Positions 1 to 64,000 of a DNA stretch of 64,000 nucleotides are shown here, in pieces (position 1 is the stretch's first letter; each line of letters opens with the position of its first letter). The DNA is from Wenzhouxiangellaceae bacterium (lineage in GTDB: Bacteria; Pseudomonadota; Gammaproteobacteria; Xanthomonadales; Wenzhouxiangellaceae). The DNA lies in assembly GCA_018334995.1 (NCBI GenBank), contig JAGXKW010000011.1, forward strand, positions 1 through 64,000, in the 5' to 3' direction. The notes beneath the pieces were generated by a model. The model made no database searches, was not told the DNA's origin, and was given only the letters and a program-made list of their open reading frames with translations. The translations under genes and the position numbers were made by a program.

Positions 1-134
1 ACGGACGATTGGAGATGCTGCGCGATCTGCTCGGCCTGCCGAAAACCGATGGTCGACAGCTGATCGTAATCGTCGCTGCCCAGCGATCCCTGGGCGTGAC
101 GGACCAGCAGCAGTCTTTGTCGTCGATGCGGCAT
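1..134 (-). CDS. Histidine phosphatase family protein (N-terminal part, cut by window edge)
   Basis: Only the first 44 codons are present; the gene runs off the left edge. The start is the ATG at 134. Residues 8-16 read LLLVRHAQG, the RHG signature of the histidine phosphatase (phosphoglycerate mutase-like) superfamily, in which this histidine becomes phosphorylated during catalysis. The following segment (DDYDQLSTIGFRQAE) matches the usual substrate-loop region of bacterial members. The substrate cannot be told from this fragment. It is divergent from the bactofilin gene, with a 195 bp gap in which I see no convincing promoter pair. Confidence 0.75.
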   Translation of the reverse strand, partial: MPHRRQRLLLVRHAQGSLGSDDYDQLSTIGFRQAEQIAQHLQSS

Positions 135-329
135 GGATGTTTTTCGAGGGCGCAAGGTGGCGAATGGGCGAAAGTCTAGCCCATTCCCCGGATCATGTTG
201 CATCCCGGGGACGACAGGCCTTTGCCGGACGGTGCTGAAGCTTGATCCAGAGCACACATTCCTCGCTTGACGGCGGCCGCCTCGGGTTGTAGCTTGACGG
301 GTTCCCCCAATTCCCGATAAGAGATGGCC

Positions 330-950
330 ATGTTCAACAAGCGTGAATCCAGCGAATCCGAAACCTCCAGCCATGCCGCCGGCCAGCCACAGCCCGCGGC
401 GACGAAGAATCCGACGCCCGCAGCTCCAGCGGCAAGCGCCGGCCGGGCACCCGGCCAGGCGGTCATCGGACCCACGATTTCCATCGACGGGACCCTCAAG
501 GGGGAAGAGGACCTGGTCGTGGAAGGTCGTGTCAAGGGGACGGTCGAGCTCAAGAGCAACATCTTGACCGTAGGGTCGAAAGGCATCCTGGACGCCCAGG
601 TCTACGCGCACACCATTCTCGTCGAGGGCACGGTCAAGGGCGATCTGTATGCCTCCGAGCGCATCAGCATTCGAGCGAGCGCGCGCATCGACGGCAATAT
701 CCTGGCGCCGCGCATCAGCCTGGAAGACGGTGCCAAATTCCGCGGTTCGGTCGATATGGATCCCGAATCCGAAGCCTTGCGCGAGGCCTTCAAGGCGACC
801 TCCGCCGCATCGACCGATCGCGAAAGAAAGCGCAACCGCAGCGAAAAGGAAACCGGCAAGCAAGACACCGGTGGCGCGTCTGCGTCTTCCGGGACCGGCC
901 AGCCCCATGCCGCTGAACAAGGCAGCAAGGCCGGCACCAGCGCCGCCTGA
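330..950 (+). CDS. Bactofilin (polymer-forming cytoskeletal protein)
   Basis: Bactofilins are beta-helical proteins that self-assemble into filaments and scaffold cell-wall or polar structures on the inner face of the membrane. Residues about 46-135 carry the repeating bactofilin pattern (ISIDGTLKGEEDLVVEGRV, then LVEGTVKGDLYASERISI), flanked by a disordered Ala/Pro/Gln-rich N-terminus and a charged, low-complexity C-terminus, as is usual for the family. I chose ATG 330 (protein begins MFNKR, a common bactofilin start) because AAGAG lies six bases upstream; ATG 324 is only two codons earlier and possible. No M23 peptidase partner, a frequent neighbour, follows; instead an uncharacterised gene starts 18 bp downstream. 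Confidence 0.9.
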   Translation: MFNKRESSESETSSHAAGQPQPAATKNPTPAAPAASAGRAPGQAVIGPTISIDGTLKGEEDLVVEGRVKGTVELKSNILTVGSKGILDAQVYAHTILVEGTVKGDLYASERISIRASARIDGNILAPRISLEDGAKFRGSVDMDPESEALREAFKATSAASTDRERKRNRSEKETGKQDTGGASASSGTGQPHAAEQGSKAGTSAA

Positions 951-968
951 TCCATCGCGCATCCAGCC

Positions 969-1568
969 ATGTCGAATGCCGTCGCGACGCCCGTCGGACC
1001 AACGTCCAGTGGGGCGGACGCACGCGTCAGCGTACCCTTGCTTGCCGAGTTGCTTACGGCCGAGGATCGCCGGCGGCGCGTCTGGGCCGATCTGGGCGGC
1101 GCGCAGGGCGGGTTGACGGACAACCTGAGCGGAAAGCCGAGTCACCTGCTGGTCGCCGATCTGCCGCGCGCGCTACTGGACGGGCAGGCGCAGTGGTTTT
1201 TGCCCGACAGCATTCTGCCGGGGAAGTTCTGGCGCGAGCCGGTGGACCGCTTCCTGTGCTGGGATCTTCTCAATTACATGAACGGTAACGAACTGGGTGC
1301 CCTGTCGACCTGCCTTGCACGCCACGGTGCAAACGAGTGCCGAGTGCATGCGCTGATCCAGTATTCCGGCAAACAGATGTCCGAATGCCCGGCCCGGTTC
1401 ACGCTGGACGGCGACCTGCGATTGATCGTGGACGAGGTCGGTCCCAGCCGAAGGCAAGCACCCCGCTACAGCCCGAAGGCGCTTGAAAAGGCCATGCCGG
1501 ACCTGCGCGTGGAGCGCACGCTGCTGCTCAACAACGGCATGCAGGAATTTCTGTTCGGCCTGCGCTGA
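969..1568 (+). CDS. Uncharacterised protein with methyltransferase-like sequence layout
   Basis: This is a 199-residue soluble protein with no signal peptide or membrane segment. I do not recognise a named family. Its layout resembles a class I SAM-dependent methyltransferase: WADLGGAQGG (about residues 39-48) looks like a degenerate glycine-rich motif I, VADLPRALL like motif II, RFLCWDLLNYM like motif IV, and the C-terminal half is predicted to be beta-rich. Motif I lacks the usual GxGxG spacing, so SAM binding is uncertain. It sits 18 bp after the bactofilin gene on the same strand and is probably cotranscribed with it, so a link to bactofilin scaffolds is plausible but inferred. No clear ribosome binding site supports ATG 969. 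Confidence 0.6.
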   Translation: MSNAVATPVGPTSSGADARVSVPLLAELLTAEDRRRRVWADLGGAQGGLTDNLSGKPSHLLVADLPRALLDGQAQWFLPDSILPGKFWREPVDRFLCWDLLNYMNGNELGALSTCLARHGANECRVHALIQYSGKQMSECPARFTLDGDLRLIVDEVGPSRRQAPRYSPKALEKAMPDLRVERTLLLNNGMQEFLFGLR

Positions 1569-1592
1569 ACGCCCGACCGCCGCAATCGAAAA

Positions 1593-1617
1593 GGGGCACC
1601 GGAATTTCCGGTGCCCC
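1593..1617 (-). terminator. Intrinsic terminator of ibpA, between convergent genes
   Basis: A perfect 12 bp inverted repeat (GGGGCACCGGAA / TTCCGGTGCCCC) with a one-base centre lies between the convergent genes. Read on the minus strand it is followed by TTTT, so it should end ibpA transcription. On the plus strand the T tract is poor, but the stem could still slow transcription from the 969-1568 gene. Confidence 0.8.
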
Positions 1618-1667
1618 TGCATTGGCGGTCGGTCCGAATGGACTTGACCGTTTCGCAGCAGACCGCG

Positions 1668-2153
1668 TCAGGCGGCCTTGTTTTCTTCCCGCTCGATGCG
1701 CTTGCCGTCATCCGGCTCCAGCGTCGAGCGCTGGCCACCGATTTCGATCCGACGCGGCTTCATCTGCTCCGGCAGTTCGCGCTCCAGATCGATGTGCAGC
1801 AGGCCGTTCTCGAGCCTGGCCGTGACCACCCGCACATGGTCGGCAAGCTGGAAGCGGCGCTCGAAGGATCGATTCGCGATGCCGCGATAAAGAAACTCGC
1901 GCTCGTCGCTGCCGTCTTCGGCGTCCTTGTTGCCCGACACCGTCAGCGTGTTCTGCTCGGTCACGATGTCGAGATCAGATTCGGAAAAGCCGGCGACCGC
2001 CATGGAAATGCGGTACTGATCTTCGCCGTGCGCTTCGATGTTGTACGGCGGATAGCCGTTGCCGTCGACGCGCGAGGCGTTGGAAAGCATATCGGCAAGA
2101 CGGTCGAAGCCGATGGCCGTGCGATACAGGGGTGAGAGATCATACGTGGTCAT
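1668..2153 (-). CDS. ibpA: Small heat-shock protein, Hsp20/IbpA family
   Basis: ATP-independent holdase that coats unfolding proteins during heat stress and hands them to DnaK/ClpB. The 161-residue product starts like Escherichia coli IbpA (YDLSPLYRTAIGFDRL) and has an alpha-crystallin domain at about residues 37-125, including GYPPYNIE and FERRFQLA and a GLLHIDLERELPE C-terminal strand; it also ends the core with PRRIEI, which carries the IxI anchoring motif of this family. Start: ATG 2153 with GGAGGA eight bases upstream; the longer reading frame to 2243 would run through the leader. It has its own sigma-32 promoter and a thermometer-like leader hairpin. It is transcribed separately from the neighbouring der cluster and ends at a strong terminator. 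Confidence 0.95.
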   Translation of the reverse strand: MTTYDLSPLYRTAIGFDRLADMLSNASRVDGNGYPPYNIEAHGEDQYRISMAVAGFSESDLDIVTEQNTLTVSGNKDAEDGSDEREFLYRGIANRSFERRFQLADHVRVVTARLENGLLHIDLERELPEQMKPRRIEIGGQRSTLEPDDGKRIEREENKAA

Positions 2154-2157
2154 GTCA

Positions 2158-2178
2158 CTATCCTCCATTGAGCAATAG
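2158..2178 (-). promoter_or_regulatory. ROSE-like RNA thermometer hairpin covering the ibpA Shine-Dalgarno
   Basis: On the transcript, CUAU-UG-CU can pair with AG-G-AUAG around a CAAUGG loop. CUAU pairs with AUAG and CU with AG, while UG faces a single G, leaving one unpaired G opposite the Shine-Dalgarno AGGA. The UUGCU box, the bulged G and the pairing to AGGA are the diagnostic parts of the last hairpin of ROSE elements, which open on heating and control hsp20 translation in rhizobia and ibpA in E. coli. The match was made by eye; upstream hairpins of a full ROSE element were not modelled. Confidence 0.6.
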
Positions 2179-2242
2179 ATTACGTTCAGCGATCCCGCCT
2201 TGCAGCCGGAACCGGAGGCCCCGAATGGCGGCCCCACCGTCA

Positions 2243-2270
2243 AGATAGGGACGTTGCGGAAGATTTCAAG
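2243..2270 (-). promoter_or_regulatory. Sigma-32 (heat-shock) promoter of ibpA
   Basis: On the minus strand CTTGAAA (2270-2264) is a perfect sigma-32 -35 box. After a 13-base spacer follows CCCTATCT (2250-2243), which differs from the -10 consensus CCCCATNT at one base. The predicted start is near 2236, giving a leader of about 83 nt that includes the thermometer-like hairpin. Confidence 0.8.
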
Positions 2271-2325
2271 ATGCGCGGCGCAATCGATGATTCGCCGGCG
2301 GATGGCGGGCAGTCGCAGACCCGTC

Positions 2326-3720
2326 TCAACGCTTGCGGATGCGCTCGCGACGCTTGAGCTGGCGCGGGGTCAGCTTGTTGCGCCGGCCGGCGTAGGGATT
2401 GTCGGAGTCCCGGAACAGCAACTGAATCGGCACACCCGGCAGATCGAATTCCTTGCGAAAACGATTGATGAGATAGCGGCGATATGCCGGCGGTACATGC
2501 TCGGTACGGTTGCCGTGAATCACGATCCGCGTCGGAAAATTCCCGCCCGGATGCGCGTAACGCAGCTTGGCCGCGAAGCGGTGCACCACCGGTGGCGCAT
2601 GGGCCTCGGTCGCCCTGTTCAGCACGCGGCTGAGCCGCCCCGAGGAAAGCGAGCGGCAGGCCGCATCGTAGACCGTCTCGATCGCGTCGAACAGTTCCCC
2701 GACACCACTGCCGTAAAGCGCGGAGAGAATGACCACGGGCGCCCAGGAAACGAACTTGAGCTTGTCTCCGGCGTCTTCCAGGCATTGCCTGCGCTGGCGT
2801 TCGTCGAGACCGTCCCACTTGTTGAGCACGATGACCAGGCCGCGGCCGGCGTCGGCGGCATGGCCGGCCAGCCGGGCATCCTGATCGGTAATCCCCTCGC
2901 CGGCGTCGAGCAACAGGCAGACCATGTCGGCCTGCTGCATGGCCTGCATCGCTTTCAGCGTGCTCAGCGATTCGACGGCTTCGTGGCGGTGGCGCTTGCG
3001 CCGGATACCGGCCGTGTCGACCAGCCGGTAGCGACGGCCGTCCCGATCGATCTCGGCAGCAATCGGATCGCGGGTGGTGCCGGGAAGGTCGGCCGTCACC
3101 GCGCGCTCGTCACCGGTCAGGCGATTGAGCAGCGTGGACTTGCCGACGTTGGGCCGCCCGATCAGCGCCAGCCGGATCGTGTCCTGGGTGTCGCGAATGT
3201 CCGGCGCTTCCGGCGGCCGGGGCAGTTCCGCGGCAATCGCGCCGGCCAGGCTGTCCAGCCCGCGCCTGTGCGCCGCGGCAACGGCAACCGGCTCGGAGAG
3301 CCCGAGCGCGGAAAACTCCGCGATCGCGCTATCGACGTCGATTCCGTCGGTCTTGTTGACCACCAGCACGACCGGTTTGCCGAGCTGCCGAATCCGTGCC
3401 GCAATTTCGAAGTCCTCGGAGGTGACTGCACCCCGACCGTCGACGACGAAGGCGATCACGTCGGCTTCTTCCAGTGCGACCCGGGTCTGGCGGCCCACGC
3501 CGCGAATCAGCATGTCCGGATCGGGATCCAGGCCGCCGGTATCGACCAGCATCACTTCGGTACCCGCAATCATCGCACGGCCGTAGATGCGGTCGCGCGT
3601 CACGCCCGGCTGATCGGCCACCAGCGCATCGCGCGTGCGCGTCAGCGCATTGAACAGCGTGGATTTGCCGACGTTGGGCCGGCCGGCAATCACGACGATG
3701 GGCAGCGCCGCACGATTCAT
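2326..3720 (-). CDS. der: Ribosome-associated GTPase Der (EngA)
   Basis: Essential tandem GTPase needed for assembly of the 50S ribosomal subunit. The 464-residue protein has two G domains, each with a GRPNVGKST P-loop (near residues 8-16 and about 185-195), DTGG / DTAG G3 motifs and NKTD / NKWD G4 motifs, followed by a KH-like C-terminal domain and a basic tail ending in RRERIRKR. Start ATG 3720 (MNRAALPIVVIAGRPN) fits the family; the open frame continues upstream only into bamB in another frame. It lies 16 bp after bamB, the usual bamB-der order, and is last in the operon. Confidence 0.97.
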   Translation of the reverse strand: MNRAALPIVVIAGRPNVGKSTLFNALTRTRDALVADQPGVTRDRIYGRAMIAGTEVMLVDTGGLDPDPDMLIRGVGRQTRVALEEADVIAFVVDGRGAVTSEDFEIAARIRQLGKPVVLVVNKTDGIDVDSAIAEFSALGLSEPVAVAAAHRRGLDSLAGAIAAELPRPPEAPDIRDTQDTIRLALIGRPNVGKSTLLNRLTGDERAVTADLPGTTRDPIAAEIDRDGRRYRLVDTAGIRRKRHRHEAVESLSTLKAMQAMQQADMVCLLLDAGEGITDQDARLAGHAADAGRGLVIVLNKWDGLDERQRRQCLEDAGDKLKFVSWAPVVILSALYGSGVGELFDAIETVYDAACRSLSSGRLSRVLNRATEAHAPPVVHRFAAKLRYAHPGGNFPTRIVIHGNRTEHVPPAYRRYLINRFRKEFDLPGVPIQLLFRDSDNPYAGRRNKLTPRQLKRRERIRKR

Positions 3721-3736
3721 CGCCGGGCCAGTGCGA

Positions 3737-4894
3737 TCAGGATGAAGCGCCCACGCGCCAGGCCGAGAGCTTGCCGTCGACGTCGAGCAGATATAACACG
3801 TTGCCGACGACCAGCGGCGCCGAAACCGGGGCATCGCGGCTGGCTCGCGCGCGCGCCACGAACTCGCCCGTTTCGCCGTCCAGCCAGTGGATATAGCCCT
3901 GTTTGTCGGCGACCGCAACAAAGCCGCCCTGCGCGACCGGCCGCGTCACTCCACGCCGAAGCAGCGCCTCGTTGCTCCAGGCCGTCGACCCGCTGCGCCG
4001 GTCGAGCACCCAGACCCGGTCGTCGGAATCGGTCAAGGCCATTCGCGCACGATCGATTTCTAGACCCTGGTAGGAACCAAGCTCCTTGACCCACAACAGG
4101 CGCCCCGAATCCAGCGCCACCGAGGCCGTCCGATCGTGCTCGCTGACCGCGTAGATATCCAGCCCGGCGATCGCCATCGGACCGTCGATGTCGGCCAGGC
4201 GCTCGAGCTGCGTGCGACCTTCCGGCGTTCCCACGCGCTGCTCCCAGAGCAGATCGCCGGACTGGAGATCCAGTGCGGTCAGCGTACCGTCGTCGTGGCC
4301 GATGAAAACCTGCCCGGCACGGATGACGGGGTCGGAATTTCCGCGCAGCGTCAGCAGCGGCACGCTCCGGTCGTAAACCCAGTTCCGGAAACCGGTTTCG
4401 GCATCGAGCCCGAACACACGGCCGTCGATGCAGCGCACGACGATGACATTGTCGCGCGCCTGCGGTGCGGCGAGAATTTCCGAAGACAGCTGTGCCCGCC
4501 ACTTGATCTCACTACTGGCGCGATCCACGACCACGATCTGGCCTTCTATGGTGCCGAGCAGGATCTCGTCGTCACGCACGGTCGGACCCGCCGAGAGCTG
4601 CATGTCCAGCTCGAAGCGTTCCAGGCGGTCGCCGGTCTCCGCATCCAAGGCGACGACCCTGCCCTCGTGGTCCGCGCTCCAGATCTGGCCGTCCACATAG
4701 GCTGGCTTGAGCCCGGAGGCGCTCTTGCCCAGCCCGCTGCCGGTAGAGGTACTCCACAGCTTGCTGACCCGCACGCGCTCGTTGATCTCGGTCAGCTCCA
4801 TCGGATCGCGTTCGGGATCCTTCTGGCCGAAGATGCCGCAACCGGCCAGGACCAGGCCAAGCACCACCAGCAGTCCGATCCTCATCAGGCGCAT
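3737..4894 (-). CDS. bamB: Outer membrane assembly lipoprotein BamB
   Basis: BamB is a PQQ-type beta-propeller lipoprotein of the BAM complex that inserts outer-membrane proteins. The 385-residue product begins with a lipoprotein signal peptide ending in LVLAGC (lipid-modified cysteine near residue 18) and continues with repeated propeller blades (for example QIWSADHEGRVVALDAETG and GQVFIGHDDGTLTALDL). ATG 4894 shares its A with the TGA of the upstream yfgM, suggesting translational coupling; a GTG one codon earlier is the only nearby alternative. The adjacency yfgM-bamB-der is widely conserved. Confidence 0.96.
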   Translation of the reverse strand: MRLMRIGLLVVLGLVLAGCGIFGQKDPERDPMELTEINERVRVSKLWSTSTGSGLGKSASGLKPAYVDGQIWSADHEGRVVALDAETGDRLERFELDMQLSAGPTVRDDEILLGTIEGQIVVVDRASSEIKWRAQLSSEILAAPQARDNVIVVRCIDGRVFGLDAETGFRNWVYDRSVPLLTLRGNSDPVIRAGQVFIGHDDGTLTALDLQSGDLLWEQRVGTPEGRTQLERLADIDGPMAIAGLDIYAVSEHDRTASVALDSGRLLWVKELGSYQGLEIDRARMALTDSDDRVWVLDRRSGSTAWSNEALLRRGVTRPVAQGGFVAVADKQGYIHWLDGETGEFVARARASRDAPVSAPLVVGNVLYLLDVDGKLSAWRVGASS

Positions 4895-5550
4895 CACGCG
4901 CTCCCCGCGTTGCCGGCGGCCGATTGGACCGCGTCAAGCTTGGTCTCGGCCTGGCGAAAACTGCGTCCCTCGCCGCGCAGTTGCTCGACTGCCGCGGCAT
5001 ACGCCTCGGCGGCGGCGCCGAAGCGATTCAGATCGAACAGGATGTCGCCCCGGGTTTCGAGCCACAGCCCTTCATATCCCACCGGGGCGTTGCCTTCAAG
5101 CCTGGTGAGTGCCGACTCGCCGCGTTCCAGCTGGGTCTCGACCAAGGCAATGCGCAGGCGAATCAAGGGCTTCAGGGCGGGCCATTTTTCGGCATCGAGC
5201 AACGCGCCATAGATTGCGGCGGCCCGTTCCGCTTCACCGGCTTCGGCCAGCGATGAGGCCAGCAGCATTCCGGCCAGCGCCAGATAGGCGTGTTCGCCCA
5301 CGCCCTCGCGCATCGCCGTAAACTGTTCGGCTGCCGCTTCGACATCGTCGGCCTCCAATTCCCGCTGGATTGCGGCGTAATATTCGTTGGCCAGCGCGGC
5401 CTGACCGCCCTGATAGTCCTGCCACTGTCGCCAGCCGAAAATCCCGGCCAGCGCCAGGACCACGCCCATCAGGATGGAGACGCCGTTTTCGCGCAGCCAA
5501 TTCCGGACGCGCTCGCTTTGTTCGTGTTCGTCGTAGAGTTCAACAGCCAT
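4894..5550 (-). CDS. yfgM: YfgM family protein, SecYEG-associated periplasmic TPR protein
   Basis: YfgM is an inner-membrane protein that associates with the SecYEG translocon and periplasmic chaperones. The 218-residue protein has a short charged cytoplasmic N-terminus (YDEHEQSERVRNWLRENG), one membrane segment at about residues 24-42 (SILMGVVLALAGIFGW), and a helical, alanine-rich TPR-like periplasmic part. Its stop overlaps the bamB start, and hisS lies 47 bp upstream. Confidence 0.93.
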   Translation of the reverse strand: MAVELYDEHEQSERVRNWLRENGVSILMGVVLALAGIFGWRQWQDYQGGQAALANEYYAAIQRELEADDVEAAAEQFTAMREGVGEHAYLALAGMLLASSLAEAGEAERAAAIYGALLDAEKWPALKPLIRLRIALVETQLERGESALTRLEGNAPVGYEGLWLETRGDILFDLNRFGAAAEAYAAAVEQLRGEGRSFRQAETKLDAVQSAAGNAGSA

Positions 5551-5597
5551 TCAGGTTTCTCGCTTGCACTCGGAAGGCGACAGCTTGCGATGATAAA

Positions 5598-6884
5598 TCA
5601 CTTGCCGTGGCCGCGCCGGTCATCGTCGAAAAACGTCCTGAGCCAGTCGTCCATCGAATCCTGCGCAACCGACGCTTGCGGCGCGTCGCCTTTCAGATCC
5701 TTGACGCTGATGGTGCGGTCGGCCATCTCCTGATCGCCGAGCACCAGCGCCAGGCGGGCGCCGGATCGGTCGGCGCGCTTGAACTGGGCCTTGAAACTGC
5801 CGCCCTGGAGATCCGTAACCAGGCGCAACTCCGGCCAGCGGTCGCGCAGGGCCTCGGCCAACCCGAGCCGCTCCGATGCGGGTTCGGACCCCAGCAGGTA
5901 AGCGTGGGGCGGATTCTCGAATCGCCCGTTCTGTCCCTTGACCAGTTCGAGCAGGCGCTCCATGCCCATGGCGAACCCGATGCCCGGCGTGGGTTTGCCA
6001 CCCTGCACCTCGACCAGGTCGTCGTAGCGGCCACCGGCGCACACAGTGCCCTGCGCGCCCAGCGAGCGGGTCGTCCACTCGAAAACGGTACGGCAGTAAT
6101 AGTCGAGGCCGCGGACCAGTCCGGGGTTGATTCGATAACGGATCCCCTGTGCGTCCAACAGCTCGGTGACGGCCGTGAAATGCGCCCGGGCACCTTCGCC
6201 GAGATGATCGATCAAGCGCGGCGCCGCCTTCAGCAACGCCTGCGTGGCGGGCGCCTTGCTGTCAAAGATCCGCAGCGGGTTGCTTTCCAGCCGGCGCCGA
6301 CTGTCGTCATCGAGTTGATCGCGCAACGGCCCCAGATAGGCCAACAACGCCTGTCGATAGCGCTGACGATCATCGCGGTCGCCCAGGGAATTGATTTCCA
6401 GCTCGATATGTTCGGCGATGCCCAGTTCGCGCCACAACCGGCTGCCCAACGCGATCAGTTCGGCGTCGACTGCGGGCGCGTCCAGGCCGAACACCTCCAC
6501 GCCGGTTTGATGAAACTGCCGCTGTCGCCCCTTTTGCGGACGCTCGTGCCGGAACATCGGGCCCGCATACCATAGCTTGAGACCGGGCGGATTGAGCAGA
6601 CCGTGCTGGAGTGCCGCACGCACCACGCCGGCAGTGCCTTCGGGCCTTAGACACAGGCTGTCGCCGTTGCGATCGTCGAAGGCATACATTTCCTTTTCGA
6701 CCACGTCGGTGCCCTGCCCGATCGCGCGCGTGAACAGCTCGGTCTTCTCGACCAGCGGAATCCGGATCTCCTCGAAGCCATAACGCGCCATCAGGCGCGA
6801 CAGGCGTCGTTCCAACCACTGCCAGGCGGCAATATCAGCCGGCAGGATATCGTGCATTCCGCGAACGGATTGCAGGGCTTTCAT
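5598..6884 (-). CDS. hisS: Histidyl-tRNA synthetase
   Basis: Class II aminoacyl-tRNA synthetase that charges tRNA-His in the cytoplasm. The 428-residue product starts [15 protein letters not shown], the usual HisRS start, and shows motif 2 ([20 protein letters not shown]), the histidine-specific loop [15 protein letters not shown], motif 3 ([14 protein letters not shown]) and a C-terminal anticodon-binding domain. ATG 6884 was chosen because the family begins here; the open frame extends to 6947 without homology. In many gammaproteobacteria ispG lies between rodZ and hisS; it is absent here and the 86 bp gap holds no gene. Confidence 0.97.
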
Positions 6885-6970
6885 CGCAACGTCTCCATGC
6901 ACAGACCGGCCGGATCGCCGTGTTCGCGATCCCGCCCGTATGGTCAACTTACCGAGTGTCGGGGTGGTCG

Positions 6971-7924
6971 TCAGTCTACCGGCTGTTCGCGGCTGCTGGC
7001 CGACTCGGGCGGTTCGACCGTATCATCCTGGCCGACCATCAATTCCGCGACCCCGCCTTGTTGCTGACCGGCGAACGCCACCGGCTCACCATCCAGGCGA
7101 AGCTCGACGGCGCTGCCGCGCCCCAGCAAGAGCTTGAAAGGCGCGATCCCGTTGTATTGCCGCGTTTCTCCGCCGCGCAGCAGATCGAATTCGAGCCGCG
7201 TGCCGTCGGCGCTCTCGATCTCCACCCAGCTGTCTTCGCTGAGCATCACTTCGAGCTCAGAGACCGAATCGTGCCCGGATTCCGCGATAGCGGGCTGTTC
7301 GGCAGCCGGGGCTTCCTGCACCGAGACTTCCTGGGACCGGGAGCGAATCGAGGCCATCGGCAATGCCGACGCCGAAAGGTGCGAGTCGTCCTGGCGCATG
7401 CCTTCCAGCGGCTTCACGGCGAGCGCATCGGCGAAACGCTCCCTGTAGCCGGGCTTGTCTGCCGGCGACGAAATTGCGTCGTTGCCTGCATTGTCGCCTG
7501 CAACCATTTCGGATTCGAACAGCCGCGCCCCGCCAAGCACGAAAAAGTAGACCAGCGGCGGCACGATCATGGTGGTGACCAGCGCATAGGTTGCAAACTT
7601 CAGGAATCGGTCGAAACGCTGCGGCTTGCCGGCCACCGGCAACACCGATCTGAGAGGTTCGGGTTCCGTCGATCCCATGCCCTCGAGCAGGGATTGCGGA
7701 TCGATACCCACCAGCCGTGCATAGTTGATGACGTAACCGCGCCTGTAAATGGGCGCTATTCGTTCAAACCGGTCGGCCTCGATGTGTTCGAGTGTCGTTC
7801 TGGACAGTTTCAGTTCGCGCGCAACCGCACGCAGGCTGAGCTGCCTGGCCTTGCGGGCCTCGGCAAGCGCCGCCCCCGTTGAACTCGATTGTTTGGCTTG
7901 TTCGCCTGGATCGGATTCAGTCAT
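6971..7924 (-). CDS. rodZ: RodZ-like cell-shape protein (HTH and DUF4115)
   Basis: RodZ is a bitopic membrane protein that links MreB filaments to the wall-elongation machinery. Of the 317 residues, about 17-85 form an HTH_25-type helix-turn-helix ([36 protein letters not shown]), about 112-135 a single transmembrane helix ([20 protein letters not shown]), and the C-terminal 90 a beta-rich periplasmic DUF4115 domain ([20 protein letters not shown]). The start overlaps the end of pilW by 8 bp, and the pilW-rodZ order is conserved. Confidence 0.92.
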
Positions 7925-8711
7925 TTCGTTTCTGGTTCTGTTGCCTCAATTGCGAGGCCTGGGGTGAATCGGGATACTGCTGTGTCAGGACTGCGGCATA
8001 GCGCTCGGCATCACGCTCGCTGCCCAGATCTCGTTCAACCTGAACGGCGAGCAGCAACGACCGCGCACCCAGTCCACCGCTCGCCTCCAATCGCTGCAGA
8101 AAGGCGCGCGCGCTCAACGGCTCGCCCCGGTCGAACGACAGGCGCGCCAGATTGAACAGCGCGGTCCGGTTCTGCGGATCATACTCGAGGGCTTCTCTCA
8201 AATAGTCCTCGGCGTCTTCTTCCCGACCGTCCCGTCGCGCGCAAGATCCGGCGTTGGCCAGGGCGACTTCGGGCGTGGCGTAAAACGGATCTTCCAGCGC
8301 CATCCTGAAGTGCCGGTCCGCCTCGGAATATCGACCGATCTGGCACAGCAACGCTGCATAACTATTGTGCGCGCCTCCATCGTCGGGTGCAAGTCGAACC
8401 GCCGTCCTGAGGTGTTTCAAGGCCTTGTCGTCTCGGTCTATGGATTGATAGACGACGCCCAGCGCGAGATGCGCCGGCGAGTGCTTCGGATCCTGATCGA
8501 CCGCCAGTTCGAGTTTCTGCATTGCGACTTGCAGCTCGCCGCGCTCGAGGTACCCGACGCCGAGACGGGTATTGACCTCGGCCGCGCGCACCGGACTGAC
8601 GCGGTCGACGCCGGAACCGGTGCGGCGCGAATCGACGTCGTTGGCGTTGTTGGCGGCGCAGCCGGTCAGGGCGGCCCCGAGAATGAATGCGATAACGGGG
8701 CGCAGCCTCAT
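7917..8711 (-). CDS. pilW: Type IV pilus assembly lipoprotein PilW/PilF
   Basis: Outer-membrane lipoprotein that helps PilQ secretin form multimers for type IV pili. The 264-residue product has a lipoprotein signal (ILGAALTGC, cysteine near residue 18) followed by about six TPR-like repeats (LGVGYLERGELQVAMQKLE, LGVVYQSIDRDDKALKHL). Start ATG 8711 overlaps the rlmN stop in an ATGA arrangement. No other pilus genes occur in this window. Confidence 0.92.
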   Translation of the reverse strand: MRLRPVIAFILGAALTGCAANNANDVDSRRTGSGVDRVSPVRAAEVNTRLGVGYLERGELQVAMQKLELAVDQDPKHSPAHLALGVVYQSIDRDDKALKHLRTAVRLAPDDGGAHNSYAALLCQIGRYSEADRHFRMALEDPFYATPEVALANAGSCARRDGREEDAEDYLREALEYDPQNRTALFNLARLSFDRGEPLSARAFLQRLEASGGLGARSLLLAVQVERDLGSERDAERYAAVLTQQYPDSPQASQLRQQNQKRND

Positions 8712-9808
8712 GCCAGCGCCTGTCGGGCGAGCTGTTGCTGCACCAGGCTTCTGCGTTGGTTGCCCGAGAGCACCTTGCCCGCCAGTTGCCCGCAAGCCGC
8801 GTCGATATCGTCGCCGCGCGTTCGCCGGACGGTGGCGATCAGGCCGCCGTCGCGCAGGATTTCCTGGAAGCGCAACATGTTCTCGCTGGTGCTGCAGCGA
8901 AATGGCGTTCCCGGAAACGGGTTGAACGGAATCAGGTTGATCTTGCTGGGGATATCGGCCAGGAGCCTTCGGAGCCGGCGGGCCAGTTCCGGTGCATCGT
9001 TGACCCCGTCGATCATGGTGTATTCGAAGGTAATCGACTGCTTGGTGCCGCAGCCCTTCAAGTAGCGCTTGCAGGCGGCCAACAATTCGGCGATCGGATA
9101 CTTGCGGTTCAGCGGCACCAGCCGGGCGCGCAATTCGTCGTCCGGCGCATGCAGCGACACGGCAAGCGCGATCGGCGGAAATTCATGCAGTGCGTCGATC
9201 CCCGGCACCACGCCCGAAGTGGAAACGGTCACCCGCCGGGCGGCCAGGCCGTAAGCCAGATCGTCGCGCAGGAGATCCAGCGACGGACCAACCTGGTCGA
9301 GGTTCAGCAGGGGCTCGCCCATGCCCATGAAAACGACGTTGCTGATGCGCCGGTCGCCGGTTCTCTGGTCGGCCAGCCAGACCTGCCCGATGATTTCGGC
9401 TGCCGACAGATTGCGGCTGAAGCCCTGCATCGCAGTCGAACAAAAAGTGCAGTTGAGCATGCAGCCCACCTGCGAAGAGATGCAAAGAGTGGCCCGCTCG
9501 GGTTCGGGGATGAACACGGTCTCCACGGCACTGCCGCCCGGCAGGGTCAGCAGCCACTTGATGGTGCCGTCGGCGGAAACCTGCTCGCTCAGGATCTCCG
9601 GTGGCCGGATCTCGGCGATTTCCGTCAACCGCTCGCGCAGCGCGCCGCTCAGATCGGTCATCAGCGCGAAATCGGTGATTCCACGCTGGTAGATCCACTG
9701 CAGCAGTTGCCGCGCACGAAACGGCCTTTCCCCCAGCGCGGAAAAATACCGCTCCAGGCTGGCTCGGCTCATGCCGAGCAGGTTGGTTTTGGGGGCAGCT
9801 TCAGCCAT
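8708..9808 (-). CDS. rlmN: Dual-specificity RNA methyltransferase RlmN
   Basis: Radical-SAM enzyme that methylates C2 of A2503 in 23S rRNA and A37 in some tRNAs. The 366-residue protein carries the cluster-binding motif CMLNCTFC (Cx3Cx2C, about residues 115-122), the GMGEPLLN loop, and the RlmN pattern SLHAPDDELRARLVPLNRKYP. A second essential cysteine typical of RlmN is present near the C-terminus (DDIDAACGQLAGK). It lies between ndk (18 bp gap) and pilW (4 bp overlap), the common ndk-rlmN-pilW order. Confidence 0.97.
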   Translation of the reverse strand: MAEAAPKTNLLGMSRASLERYFSALGERPFRARQLLQWIYQRGITDFALMTDLSGALRERLTEIAEIRPPEILSEQVSADGTIKWLLTLPGGSAVETVFIPEPERATLCISSQVGCMLNCTFCSTAMQGFSRNLSAAEIIGQVWLADQRTGDRRISNVVFMGMGEPLLNLDQVGPSLDLLRDDLAYGLAARRVTVSTSGVVPGIDALHEFPPIALAVSLHAPDDELRARLVPLNRKYPIAELLAACKRYLKGCGTKQSITFEYTMIDGVNDAPELARRLRRLLADIPSKINLIPFNPFPGTPFRCSTSENMLRFQEILRDGGLIATVRRTRGDDIDAACGQLAGKVLSGNQRRSLVQQQLARQALA

Positions 9809-9826
9809 GCGCGATACGTCTTTGAA

Positions 9827-10246
9827 TCAGCGTGAGTATATCTCATCCCCGGCGAAGAAGAAGCTGATTTCCCGGGCGGCGGTTTCCTCGCCGTCGGACC
9901 CGTGCACCGCATTGGCGTCGATGCTGGAAGCGAAGTCGGCACGGATGGTGCCGGGCGCGGCCTGGCGCGGGTCAGTGGCGCCCATCAGCTCGCGATTTCG
10001 CGCAATCGCATCGTCGCCTTCCAGCACCTGGATCATGACCGGGCCGGAGGTCATGAACTCGACCAGGTCATCGAAGAACGGGCGCTCTTTGTGCACCGCG
10101 TAGAAACCCTCGGCCTGCTCGCGCGAAAGATGCAGCATGCGCGCGGCCACGATTCGGAGACCGGCGCGCTCGAAGCGGGTGTAGATTTCGCCGACCACGT
10201 TCTTGGCTACGGCGTCGGGCTTGATGATCGAAAGGGTACGCTGCAT
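9827..10246 (-). CDS. ndk: Nucleoside diphosphate kinase
   Basis: Transfers the gamma phosphate between nucleoside triphosphates and diphosphates through a phosphohistidine. The 139-residue product starts [19 protein letters not shown] and has the active-site segment [12 protein letters not shown] with the catalytic histidine near residue 114. ATG 10246 is preceded by AGGAGT; the frame extends to 10288 without homology. Upstream, a minus-strand TACAAT box (10347-10342) could be its -10 element, but the best -35 match is 19 bases away. Confidence 0.97.
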
Positions 10247-10481
10247 TGCAAGGGACTCCTGAAACTCGGGAATTTGCGGAAAGTTCATATCGGGACCATT
10301 CCGCCACCGGGAACCCCGGCCTCGCGGAAGTCAAGCCCCGTATTGTAGCCGCTGGAAGCGTTCCGGGTTCAACCCCGAGCGACTGCCACAAAGCCGGGGG
10401 CTGTCCTCTTTGCACCCGCCATCGTTGGCATCTTCCGGACGCCTGGCGTTCCAGCCGCTGCACGACGTGTTCACGGCACCG

Positions 10482-10916
10482 CTATTCCCATTCCGCGGAG
10501 ATCAACGCCCAATCATCGCCGTCACGCCGCCAGCCCGTCTCGACCCGCCAGAATCGACCCTCGTCGGGCAGCAGCCCGGAGCCTCCGGTGGCCAGCGCCC
10601 GGAACGACGCCACGGCGCGCGAATCCCCCACCAGCTCGACCTGCGTATCGACCCGCCGGACGCGAACCGCGTCGCGGGCCAGGCGCTCGCGACGCACCAG
10701 CAGACCCAGCGCGCGCCGGTCCAGCCGGCCGTTGACGGCGACGAAATCGTCGGCTACCGGCGTCATGAAATCGCCCACGTCGCCCTGCTCCACCGCCTCG
10801 GTCATGGCGTCGAGGGTGCGAAGAATCCGCGTTTCATCATCCAGTTCGGGCCCGCAACCGGCCAGCAGTACGAACACTGCCGCCAGCCATGCGCCGCGGC
10901 CGGACTCATTCGCCAT
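10482..10916 (-). CDS. Hypothetical lipoprotein, NTF2/SnoaL-like
   Basis: This 144-residue protein has a short lipoprotein signal (VFVLLAGC, cysteine near residue 21) and a compact alpha+beta body. The pattern of an N-terminal helix (RILRTLDAMTEAVEQGD), a DDFVAVNGR strand and paired C-terminal strands ending DDWALISAEW resembles NTF2/SnoaL-fold proteins; no catalytic residues can be assigned. Its start overlaps the end of the upstream ligase-CBS gene by 11 bp, so the two are probably cotranscribed. I do not recognise a specific function. Confidence 0.7.
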   Translation of the reverse strand: MANESGRGAWLAAVFVLLAGCGPELDDETRILRTLDAMTEAVEQGDVGDFMTPVADDFVAVNGRLDRRALGLLVRRERLARDAVRVRRVDTQVELVGDSRAVASFRALATGGSGLLPDEGRFWRVETGWRRDGDDWALISAEWE

Positions 10917-12822
10917 CGAGCACCGACTCCAGCAGACGCGAGGCGACGACGATCAGGTCGTATTCGGTCACCAGGCCCACCAGCTTGCCGTTCTCGGTCA
11001 CCGGCAGGCAGCTCAGGCGTTTTTCCCGCATCAGCCGGATCGCCTCGACCGTGGTCGTCTCGGGCCCGATCGAAGTGGGATCGGGGCGCATGATGTCGCG
11101 CACCATCACCGGCTCGGTCTTCTTGTCGATGCCGCGGGCGATGAGGCGCAGCAACTGGCGATGGCTGATCAGCCCGAGCAGCCTTCCGGAATCGTCCTCG
11201 ACCGGAACGTGGCGCACGTATCGCCATTCCATCAGGCTGGCGGCGAAGTCGACGATGTCGTCGGGCCGAACCGTGAACAGGTCGGTGGCCATGAACTGGC
11301 CGACGGTACGGTAGCTCTCGCGCCAGTCCTGGGTGCCGCAGAACTCGGCCAGCTCCCATTCGGAGACGGGCTTTCCGGTCTGCTGCTGCTGCACCATGCT
11401 GGCGGTCAGCGCGCGCATGCGCTCGTGGAGGCTGCCCTCCGACTTCATGTTTTCCAGCGAATCGAGCTGCCAGCGGGCGCCGGTGCGGCGCGAATCGACC
11501 CGCCTTTCGATCACGCCCAGGTAGCGCTCGATGTCGGCCGAGTCGATCGAGGCTTCGCGCAGCCCCTGCTCGGCCAGTGGCAAGAGTTCCTTGAGAATCA
11601 GGTCCTTGGCCGGCATCTGGTGCTCGTCGAACCAGACCTGCTGAGCGCGCAGACCGTCCCTCGCAGCCGACATGAAGTTGCTCTTGACGTCGGAGAAATT
11701 GAAGTGCTCGCGAATGTCCTCGATGCTGTGCGACAGGCGCGACATCATGCCGAAGAAGAACGCCGCGTTCGCGATTTCGTCGAGCACGGTCGGGCCCGAC
11801 GGGATGACCCGGTTCTCGATTCTCAGATGTGGCTTGCCGTTTTCGGAAATGCCGTAGCAGGCGCGATTCCAGCGATACACCGTGCCGTTGTGCAGCCGCA
11901 GGGCGTTGAGCTTGGGAATCTCGCCGCGCTGCACCATCCCGATCGGATCGTCCTCGAAGTCCGTCGTCAGAATCACACGGAAACGGGCAATGTCCTCCTT
12001 GAAGATTTCGATCACCGACTTGTCGATCCAGTGATCGCCGAAGTGCACACGGGGCTGGAGCCCGCGAGCGGCCAGCGCCTCGGAGCGGGCGTCGATTGAA
12101 TTCTCGAACACCGCGATGCGGCTTTCGTGCCAAAGACGCTTGCCGAGCAGGATGGGCGAGTTCACGCAGGTCGCCAGCAGCGGCCCTGTGACCGCCTGGG
12201 CGACGTTGTAAAGCGACGCGAACTCCTCGGCGGCAACCTGGAAATGCACCTGGTAGCTGGTGTTGCAGGCTTCCAGCATAAGATTGTCGTGCTGGAAGTT
12301 GAGTTGATCTATACCTTTGATCGCAAACTGAAAATCCGACCCTCGCAGGCGCCGCAGCGCTTCGTTGAGGGCAAAATAGCGCGCCGTGGGCACCATCGCG
12401 TTCAGGCTGAGATGGTCACGCGTCAACGTCGGCAGGATGCCCACCAGCGCCACTTGCGATCCCACTTTCTTCGCTCGCTCGCGCGCGAGGGAAAGCACCT
12501 CGTCGGTTTCCGCTTCAAGACGACGCAGACAATCGCCGCCAAGCTCCAGCGGCGAAAGATTGGCCTCGAGATTGAACAGGCCCAGCTCGTGGGTGAAACG
12601 CGGATCGTCCATCCCTTCGAGCATCTGCATCGCGGTCATCGCGGGCCGATAGGCGCCGTCGACCAGGAACATCTCCTGCTCCGCGCCGATCCGTCGGATA
12701 CCGCGTTCGAACATATCGGAGTCGAGCATTTCCTCCATCGCCCGAACCTCGTTCAGCAGCGCCTTCATGAAAGCACGGCGCGTGGCCTCGTCGTTGCTTT
12801 GCTCTACGTTCTGCTCACCCAT
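10906..12822 (-). CDS. Glutamate-cysteine ligase (GCS2)-like protein fused to two CBS domains
   Basis: The 638-residue protein begins with a GCS2-type carboxylate-amine ligase region (about residues 25-400): RRIGAEQEMFLVD resembles the metal/glutamate-binding strand of the family, with TSYQVHFQV and LRIENRVIPSGPT further on. A helical linker follows, then a CBS pair (about 507-565 and 578-633: VGQFMATDLFTVRPDD, VRDIMRPDPTSIGPETTT, KLVGLVTEYDLIVV). CBS pairs bind adenine nucleotides and commonly gate enzyme activity, so energy-charge control of a glutamate/cysteine-type ligation is a reasonable inference; the real substrates are unknown. Start ATG 12822 (MGEQNVEQ) is preceded by GGAAAT; the frame to 13038 has no homology. 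It is divergent from fadD. Confidence 0.85.
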   Translation of the reverse strand: MGEQNVEQSNDEATRRAFMKALLNEVRAMEEMLDSDMFERGIRRIGAEQEMFLVDGAYRPAMTAMQMLEGMDDPRFTHELGLFNLEANLSPLELGGDCLRRLEAETDEVLSLARERAKKVGSQVALVGILPTLTRDHLSLNAMVPTARYFALNEALRRLRGSDFQFAIKGIDQLNFQHDNLMLEACNTSYQVHFQVAAEEFASLYNVAQAVTGPLLATCVNSPILLGKRLWHESRIAVFENSIDARSEALAARGLQPRVHFGDHWIDKSVIEIFKEDIARFRVILTTDFEDDPIGMVQRGEIPKLNALRLHNGTVYRWNRACYGISENGKPHLRIENRVIPSGPTVLDEIANAAFFFGMMSRLSHSIEDIREHFNFSDVKSNFMSAARDGLRAQQVWFDEHQMPAKDLILKELLPLAEQGLREASIDSADIERYLGVIERRVDSRRTGARWQLDSLENMKSEGSLHERMRALTASMVQQQQTGKPVSEWELAEFCGTQDWRESYRTVGQFMATDLFTVRPDDIVDFAASLMEWRYVRHVPVEDDSGRLLGLISHRQLLRLIARGIDKKTEPVMVRDIMRPDPTSIGPETTTVEAIRLMREKRLSCLPVTENGKLVGLVTEYDLIVVASRLLESVLDGE

Positions 12823-13037
12823 GGAGATTTCCGAATGAAAGGATGGATCAACCGGGCCGGCTCGCTGACTGGAGCATTCACGCAAGCGCGGCCGAGTGTG
12901 GATGATATACGCCTCGGACTGCGGCGGCAAACATCCAGTGGGCCTCCCTGGTCGCAGGGGCAATACAGGCTTGTATGCAAACTTGACCTGTGAGAATCTA
13001 GAGGCAGGGTAGACCAAACACAGAGAAACCAACCGCA

Positions 13038-14717
13038 ATGACTGAAAAAACCTGGCTTGATCACTACTCGGAAGGGGTTCCGGCAGAAATCGACATGTCG
13101 GAATTCGACTCGGTCGTCGACATCCTCGAACAAAGCTGCGAGCAATATGCCGACCAGACGGCCTACGTCAATTTCGGCCGCGAGATGAGTTATCGCGAAC
13201 TCGACCGGCTGAGCCGGGCCTTCGGTGCCCATCTGCAATCGCTGGGCCTGGAGCGCGGCGACCGGGTCGCGGTCATGCTGCCGAATCTCCTTCAGTATCC
13301 GGTGGCGCTGTTCGGCATCCTGCGCGCCGGCATGGTAGTGGTCAATACCAACCCGCTCTATACCGGGCGTGAACTCAAGCACCAGCTCAACGATTCCGGC
13401 GCCAAGGCAATCCTGGTACTGGAAAACTTTGCCCACACGCTGGCGAGCGTGATCGACGACTGCCCGGTCGAACATGTATTCGTGACCGGGATCGGCGACA
13501 TGCTCGGATTTCCCAAGGGCACGCTGATCAATTTCGTGTTGCGCTACGTCAAGAAGGAAGTGCCGGCCTATGATCTGCCCGGGGCCCGGCGCTTTACCGA
13601 GGCGCTGAAAACCGACCCCGAACGTCTCGAGAGTGCAAGTCCGGGCCACGACGACCTGGCGTTTCTGCAGTACACCGGGGGTACCACCGGCGTGTCCAAG
13701 GGCGCGATGCTGACCCACGGCAACATCGTGGCCAACGTGCAGCAATCGGCCGCCTGGATGGACCCGCTGATCGAATACGGCCGTGAAACCATCGTGACCG
13801 CGCTGCCGCTCTACCACATCTTCGCGCTGACGGCGAACTGCCTGGTGTTCATCAAGTTCGGGGGGCGCAACGTGTTGATCACCAACCCGCGCGACATGGA
13901 CGGCTTCGTCAAGGAACTGGGCAAGGAAAGATTCACCGCGATCACCGGCGTCAATACGCTTTTCAACGGCCTGCTCAATACACCATCGTTCAGAAAACTG
14001 GATTTTTCGCCGCTGCGACTGACGCTGGGCGGCGGCATGGCGGTCCAGCGCGCTGTGGCGGAGAACTGGAAAAAAGTCACCGGCGTGCCGCTGATCGAGG
14101 CCTACGGCCTGACCGAGACCTCGCCGGCGGCCTGCATCAACCCGATGGATCTGGAAGACTACAACGGGGCCATCGGGCTGCCCATTTGCTCGACCGAATG
14201 CAAGGTCATCGACACCGAAGGCAGCGAGGTCGCGATCGGCGAGCCGGGCGAATTGTGCATTCGCGGCCCGCAGGTCATGAAAGGCTACTGGGAGCGTCCG
14301 GAGGAGACTTCCAAGGTACTCGACGCCGATGGCTGGCTGAAGACCGGCGACATGGCCTGCCGCGATGAAATGGGCTTTTTCTACATCGTCGACCGCAAGA
14401 AGGACATGATCCTGGTCTCCGGCTTCAACGTCTATCCCAACGAGATCGAGGATGTCATCGCCGCCCACCCGAAGGTGCTGGAAGTCGGGGCCATCGGGAT
14501 CGAGGACGAAAAGTCCGGCGAACTGGTCAAGGCCGTGGTCGTGCCCAAGGACGATTCGCTGACCGTCGACGAATTGCGGGAGCACTGCAAGAAGGAGCTG
14601 ACCGGCTACAAGGTCCCCCGCCACATCGAATTCGTCGACGAGTTGCCCAAGACCAACGTGGGCAAGATCCTCAGGCGCGAATTGCGCGACAGGTTCGGCG
14701 AAGCGCGCAGCAGTTAG
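13038..14717 (+). CDS. fadD: Long-chain fatty acid-CoA ligase
   Basis: Activates long-chain fatty acids to acyl-CoA with ATP at the inner membrane, the entry step of beta-oxidation. The 559-residue protein is a full-length ANL enzyme: AMP-binding P-loop [11 protein letters not shown] (about residues 212-222), [10 protein letters not shown], the hinge aspartate region [17 protein letters not shown], and the C-terminal catalytic lysine segment [13 protein letters not shown]. The N-terminus ([10 protein letters not shown]) is the usual FadD start. It stands alone, divergent from the ligase-CBS gene across a 215 bp gap. I found no convincing FadR or PsrA operator there. Confidence 0.94.
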
Positions 14718-15023
14718 GTGCCTTGCAAAAACCTGATTACTTGGTGCCCTAAGCCATGCCGGAATCTAAAGCTGCCGAAACCGCCTGCGCAGATCCTCGG
14801 AAATGACTGATGATGCCTGGAAACGGTCGTCTGGCAACACGCCGGACAATCCAATTCCCGCCGTGACTCGGTTCGACGTCATGCACGGGGTAGCCGTCAG
14901 ACGATCGCAGCGGAGTGAAAGTGCGCCATTCCACATGCTTGCGAGAGACTGAAAGACGGTGCCTTCGTGCCCAGACGTCCCCCTTATTCGATCATTCCGT
15001 ATGAATCTGCGGAATCCGCGGTT
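14718..15023. other. Intergenic stretch with no recognised gene
   Basis: These 306 bp separate the convergent ends of fadD and dinB. A 61-codon minus-strand frame (14749-14934) has no recognisable homology and no good ribosome binding site. A small inverted repeat ATTCCG/CGGAAT near 14993-15014 lies just past dinB but lacks a T tract, so I do not call it a terminator. Confidence 0.6.
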
Positions 15024-16127
15024 TCATGTATTTGCCTCTCGAGCATCTTCCGGCAACAGCTGCCCGGGATCTGGATTGCTCTCCAGGGAAGAGACGCCGA
15101 CCCCGATCAAGCGAACGCCAACCCGGGACTGATAGCGCATCCAACCGGCAGCCATTTCGAACGCGGCCTCGGAAATGTGGGCCGCCGAACGCGTGTATCC
15201 TGCCAGGGTCCGGCTGCGCGTGAGCGTCGAGAACCCGCCCGAACGCAGTTTCAAATGCACCGAACGGGCGTAAAGCCCGCGTTCGCCCAGGCGCCGGGCG
15301 CACTTTTCGGCCTGACCCCGGATGACGTCCTCGATGTCGCTCATCCGGTGCAGGTCGTGCTCGAAGGTCGATTCCTGGCTGATCGACCGGCGCGTGCGCA
15401 CCGGGCTTACGGCCCGATCATCGATGCCGGCCGCGCGCTGGCGAAAACCGAACGCCTGGCGCCCCAGAACCGGCAGCAGCGAATCCAGCGGCGCCTGTCG
15501 AAGCTGCCCGATGGTGAGGATACCCGCGTCCTGCAGACGCGCTCCGGTACTGGGCCCGACGCCGGGCAGCCGGCGCACCGGCTGGGGATCCAGGAACCGC
15601 TGCACCTGGTCGGGACGAATCCAGGTCAGCCCGTCGGGCTTGTCATAGGCCGAAGCCAGCTTGGCCACCAGCTTGCTGTTGCCGATCCCGATCGATGCGG
15701 TCAGGTTCAGCGCCAACGATATTCGCTGCTTGAGACGCCGCGCCAGGACCGGTATTTCATCGTTTCGCGAGGGCTCGGTCATGTCGATGAAGGCCTCGTC
15801 AAGGCTCAAGCCCTCGACCAGTCCCGAAAAATCGGCGAAGATTTCGAATATCTGCGCCGAAATCTCCCGGTAATGCGCGTGGCGCGGCTGCACGAATACC
15901 GCATGCGGGCACAGGCGACGCGCGCGGCCCGCCGGCATGGCCGAATGCACGCCGTAGCGCCTCGCTTCGTAGCTGGCTGCTGCGACCACCCCGCGCCGGC
16001 CGTCGCCGCCTACAATGACCGCCTTGCCACGCAATCCAGGACGATCACGCTGCTCGACGCTGGCGAAGAACGCGTCCATGTCGCAATGAAATATCACGCG
16101 CCCGGCTGAATCGGAATTACTGCTCAT
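15024..16127 (-). CDS. dinB: DNA polymerase IV (Y family)
   Basis: Error-prone translesion polymerase. The 367-residue protein shows FHCDMDAFFASVE (catalytic aspartates near residues 16-18), the SLDEAFIDMTE motif with the Asp-Glu pair near 111-112, a helix-hairpin-helix (RRLPGVGPSTGARLQDAGI) and a little-finger domain. ATG 16127 overlaps the start codon of the divergent aminotransferase gene; a GTG at residue 11 is a possible alternative. No E. coli-type LexA box (CTGTN8ACAG) is visible near the start, so SOS control is not shown by the sequence. Confidence 0.95.
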   Translation of the reverse strand: MSSNSDSAGRVIFHCDMDAFFASVEQRDRPGLRGKAVIVGGDGRRGVVAAASYEARRYGVHSAMPAGRARRLCPHAVFVQPRHAHYREISAQIFEIFADFSGLVEGLSLDEAFIDMTEPSRNDEIPVLARRLKQRISLALNLTASIGIGNSKLVAKLASAYDKPDGLTWIRPDQVQRFLDPQPVRRLPGVGPSTGARLQDAGILTIGQLRQAPLDSLLPVLGRQAFGFRQRAAGIDDRAVSPVRTRRSISQESTFEHDLHRMSDIEDVIRGQAEKCARRLGERGLYARSVHLKLRSGGFSTLTRSRTLAGYTRSAAHISEAAFEMAAGWMRYQSRVGVRLIGVGVSSLESNPDPGQLLPEDAREANT

Positions 16128-17259
16128 GAATTATCGCGAACTGTTTCCCGTGGTCGATCGACATGCCTGGCTCAATCACGCCGCCATTTCGCCGTGGCCG
16201 GCACCGGTGGGTCGCGCCATGGCGAATTTCGTCGACCAGAATATCGCGCAGGGCCCGCTGGGCTACGCCGAATGGCTGGCGACCGAGCAGCGTCTTCGCC
16301 GAGGCGCGGCCGAATTCCTTGGGGCCCGCGACGACGACCTTGCGCTGCTCAAGAATACCTCGGAAGGCCTGAGCCTGATTGCGGCCGGGCTGGACTGGCA
16401 ACCCGGCGACGCGCTGGTGTGCTGCGGCGGCGACTTTCCCAGCAACCTGCTGCCCTGGCGCCAGCTGTTGCCCGATTTCGTCGAAGTGCTCGAGGTGCCG
16501 TTCGACAACGACGACCCCGAAGCCGGGCTGTTGCAGGCGCTGGACGCGAACGTCCGGCTGCTGGCCGTCAGTTCGGTGCGCTACGACTCCGGCGTGCGGC
16601 TGGATCTGCATCGGCTCGGTCAGGCCGCCCACGCGATCGGGGCGCTGCTCGTCGTCGACGCCATCCAGCACCTCGGCGCATTGCCGCTGGACGTGTCGAC
16701 CGCACCGGTCGATTTCGTCGTCGGCGGGAGCCACAAATGGTTGCTGGCGCCCGAGGGGCTGGCGCTGTTCTGGTCGCGACCGTCGGCACGCCAAAGGCTC
16801 AAACCGCTGCAGACCGGCTGGCGCATGTGGCCCGACATGTTCAATTTCGAGCGCGGCGACTGGCGCCAACCGGAATCGGCCCGGCGTTTCGAGCCCGGCA
16901 CCCTGAACATGGCCGGCATTCATGGCCTTGCCGCGGCGATCGAGCTGCTGCAGTCCATCGACCCGGAATTTCGCGCCGAGCAACTGCTACAGCGCACCGG
17001 GTGGCTGATCGAAGGGCTGGAGCGCATGCCCGGTGTCGAAATCATCACCCCTTCCGATCCCGATCGGCGCGCCGGCATCGTCTGCTTCATTCCCGGCCGC
17101 CGCGACCCGGGCGACGTCCTGAAACAACTTTCGGCCGACTCGATCTTCGCGGCAAAACGCGGCCCGGCCGTGCGGCTTTCGCCCAACTTCTACACCCCGG
17201 AGGCCCAGATCGGCAAAGCGCTGGAGGCCGTCAAGGCCGTCATGACACGCGCTGCGTGA
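16126..17259 (+). CDS. Class V aminotransferase-fold PLP enzyme
   Basis: The 377-residue protein belongs to the fold-type I class V aminotransferases (cysteine desulfurase / isopenicillin-N epimerase-like group). It has the N-terminal LNHAAISPWP substrate-loop pattern, the cofactor-binding aspartate and histidine of VVDAIQHLGALPLDV, and the PLP-binding lysine in GGSHKWLLAPEG (about residue 204). A cysteine-desulfurase catalytic loop is not evident, so epimerase, lyase or transaminase activity on an amino acid is more likely; the substrate is unknown. Its ATG overlaps that of dinB on the other strand by two bases, so each gene's promoter must lie in the other gene's coding region or start region. 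Confidence 0.85.
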   Translation: MNYRELFPVVDRHAWLNHAAISPWPAPVGRAMANFVDQNIAQGPLGYAEWLATEQRLRRGAAEFLGARDDDLALLKNTSEGLSLIAAGLDWQPGDALVCCGGDFPSNLLPWRQLLPDFVEVLEVPFDNDDPEAGLLQALDANVRLLAVSSVRYDSGVRLDLHRLGQAAHAIGALLVVDAIQHLGALPLDVSTAPVDFVVGGSHKWLLAPEGLALFWSRPSARQRLKPLQTGWRMWPDMFNFERGDWRQPESARRFEPGTLNMAGIHGLAAAIELLQSIDPEFRAEQLLQRTGWLIEGLERMPGVEIITPSDPDRRAGIVCFIPGRRDPGDVLKQLSADSIFAAKRGPAVRLSPNFYTPEAQIGKALEAVKAVMTRAA

Positions 17260-17305
17260 TGCACCTCCGGCAAAACACCGGTGCCCCCCGTAGATCCCGC
17301 ATCTT

Positions 17306-17770
17306 TCACCGGCCGCTTTTCTCCAGATAGCGCTGATGGTACTCCTCGGCCCGCCAGAATGGACCCGCGGGCCGGATTTCCGTGGCGATCGGTGCGTCGA
17401 AACGCCCGGAAGCTTCCAGGCCGCGCTTCGAGCGCTCGGCGGCCTCCTGCTGCTCGGCATCGTGCGTGAATATCGCGCTGCGATATTGCGAACCCATGTC
17501 CGGGCCCTGGCGATTCCTCTGGGTGGGGTCATGCATCCGCCAGAACGCCTCCAGCAGCTCGTCGTATCCGATTCTTTCGGGATCGTAGGTCAGGCGCACC
17601 GCTTCGGCGTGCCCGGTGTCACCGGCGCATACCGACCGATAGTCCGGGTCGTCGACCGTCCCGCCCGTGTATCCCACCTCGGCGTCGAGCACGCCTTCCA
17701 GTTCGCGGAATCGCGCCTCCGGACCCCAGAAACAGCCGGCGGCAAAAGTTGCAGTTTTCTCGCCCATCAT
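17306..17770 (-). CDS. msrA: Peptide methionine sulfoxide reductase MsrA
   Basis: Reduces the S-epimer of methionine sulfoxide in proteins and free methionine. The product carries the catalytic signature [11 protein letters not shown] near its start, with the nucleophilic cysteine at about residue 12, followed by [20 protein letters not shown] and [12 protein letters not shown] chose ATG 17770 (MMGEKTATF) because GAAGGA lies six bases upstream and family members begin just before the catalytic motif; ATG 17812, preceded by AAGGCGG, would add 14 residues and is also possible. Only one cysteine is present, so resolution must use an external thiol. Confidence 0.93.
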
Positions 17771-17830
17771 CGTTGGTCCTTCATCAATAGCTCCAGTACT
17801 TTTCTCAGGCATGAAACCGCCTTTTTCAAC

Positions 17831-17858
17831 CTGCTGAGACTGGACTGCTGAGACTCGA
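17831..17858. repeat. Short tandem repeat upstream of msrA (2 x 14 bp)
   Basis: CTGCTGAGACTGGA is followed directly by CTGCTGAGACTCGA, differing at one base. The repeat lies just upstream of either possible msrA start. It could be an operator or a chance duplication; nothing further can be said. Confidence 0.6.
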
Positions 17859-18085
17859 CATCCAGGAAACCTCAGTGCAGGATTCGGCGGGCATCGATCG
17901 CAGAAGGCCTCGCCACGCGTCGAACCGAAGCGATCGATGCCCACCGGTGTCCGAAGTTCTGAATCTCGGCTGATCAACGTTTTATTTGGCAACATCCTGC
18001 TTGGTCACCGTTGAGGAAATATACGCCTCCCGCGTGAAGCAGCACCCGACTGGCGTTCGCCGCTCGCGCAGGCGACAATGGGCGC

Positions 18086-19528
18086 ATGAGCGCAGACACC
18101 TTTCTCTGGCACGACTACGAAACATTCGGCGCCGACCCCAGGCGCGACCGGCCCTGCCAGTTCGCCGCGATCCGCACCGATACCGCGCTGGAACCGGTCG
18201 GCGAGCCGGTGGTGTGGTATTGCAAGCCGGCCAGCGACATGCTGCCTTCGCCCGATGCCTGCCTGATCACGGGCATCACGCCGCAGAAGGCCGAAGCGCG
18301 CGGCATGCCCGAATACGAATTCGCCGGACGCATCTTCGAACTGATGAGCGAGCCCGGCACCTGCGGCGTTGGCTACAACAACTTCCGTTTCGACGACGAA
18401 ATCTCGCGCTTCATGTTCTGGCGCAACTTCATCGACCCCTATGCACGCGAGTTCCGCAACGGCAACAGCCGCTTCGACCTGATCGACCTGCTGCGCATGA
18501 CCCGCGCGCTGCGGCCCGAAGGCATCGAATGGCCGGTCAACGAGGCGGGCAGTCCCAGCTTCCGACTCGAAGACCTTGCCCGCGCCAACGGCTTTTCGAC
18601 CGAGCACGCCCACGACGCGCTGGCCGATGTGGAAAACACGCTGGGCATGGCGCGCCTGGTCCGGCGCTGCCAGCCCAGGCTCTGGCACTGGGGCCTGGGG
18701 CTGCGCGCCCGCCAGCGAGTCGAGCAGCTGGTCGACAAACGCGAAATTCTGTTGCACGCATCGTCGCGCTTCCCGGCCGCCGAGGGCTGTCTGGCACCGG
18801 TACTGCCGCTGTTCCGCCACCCGACGATCAAGAGCCAGTGGCTGGTGTGGAACCTGCGGGAAGACCCCGCCGGGTTCGCGGAATTCGATACCGAGACCCT
18901 CGCCGACCTGTTCTGGACCGCCAATGCCGATCTGCCGGAAGGCCTCAAGCGGCTCCCGGTCAAGTGGATCCGCACCAATCGGTGCCCGATGCTGTCGCCG
19001 ACCGGCACGCTGGATGCCGCGGCCGCCGAGCGCACGCGTATCGATCTGGGCGCGGCCGAACGGCACGCGCAAACGCTTGGCGCCATGCCGGAATTTCTCG
19101 AGCGTCTGGTCGGGGTATTCGTCGCGACCCGACCCGGCCCGGCCTTCGATCCCGAAACGGCGCTCTATGACGGCTTCATGCCCGACGGCGATCGTCGTAT
19201 TGCCGAACAGATCCGCACCCGGCCGCCGGATCGCGCCGCCGCGCTGCTCGACAGCCTGAAAGGCCCGTTTGCCGACCAACGGCTGGCGGAATTGCTGCTG
19301 CACTATGCAGGCCGGCATGCCGAAGCCAGCCTGAACGAATCACAGCGCCGGGCCTGGCAGGACTATCGCCGGCGCCGACTGGTCGATGATCCCGAACTCG
19401 CCCCGCTGCGCGTGGATGAATATCTGCAGCGAATCCAGGAACTGCGCCACGAATTTCCGGGCCATGCGCCACTGCTCGATGAACTCGAGCAGTGGCCGAA
19501 GCATATCGGAATCGACGATCTTGACTGA
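18086..19528 (+). CDS. sbcB: Exodeoxyribonuclease I
   Basis: Processive 3'-to-5' single-strand DNA exonuclease used in repair and recombination. The 480-residue protein starts with the DEDDh motif Exo I (FLWHDYETFGADP, metal-binding Asp/Glu near residues 10-12), and has VGYNNFRFDDE (Exo II) and HDALADVENTLGMARL (Exo III with the catalytic histidine), followed by the SH3-like and helical domains typical of ExoI. Length agrees with E. coli ExoI (475). It is transcribed alone; its downstream gap contains the DnaA-box cluster. Confidence 0.96.
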   Translation: MSADTFLWHDYETFGADPRRDRPCQFAAIRTDTALEPVGEPVVWYCKPASDMLPSPDACLITGITPQKAEARGMPEYEFAGRIFELMSEPGTCGVGYNNFRFDDEISRFMFWRNFIDPYAREFRNGNSRFDLIDLLRMTRALRPEGIEWPVNEAGSPSFRLEDLARANGFSTEHAHDALADVENTLGMARLVRRCQPRLWHWGLGLRARQRVEQLVDKREILLHASSRFPAAEGCLAPVLPLFRHPTIKSQWLVWNLREDPAGFAEFDTETLADLFWTANADLPEGLKRLPVKWIRTNRCPMLSPTGTLDAAAAERTRIDLGAAERHAQTLGAMPEFLERLVGVFVATRPGPAFDPETALYDGFMPDGDRRIAEQIRTRPPDRAAALLDSLKGPFADQRLAELLLHYAGRHAEASLNESQRRAWQDYRRRRLVDDPELAPLRVDEYLQRIQELRHEFPGHAPLLDELEQWPKHIGIDDLD

Positions 19529-19578
19529 AACGAAAAATCAGGAACTTGAAGCAGTTTTCTTGAAATGACGTCGCAGTG

Positions 19579-19779
19579 TTATGCACAATCCCTTGATTTG
19601 ACAATTGACAGTTTCTTTACGCCTGATTCTTCGTGGGATTGCCAGTTCGGGATTTATAAATTATTGTTTAAAATAAAGTTTTTTCGCCTGGTCAAAATTC
19701 GTTCATTTCGTTGACGCGCAGACGACAACGGGCAGGCAGCGTGGTTGCACACAGAGTTTTCCACAGTGATTGTGGATAA
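19579..19779. promoter_or_regulatory. AT-rich gap with three consensus DnaA boxes
   Basis: Three matches to the DnaA box TTWTNCACA occur in 201 bp: TTATGCACA at 19579-19587 (+), TTTTCCACA at 19757-19765 (+), and the perfect TTATCCACA at 19779-19771 (-). The last two face each other six bases apart. Between them and the first box is a strikingly AT-rich segment (19650-19686, including TTTATAAATTATTGTTTAAA) in an otherwise GC-rich region. The gap lies between the converging ends of sbcB and a small orphan gene, so it is not an obvious promoter. It could bind or titrate DnaA, or be origin-like; dnaA, dnaN and gidA are not nearby. Confidence 0.55.
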
Positions 19780-19788
19780 AGATCCGGC

Positions 19789-20052
19789 CTACATCACGGC
19801 CAACGCAAGTTGGTCCGGACAACCGGCCGGCGGCTGACGATACTGCCGTCGGCGCGTGTGTTCGATTGCGCTCTTGAGAATACGGTCGCTGCGCGGGGAT
19901 ACGAATTCGAGCACGCTGCCGTCTTCGAACTGCAGCATCATCACCATCGGGGGTTCGCCTTCACGTCCCGGGCGCGCGATCACGCCGCTGATGCTCTTGC
20001 CGACGATCTGCTCGCGAACGGCACGGCTGGACTGGTTGCTGTTCTGGCTCAT
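19789..20052 (-). CDS. Hypothetical small protein
   Basis: An 87-residue soluble protein of unknown family. Residues about 12-60 (REQIVGKSISGVIARPGREG, VMMLQFEDGSVLEFVSPRSD) read like a small beta-barrel or SH3-like fold, followed by a basic segment (RRRQYRQPPAG). No signal peptide or membrane segment. ATG 20052 is preferred because GAAGGA lies seven bases upstream; ATG 20067 is further 5'. It is downstream of recR on the same strand, 123 bp away, and its 3' end abuts the DnaA-box cluster. No function is proposed. Confidence 0.6.
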   Translation of the reverse strand: MSQNSNQSSRAVREQIVGKSISGVIARPGREGEPPMVMMLQFEDGSVLEFVSPRSDRILKSAIEHTRRRQYRQPPAGCPDQLALAVM

Positions 20053-20150
20053 CCTGCAATCCTTCATTCCGGTTCAGGATGATTGAAGCACGCCGATTTA
20101 TCAAAACCTGAGAAAGCCGCGCCGGATTCCCGGATTTCGGTCCGCGACCG

Positions 20151-20190
20151 GAAATTCACTCCAATACGGGGAAATTCACTCCGATACAGG
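20151..20190. repeat. 20 bp tandem duplication over the recR stop codon
   Basis: GAAATTCACTCCAATACGGG (20151-20170) is followed by GAAATTCACTCCGATACAGG (20171-20190), two differences in 20. The second copy holds the last three recR codons and its TGA (20178-20176); the first copy duplicates them just after the gene, out of frame. It looks like a recent small duplication. Confidence 0.8.
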
Positions 20191-20775
20191 CAATCGCGAT
20201 GCAAAGGCGTGCGCCAGCGTGGTCTGGTCGGTGTGCTCGAGCTCGCCGCCCAGCGGCACGCCCTGGGCGAGACGGGTCAGGCGCACCCCGTGCCGGCTCG
20301 CCAGCCCGGCGATGTAATGCGCGGTGGCCTCGCCTTCCACGGTCGAGTTGGTCGCCACGATGACTTCTTCGATGGGTTCGCCGGCAAAACGCCGCTCGAG
20401 CTGATCCAGGCCGATGTCTTCGGGACCGATGCCGTCGAGCGGCGAAAGCCGGCCCAGCAATACGAAGTAGCGGCCCTCGAAACCGGTGGCCTGCTCGATG
20501 GCCAGCACGTCGCCCGGGGCTTCGACCACGCAGAGAACCCTGTCCGAGCGCCGATTGCTGGCACAGATGTCGCAGATGTCGGCCGAGGTGAAATTGCGGC
20601 AACGGTCGCAGCGCCGGATATCTCGTACGGCACGCCCCAGGACGTCGGCGAGGCGCTCGCCGCCGCGTCGGTCACGCTCGAGCAGGTGCAGTGCCATGCG
20701 CTGAGCCGTACGTCCACCGACGCCGGGCAGGCAGCGCAGCGCCTGCAGCAATTCCTCGAGCAGCGGATCGCTCAA
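20176..20775 (-). CDS. recR: Recombination protein RecR
   Basis: Ring-forming partner of RecF/RecO that loads RecA at gapped DNA. The 199-residue protein has the helix-hairpin-helix ([17 protein letters not shown]), a four-cysteine zinc motif ([16 protein letters not shown], about residues 57-72), a Toprim domain ([15 protein letters not shown]) and the C-terminal [19 protein letters not shown] segment. It overlaps ybaB by 4 bp and ends the dnaX-ybaB-recR operon. Confidence 0.97.
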
Positions 20776-21089
20776 GGCAGGGTAAAGCCTGGCGGCACGG
20801 GCATGCCCCCGGTCAAACCGGACATCTTTTCCTGGCTGGCTTCCTGCACCCGGTTGACCGCATCATTGAATGCCGCTGCGACCAGGTCCTCCAGCATTTC
20901 AACGTCATCAGTGGCACCGGGATCGATCCGGATCCCGCGCACTTCGTGCCGACCGCTGAGGGTGACTTCCACCATGCCGCCGCCGGCCTGCCCGGTGACT
21001 TCCAGATTGGCCAGTTCTTCCTGGGCCTGCTTGAGGCCTTCCTGCATCTTTTGCGCCTGCTGCATCAACTGGGCGATATTGCCTTTCAT
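20772..21089 (-). CDS. ybaB: Nucleoid-associated protein YbaB/EbfC
   Basis: Small dimeric DNA-binding protein of the YbaB/EbfC family. The 105-residue product begins [20 protein letters not shown] and includes the long N-terminal helix ([20 protein letters not shown]) and the [14 protein letters not shown] strand typical of the family. Its ATG overlaps the dnaX stop (ATGA), and the recR start overlaps its own end. It is conserved between dnaX and recR across proteobacteria. Confidence 0.96.
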
Positions 21090-22744
21090 TGTTCACTCCG
21101 TGGATTGGCGGGTCGCACCGACCCGGGCACGACTTCGGCGTCGAACTTTTCCTGCATGCGCTGTACGACCGGATCCTGAGCAACCGCGGTTTCGGCATCG
21201 GCCTGGGCACGGGCTCGCGCGTCGTTTTCCAGCCGGGCCGGGGTCAGCAATTGCGAATCATCGTCGACCGGCTTGAACTCGACCCGCCGCTCGCGTCCGG
21301 AATACGTTTGCAGCGCGCGCGCCAGACTGGCCTTGAAGCGATCGGTCACCAGCATGAGATCGTCCCGGACGAGTCGAAATTCAACCCGGTTGTCGTCGAC
21401 TTCGCCCACCGCCAGCAGGCCGGCGACGGCCTTGACCGACCCGTTGAGGTCCAGCGACTGCAGCACGCGCGGCCAGCTATCGGCGTCCAGCGCCTCAGGC
21501 GCTGCGGACGGCGCCGGCCTTGCCGGTTCCGGCCGGGCCGGTTCCGGTTCGGTCATGGTTTGCGGGGCCGGCGCGGCTTCGCGCACCTGCCCGGGCGAGG
21601 CGGCGGATCGAGTCGAGGGGGCCCGGGTGGCCGAGCCTGGCGGGGCCGCTGCGACGGGATCGGCCGGCTGGAACGCAAACATGCGCAGGATCGTCATTTC
21701 GCAACCGCTTCGATCGGACGGCGCCAGGCCCAGGTCGCGTCGCCCGGTTACCGCAATCTGGTAGTACAGCTGCACGTCCTCGGGGTCCAGGCGGGCCGCG
21801 TAATCGACGAGGTTTTCCCAGTCGGTACGGCTGTCGTCGCGATAATCGGGCACTTGCTGGACAAGCGCGATGCGGTGCAGCATTTCGGCCAGGTCGGCCA
21901 GCAGGCGCGACAGGTCGCGTGCCAGGCCGAACACCTCTGCGACCGCAGCCAGCGCCGCGCGCGCGTCACTTTCGATCAGGGCCTCCACGACGGTATTGAG
22001 ATGACGCTGCTCGACCGTGCCCAGCATGTCTTCTACCGGTGCATGTTCCAGCTTGCCGCTGCCGGCGGCCAGTGCCTGGTCGAGCAGGCTGAGGCCGTCG
22101 CGCATGCTGCCGTCGGCGGCGCGTGCAAGCAGCGCCAGGGCAGCGTCGTCGTAGGTCAGTTCTTCGCGGCCAAGGATGAACTCGAGCTGGCCGGTGATCT
22201 CCTCGACACTCAGCCGGCGCAGATTGAACTGCATGCAGCGCGACAGGATGGTGACCGGAATCTTCTGCGGATCGGTGGTCGCCAGCACGAACTTGACGTG
22301 GTCCGGCGGCTCCTCCAGCGTCTTCAGCAACGCATTGAAGCTGTGCGTCGACAGCATGTGCACCTCGTCGATCAGGTACACCTTGTACCGTCCACGCGCC
22401 GGCGCGTACTGCACGTTGTCGAGAATCTCGCGGGTGTCGTCGACCTTGGTCCGCGAGGCCGCGTCGATTTCCAGCAAATCGACGAATCGCCCCTCGTCGA
22501 TCGCCACGCAGTGCTCGCATTGGCCGCACGGCGTGGCCGAGACGCCTTCCCGGCAGTTCAGCGACTTGGCCAGGATGCGGGCAACCGTGGTCTTGCCCAC
22601 GCCGCGGGTGCCGGTAAACAGGAAGGCGTGGTGCAATCGTCCCTCGTCCAGCCCGTTTGTCAACGCCCGTACGACGTGTTCCTGGCCGACCAATCCGGCG
22701 AAATCCCGCGGCCGCCATTTTCGCGCAAGTACCTGATAGCTCAA
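21086..22744 (-). CDS. dnaX: DNA polymerase III subunit tau (DnaX)
   Basis: Clamp-loader ATPase that also joins the core polymerases of the replisome. The 552-residue protein starts [15 protein letters not shown] and carries Walker [10 protein letters not shown] (about residues 43-51), four zinc-binding cysteines (near 60-78, CGQCEHC), the DEVH box and the SRC sensor motif, then a Pro/Ala/Glu-rich linker and a tau C-terminal region. I chose TTG 22744, with AGAGGA seven bases upstream, because homologues start at [15 protein letters not shown] 22780 would add an unrelated leader. No A-rich slippery site of the E. coli type is seen, so a frameshifted gamma form is not expected. Confidence 0.95.
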
Positions 22745-22997
22745 GTCAATTCCTCTGTTTCCGGCGCGGCCGCCGTTCACCGGTCGGCCTTTTTCCAGCT
22801 ACGGTCGCAAGACCTGAAAGTCTACACCACCGGACCCGATTCCGCCGTCGACGCCAACGCCGTCCCGGCAATATTTGTTCCCGACGCCCATAGAACAGTT
22901 TTCACGGGCCCGGCTTACGCGGCCATCAGCGGATTCATTACCGATTTCTGCAATCATGGCGCCGGACCCCGCCTTCTTGGCGACTAAACTTGCAAGC

Positions 22998-23735
22998 ATG
23001 AACGCCGACGCGCCTTTGCTCAGCATCATCATCCCGGTCGGCCCGGATGATGATGCCTGGTCCGGACTGCTGGAACGGCTCGACGGTTTTCCGGCGTCCT
23101 GCCAGATCGTGCTCAGCACCTGCGAGCCGATCTGCTCGTGGAACGCACGGCATGACGGTCAGAATCGCGACATGGTCGCGGTACAGGGCCCGCCCGGTCG
23201 CGCCGCCCAGCTCAACCGGGGCGTTGCCGCTGCCAAGGCCGACTGCCTGTGGCTGGTGCATGCCGATTCTCGTCCGGACGCCGCCGCGATGAAAGCCGCG
23301 GCGGGATTCGCCGAAATGTCGCTTATCCGCCCCAGCACGCTGGGCTGGTTTCCTCTGGCCTTCTCCGTCGATGGCCCGCGTCTGGCGGTGCTCAACGCAC
23401 TCGGCGCCAACCTGCGCTCACGACTGTTGCATATGCCGTTCGGCGATCAGGCCTGGCTGATGAGCCGGACGCTGTTCGACCGGGCCGACGGCTTCGACGA
23501 GACCTTCGGTCGCGGCGAAGACCTGGACTTCCTGGTTCGCGCCCGCGCGGCGGGCGCGCGCCTGAAGCGGTTGCGACCGCCGATCCGGACCTCGGCGCGC
23601 CGCTACCGGGAGCAGGGCTGGCTGCGGACAACCCGTGCACATCTCTGGCTTACGCTACGCTTGGGGCTGCGGGCCCGAAGACGGGCCAGACACCGGATGA
23701 CCGGAAACGGAAGCTCCAGGACCAGAAAGACTTGA
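22998..23735 (+). CDS. Family 2 glycosyltransferase, TIGR04283-like (rSAM/selenodomain-associated transferase 2)
   Basis: A 245-residue GT-A-fold enzyme. It starts LLSIIIPVGPDDD, has GPPGRAAQLNRGVAAA and the acceptor/metal segment LWLVHADSRPD (a D-x-D-like pattern near residue 88), then a GWFPLAF segment and FGDQAWLMSRTLFD, all in the order seen in the TIGR04283 family. These proteins usually pair with the TIGR04282 family, as here, and have been tied to arsenosugar-type pathways in some bacteria; no partner radical-SAM gene is in the window. The stop overlaps the next start by one codon step (TTGA). Divergent from dnaX. Confidence 0.82.
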   Translation: MNADAPLLSIIIPVGPDDDAWSGLLERLDGFPASCQIVLSTCEPICSWNARHDGQNRDMVAVQGPPGRAAQLNRGVAAAKADCLWLVHADSRPDAAAMKAAAGFAEMSLIRPSTLGWFPLAFSVDGPRLAVLNALGANLRSRLLHMPFGDQAWLMSRTLFDRADGFDETFGRGEDLDFLVRARAAGARLKRLRPPIRTSARRYREQGWLRTTRAHLWLTLRLGLRARRRARHRMTGNGSSRTRKT

Positions 23736-24397
23736 ATCCCGCAATCGCAATCTTCGTCAAGACCCCCGGCCTGTCGCCGGTCAAGACCCGTCTGGGCGCC
23801 AGCCACGGCAACGGCGCCGCGGAGGCCTGGCACCGGCTCGCCTCGGCATGCGTTCAGGCCACGGCGGTTGCCGCCGGCCTTCCGACCTACTGGGCCGTTG
23901 CCGAAGCCGAAGGCATGGAGCATGAGATGTGGCAGAACCTGCCGCGCCTGGCCCAGGGCGAAGGCGGACTGGGGCAGCGCATGGCCACGGTGCACGGCGA
24001 ACTCGTGCGGCGCCACGGCGCCGGCATTCTGATCGGCGCGGACCTGCCCCAGATCGAAACCGGCCACTTGCGCGCAGCCGCGCGCTGGCTGATCGCCGAC
24101 GAACCCCGCCACGTCATGGGCCCCGCGTGCGACGGGGGCTTCTGGCTGTTCGGCGCCAATCGTTCGCCGGCAGTGGAAACCTGGGAATCGGTTCGCTACA
24201 GCCGCGCCGATACCGCGCGCGAATTCATCAAGGCGGTGAACGCTGCGGCCTGGGAGATGCTGGCGCCACTGACCGATCTCGATCAGGCCGAAGACCTGCC
24301 GACCGTGCTGCGCGAGCTCGAGGCCGTCGTCCACCCCACCGAATGCCAGCTCGAGCTCGCACGCTGGCTCGAACGGCGTATCGAACGGGCAGCATGA
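23732..24397 (+). CDS. Nucleotidyl/glycosyltransferase-like protein, TIGR04282 (rSAM/selenodomain-associated transferase 1)
   Basis: A 221-residue protein of the DUF2064/TIGR04282 family. It begins NPAIAIFVKTPGLSPVKTRL, the family's signature near the nucleotide site, and contains QRMATVHGELVRRHG and ILIGADLPQIETGHLRAA, including the conserved G-x-D-x-P loop, then GPACDGGFWLFGA. The start is TTG 23732, overlapping the upstream TGA; no ATG or GTG fits near the conserved N-terminus, so translation is probably coupled to the upstream gene. The substrate is unknown. A weak hairpin (24419-24449) lies between its end and the convergent nadK. Confidence 0.82.
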   Translation: MNPAIAIFVKTPGLSPVKTRLGASHGNGAAEAWHRLASACVQATAVAAGLPTYWAVAEAEGMEHEMWQNLPRLAQGEGGLGQRMATVHGELVRRHGAGILIGADLPQIETGHLRAAARWLIADEPRHVMGPACDGGFWLFGANRSPAVETWESVRYSRADTAREFIKAVNAAAWEMLAPLTDLDQAEDLPTVLRELEAVVHPTECQLELARWLERRIERAA

Positions 24398-24475
24398 ATC
24401 GCCTGCCGGCGCTGCCGTGGAAGCCGTTCCGGGGCTGAACGGGTTTTCCGGTTTCGAGCTCTTGGGCGAGGTTCC

Positions 24476-25243
24476 TCAGAGAAACTGCTCGTTGAGAATG
24501 CGTTCGTCCAGCGAGTGCTCCGGGTCGAACAACAGCTCGTGGCGAACATCGTCGGCTTGACGCACGACGACTCGGGACACGTCGCGGACCTCGTCGTAAT
24601 CGGCGGTCGCGCTGACCGGGCGACGCTCGGCCGTGAGCACCTGGAACTCGATTTCGACCGCGGCCGGCAAAACCGCGCCGTGCCAGCGCCGGGGCCTGAA
24701 CGGACTGATGGGCGTGAGCACGACCGCTTCAGTGCCCAGCGGCAGGATGGGTCCGTGGGCCGAAAGGTTGTAGGCGGTAGACCCGGCCGCGGTCGACACC
24801 AGGACGCCATCGGCCACCAGCCGGGCGACCCGTTCGGTGCCGTTGACCAGGATCCGGATATGCGCGGCCTGGTTGGTCTCGCGCAGCAGCGCGACTTCGT
24901 TGATGGCAAGCCCGGTGCGCACCTCGCCCTGAATGGTCTCGGCGTGCATGCGCAGCGGCGCCAGGCTGAAGCACGAAGCCTGCGCGATGCGCTCGGGCAG
25001 GCTATCGGGGCTGAAACGATTCATCAGAAATCCGACCTCGCCCAGGTGCATCCCGAATACCGGCAGATTCCGGTCGCTGTTCTCGTGCAGCGTGTGCAGC
25101 ATGAAACCGTCACCGCCCAGCGGGACCAGCACGTCGGCATCGTTGCGCGAGCAATCGCCGTAGCGCGCGGTGAGTTCGGCCAGCGCCTCGCGCGCCCGTG
25201 GATGACCGCTGGCGGTAAATGCGATGCGCGTCGACTCACCCAC
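24476..25243 (-). CDS. nadK: NAD kinase
   Basis: Phosphorylates NAD to NADP with ATP. The 255-residue protein has the GGDG motif (VPLGGDGFMLHTLH, about residues 41-54), LAINEVALLRET, and the DGVLVSTAAGSTAYNLSAHG segment that binds NAD. It is slightly shorter than E. coli NadK (292), mainly at the N-terminus, where ATG 25243 is the first available start. It follows the large glutamate dehydrogenase gene by 6 bp, so the two are likely cotranscribed, linking NADP supply with NAD-dependent glutamate oxidation. Confidence 0.94.
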   Translation of the reverse strand: MGESTRIAFTASGHPRAREALAELTARYGDCSRNDADVLVPLGGDGFMLHTLHENSDRNLPVFGMHLGEVGFLMNRFSPDSLPERIAQASCFSLAPLRMHAETIQGEVRTGLAINEVALLRETNQAAHIRILVNGTERVARLVADGVLVSTAAGSTAYNLSAHGPILPLGTEAVVLTPISPFRPRRWHGAVLPAAVEIEFQVLTAERRPVSATADYDEVRDVSRVVVRQADDVRHELLFDPEHSLDERILNEQFL

Positions 25244-25249
25244 GGGAAT

Positions 25250-28200
25250 CTAGGCCGTTGCACTCAGCAGCTGGCCGAGGCCGTGGATAGCCACCTGCAT
25301 GGTCGCGAAGTCCAGCGTCGAGGTCGCGCGCATCTCTTCGAGCATGGCGCGGGTGCGCGCCACCACGGCTTCGTGCTGATCGAACCAGGCTTGGATGGGG
25401 TCTGAACTGTCGCGATGCTCGATCAGGATGCGGCGGGCCAGGACCCGATGGTGGCTGAACAACTCGTCGCGCAGATTGCCGCGTGCGTGCGCGTGCCACT
25501 GTTTTTCCACCGACAGGCTTTCGATGGTCTCGCGCAGCCAGCGCAGGCAAAGCTTGTCGAACAGGCCGAAATAGACCTTGCCGACTTCGTCCACGCCCAG
25601 ATCCAGGTTGCGCGATTCGTCGACCACGTCCAGGGCCGAGTACATCCAGCCCATGGCAGCGAGCCGGGCCGCGAAATCAGCAGCGAAGCCCGCGTCCTCC
25701 AGGGATTCGCGGCGGCTTTGAAGCGCCGCGCACTCGACTTCGGTCAGGATGTCGGGCAGCGCCTCGCGAAAGTCCTTCATGCCCGGCCCGAAACGGTTGA
25801 CCTTGCTTGAAATGTCGATGGCAAAACCACCGGGCAACGTGATCAGGCGCCGGGTGCTCTGGCGCATCAGGTTCCAGATCTCCAGGTACATGTGGTTCTG
25901 CACATCGGCTGGCACGCTGGCGTCGTAGCGCTCCAGCTCGTGCCAGTAGGCGCGCGCCTCGAAGATCTCGCGCGCCACGGTATAGGCCTTGGCGACCGTG
26001 GCCGACGTCGCGCCGGTGTCTTCCTTGATGCGCATGGCGAAGTAGGCGCCCATGCGATTGACCAGATTGTTGGTCACACGGGTGGCGATGATCTCGCGCC
26101 TGAGCTTGTGCTCGGGCATCAGGTCGGGAAATTCCTCGCGCAGCGGACCCGGAAAATAGTCTTCCAGCTCGCGTGAAAGATACGGGTCTTCCGGCACTTC
26201 GGAAGCGACCAGGTCCTGGTACAGGGTGATCTTGCTGAACGAGAACAAAACCGCCAGCTCCGGACGCATCAGGCCCAGCCCGCGGCTGACCCGGTCGCGG
26301 AGCTGCTCCTCGTCGGGCAGATCCTGCAGGTCGCGGTCGATCAGCCCCTGGTGTTCGAGCATGGTAATGAAGTGTGCCTCGGCGCCCAGGCGGGTCGAGG
26401 TGAGCGATTCCATCATGCTCAGGGCCTGAGTCTGAAGATAGTTGCTGCGCAGCACCAGCGCCTCGACTTCTTCGGTCATCCCGCCGAGCAGCCGGTTGCG
26501 GCGCGCGCGGTCGAGGCGGCCGGCAGCGACCGCCTGGTCCAGCAGGATCTTGATGTTGACCTCGTGATCGGAGCAATCCACGCCGGCGGAGTTGTCGATG
26601 AAATCGGTATTGATCCGACCGCCGTGCAGGGCGTATTCGATTCGGCCCCGCTGGGTCAGCCCGAGATTGCCGCCCTCGCCGATCACACGGCAGCGCAGGT
26701 CGCGCCCGTCGACGCGCACCGGGTTGTTTGCCAGATCGCCGACTTCGGGATTGGTCTGGCTGGAAGCCTTTACATAGGTGCCGATTCCGCCGTTCCACAG
26801 CAAGTCGTAATCGGCCTTGAGGATGGCGCGGATCAGGGCCTGGGGCGCGAGCTCGGTCTCCTCCGTGCCCAGCCATTCGCGCACCGCTTCCGGCACCTTG
26901 ATGGATTTGGACTGGCGCGAGAACACGCCGCCGCCCTCGGAGATCAGGCCCTCGTCGTAGTCCGACCAACCCGAGCGCCCGAGCTCGAACAGTCGCTTGC
27001 GTTCGACAAAACTCTTTTCCGGATCCGGATTCGGATCCAGGAAGATGTGCAGATGGTTGAACGCGGCCTTCAGCCGGATGTGGCGCGACAGCAGCATGCC
27101 GTTGCCGAACACGTCGCCGGACATGTCCCCGATGCCGACCACGTCGAACGGCTCGTTCTGGGTATCCAGCCCGAGTTCGCGGAAATGCCGCTTGACCGAT
27201 TCCCAGGCACCCTTGGCGGTGATCCCCATCTTCTTGTGATCGTAGCCGTTCGAACCGCCCGAAGCGAACGCGTCGCCCAGCCAGAAGCCGTGCTCGACCG
27301 AAATCGCGTTGGCGATATCGGAAAAGGTCGCCGTGCCCTTGTCGGCCGCCACGACGAGATAGGGATCGTCATCGTCATGCCGCACGACGCCCGCCGGCGG
27401 GTCGACGCGATCCCCGTCGAGGTTGTCGGTGATGTCGAGCAGGCCGTTGATGAATGACCGGTAGCAGTAGACGACTTCGGCCATCATTTCGTCGCGGTCA
27501 TCGGATTCGGGCGGGTTCTTGACGAAGAAACCGCCCTTCGCGCCGACCGGAACGATCATCGTGTTCTTCACTGTCTGGGCCTTCATCAGCCCGAGCACCT
27601 CGGTGCGGAAATCCTCGCGGCGGTCCGACCACCGCAGCCCGCCGCGCGCGACCTTGCCGCCCCTGAGATGAACGCCCTCCACGCGCGGCGAATAGACCCA
27701 TACCTCGCAATACGGACGCGGCTTCGGCAGCTCGGGCAGGCTGGCGGAATCGAACTTGAAGCTCAGGTGCTCGCGCGGCTGGTCACGCGCGTCGAGCTGG
27801 AAGAAGTTCGTTCTGAGCATCGCGCGGATGGTGTCGCCGAAGCTTCTGAGGATTCGGTCCTGGTCGGCGCTGGCGACCGAATCGAGGATTCGCATCAGCG
27901 CCTTGCGTACCGTAACGGCATCGTCATCGCGTCCCTCGGTTTCGCGCGCGAGAAACACGTCTTCGAGGAATTCCTTCAAGACCGGATCGTCGATGCCTTC
28001 GGCCAGTTCCGTGCATTGCTGGTAGAGCTGCTTGCGCGCCGCCATCCGCCGGGAGCGCTTTTCCCCGGCGCGGCCGGGGTCGAAACGCGCTTCGAAATAT
28101 TCCACCAACAGGCGCGCGGCCAGCGGCCAGGCCGCCAGCGTCTGTTCCATGTAGTTCTGGGAAAACGGCGAGCCGGTCTGCTGCAGGAACTTGGCGCAGG

Positions 28201-30178
28201 CACGCAACATGCAGGCCTGGCGCCAGTCCAGCTTGGCCAGAAGGATCAACCGGTTGAAGCCATCGTCCTCGTTGTGACCGCGCCAGGTCTGCTCGAACGC
28301 CTGCTGGAAATGGCTGCGAATCATTTCCAGGTTAAGCCCGCCGGAAATCGGCGGCTGCATATCGAAGTCCTGGATCCAGATCCGGTTGCCGTCGGCCAGC
28401 GTCAGTTCGTAAGGACGCTCGGATACGATCCGCATGCCGAGATTCTCCAGCATCGGCAGCACGTCGGAAAGCGGGATCGGTTCCTGGTACTTGAACAGCT
28501 TGAAACGCAATATCCCCTGCACCCGGCGCTTGGGCTTGTACAGGCTCATTTGCAGATCTTCGACGTTACGCAGGCTGGCGGCAGTCAGCACGTCGAAACT
28601 GGCCACGTGCGGCGCAACGTCGCCCCGGTAACTGAGTGGAAACGCATCGCCGAATCGGCGCAGCAACTCCAGCCCCTTCTCCTCGCCGCACTTGCGGATC
28701 AGGATCTCGCCGAGCTCGTCGTTCCAGCTGCGGATGGCCTGCTTGATCCTGGCCTCGATTTCCGGGACGTCGAAGTCCACCTCGCGCTCGGCCCTGGGGC
28801 GAATGATCACATGCATCCGGGCCAGCTTGGATTCGCCGACCTGGACCGAGAAATCCAGGCGCTCACCCTTCAACGCCCGCTTGAGAATGGCCTGGACCTT
28901 CTGTCGATTCTCGGTGTTGAACCGGTCGCGAGGGATGAAGACCATGCACGAATAAAACCGGCCGAACCGCTCGCGGCGAACGAACAGGCGGGTCTGGGCG
29001 CGCTCCTGCAGATCGAGAATGCCGATGCTGAGTTCGAGCAGATCCTCGATGCCGGCCTGGAACAGCTCGTCTCTGGGCAGCGTTTCGAGAATGTGCATCA
29101 ACGCCTTTCCGGCATGCGACCCCGGCCGCAGCCCGGATCGCTCCAGCACGCGCTGTACCTTCATCCGCACCAGCGGCGTATCCTGACAACGTCGTATGTA
29201 CGCGCCCGAGGTGAACAGGCCGATGATGCGCTTTTCGCCGCGGACGCGGCCGGTGTCGTCGAAGCGCAACACCGAGATATAGTCCATGTAGCCGTCGCGG
29301 TGAACGGTGGCCCGACCATTCGTCTTGGTGATGATGATGGGGTGGATTTCGCCGCTCAGCCCGCGCGAATCCCCGGACAGATCGCTGATCAGGCGCGAAG
29401 GCGACTTGCGGTGCATCTCGCGCATGAGGCCGAGACCGCTGTCCTCCACCGGCGCCAGGATGCGGCCCCGTTCGCTTTCGGAGATCTCGTATTCGCGATA
29501 ACCGAGAAACGTGAAGTGATCATCGGCCAGCCATTTGAAAAATTCGCGCGCCTCGGACAATTCTTCGTGATCCAGTCCCGAGCGGCTCCCGGCAAGTTCG
29601 TCGGCGATTTCCAGCGCCTTGCGGGTCATCGGCTTCCAGTCCCGGACCGCGAGGCGGACGTCGGCCAGCGCCGAGCGAATCCGGCGTTCGATGCGCGCAA
29701 GCGCGTCGGGCGAGGTCTGCCGGTCGACGCGAATGTGGATCAGCGACTCTGCGGTAATCGAGCCTGACGTATCATCGCCGGCCATTTCCAGAAAATGCCC
29801 GCCCTGGTCGCGCCTGAGACGAACCACCGGGTGAATGATCGAGTGTACGCCGACATCCAGCCGTGAAAGCGCGAGGACGACCGAGTCGACCAGGAACGGC
29901 ATGTCGTCGTTGACGATCTCGACGACGGTATGGGTGGACGTCCAGCCATGCTCGTCTTCGCTCGGATTGTAGACCCGGATCAGAAGCTCGCCGGATTTCC
30001 GCTGGCGCAGGAAATCGAAAAATCCGGAGATCATGCGCGCCTGTTCGTCAGCGGAATCCTCGCCTTCCTCCATCGCCGGATAATGACGCAGAAACTGGCG
30101 CGCAAAAGCGGCTTCCGGCGCCGGTACCTGGTCGCCGAAGTGATTCAGGACCTCGTCGATCTTCTTGTTCTTGTTCAT
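25250..30178 (-). CDS. gdhB: Large NAD-specific glutamate dehydrogenase (about 180 kDa class)
   Basis: Oxidatively deaminates glutamate to 2-oxoglutarate with NAD. The 1642-residue length matches the 180 kDa GDH class first described in Streptomyces and Pseudomonas (Bac_GDH, COG2902). The N-terminal third has ACT-like regulatory regions (MPFLVDSVVLALSRLDVGVH); the catalytic core carries RGGLRWSDRREDF, the lysine segment GAKGGFFVKNP (about residue 880), DKGTATFSDIANAIS and GIGDMSGDVFGNGML. Start ATG 30178 (MNKNKKIDEVLNHFG) is the natural N-terminus. It is used in arginine and glutamate catabolism and, here with PutA, would feed proline and glutamate carbon into the TCA cycle. Confidence 0.95.
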   Translation of the reverse strand: MNKNKKIDEVLNHFGDQVPAPEAAFARQFLRHYPAMEEGEDSADEQARMISGFFDFLRQRKSGELLIRVYNPSEDEHGWTSTHTVVEIVNDDMPFLVDSVVLALSRLDVGVHSIIHPVVRLRRDQGGHFLEMAGDDTSGSITAESLIHIRVDRQTSPDALARIERRIRSALADVRLAVRDWKPMTRKALEIADELAGSRSGLDHEELSEAREFFKWLADDHFTFLGYREYEISESERGRILAPVEDSGLGLMREMHRKSPSRLISDLSGDSRGLSGEIHPIIITKTNGRATVHRDGYMDYISVLRFDDTGRVRGEKRIIGLFTSGAYIRRCQDTPLVRMKVQRVLERSGLRPGSHAGKALMHILETLPRDELFQAGIEDLLELSIGILDLQERAQTRLFVRRERFGRFYSCMVFIPRDRFNTENRQKVQAILKRALKGERLDFSVQVGESKLARMHVIIRPRAEREVDFDVPEIEARIKQAIRSWNDELGEILIRKCGEEKGLELLRRFGDAFPLSYRGDVAPHVASFDVLTAASLRNVEDLQMSLYKPKRRVQGILRFKLFKYQEPIPLSDVLPMLENLGMRIVSERPYELTLADGNRIWIQDFDMQPPISGGLNLEMIRSHFQQAFEQTWRGHNEDDGFNRLILLAKLDWRQACMLRACAKFLQQTGSPFSQNYMEQTLAAWPLAARLLVEYFEARFDPGRAGEKRSRRMAARKQLYQQCTELAEGIDDPVLKEFLEDVFLARETEGRDDDAVTVRKALMRILDSVASADQDRILRSFGDTIRAMLRTNFFQLDARDQPREHLSFKFDSASLPELPKPRPYCEVWVYSPRVEGVHLRGGKVARGGLRWSDRREDFRTEVLGLMKAQTVKNTMIVPVGAKGGFFVKNPPESDDRDEMMAEVVYCYRSFINGLLDITDNLDGDRVDPPAGVVRHDDDDPYLVVAADKGTATFSDIANAISVEHGFWLGDAFASGGSNGYDHKKMGITAKGAWESVKRHFRELGLDTQNEPFDVVGIGDMSGDVFGNGMLLSRHIRLKAAFNHLHIFLDPNPDPEKSFVERKRLFELGRSGWSDYDEGLISEGGGVFSRQSKSIKVPEAVREWLGTEETELAPQALIRAILKADYDLLWNGGIGTYVKASSQTNPEVGDLANNPVRVDGRDLRCRVIGEGGNLGLTQRGRIEYALHGGRINTDFIDNSAGVDCSDHEVNIKILLDQAVAAGRLDRARRNRLLGGMTEEVEALVLRSNYLQTQALSMMESLTSTRLGAEAHFITMLEHQGLIDRDLQDLPDEEQLRDRVSRGLGLMRPELAVLFSFSKITLYQDLVASEVPEDPYLSRELEDYFPGPLREEFPDLMPEHKLRREIIATRVTNNLVNRMGAYFAMRIKEDTGATSATVAKAYTVAREIFEARAYWHELERYDASVPADVQNHMYLEIWNLMRQSTRRLITLPGGFAIDISSKVNRFGPGMKDFREALPDILTEVECAALQSRRESLEDAGFAADFAARLAAMGWMYSALDVVDESRNLDLGVDEVGKVYFGLFDKLCLRWLRETIESLSVEKQWHAHARGNLRDELFSHHRVLARRILIEHRDSSDPIQAWFDQHEAVVARTRAMLEEMRATSTLDFATMQVAIHGLGQLLSATA

Positions 30179-30228
30179 TGCTCTACCCCAAGCAAGCGCG
30201 AGTCTCGCGCCGTTTCCGGCAGCGGAGA

Positions 30229-31392
30229 TCAGCGCAGTCCGGTTTCCAGCCGGCCGATGACCATACGCTGGATTTCGCTGGTACCTTCGTAAATCTCGGT
30301 GATCTTGGCGTCGCGGAAGTACCGCTCGACGGGCATCTCCTTGCTGTAACCCATGCCGCCGTGAATCTGGACGGCCTGGTGGGAAATCCACATTGCCGCC
30401 TCGGAAGCCACCAGCTTGGCCATGGAGCCATCGACCGTGAACCGCTGTCCGGTGGCCTGCGCGCGCTGCTTGACCCAGGCGGCCTTGAGCGTAAGCATCC
30501 GGGCGGCCTCCAGCCGACACTTCATATCGGCGATCTTGGCCTGGATCATCTGGAAACTGCCGATCTCGCGGCCAAAGGCCTTGCGTTCGCGCGCATAGGC
30601 CAGGCTGGCTTCGTAGGCGGCCTGGGCAATGCCGACCGCCTGCGCCGCAATGCCGATGCGGCCGGCATCGAGCACGCCCATGGCAATCTTGAAGCCCTCG
30701 CCCTCGGCGCCCAGCAGACAGTCGACCGGGCATTTGTAATCGTCGAGCTCGATTTCGCAGGTGGCAGAAGCCCGAATCCCGAGCTTGGGCTCGATCTTGC
30801 CGCGGCTGAAGCCTTCGGCCTCGCTATCGATGATGAAGGCAGATACGCCGTTGGCGCCCGCATCGGGGTCGGTCATCGCGAACAGAACCAGGTAGCGGGC
30901 GTGCGGCCCGGAGGTAATCCACGACTTGCGCGAATTGATCACGTAATGGCTGCCGTCGTCGGACTTTATCGCGCGCGATTTCATGCTGGAGGCGTCCGAC
31001 CCGGACTGGGGTTCGGTCAATGCATAAGCCCCGATCTCGGCGCCGCTGGCGACCGCGCGCACGTACTTGTCCTTCTGCGCCTCGCTGCCGTGCTTCAGGA
31101 TGCCGTTACAGAACAGCGAGTTGTTGACGCTCATGATGGTGCCGTGGGCGGCGTCGGCGGCGCAGATCTCGATCATGGCCAACACGTAGCCGATCGTGTC
31201 CAGACCAGCCCCACCGTAGGCTTCCGGCACCTCGATGCCCATCAGTCCAAGCTCGCCCATGGCCTGGATGTTTTCCAGCGGGAATTCACCCGACTGATCG
31301 TGTTCGGCGGCCACCGGAAGGATCCGCTCCTGCGCAAAATCACGCGCGGCGGCCTGGATCATCTGCTGTTCTTCGGTCAAATTGAAATTCAT
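30229..31392 (-). CDS. Acyl-CoA dehydrogenase (short/branched-chain type)
   Basis: FAD enzyme that inserts the alpha-beta double bond of acyl-CoA. The 387-residue product has the family length and motifs: AYALTEPQSGSDASSMKS near FAD, KSWITSGPHARY, and the C-terminal YEGTSEIQRMVIGRL with the catalytic glutamate of the short- and medium-chain class (about residue 367). ATG 31392 (MNFNLTEEQQMIQ) is the usual start. The short-chain versus branched-chain substrate cannot be settled by eye. It stands upstream of gdhB with a 50 bp gap, and has its own extended -10 promoter. Confidence 0.92.
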   Translation of the reverse strand: MNFNLTEEQQMIQAAARDFAQERILPVAAEHDQSGEFPLENIQAMGELGLMGIEVPEAYGGAGLDTIGYVLAMIEICAADAAHGTIMSVNNSLFCNGILKHGSEAQKDKYVRAVASGAEIGAYALTEPQSGSDASSMKSRAIKSDDGSHYVINSRKSWITSGPHARYLVLFAMTDPDAGANGVSAFIIDSEAEGFSRGKIEPKLGIRASATCEIELDDYKCPVDCLLGAEGEGFKIAMGVLDAGRIGIAAQAVGIAQAAYEASLAYARERKAFGREIGSFQMIQAKIADMKCRLEAARMLTLKAAWVKQRAQATGQRFTVDGSMAKLVASEAAMWISHQAVQIHGGMGYSKEMPVERYFRDAKITEIYEGTSEIQRMVIGRLETGLR

Positions 31393-31490
31393 GACGGAGT
31401 TGTTCCTGGCAAAGCGATTGAAAACGGCCACTGAGGCCGGAATCCACGCAGATTCCGGCCAGATTTCTGGCGCTGAAGAAGACGCCGTAA

Positions 31491-31499
31491 AGTATATCA
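31491..31499 (-). promoter_or_regulatory. Extended -10 promoter for the acyl-CoA dehydrogenase gene
   Basis: On the minus strand TGATATACT combines a TGn extension with a near-consensus -10 (TATACT). The best -35 match, ATGAAA, lies 16 bases upstream of the -10. The predicted leader is about 90 nt. Confidence 0.45.
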
Positions 31500-31581
31500 C
31501 CGGCCTGCAGGATTTCATTTGCAGCGCGCACTCGTCCGGCCCGCGGGCGACGGTATTTGCCCCAAGAGTGAATAAGTTCTC

Positions 31582-31609
31582 TTGACACCATCGTAGAGTG
31601 CGCTAAACT
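31582..31609 (+). promoter_or_regulatory. Sigma-70 promoter of the tRNA-Leu unit
   Basis: TTGACA (31582-31587), a perfect -35, is followed after 16 bases by TAAACT (31604-31609). Transcription would start near 31616, about 75 nt before the first tRNA, leaving room for the hairpin at 31652-31690. Confidence 0.7.
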
Positions 31610-31651
31610 TGATTCTCCGGTTTGGGGTTCCCCCCTTCCCCGTTCCGGATT

Positions 31652-31690
31652 GTGGCCGAGGTTTCCCCCTTGCCTCGGCCACTTCTTTTA
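31652..31690 (+). terminator. Hairpin with U-rich tail in the tRNA-Leu leader (possible attenuator)
   Basis: GTGGCCGAGG (31652-31661) and CCTCGGCCAC (31673-31682) form a perfect 10 bp stem with an 11 nt loop, followed by TTCTTTTA, the form of an intrinsic terminator. It lies between the promoter and the first tRNA-Leu. The stem contains the exact seven-base acceptor sequences of the downstream tRNAs (GCCGAGG and CCTCGGC), so it may be an attenuator, a processing signal, or the remnant of a tRNA-Leu with its body deleted. Confidence 0.6.
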
Positions 31691-31691
31691 T

Positions 31692-31778
<87 letters not shown>

Positions 31779-31848
31779 TCTCTTGCTCGATTCGAGGCGT
31801 CGCAATGCGGCCTGCATGCGGCCAGTCGCGGTTAGAATACGCCTGCAT

Positions 31849-31933
31849 GCCGAGGTGGCGGAACTGGTAGACGCGCCAGGTTTAGGTCCTGGTGGGATTT
31901 CCCGTGGAGGTTCGAGTCCTCTCCTCGGCACCA
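31849..31933 (+). tRNA. tRNA-Leu (anticodon TAG)
   Basis: An 85 nt class II tRNA with the same acceptor stem as its neighbour and anticodon stem-loop CCAGG-TTTAGGT-CCTGG (anticodon UAG, reading CUA and by wobble CUG). The variable arm and encoded CCA are present. It lies 70 nt after the first tRNA and is probably cotranscribed. A distant inverted repeat (ATGCCGA at 31933, TCGGCAT at 31968) follows but makes a poor terminator. Confidence 0.97.
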
Positions 31934-31997
31934 TGCCGACGCAGATATCGCGCCAACCGGCCGGAGATCGGCATTTGCCCATTTCGCGCCCGGTCGT

Positions 31998-33161
31998 CTA
32001 GAACGCGTTGATGCCGGTCAGTTCGCGTCCCACGACTAACTGATGGATCGTTTCGGTGCCTTCGTAGGTGATCACCGATTCCAGGTTGAGCATGTGCCGG
32101 ATCGGCACATACTCCAGCGTGATCCCCGACCCGCCCAGCACGTCGCGGCATTCGCGCGCGATGTCCAGCGCCATGCGCACGTTGTTCCACTTGGCCAGGC
32201 TGACCTGCGTTGGATGCATGCTGCCGGCATCCTTGAGCCGCCCAAGGCGCAGCGACATCAACTGGGCCAGCGTGATCCGCCGCGCCATGTCGGCCAGCTT
32301 GAGCTGCACGGCCTGATTGGCCGCCAGCGGACGCTGGAACAATTCACGTTCTCCGGTGTAGCTCAACGCCTCTTCCAGGCACGCGATCGCCGATCCGATC
32401 GGCCCCCAGGTGATCCCGTACCGCGCCTGGGTGAGGCACGAAAGCGGCCCCTTCAGGCCCTTGGCGTCGGGCAGACGATTGGCCTCGGGCACGCGCACGT
32501 TGTCGAAGAAGAGTTCGGAAGTCGCCGAAGCCCGGAGCGACATCTTCGCCTTGATCTCGCGCGCCTCGAAGCCGCTCGAATCGGTCTCCACGATGAACCC
32601 CTGGATACCGTCGTCGGTGCGCGCCCAGACGATCGCGATGTGCGCCAGCGTTCCGTTCGTGATCCACATCTTGGCCCCGTTGAGCACCCAGTCGTCGCCG
32701 TCGCGGCGGGCATGAGTCTTCATGTTGGCCGGATCGGACCCGCCGTGCGGTTCGGTCAGCCCGAAGCAGCCGATGATTTCCCCACGCGCCATGCCGGGCA
32801 GCCACTTCTCGCGCTGCGCCTCCGAACCGAAAGCATGGATGGGATACATGCAAAGCGACGACTGCACCGAGACGAAGCTGCGCAGCCCGGAGTCACCCCG
32901 CTCCAGCTCCTGGCAGATCAGGCCGTAACTCACCGAATTCAGCCCGGCGCAGCCATAACCTTCCAGGCTGGATCCCAGCAGCCCCAGTTCGGCAATTTCC
33001 GGAATCAACTCGGTCGGAAAGCGCCCGGTATCGAAGCACTCCGGAATCAGCGGCAGAGCGCGCTGGTCGACGAAACGGGCGACCGCTTCGCGAATCATGC
33101 GCTCTTCGTCGTCGAGCTCTGCGGTAATGTCGTACAGGTCAAGCGGATCGAGTTTTGACAT
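31998..33161 (-). CDS. gcdH: Glutaryl-CoA dehydrogenase
   Basis: Oxidatively decarboxylates glutaryl-CoA to crotonyl-CoA in lysine and tryptophan breakdown. The 387-residue protein shows GCFGLTEPHGGSDPANMKT, AKMWITNGTLAHIAIVWA (the family's substrate-side pattern), CRDVLGGSGITLEY and YEGTETIHQLVVGRELTGI, the last with the catalytic glutamate and the GcdH-type ending. ATG 33161 (MSKLDPLDLYDI) is preceded by a clear start; the longer frame to 33299 has no homology. It is divergent from the cytochrome c genes; a minus-strand TACAAT box at 33313-33308 could be its -10. Confidence 0.93.
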   Translation of the reverse strand: MSKLDPLDLYDITAELDDEERMIREAVARFVDQRALPLIPECFDTGRFPTELIPEIAELGLLGSSLEGYGCAGLNSVSYGLICQELERGDSGLRSFVSVQSSLCMYPIHAFGSEAQREKWLPGMARGEIIGCFGLTEPHGGSDPANMKTHARRDGDDWVLNGAKMWITNGTLAHIAIVWARTDDGIQGFIVETDSSGFEAREIKAKMSLRASATSELFFDNVRVPEANRLPDAKGLKGPLSCLTQARYGITWGPIGSAIACLEEALSYTGERELFQRPLAANQAVQLKLADMARRITLAQLMSLRLGRLKDAGSMHPTQVSLAKWNNVRMALDIARECRDVLGGSGITLEYVPIRHMLNLESVITYEGTETIHQLVVGRELTGINAF

Positions 33162-33346
33162 GGGACCCTGGTTGTTCGTTGGTAACGCAATCGAATGGGC
33201 AATGGACTGCCCACGCGGCCGTGGGCAAACCGACAATCGACAGATTTCCCGCCGCACGGCCGGGTCGCGAGAAGGCCGTCTCAAGCCTTTCCGCGACACA
33301 GTGAGCGATTGTACCAGTGCGTGCTCAATACAAGCCCCGGGATCGC

Positions 33347-33352
33347 TATAAT
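33347..33352 (+). promoter_or_regulatory. Consensus -10 box of the cytochrome c pair
   Basis: A perfect TATAAT stands 31 bases before the first cytochrome start. No convincing -35 lies 16-18 bases upstream, so an activator may be needed. Confidence 0.45.
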
Positions 33353-33382
33353 AGCGGGCTGGAACTGTCTGGATCTTACTCT

Positions 33383-33742
33383 ATGCGCCGCATTTCGATT
33401 GTAAGCGCAACCGTCCGCGCAATCGTCCCTGCAATCGCCCTCTTCACGTTTGCGATCGGCCCGCTCGATGCCATCGCCCAGGGAGATCCCGAACGTGGAA
33501 AAGTGATCGCTTATACCTGTACCGGGTGCCACGGCATTCCGTTCTACAAGAACGTCTATCCGACTTATACCGTCCCCAAGCTGGGCGGGCAGAATCAGGA
33601 ATACCTGATCACGGCGCTGGAGTCCTATCGATCCGGCGAGCGCCAGCATGCAACGATGCAGGCGCAGGCATCCACGCTTTCGGACCAGGACATCCTGGAT
33701 GTCACGGCGTATTTCGTCAGCATTGGGGAGAACGAATCATGA
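33383..33742 (+). CDS. Class I c-type cytochrome (secreted, monoheme)
   Basis: A 119-residue protein with an N-terminal signal peptide (ending near DAIAQ) and one heme-binding CTGCH motif (about residues 47-51), followed by a methionine ligand candidate in ATMQAQ. This is the size and layout of cytochrome c553/c5-type electron carriers in the periplasm. ATG 33383 begins the signal peptide; the longer frame from 33317 covers the promoter. Its stop overlaps the next cytochrome's ATG (ATGA), so the pair is translationally coupled. The pair may together mimic a diheme cytochrome c4, an inference only. Confidence 0.9.
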   Translation: MRRISIVSATVRAIVPAIALFTFAIGPLDAIAQGDPERGKVIAYTCTGCHGIPFYKNVYPTYTVPKLGGQNQEYLITALESYRSGERQHATMQAQASTLSDQDILDVTAYFVSIGENES

Positions 33743-34077
33743 ACCGCTGGAATTTTTTCGCCGCAGTGGTGATCGCGAGCCTGCTCGCCAGCCATGCGCA
33801 CGCTGCCGCCGGCGACCATCGGCGCGGGCTGGAAAAGTCGCAGGTCTGCCAGTCCTGCCACGGCCGCACGGGCAACGAGAGTCTACAGCCGAGCTACCCG
33901 AGGCTGGCAGGCCAGCACGAGGACTACCTCATTCATGCGCTGAAGAGCTATCGCGACGGCAGTCGGCAGAATGCCGTGATGGCCGGTTTTGCCGGCGATC
34001 TAAGCGACCAGGACATCGCCGACCTGGCCGCCTGGTATTCGCGCCAGGACGGCCTCTCGGATCTGAAAGTCGACTGA
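33739..34077 (+). CDS. Class I c-type cytochrome, second of pair
   Basis: A 112-residue protein with a clear signal peptide (FFAAVVIASLLASHAHA) and one CQSCH heme motif (about residues 35-39), a conserved LAGQHEDYLIHALKSYRDG helix and a methionine ligand candidate at NAVMAGF. It resembles cytochrome c553 proteins and the first cytochrome: both have the LxGQxxxYLIxALxSYRxGxRQ pattern, suggesting a gene duplication. The most likely role is electron transfer to a terminal oxidase such as the caa3 enzyme farther right. Confidence 0.92.
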   Translation: MNRWNFFAAVVIASLLASHAHAAAGDHRRGLEKSQVCQSCHGRTGNESLQPSYPRLAGQHEDYLIHALKSYRDGSRQNAVMAGFAGDLSDQDIADLAAWYSRQDGLSDLKVD

Positions 34078-34197
34078 CTGGCCGACAACTCCGGTTCCCC
34101 GGGGTTCAAAGACACCTTTGCAAAAAAAATCACGCGTGGGCAACGGATGGTCAGCACCGGCGTCAGCCGGCCGCGCAGTCGTTTTACAGAGGTTTCT

Positions 34198-34776
34198 TCA
34201 AGCGTAGTAGGGGTTTTCGCCGGTAGCGTGATCGGTGCCGTCGGTGACGTTGCGAATTTCGGGCACCAGTTCGCGCAGCTGGGTTTCAATGCCCTGGCGC
34301 AACGTCACGTCGACCATGCCGCAACCGTGGCAACCGCCGCCGAAGCGCAGAATCACGTCATTTTCATCGGTCACGTCGACCAGCGACACCACGCCGCCGT
34401 GCGAGGCCACCATCGGGTTGATGCGCGACTCCAGCACCCAGCTCACCCGTTCGTGGAGGGGTGCATCATCATCGGGCGCCTGTCCCTTGAGACCGGGCGC
34501 ACGAATGCTCAGCTCGCCGCCGGTGGCGTTGGTTTCGAAATCGATCATCGCCCCCGACAGCGCATCCTTGCTTTCCTCCGAAACGAACAGCGTGAAAACG
34601 CCGCAGTCCACCGCTTCGTCGTCGGCATGCTGTTCACCCATCGGACAGAAGTTGAGCGTGACGTCGGCCGCCGGGGTGCCCGGATTGCGGGTGGACAGCC
34701 GGAGCTGCGTGCCTTCGGGCTGCTCCTCGAGCAGCTTGGCAAAATAGTCTCGCGCGGTTGGGGTTACGGTCAGCAT
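34198..34776 (-). CDS. nfuA: Fe-S biogenesis protein NfuA
   Basis: Carries and delivers [4Fe-4S] clusters, helping under iron or oxidative stress. The 192-residue protein combines an N-terminal A-type-like domain that has lost most of its cysteines (TPTARDYFAKLLEEQ) with a C-terminal Nfu domain containing GGGCHGCGMVDVTL, the Cx2C cluster ligand pair near residues 149-152. This is the full NfuA architecture, of E. coli length (191). It is convergent with the cytochrome genes. Confidence 0.96.
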   Translation of the reverse strand: MLTVTPTARDYFAKLLEEQPEGTQLRLSTRNPGTPAADVTLNFCPMGEQHADDEAVDCGVFTLFVSEESKDALSGAMIDFETNATGGELSIRAPGLKGQAPDDDAPLHERVSWVLESRINPMVASHGGVVSLVDVTDENDVILRFGGGCHGCGMVDVTLRQGIETQLRELVPEIRNVTDGTDHATGENPYYA

Positions 34777-34816
34777 GCCATCACCATCATCTGTTTCGCT
34801 CGGGATTCAATACGAG

Positions 34817-34847
34817 AGTATATCGCACTGAATCGGTCCTGTTTCAA
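34817..34847 (-). promoter_or_regulatory. Probable sigma-70 promoter of nfuA
   Basis: On the minus strand TATACT (34822-34817) is a good -10; TTGAAA (34847-34842) is a possible -35 but at a 19-base spacing, longer than ideal. Weak basal use with an activator is possible. Confidence 0.4.
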
Positions 34848-35905
34848 CCGACTCCGCTATCCAGGCGCTTCAGCAGCCACGGCAGCGAACGATCCAGGCG
34901 CCAGTCCAGACCGCTGTGCGTGCCATCGAATTCCTCGTGATGATGGGCGATCCCGGCCTCGGAGAGTCGACCGGCCAATTCGCGCGTGCCATAATGAATG
35001 AAGTACTGGTCGCGGTTGCCGGCATCAAGCCACAGCGCGCCCAGCCGGCCGAGCGCATCCATTTGCCCGGCGTTGTAGTGAACCGGGTCAAAGGCCAACC
35101 AGCGCCGCCACACCTCTTCCCGGAGTCGGGCCGTGCGCAGGTCGAACGGCAATTCCAGGTTGAGCGGGCTGCCCGGCGCCGGTGAATAGCTAGCCGCCAG
35201 GCACAGCACCATCAGGGTGTGGAATGCCCGTCCCGACGGCTTTCGCGCGCGCCAGAACGCCTTGACGAAGGCTTCGCAATCGCCATCGAAAAGCGCCAGC
35301 TCATCGCAACAGGTCACGAAGTCGCGCAGGTAGACGCGGTCGAAACCGCAGTCCCCGGCATGGCAGGCGACCCCGCCGAACACGCCCGGATAACGGGTGG
35401 CGACGTGCAAACCGCCGAAACCGCCCGAGGACTTGCCGAATATCCCGCGCGCTTCCGGTCGGGCAATGGTCCGGAATTTCCGGTCCACTTCGGGCACCAG
35501 TTCTTCCACGATGTGGCGGGCGTAATTTCCGATCGCCGGCGAATCCACGAATTGGTTACCGCCCAGTGCGGTGAAGCTGTCGGGCATGGCCACGATCACC
35601 GGCGGCATGCCGCCGGTCTCGATCAGCCTGTCCAGACGCTGCGGCAGGTTCTCACCGTGATTGCGCCAGGCGACCTGGGCCGGACCGGAGCTGGTGTAGG
35701 CCGGCAGGCTCAACAGCACCGGATAGTGGCGTTGCGAGTCGTTCTCGTAACCGGGGGGCAGATAGACAAACATTCGCCGCCGCACCGGATCCTCCAGCGG
35801 ATTGACCTCGGCGAGCACTCGGGAAGCGTGAACCAGAGATATGACCGATCCGCTGCGTTCAGGTCGCTGCGGTCGCAGCCCTTGCAGATGTCGCAAATCG
35901 CTCAT
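34844..35905 (-). CDS. Putative esterase (alpha/beta-hydrolase fold)
   Basis: A 353-residue protein of the putative esterase (esterase D/enterochelin esterase-like) group. It has the nucleophile elbow GIFGKSSGGFGG (serine near residue 150), PPGYENDSQRHYPVLLSLP at the N-terminal strand, and HHHEEFDGTHSGLDWR near the C-terminus with the catalytic histidine candidate. No signal peptide, so it is cytoplasmic. Its ATG overlaps the stop of the WbpM-like gene (ATGA), making it the last gene of the lapA-lapB polysaccharide run. Deacylating or editing a sugar intermediate is a plausible but unproven role. Confidence 0.82.
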   Translation of the reverse strand: MSDLRHLQGLRPQRPERSGSVISLVHASRVLAEVNPLEDPVRRRMFVYLPPGYENDSQRHYPVLLSLPAYTSSGPAQVAWRNHGENLPQRLDRLIETGGMPPVIVAMPDSFTALGGNQFVDSPAIGNYARHIVEELVPEVDRKFRTIARPEARGIFGKSSGGFGGLHVATRYPGVFGGVACHAGDCGFDRVYLRDFVTCCDELALFDGDCEAFVKAFWRARKPSGRAFHTLMVLCLAASYSPAPGSPLNLELPFDLRTARLREEVWRRWLAFDPVHYNAGQMDALGRLGALWLDAGNRDQYFIHYGTRELAGRLSEAGIAHHHEEFDGTHSGLDWRLDRSLPWLLKRLDSGVG

Positions 35906-37794
35906 GCCTGCTTGAGCGGAACGACCTTGCGCTGGTTCGGCGGCATGCCACCCATCTCGGGCACCAGCCGGGACAGGATCCGCCGCAGCTCTTCGGAATC
36001 GTAGCGTTGAACGGCACGTTCGGCCGCCTGAACCAGCGACTCCAGCTCGTCCACGTTGGCCATCCCGTTGCGCGCCAGGAAGATTTTCTCGTGGCCGGTA
36101 TTGGCATACGACTCGTCGGCGTGGAACAATTCCTCGAACAGTTTCTCGCCCGGACGCAAACCCGTATATACGATGTCGATGTCCCGGCCCGGCTCCTTGC
36201 CCGCCAGGCGAATCAGCTGCTCGGCCAGGTAACTGATGCGTACCGGCTGACCCATGTCGAGCACGAAGATTTCGCCGCCCTCGCCCAGCACGGCTGCCTG
36301 CAGGATCAACTGGCCGGCCTCGGCGATGGTCATGAAATAACGCGATATTTCCGGATGGGTCACGGTGATCGGCCCCCCGTTGCGGATCTGCTCGTTGAAC
36401 AGCGGAACCACAGAGCCGGTGGAATTGAGGACATTGCCGAAGCGAACCGTGATGAAGCGCGTTTGGACCCGGGTGTTGATGTGTTGACAATAGAGTTCGG
36501 CGATCCGCTTGGTCGCGCCCATGACGTTGCAGGGGTTGACGGCCTTGTCGGTGGAAATCAGCACGAACGTCCGCACCGCATGGCGAGCCGCGGCCTCGGC
36601 CATGCGCATGGTGCCAACCACGTTGTTGCGAAATGCCTCGCGCACCTGGTTCTGGAGCATCGGGAGGTGCTTGTAAGCCGCGGCGTGGAAGATCACTTCG
36701 GGGCGGTGGCGCGCCAGGACGGTCTCGACCGTGGCCGGATCGCAGACGTCGCCGAGCACCGAATCCATGACCAGATCGTGGAACTCGAAGCGCAGGTTGT
36801 AATCGATGCGGTAGAGGTTGTATTCCGAGCTGTCGAGCACGACCAGGCCGGCCGGGTCGAGGCGCGCAATCTGGCGGCACAGCTCCGCCCCGATGGACCC
36901 GCCGCCACCGGTGACCAGCACGCGCTTCCCGGTAAGTCCGGCGCGAATCGCGTCCCAGTCCAGCGACACGGGATCGCGACCCAGCAGATCGTCGATGGCA
37001 ACCGGCTTGAGATCCTCGAAGCGGGTTATGCTGGCGCCCAGCTCCTTCAACGTGGGCAGGGTCTTGAACTCCACCCCGGACTCTTCACACAGCGCCACGA
37101 CCCGCTGCATCTGGTTGTTGGTAGCCGAAGGTATCGCGATGACCACGAGATCGATCGCCGCCTCGCGCGTAATTCGCGGCAGCTTCTGGATATTGTCGAG
37201 TACCGGCACGCCGTCGATTTCGGTACCCTTGAGCCGCCTGCTGTCGTCAAGGAAACCAACCAGCTCGAAGCCCCCGCGACGCCGCAGCTCCGGAAGAAGA
37301 AGCCGACCGGACCGTCCGGCGCCGACGATCAGCGTACGTTGGCTTGTGCGGCGCCAGCGCACCTCGGTGCGCATGTCCTTGAAGGTTCGAAACGCAAGAC
37401 GCGGCAGCCCCAGCGACGACAAAAGAATCAGCGGGTAAAGCCAGAGCATGGGCGCGACGACTTCCACGCCGTGCTCCATGATCAGCAGAACCGCGCCGAT
37501 TGCCACGGCGCCCAGCAATGAAGCACGCACCAGGTTGCCGAGGTCGGGCAGGCTTGCAAAGCGCCAGAGACCACGATACAGGCCGATACGCCAATAGACG
37601 AAACCCTGGATGCCCATCAGCAACGCGCCCTCGGTTGCAAGTCCCAGCGGCTGGGGCCATGGCGCGGCGAAGAATACCTGTGCACACCAACGAGCCAGCA
37701 GCCAGGCAAGCCCGGCCACCAGCAGGTCGTGCAGCACCACCAGGGTGCGAACGTTCTGATAGCGCGGTGGTCGTTTGAGCACGCGCAGGCTCAT
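35902..37794 (-). CDS. wbpM: Membrane-bound nucleoside-sugar 4,6-dehydratase (WbpM/CapD type)
   Basis: Catalyses UDP-GlcNAc C4,C6-dehydration for O-antigen or capsule sugars. The 630-residue protein has four N-terminal membrane helices (about residues 18-120), a Rossmann region (TLIVGAGRSGRLLLPEL), and a C-terminal short-chain dehydrogenase domain with VLVTGGGGSIGAELCRQIA (NAD binding, about residues 292-310). The catalytic triad is the altered STDKA...NVMGATK, with methionine where most epimerases have tyrosine, the WbpM/FlaA1 hallmark. Length is near WbpM (665). It overlaps both neighbours by 4 bp. Confidence 0.9.
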   Translation of the reverse strand: MSLRVLKRPPRYQNVRTLVVLHDLLVAGLAWLLARWCAQVFFAAPWPQPLGLATEGALLMGIQGFVYWRIGLYRGLWRFASLPDLGNLVRASLLGAVAIGAVLLIMEHGVEVVAPMLWLYPLILLSSLGLPRLAFRTFKDMRTEVRWRRTSQRTLIVGAGRSGRLLLPELRRRGGFELVGFLDDSRRLKGTEIDGVPVLDNIQKLPRITREAAIDLVVIAIPSATNNQMQRVVALCEESGVEFKTLPTLKELGASITRFEDLKPVAIDDLLGRDPVSLDWDAIRAGLTGKRVLVTGGGGSIGAELCRQIARLDPAGLVVLDSSEYNLYRIDYNLRFEFHDLVMDSVLGDVCDPATVETVLARHRPEVIFHAAAYKHLPMLQNQVREAFRNNVVGTMRMAEAAARHAVRTFVLISTDKAVNPCNVMGATKRIAELYCQHINTRVQTRFITVRFGNVLNSTGSVVPLFNEQIRNGGPITVTHPEISRYFMTIAEAGQLILQAAVLGEGGEIFVLDMGQPVRISYLAEQLIRLAGKEPGRDIDIVYTGLRPGEKLFEELFHADESYANTGHEKIFLARNGMANVDELESLVQAAERAVQRYDSEELRRILSRLVPEMGGMPPNQRKVVPLKQA

Positions 37795-38810
37795 GTCGTC
37801 ACGCGCTCCTTTGCAATAACGAAATGAACCACGTACCAGGCTCCTGCAAGAATGACTGTCAGGCCCGCAGCCGCCCCCAGATCAAACTGCGGTTTCCAGA
37901 GCACCAGGGCCGTGACCGGCATGACAAGAACGGCGTTGAGCGCAATCCAGGCCAGCAAGACACTGAGATGGCTCCAGCCCATTCGTATCAGGTACTGGTA
38001 TGCGTGCTCCGTGTGCGGAGTATACCACCGCTCACCGCGTATCAATCTCCAGCCAAGCGTCATGGTGGCGTCCACGACGAACGGCGAAACGATCACGAAC
38101 GCCAGCCAGATCGAAACGCTCCCGCTCAGCGTTCCGAACAGTGCCAGGGCACCGACGCACCACCCAAGCAGCAAGGAACCGGAGTCGCCCAGAAAAATGC
38201 TGGCTCGGGGCCAGTTCCAGAACAGGAACCCGGCCGTCGCCGCGGCCGGAATTGCGGCCAGGACGAAAGAAACCGATTCGGATTGCAGGGCGAATGCGAC
38301 GGCAAACAATCCGCAGCTGATCACACCCTGCGCCGAAGCGAGGCCGTCCGATCCATCCATGAAATTGAAAAGATTCATCAGCCACACCAGCGCAACCACA
38401 GCCAGCGGCGACCAGATCCATTCGAGGGCGAACGCTTTGCCCGCCACATGAATCGATTCGACCGGCCCCAGCCATGCCACCAGTCCGGCGGCGACGAAAA
38501 CTTGAACCGCCAGGCGCCAGCCAACCCGGACCGGCCGATGATCATCCCACCACCCCAGCAGAGATACGATCATCGCACCGAGCAGAAACGGCAGCACCTG
38601 CGGCCCGGCCGGCGCCCATGCGCCAGTCGTGGCCACCAGCGAAATTGTTATGGCCAGCCCGCCGCCGCGCGCGACCGGGGCGGAGTGACTGCGCCGTGCC
38701 CCGGGCTTGTCGATCAATCCGCGCCATCGTGAATAACATCGAACCAGCGGCGTCAGCACGAAGGCGACGGCCAATGCCGTGACCGCGCATTGCCAGGTCG
38801 ACCCACTCAC
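37791..38810 (-). CDS. Glycosyltransferase family 4 (undecaprenyl-phosphate sugar-1-phosphate transferase, WecA/WbpL-like)
   Basis: Starts lipid-linked polysaccharide synthesis by moving a sugar-1-phosphate to undecaprenyl phosphate. The 339-residue integral protein has about ten membrane helices, the cytoplasmic SHSAPVARGGGLAI loop, DDHRPV metal-binding aspartates (near residue 92), NLFNFMDGSDGLA with the catalytic aspartate, and FLGDSGSLLLG. I chose GTG 38810, which overlaps the lapB TGA as GTGA; ATG 38849 would begin 43 bp inside lapB with a non-membrane leader. It sits just before the WbpM-like gene, as wbpL does before wbpM. Confidence 0.88.
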   Translation of the reverse strand: MSGSTWQCAVTALAVAFVLTPLVRCYSRWRGLIDKPGARRSHSAPVARGGGLAITISLVATTGAWAPAGPQVLPFLLGAMIVSLLGWWDDHRPVRVGWRLAVQVFVAAGLVAWLGPVESIHVAGKAFALEWIWSPLAVVALVWLMNLFNFMDGSDGLASAQGVISCGLFAVAFALQSESVSFVLAAIPAAATAGFLFWNWPRASIFLGDSGSLLLGWCVGALALFGTLSGSVSIWLAFVIVSPFVVDATMTLGWRLIRGERWYTPHTEHAYQYLIRMGWSHLSVLLAWIALNAVLVMPVTALVLWKPQFDLGAAAGLTVILAGAWYVVHFVIAKERVTT

Positions 38811-39979
38811 TCGCCGAGTACACCGACGACCGGCCGCGTCGTCTCCCATTCCCTGCAGCTGGGACACTGCCAATGCCAGGTATGGCCGCTGAAGCCGCAC
38901 TGACGGCAGCGAAAGCGGGGTTGATCTGCAAGCAGCCGATGCATCAGGTTGCGCAACAGCTCGGGGTTGATCTCGTCGATCCGGTGACCGTGGCGATGCA
39001 TCAATTCGAGCAGTTGATAAAGGCCCCGCGCGGTAGGGCGCTTTTGCAGGTGTTCCAGCAGGAAATCGATGGCGCTGGCCGGATCGCTGTCGGCCCTGAT
39101 CGCGGCACATGCCAGGACCGGCGCCAGCGTGGAACCCTTTGTGACCAGCCGCTCCAGCCATTCGAGCAGCTCGGGCTCTCGCCCCTGCTCGGCAAAACAT
39201 CGCGCAAGATCGTCCACGACCAGCACGCTGATATCCGGGTCCAGCTGGCAGGCCTGCTGATACTTCAATCCCGCCGATTCCCAGCGCGCGTCGGCCAGGT
39301 CGAGGTCGGCGTCCAGCAGCCAGGCTCTCACGCATTCGGCATGATGACTGCGCGCCGAAGCAAGATGACGCCTTGCATTTTCACGTTCACCGGCTTCCTT
39401 TGCCTGTACCGCGAGTTCGCAGTGAAACTGGGCGATCAGCGCCGAGGTGTCTCGATCACAGACTCCACCCAGCTTGCGCGCCTGAACGATGGCGTTTTTC
39501 CAATCCTTTTCCTGTTGATAGATCGACAGCAGATTGCCGATGGCGACCTCGGAATAGCGGCCGTCGTCGGCAAGTTCGCTGAACAGCTTTTCGGCGCGGT
39601 CCAGCAGGCCGGCGCACATGTAGTCTTCACCCAGCTCCAGCAGCGCCTGGGTCCGGTGCTGCTCGCTCAGGTTCGAACGGCCGATGATATGTTGGTGAAA
39701 CCGGATCGCCTTGTCGACTTCACCCCTGCGACGGAACAGGTTGCCCAGCGCGAGGTGCGTCTCGGCCGTCTCGGTGTTGATTTCTGCGAGCTTGAGGAAG
39801 ACTTCGATGGCCTTGTCGGGCTGCTCGTTGAGCAAGTAGTTGAGACCACGAAAATAATTCGAGGAAATGGTCTTGCGATCGCGTCGCTCCTCGCGCTTGT
39901 ATGTCCGTGCGGCCGCCCACCAACCCGACAGCGCTGCCAGTGGCAGCAACGCCAAGACAAGCCACAAGGGTTCAGGCAT
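38807..39979 (-). CDS. lapB: Lipopolysaccharide assembly protein LapB
   Basis: LapB (YciM) is an inner-membrane TPR protein that couples LPS synthesis to export and promotes FtsH degradation of LpxC. The 390-residue product has one N-terminal membrane helix (LALLPLAALSGWWAAA), several TPR units (THLALGNLFRRRGEVDKAIR) and a C-terminal rubredoxin-like metal domain with two Cx2C pairs (CRQCGFSG and CPSCREW, about residues 352-373). It overlaps lapA by 8 bp and the next gene by 4 bp. Confidence 0.96.
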   Translation of the reverse strand: MPEPLWLVLALLPLAALSGWWAAARTYKREERRDRKTISSNYFRGLNYLLNEQPDKAIEVFLKLAEINTETAETHLALGNLFRRRGEVDKAIRFHQHIIGRSNLSEQHRTQALLELGEDYMCAGLLDRAEKLFSELADDGRYSEVAIGNLLSIYQQEKDWKNAIVQARKLGGVCDRDTSALIAQFHCELAVQAKEAGERENARRHLASARSHHAECVRAWLLDADLDLADARWESAGLKYQQACQLDPDISVLVVDDLARCFAEQGREPELLEWLERLVTKGSTLAPVLACAAIRADSDPASAIDFLLEHLQKRPTARGLYQLLELMHRHGHRIDEINPELLRNLMHRLLADQPRFRCRQCGFSGHTWHWQCPSCREWETTRPVVGVLGE

Positions 39980-40238
39980 CGAACGGGCTCTCGCTCGCCT
40001 CCGAGGATTGCATGGATTGTCCGCGGTGTTTGCGACGACGGAAGGCCAACAGGACCGTGGCCGCCGCGAAACCGAACACCAGGCCGGCGCCGGCCGAAAG
40101 CGCGACGACTGCGCCCAGTGAAGCCGTCCACTGCACGAATGCCAGTTCCAGGGTCACCGGGTCCGGGTTCAGCGCACCCAGTACGATCCCCGCAATCACG
40201 CCGAGGATCAGCGCCAGACCGAGCAGCCAGCGCCACAT
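39972..40238 (-). CDS. lapA: Lipopolysaccharide assembly protein LapA (DUF1049)
   Basis: Small inner-membrane partner of LapB. The 88-residue protein has two membrane helices (LLGLALILGVIAGIVLGAL and SAGAGLVFGFAAATVLLAF) around an NPDPVTLELAF segment typical of DUF1049, and a basic, Ser/Glu-rich cytoplasmic tail. It lies 4 bp after ihfB, the conserved ihfB-lapA-lapB order. Confidence 0.93.
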   Translation of the reverse strand: MWRWLLGLALILGVIAGIVLGALNPDPVTLELAFVQWTASLGAVVALSAGAGLVFGFAAATVLLAFRRRKHRGQSMQSSEASESPFDA

Positions 40239-40241
40239 GCC

Positions 40242-40532
40242 CTAGTCTCCGAGCGCGCGGTTGACGCGCTCGCGCAGGTCCTTGCCGGGTTTGAAATGCG
40301 GTACGTGCTTGCCGGGAAGAGCGACCGAGTCGCCGGTCTTGGGGTTGCGGCCGATGCGGGGCGGCCGGAAATGGAGACAGAAACTGCCGAACCCCCGGAT
40401 TTCGATGCGATCGCCATCGGCAAGGGCGGCGCTCATCTGCTCGATGATCGACCGGACCGCGAGATCAACGTCGGTCTGGCTCAGGTGCTTTTGTTCCTCA
40501 GCAAGCTTTTCTATCAGCTCGGACTTCGTCAT
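40242..40532 (-). CDS. ihfB: Integration host factor subunit beta
   Basis: DNA-bending architectural protein, heterodimer partner of IhfA. The 96-residue protein shows the HU/IHF core: [33 protein letters not shown] and [24 protein letters not shown], with the conserved proline at the tip of the DNA-binding arm. GGAG lies upstream of ATG 40532. It is downstream of rpsA, as in E. coli, beyond the hairpin at 40555-40574. Confidence 0.97.
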
Positions 40533-40554
40533 GCCGTCACTCCGTGCCTGAACG

Positions 40555-40574
40555 GCGGGCCAGGAGGCCCGCCG
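40555..40574 (-). terminator. GC-rich hairpin between rpsA and ihfB
   Basis: GGCGGGCC and GGCCCGCC form a perfect 8 bp stem with an AGGA loop just after the rpsA stop. No T tract follows on either strand, so it may be a pause or mRNA 3'-end stabilising structure that lowers expression of ihfB relative to rpsA rather than a full terminator. Confidence 0.45.
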
Positions 40575-40597
40575 CCGCGGGTACCACTACTACAGGA

Positions 40598-42265
40598 TCA
40601 GTCCTTGCCGAGCTGCTCGCGCAGCAATTCGCCAAGCTTGGTGCCGCCGGCCTTGGGCTGCTGGTACTGGTCGACTGCATCGGCAAGCTCCTCGTCATCC
40701 TTGGCGCGGATCGACAGCGTCAAGTTGCGAGTCTTGCGATCCAGCGCGACGAACTTGGCTTCGACTTCGTCACCGACGCTGTACATCTTGGTTGCATCTT
40801 CGACGCGCTCCTTGGCCATATCGTTGGCCTTGAGGTAACCATCCACCCCGTCGGCCAGTTCGACGACCGCACCCTTGGGATCGATCTCGCGTACCTTGCC
40901 GGTGACGATGGACCCGCGCGGGTGCTCGGCCATGTAGGTTGCGAACGGATCCTGATCAAGCTGCTTGATGCCCAGCGATATCCGCTCGCGCTCGGGATCC
41001 ACGGCCAGCACCACGGCCTCGACTTCCTCACCCTTGCGGTAATTGCGGATAGCTTCCTCGCCCGGGGTCATCCAGGAAATGTCGGACAGGTGCACCAGGC
41101 CGTCGATGTCGCCTTCCAGGCCGATGAAGATGCCGAAATCCGTGATCGACTTGATCGTGCCCTTGACCTTGTCGCCCTTGTTGTGCAGCGCGGCGAAAGC
41201 TTCCCACGGATTCGGACGCACCTGCTTCATGCCCATGGAGATGCGGCGCCGCTCGGCGTCCACGTCCAGGACCATGACTTCGACTTCCTCGCCGATGTGC
41301 ACGACCTTGTTCGGATTGACGTTCTTGTTGGTCCAGTCCATCTCCGAAACATGGACCAGCCCTTCGACGCCGTCCTCGATCTCGACGAAGCAACCGTAGT
41401 CGGTGATGTTGGTGACGCGACCGAACAGGCGCGATCCCGGCGGATAGCGGCGGTCGATGTTGTCCCAGGGATCCTCGCCCAGCTGCTTGAGGCCCAGCGA
41501 GACGCGCATGCGCTCGCGATCGAAGCGCAGGACGCGCACTTCCAGCTCGTCGCCGACTTCGACCACTTCGGACGGATGACGCACCCGTTTCCAGGCCATG
41601 TCGGTGATGTGCAGCAGGCCGTCGATGCCGCCCAGGTCCAGGAACGCACCGTAATCGGTCAGGTTCTTGACCACGCCCTTGACGACGGCGCCCTCTTCCA
41701 GGCGATCGATCAGGTCTTCACGCTCGGCGGCGAATTCGTGCTCGACGACTGCGCGGCGCGAAACCACGAGGTTATTGCGGCGACGGTCGAGCTTGATGAT
41801 CTTGAACTCGAGATCCTTGCCCTCGAGATAGCTCGGGTCGCGCACCGGCCGGACGTCGACCAGCGACCCCGGCAGGAACGCGCGGATGCCGTCGATGCTG
41901 ACGGTAAAGCCGCCCTTGACCTTGCCGGTGATCTGTCCGATCACGTTTTCTTCGGCTTCGCTGGCCGTTTCCAGCTTGTCCCAGATCCGTGCGCGCTTGG
42001 CCTTCTCGCGCGACAGCCGGGTCTCGCCGAAGCCGTCCTCGACGGCGTCGAGCGAGACTTCGACTTCGTCGCCGACTTCCACTTCGAGTTCGCCGTCGGG
42101 CGTCCGGAACTGGTGGATGGGCACGATGCCCTCCGACTTCAGTCCGGCATTGACGATAACGACGTCCTCACGGATTTCGACGACTCGCCCGGTGACGATC
42201 GCACCTGGGCGGAGTTTAGATTCATCTAGACTCTGTTCAAATAGTTCGGCAAAAGATTCGGTCAT
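40598..42265 (-). CDS. rpsA: 30S ribosomal protein S1
   Basis: Largest ribosomal protein, which recruits mRNA to the 30S subunit. The 555-residue protein has six S1 (OB-fold) repeats, visible as recurring segments such as [30 protein letters not shown] and [10 protein letters not shown], and a short acidic N-terminus ([18 protein letters not shown]). Length is close to E. coli S1 (557). Start ATG 42265 is standard; the frame to 42343 has no homology. The 151 bp gap to cmk should contain its own promoter and leader, but I could not pick a convincing promoter. Confidence 0.98.
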
Positions 42266-42416
42266 GGAGTTGCGTGATTCCTGCAAGACTGGGGCAGCTG
42301 CTGTACTCAAAGGTGATGTCCCGTTGGATCTTGTCATCTGCATCCGGAAGCCGGACGCTCGTTAATGAAACGCACCGGCCCGCCCCTTGAACGGAGCCTT
42401 CCGGTACACGACTGCT

Positions 42417-43124
42417 TTACTGATTGGTCTCTTTCGGCGCCAGTTCCCCGAACCGTTGCCGGGCCAGCCCGACGACGTGCTCGACGACCTCTTTCAGCGA
42501 CAACCGGGTCGAATCGACCACCACTGCATCGGTCGCCGGCACCGTCGGCGCCACCGCTCGTTCGCGATCCCGCCGATCCCGGGCCTGCATGTCCCGAAAA
42601 AGACGCGAAAGCATAACACTTTCTCCTTTTTCCTTCAACTGCTTATAGCGCCTTTTCGCCCGCTCCTCGACGCTGGCCTCGAGAAACACCTTCAATCCGG
42701 CGTCCGGGAACACGATGGTGCCCATGTCCCGGCCGTCGGCGACCAGCCCGGGGCGACGACGGTAAGCGCGCTGCAGCTCGAGAAGCGCGGCACGCAGCGC
42801 CGGAATTGCAGCGACCCTGGACGCCATCACGCTGACCGCCTCGGTGCGCAGCGAATCGCCTACGTCGCGGTCGTCGAGATAGACATCGATGCCATCGGCG
42901 CCGGCCCGGAAGGTCAGGTGGACGCTGCGCGCCAGAGCAACCAGTGCCGATTCGTCTTCCGGCGCCACCGCGCGCTCCAGCGCCGCCAGCGCGATCGAGC
43001 GATAGACCGCGCCAGAATCCAGCGCATGCCAGCCCAGTGCGCGCGCGACGGCGGCCGAGACCGCACCCTTGCCTGCGCCCGACGGCCCGTCGATCGTCAA
43101 TACCGGGACCTCTTCTACTGCCAT
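42417..43124 (-). CDS. cmk: Cytidylate kinase
   Basis: Phosphorylates CMP and dCMP with ATP. The 235-residue protein has the P-loop VLTIDGPSGAGKGAVS (about residues 8-23), DSGAVYRSIALAAL, DGRDMGTIVFPDAGLKVFL, and RRDRERAVAP with the conserved LID arginines. It overlaps aroA by 10 bp, the aroA-cmk-rpsA order found across gammaproteobacteria. Confidence 0.96.
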   Translation of the reverse strand: MAVEEVPVLTIDGPSGAGKGAVSAAVARALGWHALDSGAVYRSIALAALERAVAPEDESALVALARSVHLTFRAGADGIDVYLDDRDVGDSLRTEAVSVMASRVAAIPALRAALLELQRAYRRRPGLVADGRDMGTIVFPDAGLKVFLEASVEERAKRRYKQLKEKGESVMLSRLFRDMQARDRRDRERAVAPTVPATDAVVVDSTRLSLKEVVEHVVGLARQRFGELAPKETNQ

Positions 43125-44422
43125 TGCAGGCGCGCTCCAAGGCTTTCAAGGTGTTCGACAAACGCCGGGTAGCTGGTCCGGATCCATTCCGCATCGGCGA
43201 TTTCGACCGGCGCTTCGGCCACCAGCGCCAGCACGGCCAGGCTCATCGCGATGCGATGATCGCCGCCGGAGTCAACCCCGCCGCCGCGCACGCGGCCACC
43301 GTAGACCGTCGCCCCGTCGGCGTGCTCTTCGACCCGAACGCCGAGCCGGCCGAGCTGGCGGCTCATGACGGCCAGGCGATCGGACTCCTTCACGCGCAAT
43401 TCTTCGGCGCCGGTAATCACCGTCGCGCCATCGGCCACCGCCGCCATGGCCATGATCAGCGGAAATTCGTCGATCGCCAAAGGCACCCAGGCCGGCGGCA
43501 CGCGGGTCCCGGCCAGTTGATCCGGAGCGACCGTTTCGAGCATCGCGACCGGCTCGGCACCGGCGCCGGCCTCGGCCACTGGACGCCGCGTCACGGCCGA
43601 ACCGGCCATGCGCTCGACGATGCGCAGGAATCCGTCGCGCGTCGGGTTGACCCCGACCGGGCCGATGTCCACACGCGATCCCGGTACCAGCAGCCCGGCG
43701 GCCAGCATGAATGCCGCCGAGGACAGGTCGCCCGGCACGGCAATCGAGGCCGCATCCAGGCCTGCCGGGCCCATCACTTCGGCCCTGCCCTCGGCGCGTT
43801 CGACAGCAACGCCGAACGCGGGCAGCAGCCGCTCGGTATGGTCGCGGGAGACGCCGGGTTCGACGACCTGTGTGCGGCCGCGGGCGTTCAGCCCCGCCAG
43901 CAGAATGGCCGACTTGACCTGGGCGCTGGCGATGCTCAGCTCGTGATCCACGGCCCTAAGCGGCCCCGGCCGCAGGACGAGTGGTGCACGGCCGTCCCGA
44001 CTTTCGATCCGCGCGCCCATCGCGGCCAGCGGCTCGATGATGCGGTTCATCGGACGGCGCGACAGCGAGGCGTCCCCGATCAGCTCGACCGATGCACCGA
44101 ACAGGTCGGGATGACCGCACAGCGCGCCGGCCAGCAGCCGTATGCCGGTGCCCGAATTGCCGAGATCCAGGGGCCGGCCCGGTCCGCGCAGTCCCCTGCC
44201 CTCGATCTCGACCGACCGGCCGTCGCGTTCGACGCGCGCACCGAGTTCGGCCATCGCGGAAAGCGTCGCCAAAGTATCCTCGGCCGTCAGGAAACCCTCG
44301 ATCCGGCTCGTGCCGCGCGCCAGTCCGCCGAAGATCGCGGCCCGATGGGAGACCGACTTGTCGCCCGGCGGGCTTACCCGGCCGGAAAGCGGAGACACGG
44401 CAGGCTTGACGATGAGCCTCAA
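43115..44422 (-). CDS. aroA: 3-phosphoshikimate 1-carboxyvinyltransferase (EPSP synthase)
   Basis: Adds enolpyruvate from PEP to shikimate-3-phosphate in chorismate synthesis. The 435-residue protein has PPGDKSVSHRAAIFGGLARG at the N-terminus (PEP-binding lysine and arginine), DLGNSGTGIRLLAGALCG (about residues 87-104), and LRVKESDRLAVM near the C-terminus. Start ATG 44422; 16 bp after hisC, so cotranscription with hisC, cmk and possibly gpsA is likely. Confidence 0.97.
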   Translation of the reverse strand: MRLIVKPAVSPLSGRVSPPGDKSVSHRAAIFGGLARGTSRIEGFLTAEDTLATLSAMAELGARVERDGRSVEIEGRGLRGPGRPLDLGNSGTGIRLLAGALCGHPDLFGASVELIGDASLSRRPMNRIIEPLAAMGARIESRDGRAPLVLRPGPLRAVDHELSIASAQVKSAILLAGLNARGRTQVVEPGVSRDHTERLLPAFGVAVERAEGRAEVMGPAGLDAASIAVPGDLSSAAFMLAAGLLVPGSRVDIGPVGVNPTRDGFLRIVERMAGSAVTRRPVAEAGAGAEPVAMLETVAPDQLAGTRVPPAWVPLAIDEFPLIMAMAAVADGATVITGAEELRVKESDRLAVMSRQLGRLGVRVEEHADGATVYGGRVRGGGVDSGGDHRIAMSLAVLALVAEAPVEIADAEWIRTSYPAFVEHLESLGARLQWQ

Positions 44423-44438
44423 GGTTCTGGCCGGCCGG

Positions 44439-45560
44439 CTACAGGATTTCAGCCAGCGCGTTCAGCAGGCGCCGGTTCTGCGCCTCGGTGCCGACCGTGA
44501 TGCGCAGGTAGTTGACGAGGCCGTAATTGGCGGTCGGGCGCACGATGATGCCGCGCTCGAGCAATGCTTCGTCGAGTTCGGCGCCGGTCCGGTCGAAGCG
44601 CGCCAGCACGAAGTTGGCCGCCGAAGGGATGACGGCGACGCCCAATCGCTCCAGCCCCGTGCGCAATTGCTCGAGGCCGGCGCTGTTCATCCGGCGCGAG
44701 CGCTCGATGAAGGCCTGGTCGCCCAGCGCCGCGCGTGCGGCAACCAGCGCCAGCGAATTGACGTTGAAGGCGGGACGGACACGATTGAGCAGATCCGCGA
44801 GGCCGGGGTTGGAAAGCGCATAGCCGACGCGCAGGCCGGCCAGCCCGTAGGCCTTGGAGAAGGTTCGCGTCACGACCAGATTGGGGAAGCGCTCCAGCCA
44901 GGTCGATGCATCGCCCAGCGCGTCGGACTCGGCATACTCGGTATAAGCTTCGTCGACCACGCAGATCACGTGGCCGGGCAGCGAGGCGAGGAAATCCTGT
45001 ACCCGCTGACCGTCCAGCCAGGTGCCGGTCGGGTTGTTGGGATTGGCGATCCAGACCACCCGCGTATCCGGTCCGACGCGCTCGAACAGCGCGCGCAAAT
45101 CGTGCCCCAGGGGCATGGCCGCGTGATCTTCCGGCAGCGCCGGCGCCACCACGGGTTCGGCCCCGACCATCTGGGTGGCGATCGGATAGACGGCGAAGCA
45201 GTACTGCGAAAACACCGACTGCAGCCCCGGCTGCAGAAAGACCTGGGCGAGAAAGACCAGCACGTCGTTGGAGCCGTTGCCCAGCGTGATGCAGTCGGAT
45301 GCAACCCCGTGCTTTTCAGCCAGCGCGGACTTGAGATGGAATCCGTTGGCATCGGGATACAACCAGACGTCGTCCAGCGCCGCCCGCACCGCCGCCAGAG
45401 CATCCGGGCTGGCGCCCAGCGGATTTTCATTGGACGCCAGCTTGATCGAGTCGGTCACGCCGTATTCGCGCTCGAGCTCGTCGATCGGTTTGCCGGGCGT
45501 GTAAGGCCTGAGTTCGCGCACGCCGGGCACGGCGAGCTCGGAATAGTCCAGTGAGTCCAT
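44439..45560 (-). CDS. hisC: Histidinol-phosphate aminotransferase
   Basis: PLP enzyme for histidinol-phosphate/glutamate transamination; some homologues also act on aromatic precursors. The 373-residue protein has KLASNENPLGASP, the WIANPNNPTGTW cofactor loop, VDEAYTEY and the PLP lysine in TRTFSKAYGLAGLRVGY (about residue 233). ATG 45560 shares an A with the gpsA TAA. Its place just before aroA suggests it may also serve phenylalanine/tyrosine synthesis; no other his genes are here. Confidence 0.93.
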   Translation of the reverse strand: MDSLDYSELAVPGVRELRPYTPGKPIDELEREYGVTDSIKLASNENPLGASPDALAAVRAALDDVWLYPDANGFHLKSALAEKHGVASDCITLGNGSNDVLVFLAQVFLQPGLQSVFSQYCFAVYPIATQMVGAEPVVAPALPEDHAAMPLGHDLRALFERVGPDTRVVWIANPNNPTGTWLDGQRVQDFLASLPGHVICVVDEAYTEYAESDALGDASTWLERFPNLVVTRTFSKAYGLAGLRVGYALSNPGLADLLNRVRPAFNVNSLALVAARAALGDQAFIERSRRMNSAGLEQLRTGLERLGVAVIPSAANFVLARFDRTGAELDEALLERGIIVRPTANYGLVNYLRITVGTEAQNRRLLNALAEIL

Positions 45561-46561
45561 TATTCGGTTTCCGCCTTCTGTTCTCGTTCCATCAGCACTT
45601 TCACGCCCTTGGCCGCGCTCCAGCCGTGAAAGAGGATGCCGTGGACCTGTTCGGAAATCGGCATTTCCACGCCGGCGCGTTCGGCGGCCCGCATGACCTC
45701 CTCGGCGGCATGGTAACCCTCGACCACCTGGCCGATGGCCTGCATGGCTTTGGCCGGGGTATTTCCACGCCCGAGCGCCAGTCCGAACCGACGGTTGCGC
45801 GAGGCCTCGCCGGTGCACGTCAACACCAGATCACCCAGCCCTGCCAACCCCATCAGGGTCCGGGCGTCCGCACCCATCGCCTGGCCCAGGCGCATCAGCT
45901 CGGCCAGGCCGCGGGTGATCAGCGCCGCCCGCGTATTGTTGCCGAGCCCCAGCCCGTCGGCCATGCCGCAGGCGATTGCGAGGACGTTCTTGACCGCCCC
46001 ACCCAGCTGCACGCCGACCAGGTCGGCCGTGTAATAGGCGCGAAAGCTGCTGCCGTGCAGCAAGGCGGCCCACGAGCGCCCGAACTCGGGCTCGGACGCG
46101 CCCACGGTCACGGCCGTCGGCAGGCCCTGCGCCACCTCGCCGGCAAACGACGGCCCGGTGACCGCGGCCAGCGGTATCGAACCGCCCAGACGCTCGCGCG
46201 CGGCCTCGGAAAGCAGACGACCGGCGCCGGGCTCGAAGCCCTTGGTGGCCCAGGCCAGGCCGCGTCCGGCATCCAGTCGCCCGGCGATCTGATCCAGCAC
46301 GCCGGCAAACGCGGAACTCGGCACCGCAAGCAGAATACGATCGGCGCCTTGCAGCGCCTGGTCCAGCTCGTCGAGCGGCGTAATCGCATCGGCCAGGGGT
46401 GCGCCAGGGAGATAGCGCGAATTCTCGCGGCTCGCGCGCATCGCCTCCACATGCGCTGCATCGCGGGCCCAGAGTTGGACCGAATGACCCACCCGGGCCA
46501 GCTGCATGGCGAGCGCAGTCCCCCAGGAACCGGCCCCAAGCACCGCAATCCGCACAGTCAC
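45560..46561 (-). CDS. gpsA: Glycerol-3-phosphate dehydrogenase [NAD(P)+]
   Basis: Reduces dihydroxyacetone phosphate to sn-glycerol-3-phosphate for phospholipid synthesis. The 333-residue protein starts VTVRIAVLGAGSWGTALA (nucleotide-binding GxGxWG), and has AVTGPSFAGEVAQGLPTAV, the catalytic lysine segment VGVQLGGAVKNVLAIACG, and GNNTRAALITRGLAEL. I chose GTG 46561, with GGGGA nine bases upstream; GTG 46555 is too far from that site. It follows secB by 16 bp (the conserved secB-gpsA pair). Confidence 0.96.
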   Translation of the reverse strand: MTVRIAVLGAGSWGTALAMQLARVGHSVQLWARDAAHVEAMRASRENSRYLPGAPLADAITPLDELDQALQGADRILLAVPSSAFAGVLDQIAGRLDAGRGLAWATKGFEPGAGRLLSEAARERLGGSIPLAAVTGPSFAGEVAQGLPTAVTVGASEPEFGRSWAALLHGSSFRAYYTADLVGVQLGGAVKNVLAIACGMADGLGLGNNTRAALITRGLAELMRLGQAMGADARTLMGLAGLGDLVLTCTGEASRNRRFGLALGRGNTPAKAMQAIGQVVEGYHAAEEVMRAAERAGVEMPISEQVHGILFHGWSAAKGVKVLMEREQKAETE

Positions 46562-46577
46562 CGCACGCAGTCCCCGG

Positions 46578-47120
46578 TTACTGGGTCGCCGGTCCGTCGG
46601 CGGCGCCGTCCGGCGCGCTGTCGGCGCCCTGCTGTTGCTGTTCGGATACGCGCTGGGCAAAGATCGCCTCGAAATTGATCGGCTGCAGCGGCGGCGAGAA
46701 GAAGCCGCCGGCCGAGATCAGCGTCGAGATCTGGGCGCGGGCATACGGGTACAGCACGTTGGGGCAATGAACGTTGATCACGTAGGGCAGCTGCTGCTCG
46801 CTGAAACCCTGCAGCTGAAAGACGCCGCCGTAATGCACCTCGGCGATGAACGCGGTGGCTTCGCCCTGCTTGGCGGTGACGGTCACGGTCAGCACCACCT
46901 CGTAGCGATCGTCGCCGTGCTGGTTCACGCGCTGCGAAAGATTCATGTTCATGTCGGGCTGTCCCTGCGCCTGGTCAAGGCCCAGCGCGCCGGGTGCCTC
47001 GAATGAACAATCCTTCAGAAATACATGCTGCAGCGCCATGCTGGCCTGCTGCGAGTCCTGTCCGTTTGTTGCTGCTGCGTCGAGCTGTTCTTCGGCCATG
47101 TGGTTACCTGTATCGGTCAT
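46578..47120 (-). CDS. secB: Protein-export chaperone SecB
   Basis: Tetrameric chaperone that keeps preproteins unfolded and delivers them to SecA. The 180-residue protein has the SecB core (LQHVFLKDCSFEAPGAL, YEVVLTVTVTAKQGEATAF, EVHYGGVFQLQGF, VLYPYARAQISTLISAGGF) and a Gln/Ala-rich tail slightly longer than usual. ATG 47120 is used; ATG 47099 (MAEEQLD) is an alternative. grxC, usually between the rhodanese and secB, is absent. Confidence 0.95.
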   Translation of the reverse strand: MTDTGNHMAEEQLDAAATNGQDSQQASMALQHVFLKDCSFEAPGALGLDQAQGQPDMNMNLSQRVNQHGDDRYEVVLTVTVTAKQGEATAFIAEVHYGGVFQLQGFSEQQLPYVINVHCPNVLYPYARAQISTLISAGGFFSPPLQPINFEAIFAQRVSEQQQQGADSAPDGAADGPATQ

Positions 47121-47225
47121 TGTGGTGGATTGAAGTCGAGGGGTGGCCCATGCGGATCGAGTCCCGGGCCGCCCCCGATAGATTTTCCGGCCAGTAATTC
47201 GCCGGTCGGAAGCGCGCTGCCGGCG

Positions 47226-47822
47226 TCATTCCCGGCGCGCTTCGCCGCCGTTTTCCGCGTCGGCTTCCGAGGCCGGCGCATCGTCCGTCTTTTCCGGTTC
47301 CGGCTTGACGTCCTGCCCGGGCGCCTTGTCCCGCTTGCCGCGTTTTCCCTGCTTGCCGCCGCGTTTGTCCTGCTTGCCGCCGGCGGACTTGCCCGCCTTG
47401 CCGCGGGTGACCGGCTGCGAATCGCTGATCCACTGCGCCAGCCCGCCGCGCAGCACGTTGACGTCTTCGAAACCCAGCTTGGACAGGCGGCTGGCCATCT
47501 GCGGCGAGACCTGGCCGTTCTTGCAATACACCAGTACCGGCCGGTCGGATTTCTTCAGCAGCTGGGCGTTGCCGGACTCGATGCGCGAAGGCGGCATGTG
47601 CTCGGCATTGAGGATGTGGCCGTTGGCGTAGTCGGTGCTGTTGGAAACGTCGAGAATCAGCGGGTCGCGTCGATTGATCAGCAGAATTGCCTGGGTCGTG
47701 TCCAGCTCTTTCCAGCGCCGGGTCATGCGCGCGAATTCGGTCGCAATCAGCGCTGCGAGCACCACGGCGAACGCCCCGACCAGTATCGGGTGGTTGGCAA
47801 CGAACGTGAACAACTGTTCCAT
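47226..47822 (-). CDS. Membrane-anchored rhodanese-like protein (YibN) with basic/acidic tail
   Basis: The 198-residue protein has an N-terminal membrane helix (about residues 11-28, ILVGAFAVVLAALIATEF), then a rhodanese domain (LILDVSNSTDYANGHILNAE) with the catalytic cysteine in VLVYCKNGQVSPQMA (about residue 98). Rhodaneses handle persulfide sulfur. The last 65 residues are unusual: a Lys/Gly/Arg-rich stretch (GKAGKSAGGKQDKRGGKQGK) followed by a Glu/Asp/Pro-rich end, a charge-segregated disordered tail. The yibN-secB-gpsA order with divergent gpmI-envC matches E. coli except for the missing grxC. Confidence 0.88.
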   Translation of the reverse strand: MEQLFTFVANHPILVGAFAVVLAALIATEFARMTRRWKELDTTQAILLINRRDPLILDVSNSTDYANGHILNAEHMPPSRIESGNAQLLKKSDRPVLVYCKNGQVSPQMASRLSKLGFEDVNVLRGGLAQWISDSQPVTRGKAGKSAGGKQDKRGGKQGKRGKRDKAPGQDVKPEPEKTDDAPASEADAENGGEARRE

Positions 47823-47918
47823 GGTGCAGATTCAATCCGGTTTCGGCCAAACCCCCATTATCCCGCATTCTGGACGACGCTGCTACACCGTGGCCGCCAA
47901 TCAATCAGAGATTGCTTA

Positions 47919-47927
47919 TGGGATAAT
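47919..47927 (+). promoter_or_regulatory. Extended -10 promoter of gpmI
   Basis: TGGGATAAT combines a TGn extension with a -10 (GATAAT, 47922-47927) about 38 bases before the gpmI start. No clear -35 is seen, which is usual for extended -10 promoters. Confidence 0.4.
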
Positions 47928-47964
47928 GCGCACCGAAATTCCAACGTTTGCTACGGTAGGTGAG

Positions 47965-49539
47965 ATGGAACCCCGAACTCCGCTTGTATTGCTGATTCTC
48001 GACGGCTGGGGACTGCGCCAAGACGCGCCTGACAATGCCATCTCGGCCGGCTCGACGCCCAACTGGGACCGCCTGTGGCACGACCGGCCGCACAGTCTGC
48101 TCCAGACCTCGGGCGAAGCGGTCGGCCTGCCGGCCGGTCAGATGGGGAATTCCGAGGTCGGCCACATGAATATCGGCGCCGGGCGCATCGTCTACCAGGA
48201 GCTGACCCGCATCACCAGGGCCATCGCGGACGGCGAGTTCGAAAACAACCCGGCCCTGAACGAAACCATTGCCGCGGCCGAAGACGGCACGGTGCATGTC
48301 ATGGGCCTGCTGTCCGACGGTGGCGTGCACAGCCACGAAGACCATTTTCTGGCCACGATCGAGCTGGCCGCCGCCCGCCACGCCGGAACCATTGCCGTGC
48401 ACGCATTCCTGGACGGCCGGGACACGCCGCCGCGCAGCGCGCGTGCGTCCATCGAAAGACTGCAAGCGCGGGTCGATGCGCTGGACGACGTGCGCATCGC
48501 CTCGGTCGGCGGCCGCTACTGGGCGATGGATCGCGACCAGCGCTGGGACCGCATTCGCCGGGCCTGGAGCGCCATCGTCCACGCCCGGTCCGATTTTTCC
48601 GCCGACAGCGCTCTGGAAGCGCTGGAGGCTGCCTATGCGCGCGACGAGAACGACGAGTTCGTCCAGCCGACGGTCATCAACGGCGGCGTGCGCGTGCGCG
48701 ACGGCGACAGCGCGATCTTCATCAACTTCCGCGCCGACCGCGCCCGCCAGCTCAGTCGCGCCCTGGTCGACCGTGATTTCGATGCATTCGAGGGCGAACG
48801 GCCAAAGCTCGCGGCACTGGCCACCATGACCCGCTACGAAACCGGCCTCGACGCGAAAGTCGCGTTTCCGCCGACGCGCATGCAACACCTGCTTGGCGAG
48901 GAACTGAGCGACGCCGGGCTTTCGCAACTGCGCATTGCCGAGACCGAGAAATACGCCCACGTGACCTATTTCTTCAACGGCGGCCGCGAACAGGTATTCG
49001 ATGGCGAGGATCGCAGGCTGATCCCGTCGCCCGACGTCGCGACCTACGATCTCCAGCCGGAAATGAGCGCACCGGCGCTGGCCCGCGAGCTGGTCGCCGC
49101 GATCGGCAGCGGCAACTGGCCGGTCATCATCTGCAACGTCGCCAACCCGGACATGGTCGGGCATTCCGGGGTCTTCGACGCCGCCGTGGATGCAGTCGAG
49201 GAAGTCGACCGGCTTCTCGGCGAAGTCGCGGCGGCGGTCGCCGACGCCGACGGCGAAATGCTGGTGACCGCCGACCACGGCAACGTCGAGCAGATGACCG
49301 ACCCCGAAACCGGCCAGCCGCACACCGCGCACACGGTCAACCCGGTCCCGCTGGTGTTCGTCGGCCGCAGCGCCCGGATGGACGATCGGGGATCGCTGCG
49401 CGACATCGCGCCGACCATGCTGGACCTGCTGGGCCTGGACATTCCCGCCGAAATGACCGGTCGGGCGCTGGTCCATATCGACGACGGTCGGAATTCGGAA
49501 GCGTCCACGCACGCGCCGGCCGACAATGCGGTGGGCTGA
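47965..49539 (+). CDS. gpmI: 2,3-bisphosphoglycerate-independent phosphoglycerate mutase
   Basis: Interconverts 3- and 2-phosphoglycerate using two Mn ions and a phosphoserine. The 524-residue protein shows PLVLLILDGWGLR (metal-binding aspartate), GQMGNSEVGHMNIGAGR with the catalytic serine near residue 62, DGRDTPPRSA, and TADHGNVEQM for the second metal site. Start ATG 47965 with TAGGTGAG just upstream. Downstream it overlaps envC by 14 bp. Confidence 0.96.
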   Translation: MEPRTPLVLLILDGWGLRQDAPDNAISAGSTPNWDRLWHDRPHSLLQTSGEAVGLPAGQMGNSEVGHMNIGAGRIVYQELTRITRAIADGEFENNPALNETIAAAEDGTVHVMGLLSDGGVHSHEDHFLATIELAAARHAGTIAVHAFLDGRDTPPRSARASIERLQARVDALDDVRIASVGGRYWAMDRDQRWDRIRRAWSAIVHARSDFSADSALEALEAAYARDENDEFVQPTVINGGVRVRDGDSAIFINFRADRARQLSRALVDRDFDAFEGERPKLAALATMTRYETGLDAKVAFPPTRMQHLLGEELSDAGLSQLRIAETEKYAHVTYFFNGGREQVFDGEDRRLIPSPDVATYDLQPEMSAPALARELVAAIGSGNWPVIICNVANPDMVGHSGVFDAAVDAVEEVDRLLGEVAAAVADADGEMLVTADHGNVEQMTDPETGQPHTAHTVNPVPLVFVGRSARMDDRGSLRDIAPTMLDLLGLDIPAEMTGRALVHIDDGRNSEASTHAPADNAVG

Positions 49540-50725
49540 AAGGCTCCGGCACCCGGCCCCCGGGCGCCGGAATTTCCGACCGCTCGCCCATGCACTCGTT
49601 CTGCTGCTGGCCACGTCGCTGGCATTGCTGCAACCACTGCCGGCCCCGGCCCAGTCCACCGAGGAAGTGGAAGCCGAGCTCGAACAGCTTCGCGCCGACA
49701 TCCGGAGCATCAGCGAGCGGCTGGAACGCGAGCGCGACCAGCGCAAGAGCGAGCAGGCCGCGCTGGCCCACGCCGAGCAGGAACTGGGGCGGCTGGCGCT
49801 GGAACTACGCGATACGCGCGACCGACTGGATCAGGCCCGGGCACGCGAACTGGAGCTGCTCGCACGCGCCGAACAGCTGGAAGCTGCGACCCGGGAACGC
49901 CGCGCAATCCTGTCCGAACAGCTGCAAATCGCCTACCGCGCCGGGCTGCGCTCGAGGCTCAAGGCCCTGCTGAACCAGGAAGACCCGGCCCGAATCAGCC
50001 GGGTGCTGGCACTGCACGGTTACCTGGGGCGCGCGCGAATGGATGCCATCGCGGCGCTGGCCGAGGAACTCGAGCAACTGCAACGAGTGCGCGCCGAACA
50101 GCGCGAGCTGGCGCTTGAACTGCAGGCGCTGGCCGAGCGACAGGCGGCCGCCAGGTCCGAGCAGAACCAGGCGCTGACCGAGCGCCAGGCGGCGCTGGAA
50201 GCATTGGAAGACAGTATCCGGGGTCGAGCCGCACGACTGGCCGAAATGCGCGAAGCGGCCGCGGAACTCGAAGCGCTGCTGGAAGAACTGGCCAATGCAC
50301 TGGCCGACATTCCGCCCGACACGCAAATCGAACCCTTCGCGAACCTGGAGGGCAAACTTCCCATGCCCGTCGACGCACCGGTGCGCGCGACTTTTGCCGA
50401 TCGCCGCAGCGGCGACGTCACCTGGCAGGGCTGGCTGATCGGGGCCGAGCCTGGGCGCCAGGTGCGCGCCGTGGCCTATGGGCGGGTCGCCTACGCCGAC
50501 TGGCTGCGCGGCTACGGCATGATGCTGATCATCGAACACGGCGACGGCTACATGACGTTGTACGGTCAGAACCAGAGCCTCGTCGCAGAGGTCGGCGACT
50601 GGGTCGGGCCCGGCGAGGTCGTCGCGCTGGCGGGCAACACCGGCGGCAACAACGCGCCGGGCCTTTACTTTCAGATCCGCCGCGCGGGCCGACCGGTAGA
50701 CCCGGCCGGATGGATCGACCGCTGA
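49526..50725 (+). CDS. envC: Murein hydrolase activator EnvC-like protein
   Basis: Periplasmic coiled-coil protein that activates amidases AmiA/AmiB at the septum. The 399-residue product has a signal peptide (ALVLLLATSLALL, cleavage after APAQ), long Glu/Arg/Ala-rich coiled coils (about residues 45-265) and a C-terminal LytM/M23 domain. The domain's metal ligands are lost: the usual HxxxD is replaced (FADRRSGDV) and the HxH strand reads GLYFQIR, so it should be an activator without peptidase activity, as in E. coli EnvC. It overlaps gpmI, matching the conserved gpmI-envC pair. Confidence 0.92.
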   Translation: MRWAERLRHPAPGRRNFRPLAHALVLLLATSLALLQPLPAPAQSTEEVEAELEQLRADIRSISERLERERDQRKSEQAALAHAEQELGRLALELRDTRDRLDQARARELELLARAEQLEAATRERRAILSEQLQIAYRAGLRSRLKALLNQEDPARISRVLALHGYLGRARMDAIAALAEELEQLQRVRAEQRELALELQALAERQAAARSEQNQALTERQAALEALEDSIRGRAARLAEMREAAAELEALLEELANALADIPPDTQIEPFANLEGKLPMPVDAPVRATFADRRSGDVTWQGWLIGAEPGRQVRAVAYGRVAYADWLRGYGMMLIIEHGDGYMTLYGQNQSLVAEVGDWVGPGEVVALAGNTGGNNAPGLYFQIRRAGRPVDPAGWIDR

Positions 50726-50751
50726 GGAATCCGCGGCGTGTTCAGTTCGAC

Positions 50752-52326
50752 CTATGGATAAACATAGCTGGCCTGCAGCCCCAGCGGCAATCCCGTCATC
50801 CAGTAAATCAGCAGAAATATCGTCCAGCCGATCGCCAGCACAACGGCATAGGGCAGCATCATCGAGATCAGGGTGCCGATGCCGGCGCCCTTGAAATAGC
50901 GCTTGCAGAATACGACGATCAGCGGAAAGTACGGCAGCAGCGGGGTGACGATATTGGAACTGGAATCGCCGACGCGGTAGGCCGCCTGGGTCAGCCCCGG
51001 CCCGATGCCCAGTTCCATCAGCATGGGCACGAAGATCGGCGCGATGATCAGCCACTTGGCCGAGGCCGAGCCGACGAAAATGTTGACGAACGCGGTCAGG
51101 CCGACGATGCCGACGATGGTCAGCTGCGCCGGCATGTTGATGTCCGACAGCCACGCCGCGCCGTTGACCGCGATCAGGATGCCCAGGTTGGAGCTGGAAA
51201 ACGCGGCGATGAACTGTGCGGCGAAGAACGCCATCACGATGTAGTAGCCCATCGACTCCATCGACTTGCTCATGCCTGTGACCAGGTCCCGATGGCCTTC
51301 GATGGTGCCCGCGGCATAGCCGTAGACCGTGCCCGGAATCAGGAAAAGGATGAAGATCAGCGGCACGATGGAGCGCATCAGCGGCGCGCCGAACGAGGTG
51401 ATGCTCTCGTGGAATGCAAGCGCCGGGTCCGGATCGCGCAGCGGAGAATCCGGCAGCAACACCGCAATGGTCAGCAGACCGACGGCGACCAGGATGCTGG
51501 TCAAGGACCATCTCAGGCCGCGCAGCTCGTTATCGGCCAGCGGCTCCAGCTTGGGCATATCCGACATGTCGCCGTCGACCGGCGTCTCGCGCGCCAGCCG
51601 CGGTTCCACCACCTTGTCGGTCAGCCACCAGCCCACCCCGATGACCAGCACGCTGGAAGCCGCCATGAAGAACCAGTTGACCAGCGGATTGATGGTGACG
51701 GCCGGATCGAGTACCCGCGCGGCCTCTTCGGTGATGCCGGCCAGCATGGGATCGATGGCCGACGGGATGAAGTTGGCCGAGAAACCGCCCGAGACGCCGG
51801 CGAAAGCCGCGGCAATCCCGGCCAGCGGGTGTCGCCCGGCGGCGTAGAAGATCACCGCGCCCAGTGGGATCACCACCACGTATCCGGCGTCGGCGGCCGT
51901 ATGCGAGACGATCGCGACCAGGATCAGCATCGGCGTGAGCAACCGTGGCGAGGTCACGCCCAGCATCTTGCGCAATGCGGCGTTGATGAAGCCGGTGTGC
52001 TCGGCCACCCCGACCCCCAGCATGGCCACCAGCACGATGCCCAGCGGCGCGAAACTGGTGAACACGGTCACCATCTGGCTCAGGAAATTCGCCAGCTGAT
52101 CGCCGGCAAGCTGATTGACGACCTGTATGGGTTCGCCGGTCTGCGGATGCAGCGCGCTGAACTCGATCGGCGCCAGCAGCGCCGAGAGCGCCCACACAAC
52201 CAGCATCAGCAGAAAGAACAGAACTGCGGGATCGGGAAGCCGGTTGCCGACCTGCTCGATCAAGTCCAGCGTGCGATACAGCCAGCCGCTTTCGGGCTTG
52301 GACATGGGGTTCGGTTGTTCACTCAC
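50752..52326 (-). CDS. AbgT family transporter
   Basis: A 524-residue integral protein of the AbgT family, with about nine to ten helices and two re-entrant hairpins. Conserved stretches include SHTAADAGYVVVIPLGAVIF, FAGVSGGFSANF and VGDSSSNIVTPLLPYFPLIV. E. coli AbgT imports p-aminobenzoyl-glutamate; MtrF and YdaH act as drug/metabolite exporters, so transport direction cannot be deduced here. It faces envC convergently with a 26 bp gap; no folate gene is adjacent. Confidence 0.93.
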   Translation of the reverse strand: MSEQPNPMSKPESGWLYRTLDLIEQVGNRLPDPAVLFFLLMLVVWALSALLAPIEFSALHPQTGEPIQVVNQLAGDQLANFLSQMVTVFTSFAPLGIVLVAMLGVGVAEHTGFINAALRKMLGVTSPRLLTPMLILVAIVSHTAADAGYVVVIPLGAVIFYAAGRHPLAGIAAAFAGVSGGFSANFIPSAIDPMLAGITEEAARVLDPAVTINPLVNWFFMAASSVLVIGVGWWLTDKVVEPRLARETPVDGDMSDMPKLEPLADNELRGLRWSLTSILVAVGLLTIAVLLPDSPLRDPDPALAFHESITSFGAPLMRSIVPLIFILFLIPGTVYGYAAGTIEGHRDLVTGMSKSMESMGYYIVMAFFAAQFIAAFSSSNLGILIAVNGAAWLSDINMPAQLTIVGIVGLTAFVNIFVGSASAKWLIIAPIFVPMLMELGIGPGLTQAAYRVGDSSSNIVTPLLPYFPLIVVFCKRYFKGAGIGTLISMMLPYAVVLAIGWTIFLLIYWMTGLPLGLQASYVYP

Positions 52327-52374
52327 TCTGGAAATCTCCCTTGATTTTTTTGTTCTCCGCCGGATCCGTTGTGT

Positions 52375-52686
52375 CTAGCTCTTCCGGCCGGGCCCATCCA
52401 GCGGCAATGGGGTGACCTTTTCCCCGGAACTGCGGTCCCTGATGGCGCACTTTCCGCGTTTGTTGACCTGTTCGATCCGGATCACCGACTGCAGCGGCAG
52501 CAGCAGTTTCTCGGTATCGGCGAACTCGGCCCGAAGGCGCTCCTCGGTGGGATCCACGACGACCCGGGCACCGGTCTCGAAAACCAGCCTGGCGGCCTCG
52601 ATGAAACCGTAGAGGTGGCTGGAATCCACCCGCTCGGAATATATTTCGTAGACCTTGCCCTGATTCAGGAATACCAGTTTGTACAT
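52375..52686 (-). CDS. DUF1820 family protein
   Basis: A 103-residue soluble protein with the DUF1820 pattern YKLVFLNQGKVYEIYSERVD, HLYGFIEAARLVFE and VVVDPTEERLRAEF. The family is widespread in gammaproteobacteria and has no assigned function. ATG 52686 (MYKLVFL) is the family start; upstream frame to 52749 covers the promoter. It lies upstream of the AbgT gene (48 bp), possibly cotranscribed. Confidence 0.9.
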   Translation of the reverse strand: MYKLVFLNQGKVYEIYSERVDSSHLYGFIEAARLVFETGARVVVDPTEERLRAEFADTEKLLLPLQSVIRIEQVNKRGKCAIRDRSSGEKVTPLPLDGPGRKS

Positions 52687-52722
52687 GCCGTCGATCCGGT
52701 TGCGCCGGGTGCTTTCGGCGCC

Positions 52723-52750
52723 ATTATGCACGCTTGCGAACCGATGCAAA
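52723..52750 (-). promoter_or_regulatory. Sigma-70 promoter of the DUF1820 gene
   Basis: On the minus strand TTTGCA (52750-52745) and CATAAT (52728-52723) are separated by 16 bases, each one to two changes from consensus. The leader would be about 30 nt. Confidence 0.45.
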
Positions 52751-52802
52751 TGCCGAGTTCACGTGCAGGGCGCCGCGAGCCGGGGCGGTGAACCGGATGC
52801 GG

Positions 52803-53507
52803 TCAGTCCACGTTCGGTCCGTAATCGACCCGGCCGGAAGTCACCCGGATCGCCACCGCGACCAGTAGCCCGGCGACGAAACCGGCCACGTGCGTTCGCC
52901 AGGCCACCGCGTCCGACATCGGACCGAACACCGTATACAGCACCTGCAGCGTGAACCAGGACCCGATCACCAAGAGCGCCGGAATGCGGGCGAACTGCAA
53001 GAAAAGCCCCAGCGGCAGCCACAAGCCGATTCGGCGCGTCGGGAACAGGCCCAGATAGACGCCGACGACCGCCGACACCCCGCCGCTGGCGCCGATGATG
53101 GTGCGCTCGAGGTCGGGAATGTGCAGCGCGACGAACAGATTGGCCAGCGCACCCAGCAACAGGAAAACACCGACGAATCGCACATGGCCCAGGGCGCGCT
53201 CCACGGGAATACCGAACACCCACAGGTAGGCCAGGTTCCCCAGCAGGTGCAGCCATGTCGAATGAGCGAACAGCGCGCGCACCAGGCGGCCCAGCGCAAG
53301 GCTTTCCCGCCAGTTGACGCCCTCTGCAATCCGGGCCGAAATCACCGCGGGTTTGAAGCCCCAGAAATCGATCCAGGCAGCGACCGCCGCCTCGGGCACG
53401 AACAGCGTGCTCAACATCACCGCCAGCGCAAGGGCGCTGATCAGGATGACCATCCATGGATTGGTTGCGCCGGACCGGGGCGGTCCGGTTCGTACCATCA
53501 GGTTCAC
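52803..53507 (-). CDS. Rhomboid family intramembrane serine protease
   Basis: A 234-residue integral protein with six or seven helices. It has the rhomboid L1 loop (ALFAHSTWLHLLGNLAYLW), the catalytic serine in IIGASGGVSAVVG (about residue 136) and the catalytic histidine in WRTHVAGFVAG (about residue 202). Rhomboids cut membrane proteins in or near the bilayer; the substrate is unknown. Its ATG overlaps the gspB stop (ATGA), suggesting joint expression with the gspA-gspB pair. Confidence 0.9.
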   Translation of the reverse strand: MNLMVRTGPPRSGATNPWMVILISALALAVMLSTLFVPEAAVAAWIDFWGFKPAVISARIAEGVNWRESLALGRLVRALFAHSTWLHLLGNLAYLWVFGIPVERALGHVRFVGVFLLLGALANLFVALHIPDLERTIIGASGGVSAVVGVYLGLFPTRRIGLWLPLGLFLQFARIPALLVIGSWFTLQVLYTVFGPMSDAVAWRTHVAGFVAGLLVAVAIRVTSGRVDYGPNVD

Positions 53508-54421
53508 TCGATCAGGACACGATAACCGGCGAAATCCACCACGGCGCCGCGGCGCCGGATTTCGACCAGTTCGACGCCCGGCCCGACGCGCTGTCCCTCG
53601 GTATAACGCTCACCGTTGATTCGCACGAAGCGATCACCGGGCTGCGGCGCATAGAAATGCACCGTCACGTTCAGTTCCGGAAATTCGGCGCGCTGGGCCT
53701 GCGGAAGCTCCCAGGCGCGAATGAAGTTTTCGCGCGGATCGGGCTCGGTTTCGGGTTGCGGTTCCGGCTCGGGTTCGGGGTCGGACTGCGGCTGTGGGCT
53801 CGCCGCCACCATCTTCGACTCGGACGCCGGTTCGGGATCGGACGTCGACGCCGGCTGGGTCTGTGCGTCGGGCGCCGGTTCGGGTTCGGGCGTCGACGCC
53901 GGCTCGGGCTGCGCGTCGGGCTCCGGCGCGGGTGACGGCCGGCGTTCCGGCGCGGCCTGCGTCTGCGCGATGGCGCGGGCGTCCTCCGTGCGCGACGCCG
54001 GCGGCGTCTCGGTAGCGGCCGTTTCGGAGCTTGTGGTCCTGCGCGCGCGCTCCGCACCGGCCACGGGGGCGGATTGCAGGGAGGGCGATGTCTGATCCCG
54101 CGGCACGGATTCCGCGCCAGCCGGGGCCCGGGAATCACCGCTGGCCGCCCTGCCCGCTTCGACTACAGCGCCGCCGTCGTCTGCGCGCTGCGCCGCACCA
54201 TCGTCGGTGGCCTGCCCGCCGGCCAGGCGGCTGGAAATCTCGGGCCATATCCACGGCGCGGCGGCGACCAGCACAACGATGGGCAATACGATCAACGGCC
54301 AGCGCCATGCCGACCGCGCCGGTCGCGACGACGGTGGCGTGGTCGCGAGATCCAGGGCCGGCGGCTTGCCGCGGCGCCGCTGGGCTTCCGACTTCTTCAG
54401 GGCATCGAGCAGCAGGGACAT
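53504..54421 (-). CDS. gspB: GspB-like type II secretion accessory protein
   Basis: GspB works with GspA to place the type II secretion secretin in the cell wall and outer membrane. The 305-residue product begins MSLLLDALKKSEAQRRRG, the hallmark GspB N-terminus, followed by one membrane helix (WPLIVLPIVVLVAAAPWIW), a long disordered Pro/Glu/Ala/Gln-rich periplasmic linker and a small beta-rich C-terminal domain (VHFYAPQPGDRFVRINGERY). The linker includes a 48 bp DNA repeat. It lies 1 bp from gspA. The remaining gsp genes are not in the window. Confidence 0.92.
   Translation of the reverse strand: MSLLLDALKKSEAQRRRGKPPALDLATTPPSSRPARSAWRWPLIVLPIVVLVAAAPWIWPEISSRLAGGQATDDGAAQRADDGGAVVEAGRAASGDSRAPAGAESVPRDQTSPSLQSAPVAGAERARRTTSSETAATETPPASRTEDARAIAQTQAAPERRPSPAPEPDAQPEPASTPEPEPAPDAQTQPASTSDPEPASESKMVAASPQPQSDPEPEPEPQPETEPDPRENFIRAWELPQAQRAEFPELNVTVHFYAPQPGDRFVRINGERYTEGQRVGPGVELVEIRRRGAVVDFAGYRVLIE
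53841..53936. repeat. 48 bp imperfect tandem repeat in the gspB linker
   Basis: Two 48 bp units (53841-53888 and 53889-53936) encode the Pro/Glu-rich linker. Each contains GTCGACGCCGGCT near its start. The period is a multiple of three, so copy number could change without breaking the frame. Confidence 0.65.
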
Positions 54422-54422
54422 T

Positions 54423-55967
54423 TCAATCCAGAGTCGTACGCGCTCCGACGTCCGGGCCAGCGGCGCCCAGCGTCGAGAGGAAAAGCCGGGTCACCGGGCC
54501 GGCCATGCCATCCTGGCGCAGCCCGTTACGCAGCTGAAAATCCCGAATCCATTCGCGAAACTCGGGTCCGTATCGTTCGTCCATATCTCCAGTCCACGCC
54601 TGTTCCGGATCCATCGCGGCCAAACGCTTGAGTTCGGCAACCGCGGCATCGCTGTCGCCTTGCTGCCAGACGCTTCCCATGTCGCGCCAGACGGCATAGA
54701 AATCTCCGAGCCAGCGCGCATCCAGCTGCGCGATGGGCACCTGGAAATCCTGTCCGGACTGCCGCGCGCGCACGCCGGAGGCCGCCACGTCGATCGCCAG
54801 CAGGTGGGCGTCGCGCGGTCTTTCCAGCCGGAGCACCACCGGGCGGTTCAGCTTGCGCAGCAGCGCCCAGCTGCCGCGCAGCCTGTGGCAGGCAAATCCT
54901 TCATGCTGTCCTTCGCTGCAGGCCTGTTCGATCACGGCCGGACCAACGCCGGGAAACAGTGCCGCGGTCTCCCGCCAGGCCAGCGCCTCGCTGGATTCGG
55001 CCAGCATCTGGCGCCACAGCGGCTGGCCGACCTCCTCGCTGGAATCCGACACCCTGTTCAACGACCAGATCATGCTCCCGGCCAGGGCCAGAACGACGAC
55101 GACCGCGAGCCCGGACAACGCAGCCGTCAGACCGCGATTGCCGCCGGATTCATCACCGACCACGACCTCGCCGGCCGCCTTGCGCACGATGGCCGGCGTG
55201 ATCCGGTCGGCTTCGCGCGCGTAGCCGGCCATCAGCGAACGGTCGGCAATGATGTTGATCAGTCGCGGCACGCCGCCGGAGACGTGATGCAGCGTGCGCA
55301 GCGCCGCGGACGTGAACGGACAGCGTGAGCCGCCCGCGATCTGGATGCGGTGGCGCACGTAGTCGGCGGTCTCGCTCCGTCCCAGCGGCGCAAGGTGGTA
55401 GCGCGCCGTGATCCGCTGCGCGAGCTGGCGCAGCGACGGCCGGCTGAGCAGTTCACGCAGCTCCGGCTGGCCCAGCAGGATGATCTGCAGCAGCTTGTCG
55501 GTGGCCGTCTCCAGGTTGGTCAGCAACCGGACCTGCTCCAGCGTCTCGCGCGACATGTTCTGCGCCTCGTCGATGATCAGCACCGCACGCTCGCCGGCGG
55601 CGTGGATCTCCAGCAGGCGCTGATTCAGGCACTGACCGAGCGCTTCAAGCCCGACGTCGCCGGCCGGCGGCTCGGCCTCGAGTTCCCGGCATATGGCGCG
55701 CAGCAGTTCGCGCGGCTCCAGCATCGGGTTGAGGATCAGCGCGATGCGCGTGTGTTCCGGCACTTCCTCGAGCATCAGCCGGCACAGCGTGGTCTTGCCC
55801 GTGCCGACTTCGCCGGTCAGCTGGACAAAGCCGCCGCTTCCGCCGCGGCCGACGCCGTAGAGCAGATGCGCCAGCGCATCCTGGTGACGCTGGCTCAGGA
55901 AGACGAAGCGCGGATCCGGCGTAATCGAGAATGGCCGCTCTTCGAGTCCGTAGAATTGTTCGTACAT
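54423..55967 (-). CDS. gspA: GspA-like AAA ATPase (ExeA family)
   Basis: Inner-membrane ATPase that with GspB assembles the type II secretin across peptidoglycan. The 514-residue protein starts MYEQFYGLEERPFSITPDP, the ExeA start, with Walker A GEVGTGKTT (about residues 50-58), Walker B AVLIIDEAQNMS (about 127-138), a membrane helix near residues 282-302, then a periplasmic region with a peptidase-like segment and a C-terminal peptidoglycan-binding domain (IRDFQLRNGLRQDGMAGPVT). ATG 55967 was chosen because the family begins there. Confidence 0.93.
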   Translation of the reverse strand: MYEQFYGLEERPFSITPDPRFVFLSQRHQDALAHLLYGVGRGGSGGFVQLTGEVGTGKTTLCRLMLEEVPEHTRIALILNPMLEPRELLRAICRELEAEPPAGDVGLEALGQCLNQRLLEIHAAGERAVLIIDEAQNMSRETLEQVRLLTNLETATDKLLQIILLGQPELRELLSRPSLRQLAQRITARYHLAPLGRSETADYVRHRIQIAGGSRCPFTSAALRTLHHVSGGVPRLINIIADRSLMAGYAREADRITPAIVRKAAGEVVVGDESGGNRGLTAALSGLAVVVVLALAGSMIWSLNRVSDSSEEVGQPLWRQMLAESSEALAWRETAALFPGVGPAVIEQACSEGQHEGFACHRLRGSWALLRKLNRPVVLRLERPRDAHLLAIDVAASGVRARQSGQDFQVPIAQLDARWLGDFYAVWRDMGSVWQQGDSDAAVAELKRLAAMDPEQAWTGDMDERYGPEFREWIRDFQLRNGLRQDGMAGPVTRLFLSTLGAAGPDVGARTTLD

Positions 55968-56026
55968 AAAGGCCTCAGGCGAACCTTGGCGGCACAAGCA
56001 TCGTCAACGGCACGTGGCGTTCCATT

Positions 56027-59000
56027 TCAATCCGACAGCACCATCAACGAGGCATTGCCGCCGACCGCGGCCGTATTGATCGTGCGCGTGCGCTCGACCG
56101 CGAAACGCTGCAGATAGTTCGGGCCGCCGGCCTTGGGACCCGTGCCCGACAAGCCTTCGCCGCCGAACGGCTGCACCCCGACCACGGCGCCGGTCATGTT
56201 GCGGTTGACGTAGGCGTTGCCGGCATGGATGCGCTGGATGACGTGTTGCTGCACCTTGTCGATGCGGCTGTGACATCCGGCGGTGAGCCCGTAGCCGGTG
56301 GCATTGATCTGATCGATCACTCGATCCAGGTCGCGCGCCCGATAACGCACCACGTGCAGTACCGGGCCGAACACTTCGCCGTCGAGCTGGTCCATGGAAT
56401 CGATCTCGTAGGCGCGCGGGGCAAACCAGAACCCCGCCTCCGATCCCTGCGGTTCGGGCACGCGGGCAATCGGGCGCGCTTCGCGCTCCATGCGCGCGGC
56501 GTGGCGTTCGAGCATTTCCAGCTGGACCTGATCGATGACCGGGCCGATGTCGGTCGAAAGCAGGCCCGGCCAGCCGACGGCCAGCTGCCGCATGGCGCCG
56601 GAAAGCATATCGAGCATGTGGTCGGCCACGTCGTGCTGCAGATAGAGCACGCGCAGCGCCGAACAGCGCTGGCCGGCCGACAGGAACGCCGAATGAATCA
56701 CGTCGCGGACCACCTGCTCGGCCAGCGCCGAGGAATCGACGATCATTGCATTCTGTCCGCCGGTCTCGGCGATCAGTGTCGCCAGCGGGCCCTCGCGCTC
56801 GGCCAGGGTCCGGTTGATGATGTGCGCGGTCTCGGTCGATCCGGTAAACGCCACCCCGGCGATGCGCGGATCGGAGGTCAGCGCCGCCCCGACCCGGCCG
56901 TCGCCCGGCAGCAGTTGCAGCACGCCGCGCGGAATTCCGGCCTCCAAGAAGAGCTCGACCGCGCGCGCGGCCAGCAGCGGCGTCTGCTCGGCGGGCTTGG
57001 CGATCGCGGCATTGCCCGAGACCAGCGCCGCGGCCACCTGGCCGGTGAAGATCGCCACCGGGAAATTCCAGGGACTGATGCATACGAAAACGCCCTTGCC
57101 GTGCAGCGAGATTTCGTTGTGCTCGCCAGTCGGCCCGGGCAGCACCTCGGGCTGCGCGAAATGGCGCCGGGCCATCTGCGCGTAGTAGCGACAGAAATCG
57201 GCCGCCTCCCGAACCTCGTTGATGCCGTCGATCAGCGACTTGCCGGCCTCGCGAGTGCACAGCGCCATCAGTTCGGCGCGGTTTTCCTCCAACAGGTCGG
57301 CCATGCGCTCCAGGCATTGGGCGCGTTGCTCGGCCGGCGTGGCGTCCCATGCCGGCTGGGCGGCCAGGGCCGCATCCACGGCTTTGCCGGCACACTCCGG
57401 ATCTGCGCTGGCGACCGAGCCGACGACATCTTCGCGATCGGCCGGCGAGCGCACCTCCTGGGTTTCGGCGGCCTTCAGCTGCGAGGACCCCGCGGGGCCG
57501 GCTTTCCACTGATTGCTGCGAAACGCCGACATCTGCTCGGCAAGCCGCAGCTGCTCGGTCTCTGCCGCGAAGTTGATGCCGCCCGAATTGCGCCGCTGAC
57601 CGCCGAAGATGTCTTTGGGCAACGGAATCCTGGGGTGGGAGAACTGCTCGAAGCGTTCGACCAGCTCGATCGGGTCGGAAACGACCTCCCGCGGCGGCAG
57701 CCTTTCATCGACGATACGGTTGACGAACGAACTGTTGGCGCCATTTTCCAGCAGCCGGCGGACCAGGTACGGCAGCAGGTCGCGGTGGTCGCCGACCGGT
57801 GCATAGACCCGGCAGTGGCCGTTGAATTCGCCGCTGTCGAGCACCTCTTCGTACATGTCCTCGCCCATGCCGTGCAGGCGCTGGTACTCGAAATCCTCGC
57901 GGTCCCCGGCCAGCTGGTTGAGCGCACAGATGGTGTGCGCGTTGTGCGAAGCGAACTGCGGATAGAACGCGTCGCGCTGCTCCAGCAGATGCCGGGCGCA
58001 GGCCAGGAACGAGACGTCCGTGTTCGGCTTGCGCGTGAACACCGGGTAGTCGGCATGGCCCTCGACCTGGGCGAGCTTGATTTCGGTATCCCAGTAGGCG
58101 CCCTTCACCAGCCGGATCGGAATGCGGTGGCCGGTGTTCCGCGCCAGTTCGGCCAGCCAGTCGATCGCCGTCCAGCCCCGCCGCAGATAGGCCTGCAGGG
58201 CCAGGCCGAAGCCGTCCCAGCCGGCCAGTCGGTCATCGGCCAACACCGCGGCGAACACGTCGAGCTGCAGCATCAGCCGCGCGGCCTCTTCGGCGTCCAC
58301 GGTCAGCGCGATTCCGGCTTCGCGCGCCCGGACGGCCAGGTCGCTGAGTGTCGGCACGAGTTCGGCCATGACGCGCTCGCGCTGGGCCGTCTCGTAGCGC
58401 GGATGCAGCGCCGAAAGCTTGACCGAAATGCTGGGCGCGTCGAAAATGTCGCTGCCGGCCGCCACCTTGCCGATGGCGTCGATCGCGCTGGCATACGAGT
58501 CGCGATAGCGGCGCGCATCGTCCGCCGTCAGCGCGGCTTCGCCCAGCATGTCGAACGAGTATCGATAGCGCCGGTTGGATTTTTTGCGCGAGCGCTCCAT
58601 GGCAGACTCGATATCCCGGCCCATGACGTACTGGTGGCCCATGATGCGCATAGCCTGGCGGATCGCCAGCCGCACCACGGGTTCGCCCGACTTGTTGGCC
58701 AGCCGCGCCAGCACCGAACGGACGTCGCGCTTTGCCGACTGGCCGACCCTGACCATCCGGCCGGTCAGCATCAGGCCCCAGGTGGAGGCGTTGACGAACA
58801 GCGATTCGCTCTTGCCGAGGTGGGATTCCCAGTTGGCTTCGGAGAGCTTGTCGGAAATCAGCTTTTCCGCCGTGTCGTTGTCGGGAATGCGAAGCAGCGC
58901 CTCGGCCAGGCACATCAGGACCACGCCCTCCTCCGACGACAGGTCGTATTCCCGCATGAACGCTTCCATCGCGCCCTGGTGTTCGGAGCGCCGGCGCACG

Positions 59001-59182
59001 CGCTCGACCAGATCCACCGCGAGCCCTTCGATGCGGGTCCGCTCGGCCTTGTCCAGGCCGACGGCTTCGAGCAACTGCGGCACCTGATCCGACTCGGGCG
59101 CCGCCCAGGCGTGCTCCAGCGCCCGGCGCGGGGCATCGCCGGGAAATTCCGCACGGGTGACAAACGGTTGTTTCTGACTCAT
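56027..59182 (-). CDS. putA: Bifunctional proline dehydrogenase / P5C dehydrogenase PutA
   Basis: Oxidises proline to glutamate in two steps with channelled P5C. The 1051-residue protein has a PRODH alpha domain, the FAD barrel (about residues 180-470, including RIPIRLVKGAYWDTEIK and RLHGMGEDMYEEV) and an aldehyde dehydrogenase domain (about 560-1040) with AETGGQNAMIVD and the catalytic cysteine in AGQRCSALRVL (near residue 840). The N-terminal ribbon-helix-helix DNA-binding domain of E. coli PutA is absent, and so is the long C-terminal extension, so it cannot repress its own gene. It fits with gdhB, which takes the product glutamate. Confidence 0.96.
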   Translation of the reverse strand: MSQKQPFVTRAEFPGDAPRRALEHAWAAPESDQVPQLLEAVGLDKAERTRIEGLAVDLVERVRRRSEHQGAMEAFMREYDLSSEEGVVLMCLAEALLRIPDNDTAEKLISDKLSEANWESHLGKSESLFVNASTWGLMLTGRMVRVGQSAKRDVRSVLARLANKSGEPVVRLAIRQAMRIMGHQYVMGRDIESAMERSRKKSNRRYRYSFDMLGEAALTADDARRYRDSYASAIDAIGKVAAGSDIFDAPSISVKLSALHPRYETAQRERVMAELVPTLSDLAVRAREAGIALTVDAEEAARLMLQLDVFAAVLADDRLAGWDGFGLALQAYLRRGWTAIDWLAELARNTGHRIPIRLVKGAYWDTEIKLAQVEGHADYPVFTRKPNTDVSFLACARHLLEQRDAFYPQFASHNAHTICALNQLAGDREDFEYQRLHGMGEDMYEEVLDSGEFNGHCRVYAPVGDHRDLLPYLVRRLLENGANSSFVNRIVDERLPPREVVSDPIELVERFEQFSHPRIPLPKDIFGGQRRNSGGINFAAETEQLRLAEQMSAFRSNQWKAGPAGSSQLKAAETQEVRSPADREDVVGSVASADPECAGKAVDAALAAQPAWDATPAEQRAQCLERMADLLEENRAELMALCTREAGKSLIDGINEVREAADFCRYYAQMARRHFAQPEVLPGPTGEHNEISLHGKGVFVCISPWNFPVAIFTGQVAAALVSGNAAIAKPAEQTPLLAARAVELFLEAGIPRGVLQLLPGDGRVGAALTSDPRIAGVAFTGSTETAHIINRTLAEREGPLATLIAETGGQNAMIVDSSALAEQVVRDVIHSAFLSAGQRCSALRVLYLQHDVADHMLDMLSGAMRQLAVGWPGLLSTDIGPVIDQVQLEMLERHAARMEREARPIARVPEPQGSEAGFWFAPRAYEIDSMDQLDGEVFGPVLHVVRYRARDLDRVIDQINATGYGLTAGCHSRIDKVQQHVIQRIHAGNAYVNRNMTGAVVGVQPFGGEGLSGTGPKAGGPNYLQRFAVERTRTINTAAVGGNASLMVLSD

Positions 59183-59368
59183 CTCGACCTGGCTCCGGCT
59201 GTTTCAAGGCACTCCGGACGCGCTCTCCTGACCGCTGGCCGGCCCGAGCCGTCCGGATTTTTGCGAGTGTAACGCAAGCTTGGCGTCCGCTCCCGACAAC
59301 CGCGCGCAGCCGCTCTGCCCTGCCTCGGCAACGTGAAGATTCCGATTCCGCGGCACATGAGCTTCGGC

Positions 59369-59374
59369 TACAAT
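59369..59374 (+). promoter_or_regulatory. Candidate -10 box upstream of the oxidase operon
   Basis: TACAAT lies 40 bases before the DUF2244 start, with a weak -35 region (TTCCGC at 17 bases). Transcription from it would begin after the in-frame ATG at 59357, which supports ATG 59414 as the real start. Confidence 0.4.
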
Positions 59375-59413
59375 ATCGCCTTTGCAAATCGCCGGTTCAA
59401 ATCGTCCGGGCAA

Positions 59414-59932
59414 ATGATTCGAGCAAACGCAACAGATGCAGAAAATGCGGTGACGCATATCGAAGTGCTGGCGAATCTGTCGCTGACCCTCGACAGGCTG
59501 GCCGGCGTTTTCCTGGCGCTGAGCGCGACGACACTGCTGGTCGCGCTGCTGCCGACGCTGCTCGGTTACTGGCCGATCATGGCCATCGCGATCGTGCACC
59601 TGGCCATCGTGGGCTGGTGCTTGCGGCTGGCGTGGCGCGGCAACTGGGCGCGCCAGGACATCACGGTGGACGCTGAACGCGTTCGGATCGAGCACCGAAC
59701 TGCACGCGAAGAGCATCATCACGAACTGCCCACCGACTGGGTTCGGGTGGAACAACGCTCGATCCGCGGCGAACCCAGGGTCTACCTGGCGCTGCACGGC
59801 AAGCGTGTCGAGATCGGAAGTTTCGTGCCGGCCGACGAGCGCATTCAGGCCGCCAGAAGCATCGCCCGGGCGCTCGAACCCCACTCGGCGTGGAAACCCA
59901 ACGGAATCGAAGAAACAGTGAGTTCAGGATGA
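59414..59932 (+). CDS. DUF2244 family membrane protein
   Basis: A 172-residue protein with two membrane helices (LAGVFLALSATTLLVALLPT and PIMAIAIVHLAIVGW) and a beta-rich cytoplasmic domain (ITVDAERVRIEHRT, VYLALHGKRVEIGSFVP), the DUF2244 layout. The family is often found directly upstream of cytochrome oxidase subunit II, as here, and is thought to help oxidase biogenesis, which has not been shown. ATG 59414 was chosen over 59333 or 59357. Its TGA overlaps the coxB ATG. Confidence 0.85.
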   Translation: MIRANATDAENAVTHIEVLANLSLTLDRLAGVFLALSATTLLVALLPTLLGYWPIMAIAIVHLAIVGWCLRLAWRGNWARQDITVDAERVRIEHRTAREEHHHELPTDWVRVEQRSIRGEPRVYLALHGKRVEIGSFVPADERIQAARSIARALEPHSAWKPNGIEETVSSG

Positions 59933-61131
59933 AGAGAACCAACGAATTGATTGTCGGGCTTGCAATGGTGGCCGTGATCACGGTCATCACCTGGGGCGTC
60001 TTCGCCGTGGGTGACAACATGACGCCCGGCGTCACGCCGTTCAGTCGCGACGTCTATCAGCTGCACATGGTCGTGCTGAGCACGGTCACCATCATCGGCA
60101 TCCTGGTGTTTGCCGCGATGTTCACGTCCATCTACCTGCACCGCAAGTCACGCGGCGCCGAGGCCGCAAAATTCAACCACTCGACCAAGGCGGAAATCAT
60201 CTGGACCGTGATTCCGATCGTGATTCTGGTGGTCATGGCCATTCCCGCGACCCGGGTGCTCATCGACATGGAAGACACCTCCGGTGCCGACCTCAACATC
60301 AAGGTGACCGGCTATCAATGGCTGTGGCAGTACGAATACCTCGAAGAAGACATCGCGTTCTATTCGGCAATTGATCGCGACAGCAACGCGGCGCGCCAGA
60401 TCGGTTCGGGGATCTCGCCGCGCGAAGTGGACAACTATCTGCTTGAAGTCGACAATCGTCTGGTGGTGCCCACCGACACCAGGATTCGCATTCTGCTGAC
60501 CTCGGGCGACGTGATTCACTCCTGGTGGGTGCCCGACCTGGGCTGGAAGCGGGACGCCATACCCGGCATGGTCAACGAAGCGTGGACGCTGATCGAGGAA
60601 CCCGGCGTGTACCGCGGCCAGTGCGCCGAGCTGTGCGGCAAGGATCACGGTTTCATGCCGGTGGTGGTCGAAGCGGTACCGCCCGAGGAATATCGCGCCT
60701 GGGTCGCCGAGCAGACCGGCGAGCAGACCAGCGAGCAAACCGCCGACGCACAAACGGAATCGGATCCGGAACCCATGGATCGCACGGCGCTGATGCAGCA
60801 CGGCGAGGACGTCTATGACGCGCACTGCGCCTCCTGCCACCGGGAAGACGGTTCCGGAATGGCTCCGGCGTTTCCGGCACTGGCCGGCAGCGCGGTCGTC
60901 ACCGGCGAGCTTTCGCAGCATATCGACGTCGTGGTCAACGGTCGTCCGGGCACGGCAATGGCGGCGTTCGGCCAGCGGCTGGACGCGCGCGACATCGCCG
61001 CGGCGCTGACCTATACGCGCAACGCCTTCGGCAATGAGACCGGCGACCTCGTCCAGCCTGCCGACGTCGAACCGCTGATCGAGTCGCGGCTGGATGAAAG
61101 CCTGGCGTCGACCGAAAAGCCCGAGCGTTGA
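59929..61131 (+). CDS. coxB: Cytochrome c oxidase subunit II with fused cytochrome c domain
   Basis: Accepts electrons from cytochrome c and passes them to CuA. The 400-residue protein has two N-terminal helices (about residues 10-28 and 45-70), the W-rich TGYQWLWQYEY segment, and the CuA ligand set CAELCGKDHGFM (Cx3Cx3Hx2M, about residues 232-243). After a Gln/Thr/Glu-rich linker comes a cytochrome c domain with CASCH (about residues 300-304) and a methionine ligand candidate in TAMAAFG, the caa3 form. ATG 59929 overlaps the DUF2244 stop. Confidence 0.95.
   Translation: MKRTNELIVGLAMVAVITVITWGVFAVGDNMTPGVTPFSRDVYQLHMVVLSTVTIIGILVFAAMFTSIYLHRKSRGAEAAKFNHSTKAEIIWTVIPIVILVVMAIPATRVLIDMEDTSGADLNIKVTGYQWLWQYEYLEEDIAFYSAIDRDSNAARQIGSGISPREVDNYLLEVDNRLVVPTDTRIRILLTSGDVIHSWWVPDLGWKRDAIPGMVNEAWTLIEEPGVYRGQCAELCGKDHGFMPVVVEAVPPEEYRAWVAEQTGEQTSEQTADAQTESDPEPMDRTALMQHGEDVYDAHCASCHREDGSGMAPAFPALAGSAVVTGELSQHIDVVVNGRPGTAMAAFGQRLDARDIAAALTYTRNAFGNETGDLVQPADVEPLIESRLDESLASTEKPER
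60709..60744. repeat. Three 12 bp tandem units in the coxB linker
   Basis: GAGCAGACCGGC, GAGCAGACCAGC and GAGCAAACCGCC follow each other and encode the repeated Glu-Gln-Thr linker between the CuA and cytochrome c domains. Frame-neutral period, so linker length may vary between strains. Confidence 0.7.
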
Positions 61132-61208
61132 TGCTTGCGCCCGGATCAACCGATATCGAATGCCGTTTTGCCAAATCTGTTCAGTGAATCCAAAAATCGT
61201 TGAGAACC

Positions 61209-61232
61209 GGGTCGGCGCGCGGGCGCCGACCC
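61209..61232 (+). other. Stable leader hairpin upstream of coxA
   Basis: GGGTCGGCGC and GCGCCGACCC form a perfect 10 bp stem with a GCGG loop, ending eight bases before the coxA ribosome binding site (GGAAGGAA). There is no T tract, so it is more likely to affect mRNA stability or processing between coxB and coxA than to terminate. Confidence 0.6.
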
Positions 61233-61250
61233 AACCTGGAAGGAATCGCA

Positions 61251-62858
61251 ATGACTGACACGACTGCCCATACCGACGACCACCATTCTCAGCCAAAAGG
61301 CCTGGCGCGCTGGCTGTTCACCACCAATCACAAGGAAATCGGAACGCTGTATCTTGTTTTTTCGCTGGCGATGTTCATCGTCGGCGGCGCGATGGCCATG
61401 ATCATCCGCGCCGAGCTGTTCCAGCCCGGCCTGCAACTGGTCAACCCGGAGTTCTTCAACCAGATGACGACCATGCATGCGCTGGTCATGATCTTCGGCG
61501 CCGTCATGCCGGCGTTCGTCGGCCTGGCCAACTGGATGGTGCCGATGATGATCGGCGCACCGGACATGGCGCTGCCGCGCATGAACAACTGGTCGTTCTG
61601 GATTCTGCCGTTCGCGTTCCTGATGCTGCTCTCGACGCTGTTCATGCCCACCGGCGCACCGGCTTCCGGGTGGACGCTGTATCCACCGCTTTCGCTGCAG
61701 GGCGGTAACAGCTTCGCCTTCGTGATTTTCGCCATCCACCTGATGGGCATCTCTTCGATCATGGGCGCGATCAACATCATCGCGACCATCCTCAACATGC
61801 GCGCTCCCGGCATGACGCTGCTACGCATGCCATTGTTCGTCTGGACCTGGCTGATCACCGCGTTTCTGCTGATCGCCGTGATGCCCGTGCTGGCCGGTGC
61901 AGTCACCATGCTGCTCACCGACCGCTTCTTCGACACCAGCTTCTTCAACGCCGCCGGCGGCGGTGACCCGGTGATGTACCAGCACATCTTCTGGTTCTTC
62001 GGTCACCCCGAGGTCTACATCATGATCCTGCCGGCGTTCGGCATCATCTCCGAGATCATCCCGACATTTTCGCGCAAGCGCCTGTTTGGCTACACCTCCA
62101 TGGTCTACGCCACCGCGTCGATCGCGTTCCTGTCGTTCATCGTGTGGGCCCACCACATGTTCACCACCGGCATGCCGCTGGGCGCTTCGTTGTTCTTCAT
62201 GTACGCGACCATGATCATCGCGGTGCCCACCGGCATCAAGATCTTCAACTGGGTCTCGACCATGTGGCGCGGCTCGATGACCTTCGAAACGCCGATGCTG
62301 TTCGCCATCGCCTTCGTCGTCCTGTTCACGATCGGCGGCCTGTCCGGCATCATGCTGGCGATCGTGCCGGCGGACTTCCAGTACCACGACACGTACTTCG
62401 TCGTCGCCCACTTCCACTACGTGCTGGTCACCGGGGCGGTATTCGCCATCATGGCCGCCGCCTACTACTGGCTGCCGAAATGGACCGGCAACATGTACGA
62501 CGAGCGCCTCGGGAAGATCCATTTCTGGTGGTCGACCATTTCGGTCAACGTGCTGTTCTTCCCGCAGCATTACCTGGGCCTGGCCGGCATGCCGCGCCGG
62601 ATCCCGGATTATTCGGTGCAGTTCGCCGAGTTCAATCTGATTTCTTCGATCGGCGGTTTCGCCTTCGGTATCGCCCAGCTGCTGTTCGTCTGGATCGTGA
62701 TCAAGTGCGTGCGCGGCGGCGAGAAGGCCACCGCGCAGGTCTGGGACGGCGCGCGCGGACTGGAGTGGACGGTGCCCTCGCCGGCGCCGCTGCACACCTT
62801 CGACACGCCGCCGCAGGTCGACGACAGCGTCAGCGCGCACAAGGACCAGCTGGCCTGA
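61251..62858 (+). CDS. coxA: Cytochrome c oxidase subunit I
   Basis: Catalytic heme-copper subunit that reduces O2 and pumps protons. The 535-residue, 12-helix protein has the heme a histidine in [11 protein letters not shown] (about residue 76), the D-channel entry [12 protein letters not shown], the CuB/tyrosine motif [15 protein letters not shown], the CuB histidine pair VWAHHMF, and [10 protein letters not shown] for the a3 and a hemes. These features assign it to the A (mitochondrial-type) family. Start ATG 61251 has GGAAGGAA seven bases upstream. Confidence 0.97.
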
Positions 62859-62866
62859 ACAGATTC

Positions 62867-62995
62867 ATGACCGATGATCGAAACGAAAGGCAGACGAGCC
62901 ACAGCCGCCGACGCATCCGCTGGACGGTTGCGTTGCTGGCCGGATTGGCAGCGCTCATCTACCTCGGATTCATCAGCCGCGGCGTTTTGGGTTGA
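62867..62995 (+). CDS. 42-residue single-helix membrane protein in the oxidase operon
   Basis: A small open frame between coxA and coxC: a charged, Arg-rich N-terminus (TDDRNERQTSHSRRRIR), one membrane helix (WTVALLAGLAALIYLGFISR) and a short GVLG end. Size, charge pattern and position match the small proteins annotated as cytochrome oxidase small assembly proteins in other proteobacteria, which usually precede ctaG. No strong ribosome binding site is visible; it starts 8 bp after coxA, so it may rely on reinitiation. Function is inferred from position only. Confidence 0.7.
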   Translation: MTDDRNERQTSHSRRRIRWTVALLAGLAALIYLGFISRGVLG

Positions 62996-63116
62996 ATGCG
63001 CCAGGTCGATCGGATCGACCGACCCGGCGAAGAGCCTCCCGGGCGGATGTCGCTGAGCTAAAATAAAAATATTGCGGCCGGGAAGACCCCGGCGGGTATA
63101 GGATTCGGGAGTCAAC

Positions 63117-63986
63117 ATGGCACAAGGTAGCTATTACGTACCGCACCAGGCCCGCTGGCCGATCGTCGGCTCGGTCGGCCTGTTCCTGATGGTCTCTGGG
63201 TTCGCGAACTGGATGAACGGCACCAGCAGCGCCGTCGCCGGGCCCTGGTTGGCGATCGCGGGCGCGGCCACGGTCATTCTGATGATGTTCGGCTGGTTCG
63301 CCGACGTCATCCGTGAATCGGAAGGCGGCCTGTACAACAACAAGGTCGAGGCCTCGTTCCGGCAGGGCATGATCTGGTTCATTTTCTCCGAGGTGATGTT
63401 CTTCGGTGCATTCTTCGGCGCGCTGTTCTATGCCCGCATGTTCGCGGTACCGTGGCTGGGCGGCTCGGGCACCGGCGCCATGACCAACGAACTGCTCTAT
63501 CCGGGCTTTCAGGCCGCCTGGCCGACCAACGGACCAGCCAACGTCGGCGGCGCATTCCAGACGGTTCCGGCCTTCGACGTGCCGCTGCTCAATACGCTGA
63601 TCCTGCTGACGTCGGGCTGGACCATCACCATGGCGCACTGGGCGCTGAAAAAGATGAAGCGCGGCGCGCTGGTGTTCTGGATGCTGGCCACGGTCGCGCT
63701 CGGCGCCCTGTTCCTGTTCTACCAGGTCGAGGAATATATTCACGCCTATCAGGATCTCGGTCTGACGCTGGGCTCGGGCATCTACGGCTCGACTTTCTTC
63801 ATGCTCACCGGCTTCCACGGCATGCACGTCACCGTCGGCACCATCATGCTGCTGGTCATCGCCTTCCGCTGCATGGCCGGCCACTTCAAGCCCGATCACC
63901 ACTTCGGCTTCGAAGCCGTTGCCTGGTACTGGCACTTCGTCGACGTGGTCTGGCTGGTCCTGTTCATGTTCGTCTACGTGATCTGA
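63117..63986 (+). CDS. coxC: Cytochrome c oxidase subunit III
   Basis: Seven-helix subunit that stabilises the oxidase core and the proton-uptake route. The 289-residue protein has YYVPHQARWPIVGSVGLF, SEVMFFGAFFGALFYAR, GWTITMAHWALK, LTGFHGMHVTVGTIML and the C-terminal AVAWYWHFVDVVWLVLF, all characteristic. It begins 121 bp after the small membrane protein; ctaG/cox11, which commonly lies here, is missing, and the gap holds no gene. Confidence 0.97.
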   Translation: MAQGSYYVPHQARWPIVGSVGLFLMVSGFANWMNGTSSAVAGPWLAIAGAATVILMMFGWFADVIRESEGGLYNNKVEASFRQGMIWFIFSEVMFFGAFFGALFYARMFAVPWLGGSGTGAMTNELLYPGFQAAWPTNGPANVGGAFQTVPAFDVPLLNTLILLTSGWTITMAHWALKKMKRGALVFWMLATVALGALFLFYQVEEYIHAYQDLGLTLGSGIYGSTFFMLTGFHGMHVTVGTIMLLVIAFRCMAGHFKPDHHFGFEAVAWYWHFVDVVWLVLFMFVYVI

Positions 63987-64000
63987 CCGGGCAAGATCAT

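Follow-up and report, generated by a model that had tools for sequence, protein, structure and literature searches.

In E. coli, the cores of the DnaA-reactivating sequences DARS1 and DARS2 consist of three equally spaced DnaA boxes, with box I lying opposite to boxes II and III (PMC5742627), and ChIP-seq has found the same II-III double boxes at both loci (PMC11317965). ADP-DnaA has been described as sitting head-to-head on boxes I and II (PMC8682772), IHF and Fis aid reactivation at DARS2 (PMC4245941), and E. coli DARS are inactivated by transcription passing through them (PMC5010248). In the excerpts of the literature that we consulted, DARS2 is described as conserved among relatives of E. 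coli, reaching as far as Vibrio and Shewanella, and a search of titles and abstract openings, with few subscription papers among them, returned no description of a DARS in Wenzhouxiangellaceae. Here we describe an intergenic gap within a 64-kb stretch of DNA (hereafter the window, meaning the whole stretch that was analysed) which, with good confidence, we read as a DnaA-reactivating sequence of the DARS2 type, carried by a Wenzhouxiangella-like gammaproteobacterium. On this best reading, it would be a DARS2-type element outside the E. coli relatives in which DARS2 has been described, and its probable role is in the clock for chromosome replication, not that of an origin. The case is built from features read in the DNA, namely the core layout, fixed spacings, conservation, position in relatives, and genes for DnaA, a Fis-like protein, and IHF-alpha.

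The gap is convergent, with sbcB on the plus strand ending at 19528 and a minus-strand ORF of 92 amino acids ending at 19789. Both sbcB (exonuclease I) and recR were confirmed by Pfam and NCBIfam, the genes next along are YbaB and DnaX by Pfam, and the closest named relative of this sbcB is that of Wenzhouxiangella sp. XN79A (66% identity). The 92-aa ORF had no Pfam match at 0.001, and its best NCBIfam match (E 0.13, 11.1 bits) is not meaningful, in keeping with the description of the neighbours as sbcB and an orphan gene in an earlier note on this DNA. This ORF accompanies the element and recR. Rfam identified only two tRNAs over the window, neither of them in the gap, and a structured RNA there was rejected; the two tRNA genes are adjacent, at 31692-31930 on the plus strand. 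The convergent setting fits a DARS, since transcription inactivates these elements in E. coli. It had also been taken to argue against a promoter, and we agree: a DnaA-regulated promoter or a terminator structure serving sbcB or the 92-aa ORF is very improbable, as both genes end into the gap with no gene start near, and a second locus has the same layout beside a different gene. Such a role would draw on boxes II and III forming a “double DnaA box”, the form preferred by E. coli DnaA in ChIP-seq (PMC11317965), and on the facing boxes being an inverted repeat.

The earlier note had listed three TTWTNCACA matches across 201 bp and an AT-rich run in the gap, and all of these are where it placed them, the run at ~19654-19687 (Table 1). 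The space between the facing boxes had been given as six bases and is 5 (19766-19770), and a fourth and weaker box (box III) and the IHF-type and Fis-type sites had been overlooked. Its view that such a group is unlikely by chance was borne out, as the window holds 4 strict matches against 0.92 expected, a number reached or exceeded in 1 of 100 shuffles; a further strict match lies within sbcB, at 18628 on the minus strand. Strict DnaA boxes number only 35 in the 2.98-Mb genome, 19 of them forward and 16 reverse, where the reversed control pattern occurs 12 and 16 times, and because the boxes are so few, we regard three boxes in 201 bp as a real cluster. Elsewhere in the genome, two strict boxes of the same orientation lie 53 bp apart on contig 19 (3675-3736).

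Table 1. Features of the element and its neighbouring ORF, in window coordinates. Element coordinates count from box I as position 1.
Feature	Position	Strand	Sequence	Remarks
Whole element (class A)	19579..19779	-		201 bp; inferred DARS2-type DnaA-reactivating sequence
Far DnaA box	19579..19587	+	TTATGCACA	Orientation as boxes II and III
IHF-type site 2	19586..19598	-	AATCAAGGGATTG	Element +182; perfect; 2-bp overlap with far DnaA box
IHF-type site 1	19657..19669	-	AAACAATAATTTA	Element +111; 1 mismatch to WATCAANNNNTTR; inside AT-rich run
Fis-type palindrome	19690..19704		GAACGAATTTTGACC (on minus)	Element +76; 1 mismatch to GNNYAWWWWWTRNNC
DnaA box III	19745..19753	+	TTGCACACA	2 mismatches to TTWTNCACA; 3 bp from box II, same orientation
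DnaA box II	19757..19765	+	TTTTCCACA	Head-to-head with box I, 5 bp between
DnaA box I	19771..19779	-	TTATCCACA	Element position 1; element read on minus strand
92-aa ORF	19789-20067	-		Conserved beside element, 61-75% identity in relatives

Read on the minus strand, the core of the window element is TTATCCACA-N5-TGTGGAAAA-N3-TGTGTGCAA. The DARS1 core of E. coli MG1655 is TTATCCACT-N5-TGTGGATAA-N3-TGTGTATTA, and the best match in DARS2 is TTATTCACC-N5-TGTGGATAG-N3-TGTGAAGAA, an assignment that is supported by its agreement with the published double box. The window element thus has three boxes, the first oriented against the other two, in exactly the I-N5-II-N3-III layout of both E. coli cores, and its box III takes the position of box III in DARS1 and DARS2. 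A scorer for this layout, allowing at most 3 total mismatches, matched once in each E. coli DARS stretch, once in the 64-kb window, and once in contig 65 of the same genome. It found no core in the E. coli datA stretch, the oriC stretch, or three dnaA regions, and no site with 2 or fewer mismatches in 78 shuffled windows.

We then looked at related genomes, where a search with the gap DNA matched 9 of 61 genomes, including its own. Most of these loci have the same boxes adjoining sbcB and the 92-aa ORF, with 177-179 between the far box and the pair; the exceptions are L005, which has no strict boxes, and L008, in which box II is degenerate. The boxes are therefore conserved next to sbcB in relatives, and the absence of such conservation was one of the outcomes that the earlier note had said would count against it. 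The facing pair TTWTCCACA-N5-TGTGGAWAA was present in 56 of 61 genomes (reversed control, 0), and when the space between perfect boxes was left free from 0 to 30 bp, 50 of 61 genomes gave 74 pairs in all, 69 of them separated by exactly 5 bp. The five others had 12, 16, 17, 17, and 28 bp, and at least one of them, a 17-bp case in G056, reads as boxes I and III on either side of a weaker box II.

The pattern of far box plus pair occurred in 27 of 37 genomes, namely all 23 Wenzhouxiangellaceae and 4 of 14 others. With spans of 173-203 bp allowed, the 36 found in the family fell into two equal groups, 18 at 184-188 bp and 18 at 195-201 bp, with none between. We extracted 35 elements with a far box and a facing pair and classed them by neighbouring gene: 17 adjoin sbcB and/or the 92-aa ORF (class A, including the window element), 12 adjoin a gamma-carbonic-anhydrase gene (class B), and 6 adjoin neither. 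The same genome has a class B element on contig 65 (7389-7601), which follows the same plan, is ~11 bp longer, and adjoins a gamma-carbonic-anhydrase gene. In the three complete relatives there is likewise a further copy near dnaA, ~11 bp longer, with one more helical turn separating core and flank. Among 80 named sbcB loci, the core was found at only 4 (L094, L095, L128, and L141), which means that a location beside sbcB is not the rule outside this lineage.

The flank between the core and the far box is also patterned. Calling sites by sequence match to consensus, we found a Fis-type site with at most 1 mismatch at +75/+76 in all 17 class A elements (shuffles: mean 3.44, maximum 7), 11 of them perfect (shuffle mean 0.30). 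An IHF-type site with at most 1 mismatch was likewise present in 17 of 17 (shuffles: mean 4.62, maximum 11) and perfect in 8 (shuffle mean 0.27). These IHF-type sites are located around +110 and +182, except that L003 has its sole site at +101. In class B, 9 of 12 elements have an IHF-type site with at most 1 mismatch, 3 of them perfect, and those on the element strand begin at +120 to +122. Fis matches are weak in this class: none is perfect, and the 6 of 12 with at most 1 mismatch do not exceed the number reached in shuffles (maximum 7). All 6 unclassified elements have a perfect match, at +76 or +88. By sequence match, the window element therefore has IHF sites in its flank as the DARS2 subtype does, and its conserved Fis-type site lies on the core side of IHF rather than beyond it, where FBS2-3 lie in E. 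coli. The element may act as DARS2 does, although its flank is no copy of that of DARS2.

A wider survey looked for this plan across the Gammaproteobacteria. Of 377 gammaproteobacterial genomes, 176 have two perfect facing boxes no more than 30 bp apart, and a strict filter, combining the 5-bp pair spacing with a perfect match to the IHF consensus at any of the 31 positions from +99 to +129, gave 49 matches in 48 of the 377, with 0 in the control. The IHF starts of these 49 fell into two groups, 4 at +108-111 (one at 108, two at 110, one at 111) and 45 at +119-123 (one at 119, four at 120, 21 at 121, 16 at 122, three at 123), with none elsewhere in the allowed range. Thirty of the 49 matches could be read as loci, and the counts for box III and the flank cover these 30. 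Box III had 0 mismatches in 4, 1 in 19, and 2 in 7. In 13 of the 30, a perfect Fis consensus preceded the IHF site by 34-35 bp (shuffles, anywhere: mean 0.65, maximum 4), and there was no perfect Fis match at any other place in them. Sixteen of the 30 had a far box TGTGNATAA between +195 and +216 (shuffles: mean 0.27, maximum 2), while the opposite orientation, TTATNCACA, was found in none. In tblastn searches, sbcB, the 92-aa ORF, and the carbonic anhydrase had no match at any of the 30 loci. These spacings bear on the idea of a passive titration site that binds DnaA without affecting its nucleotide state. With only 35 strict boxes in the genome, any cluster would bind some DnaA, but titration needs boxes only, with no call for gaps fixed at 5 bp and 3 bp, for an IHF-type site at +110 or +121, or for a Fis-type palindrome 34-35 bp ahead of it; we consider it quite unlikely.

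The position of the two copies was judged in relatives, as the genome of the window is in 129 contigs, of which the window is contig 106. We placed dnaA by PF08299, used it as a stand-in for oriC, and calculated arm positions by hand; dif-like sites were found with an E. coli-like pattern, which gave one match per genome, with 1-2 mismatches, in 4 genomes. Along the dnaA-dif arm, the class A copy lies at ~86% in G017, ~64% in G015, and ~93% in G022, and the class B copy at ~5%, ~6%, and ~5%, respectively, 92-109 kb from dnaA. GC skew changes sign near 1.9-2.0 Mb in G017, and in the stretches read, in 10-kb windows, the cumulative skew reaches its lowest value 25-35 kb ahead of dnaA in G017 and, in G015, 15-25 kb past it. 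Because skew and dif-like sites put oriC near dnaA, neither copy is the origin. That the gap is an origin of replication, active or relic, is extremely improbable: its AT-rich run, DnaA boxes, and IHF-type site recall parts of oriC, but the skew minimum, which the earlier note had proposed to check, is elsewhere, within ~35 kb of dnaA in G017 and G015, the dif-like sites and class A positions place the element far from dnaA, skew has no turn at the gap within the 64-kb window, and the E. coli oriC stretch has no such core. The class B copy was also considered as oriC and rejected, as the skew minimum is nearer to dnaA in G017 and G015. The oriC of the present genome is likely the dnaA-dnaN gap on contig 53 (~23215-23467), which has one strict DnaA box, several weak ones, and an AT-rich stretch.

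Position also bears on a datA-like role, in which an IHF-bent cluster of boxes would stimulate ATP hydrolysis on DnaA and lower initiation. In the published excerpts, datA too joins DnaA boxes with one IHF site, and the second copy lies near dnaA, as datA lies near oriC. Against this, the head-to-head core is a property of DARS1 and DARS2 that is missing from the E. coli datA stretch, and a site located 64-93% of the way towards dif in three genomes would double late, which does not suit an inactivating site; a datA-like role is unlikely. The earlier note had offered titration, datA or DARS, and an origin as options. The DARS option has strong support from the core layout, the IHF-type site, and conservation. 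The datA option is unsupported for want of the core, and the origin option because of the element's distance towards dif and a skew turn near dnaA.

Genes for DnaA, a Fis-like protein, and IHF-alpha are present. An E. coli Fis query matched in 41 of 41 genomes, with 36% identity over 81 residues in the genome of the window; in G003 and G023 the best match is weak, lies in a ~480-aa frame, and is probably not Fis. The IHF-alpha model matched in 21 of 21 genomes, 19 of them over the cut-off, with the genome of the window just under it (75 of 96 positions). The Hda model also matched in 21 of 21, but only 4 were over the cut-off and some matches are DnaA itself; the Hda-like match in the genome of the window scores 124.4 bits, short of the 194.8 set for the family. 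A HU/IHF-like gene lies within the window at 40254-40532 on the minus strand, with 61.8 bits to the IHF-alpha model, below the cut-off.

For a DARS2-type element, we infer protein binding, DNA looping, and nucleotide exchange along the following lines. ADP-DnaA would bind head-to-head, on box I and on the box II-III pair, in the manner of the E. coli DARS core. The flank would be bent by IHF ~110 bp from box I, with Fis on the palindrome lying between this site and the core, and the DnaA bound at the far box would be drawn back in the direction of the core. Release of ADP from the strained DnaA dimer would follow, and apo-DnaA would depart and rebind ATP, providing more ATP-DnaA for the next initiation at an oriC near dnaA. 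Weak points of this reading are the 2 mismatches in box III, the single mismatches in the Fis-type site and the first IHF-type site, the placing of the Fis-type site and the orientation of the far box relative to E. coli DARS2, the poor Fis matches of class B, the arm positions unlike those in E. coli, and the Hda-like match under its cut-off.

We give an even chance to a broader proposal, namely that DARS is a class-wide module of the Gammaproteobacteria and not an enteric invention, with a rigid plan of core, Fis site, IHF site, and far box in two phased forms (+108-111 and +119-123) that coexist near the origin and towards the terminus in Wenzhouxiangellaceae. At E. coli DARS2, some 10-bp moves of sites are reported to be tolerated better than 5-bp moves (PMC4245941), in line with two natural forms that differ by one helical turn. 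These two forms amount to a natural experiment on whether IHF-driven bending must point one way. If the proposal is true, an origin-near and a terminus-ward copy together could report the progress of replication to DnaA. The spacing rule, which picks out these sites from sequence alone, makes DnaA reactivation testable across the class, beyond E. coli and its near relatives.

Compared with known systems, the gap shares DnaA boxes, IHF and Fis sites, and an AT-rich stretch with E. coli oriC, but oriC is without a DARS core and the skew turn is elsewhere in element-bearing relatives. E. coli datA is also a non-coding stretch with DnaA boxes and an IHF site that modulates DnaA, but its boxes are arranged without a head-to-head 5-bp pair and a third box at 3 bp, and the window element does not have that arrangement. 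DARS1, in the bioD-uvrB gap, has a core of the same layout and spacing, but is short, at 101 bp (PMC5742627), and its first 300 bp contain no IHF-type match with at most 1 mismatch. DARS2, in the rppH-mutH gap, has the same I-N5-II-N3-III core, an IHF-type site at +110 (+111 in the window element), and a DNA-repair gene adjoining the gap (mutH there, sbcB here). Its IHF-type matches, at +94 (minus) and +110 (plus), are 3 bp apart, as are the published IBS1-2 (PMC4245941); the +110 site, at ~2969245 of NC_000913.3, has the class A offset from box I. Unlike the window element, DARS2 has its essential Fis sites beyond the IHF sites (PMC4245941) rather than between core and IHF, and its next perfect box (+212) is in the opposite orientation, whereas the far box here (~+193) is oriented as boxes II and III and is overlapped by the second IHF-type site. 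The neighbours here are sbcB and recR rather than mutH, and the arm positions differ, with two copies at opposite ends of the arm (~5% and 64-93%). Because of its core-side Fis-type site, its far box fused with an IHF-type site, and its two copies, we regard the element as a putative variant of DARS2.
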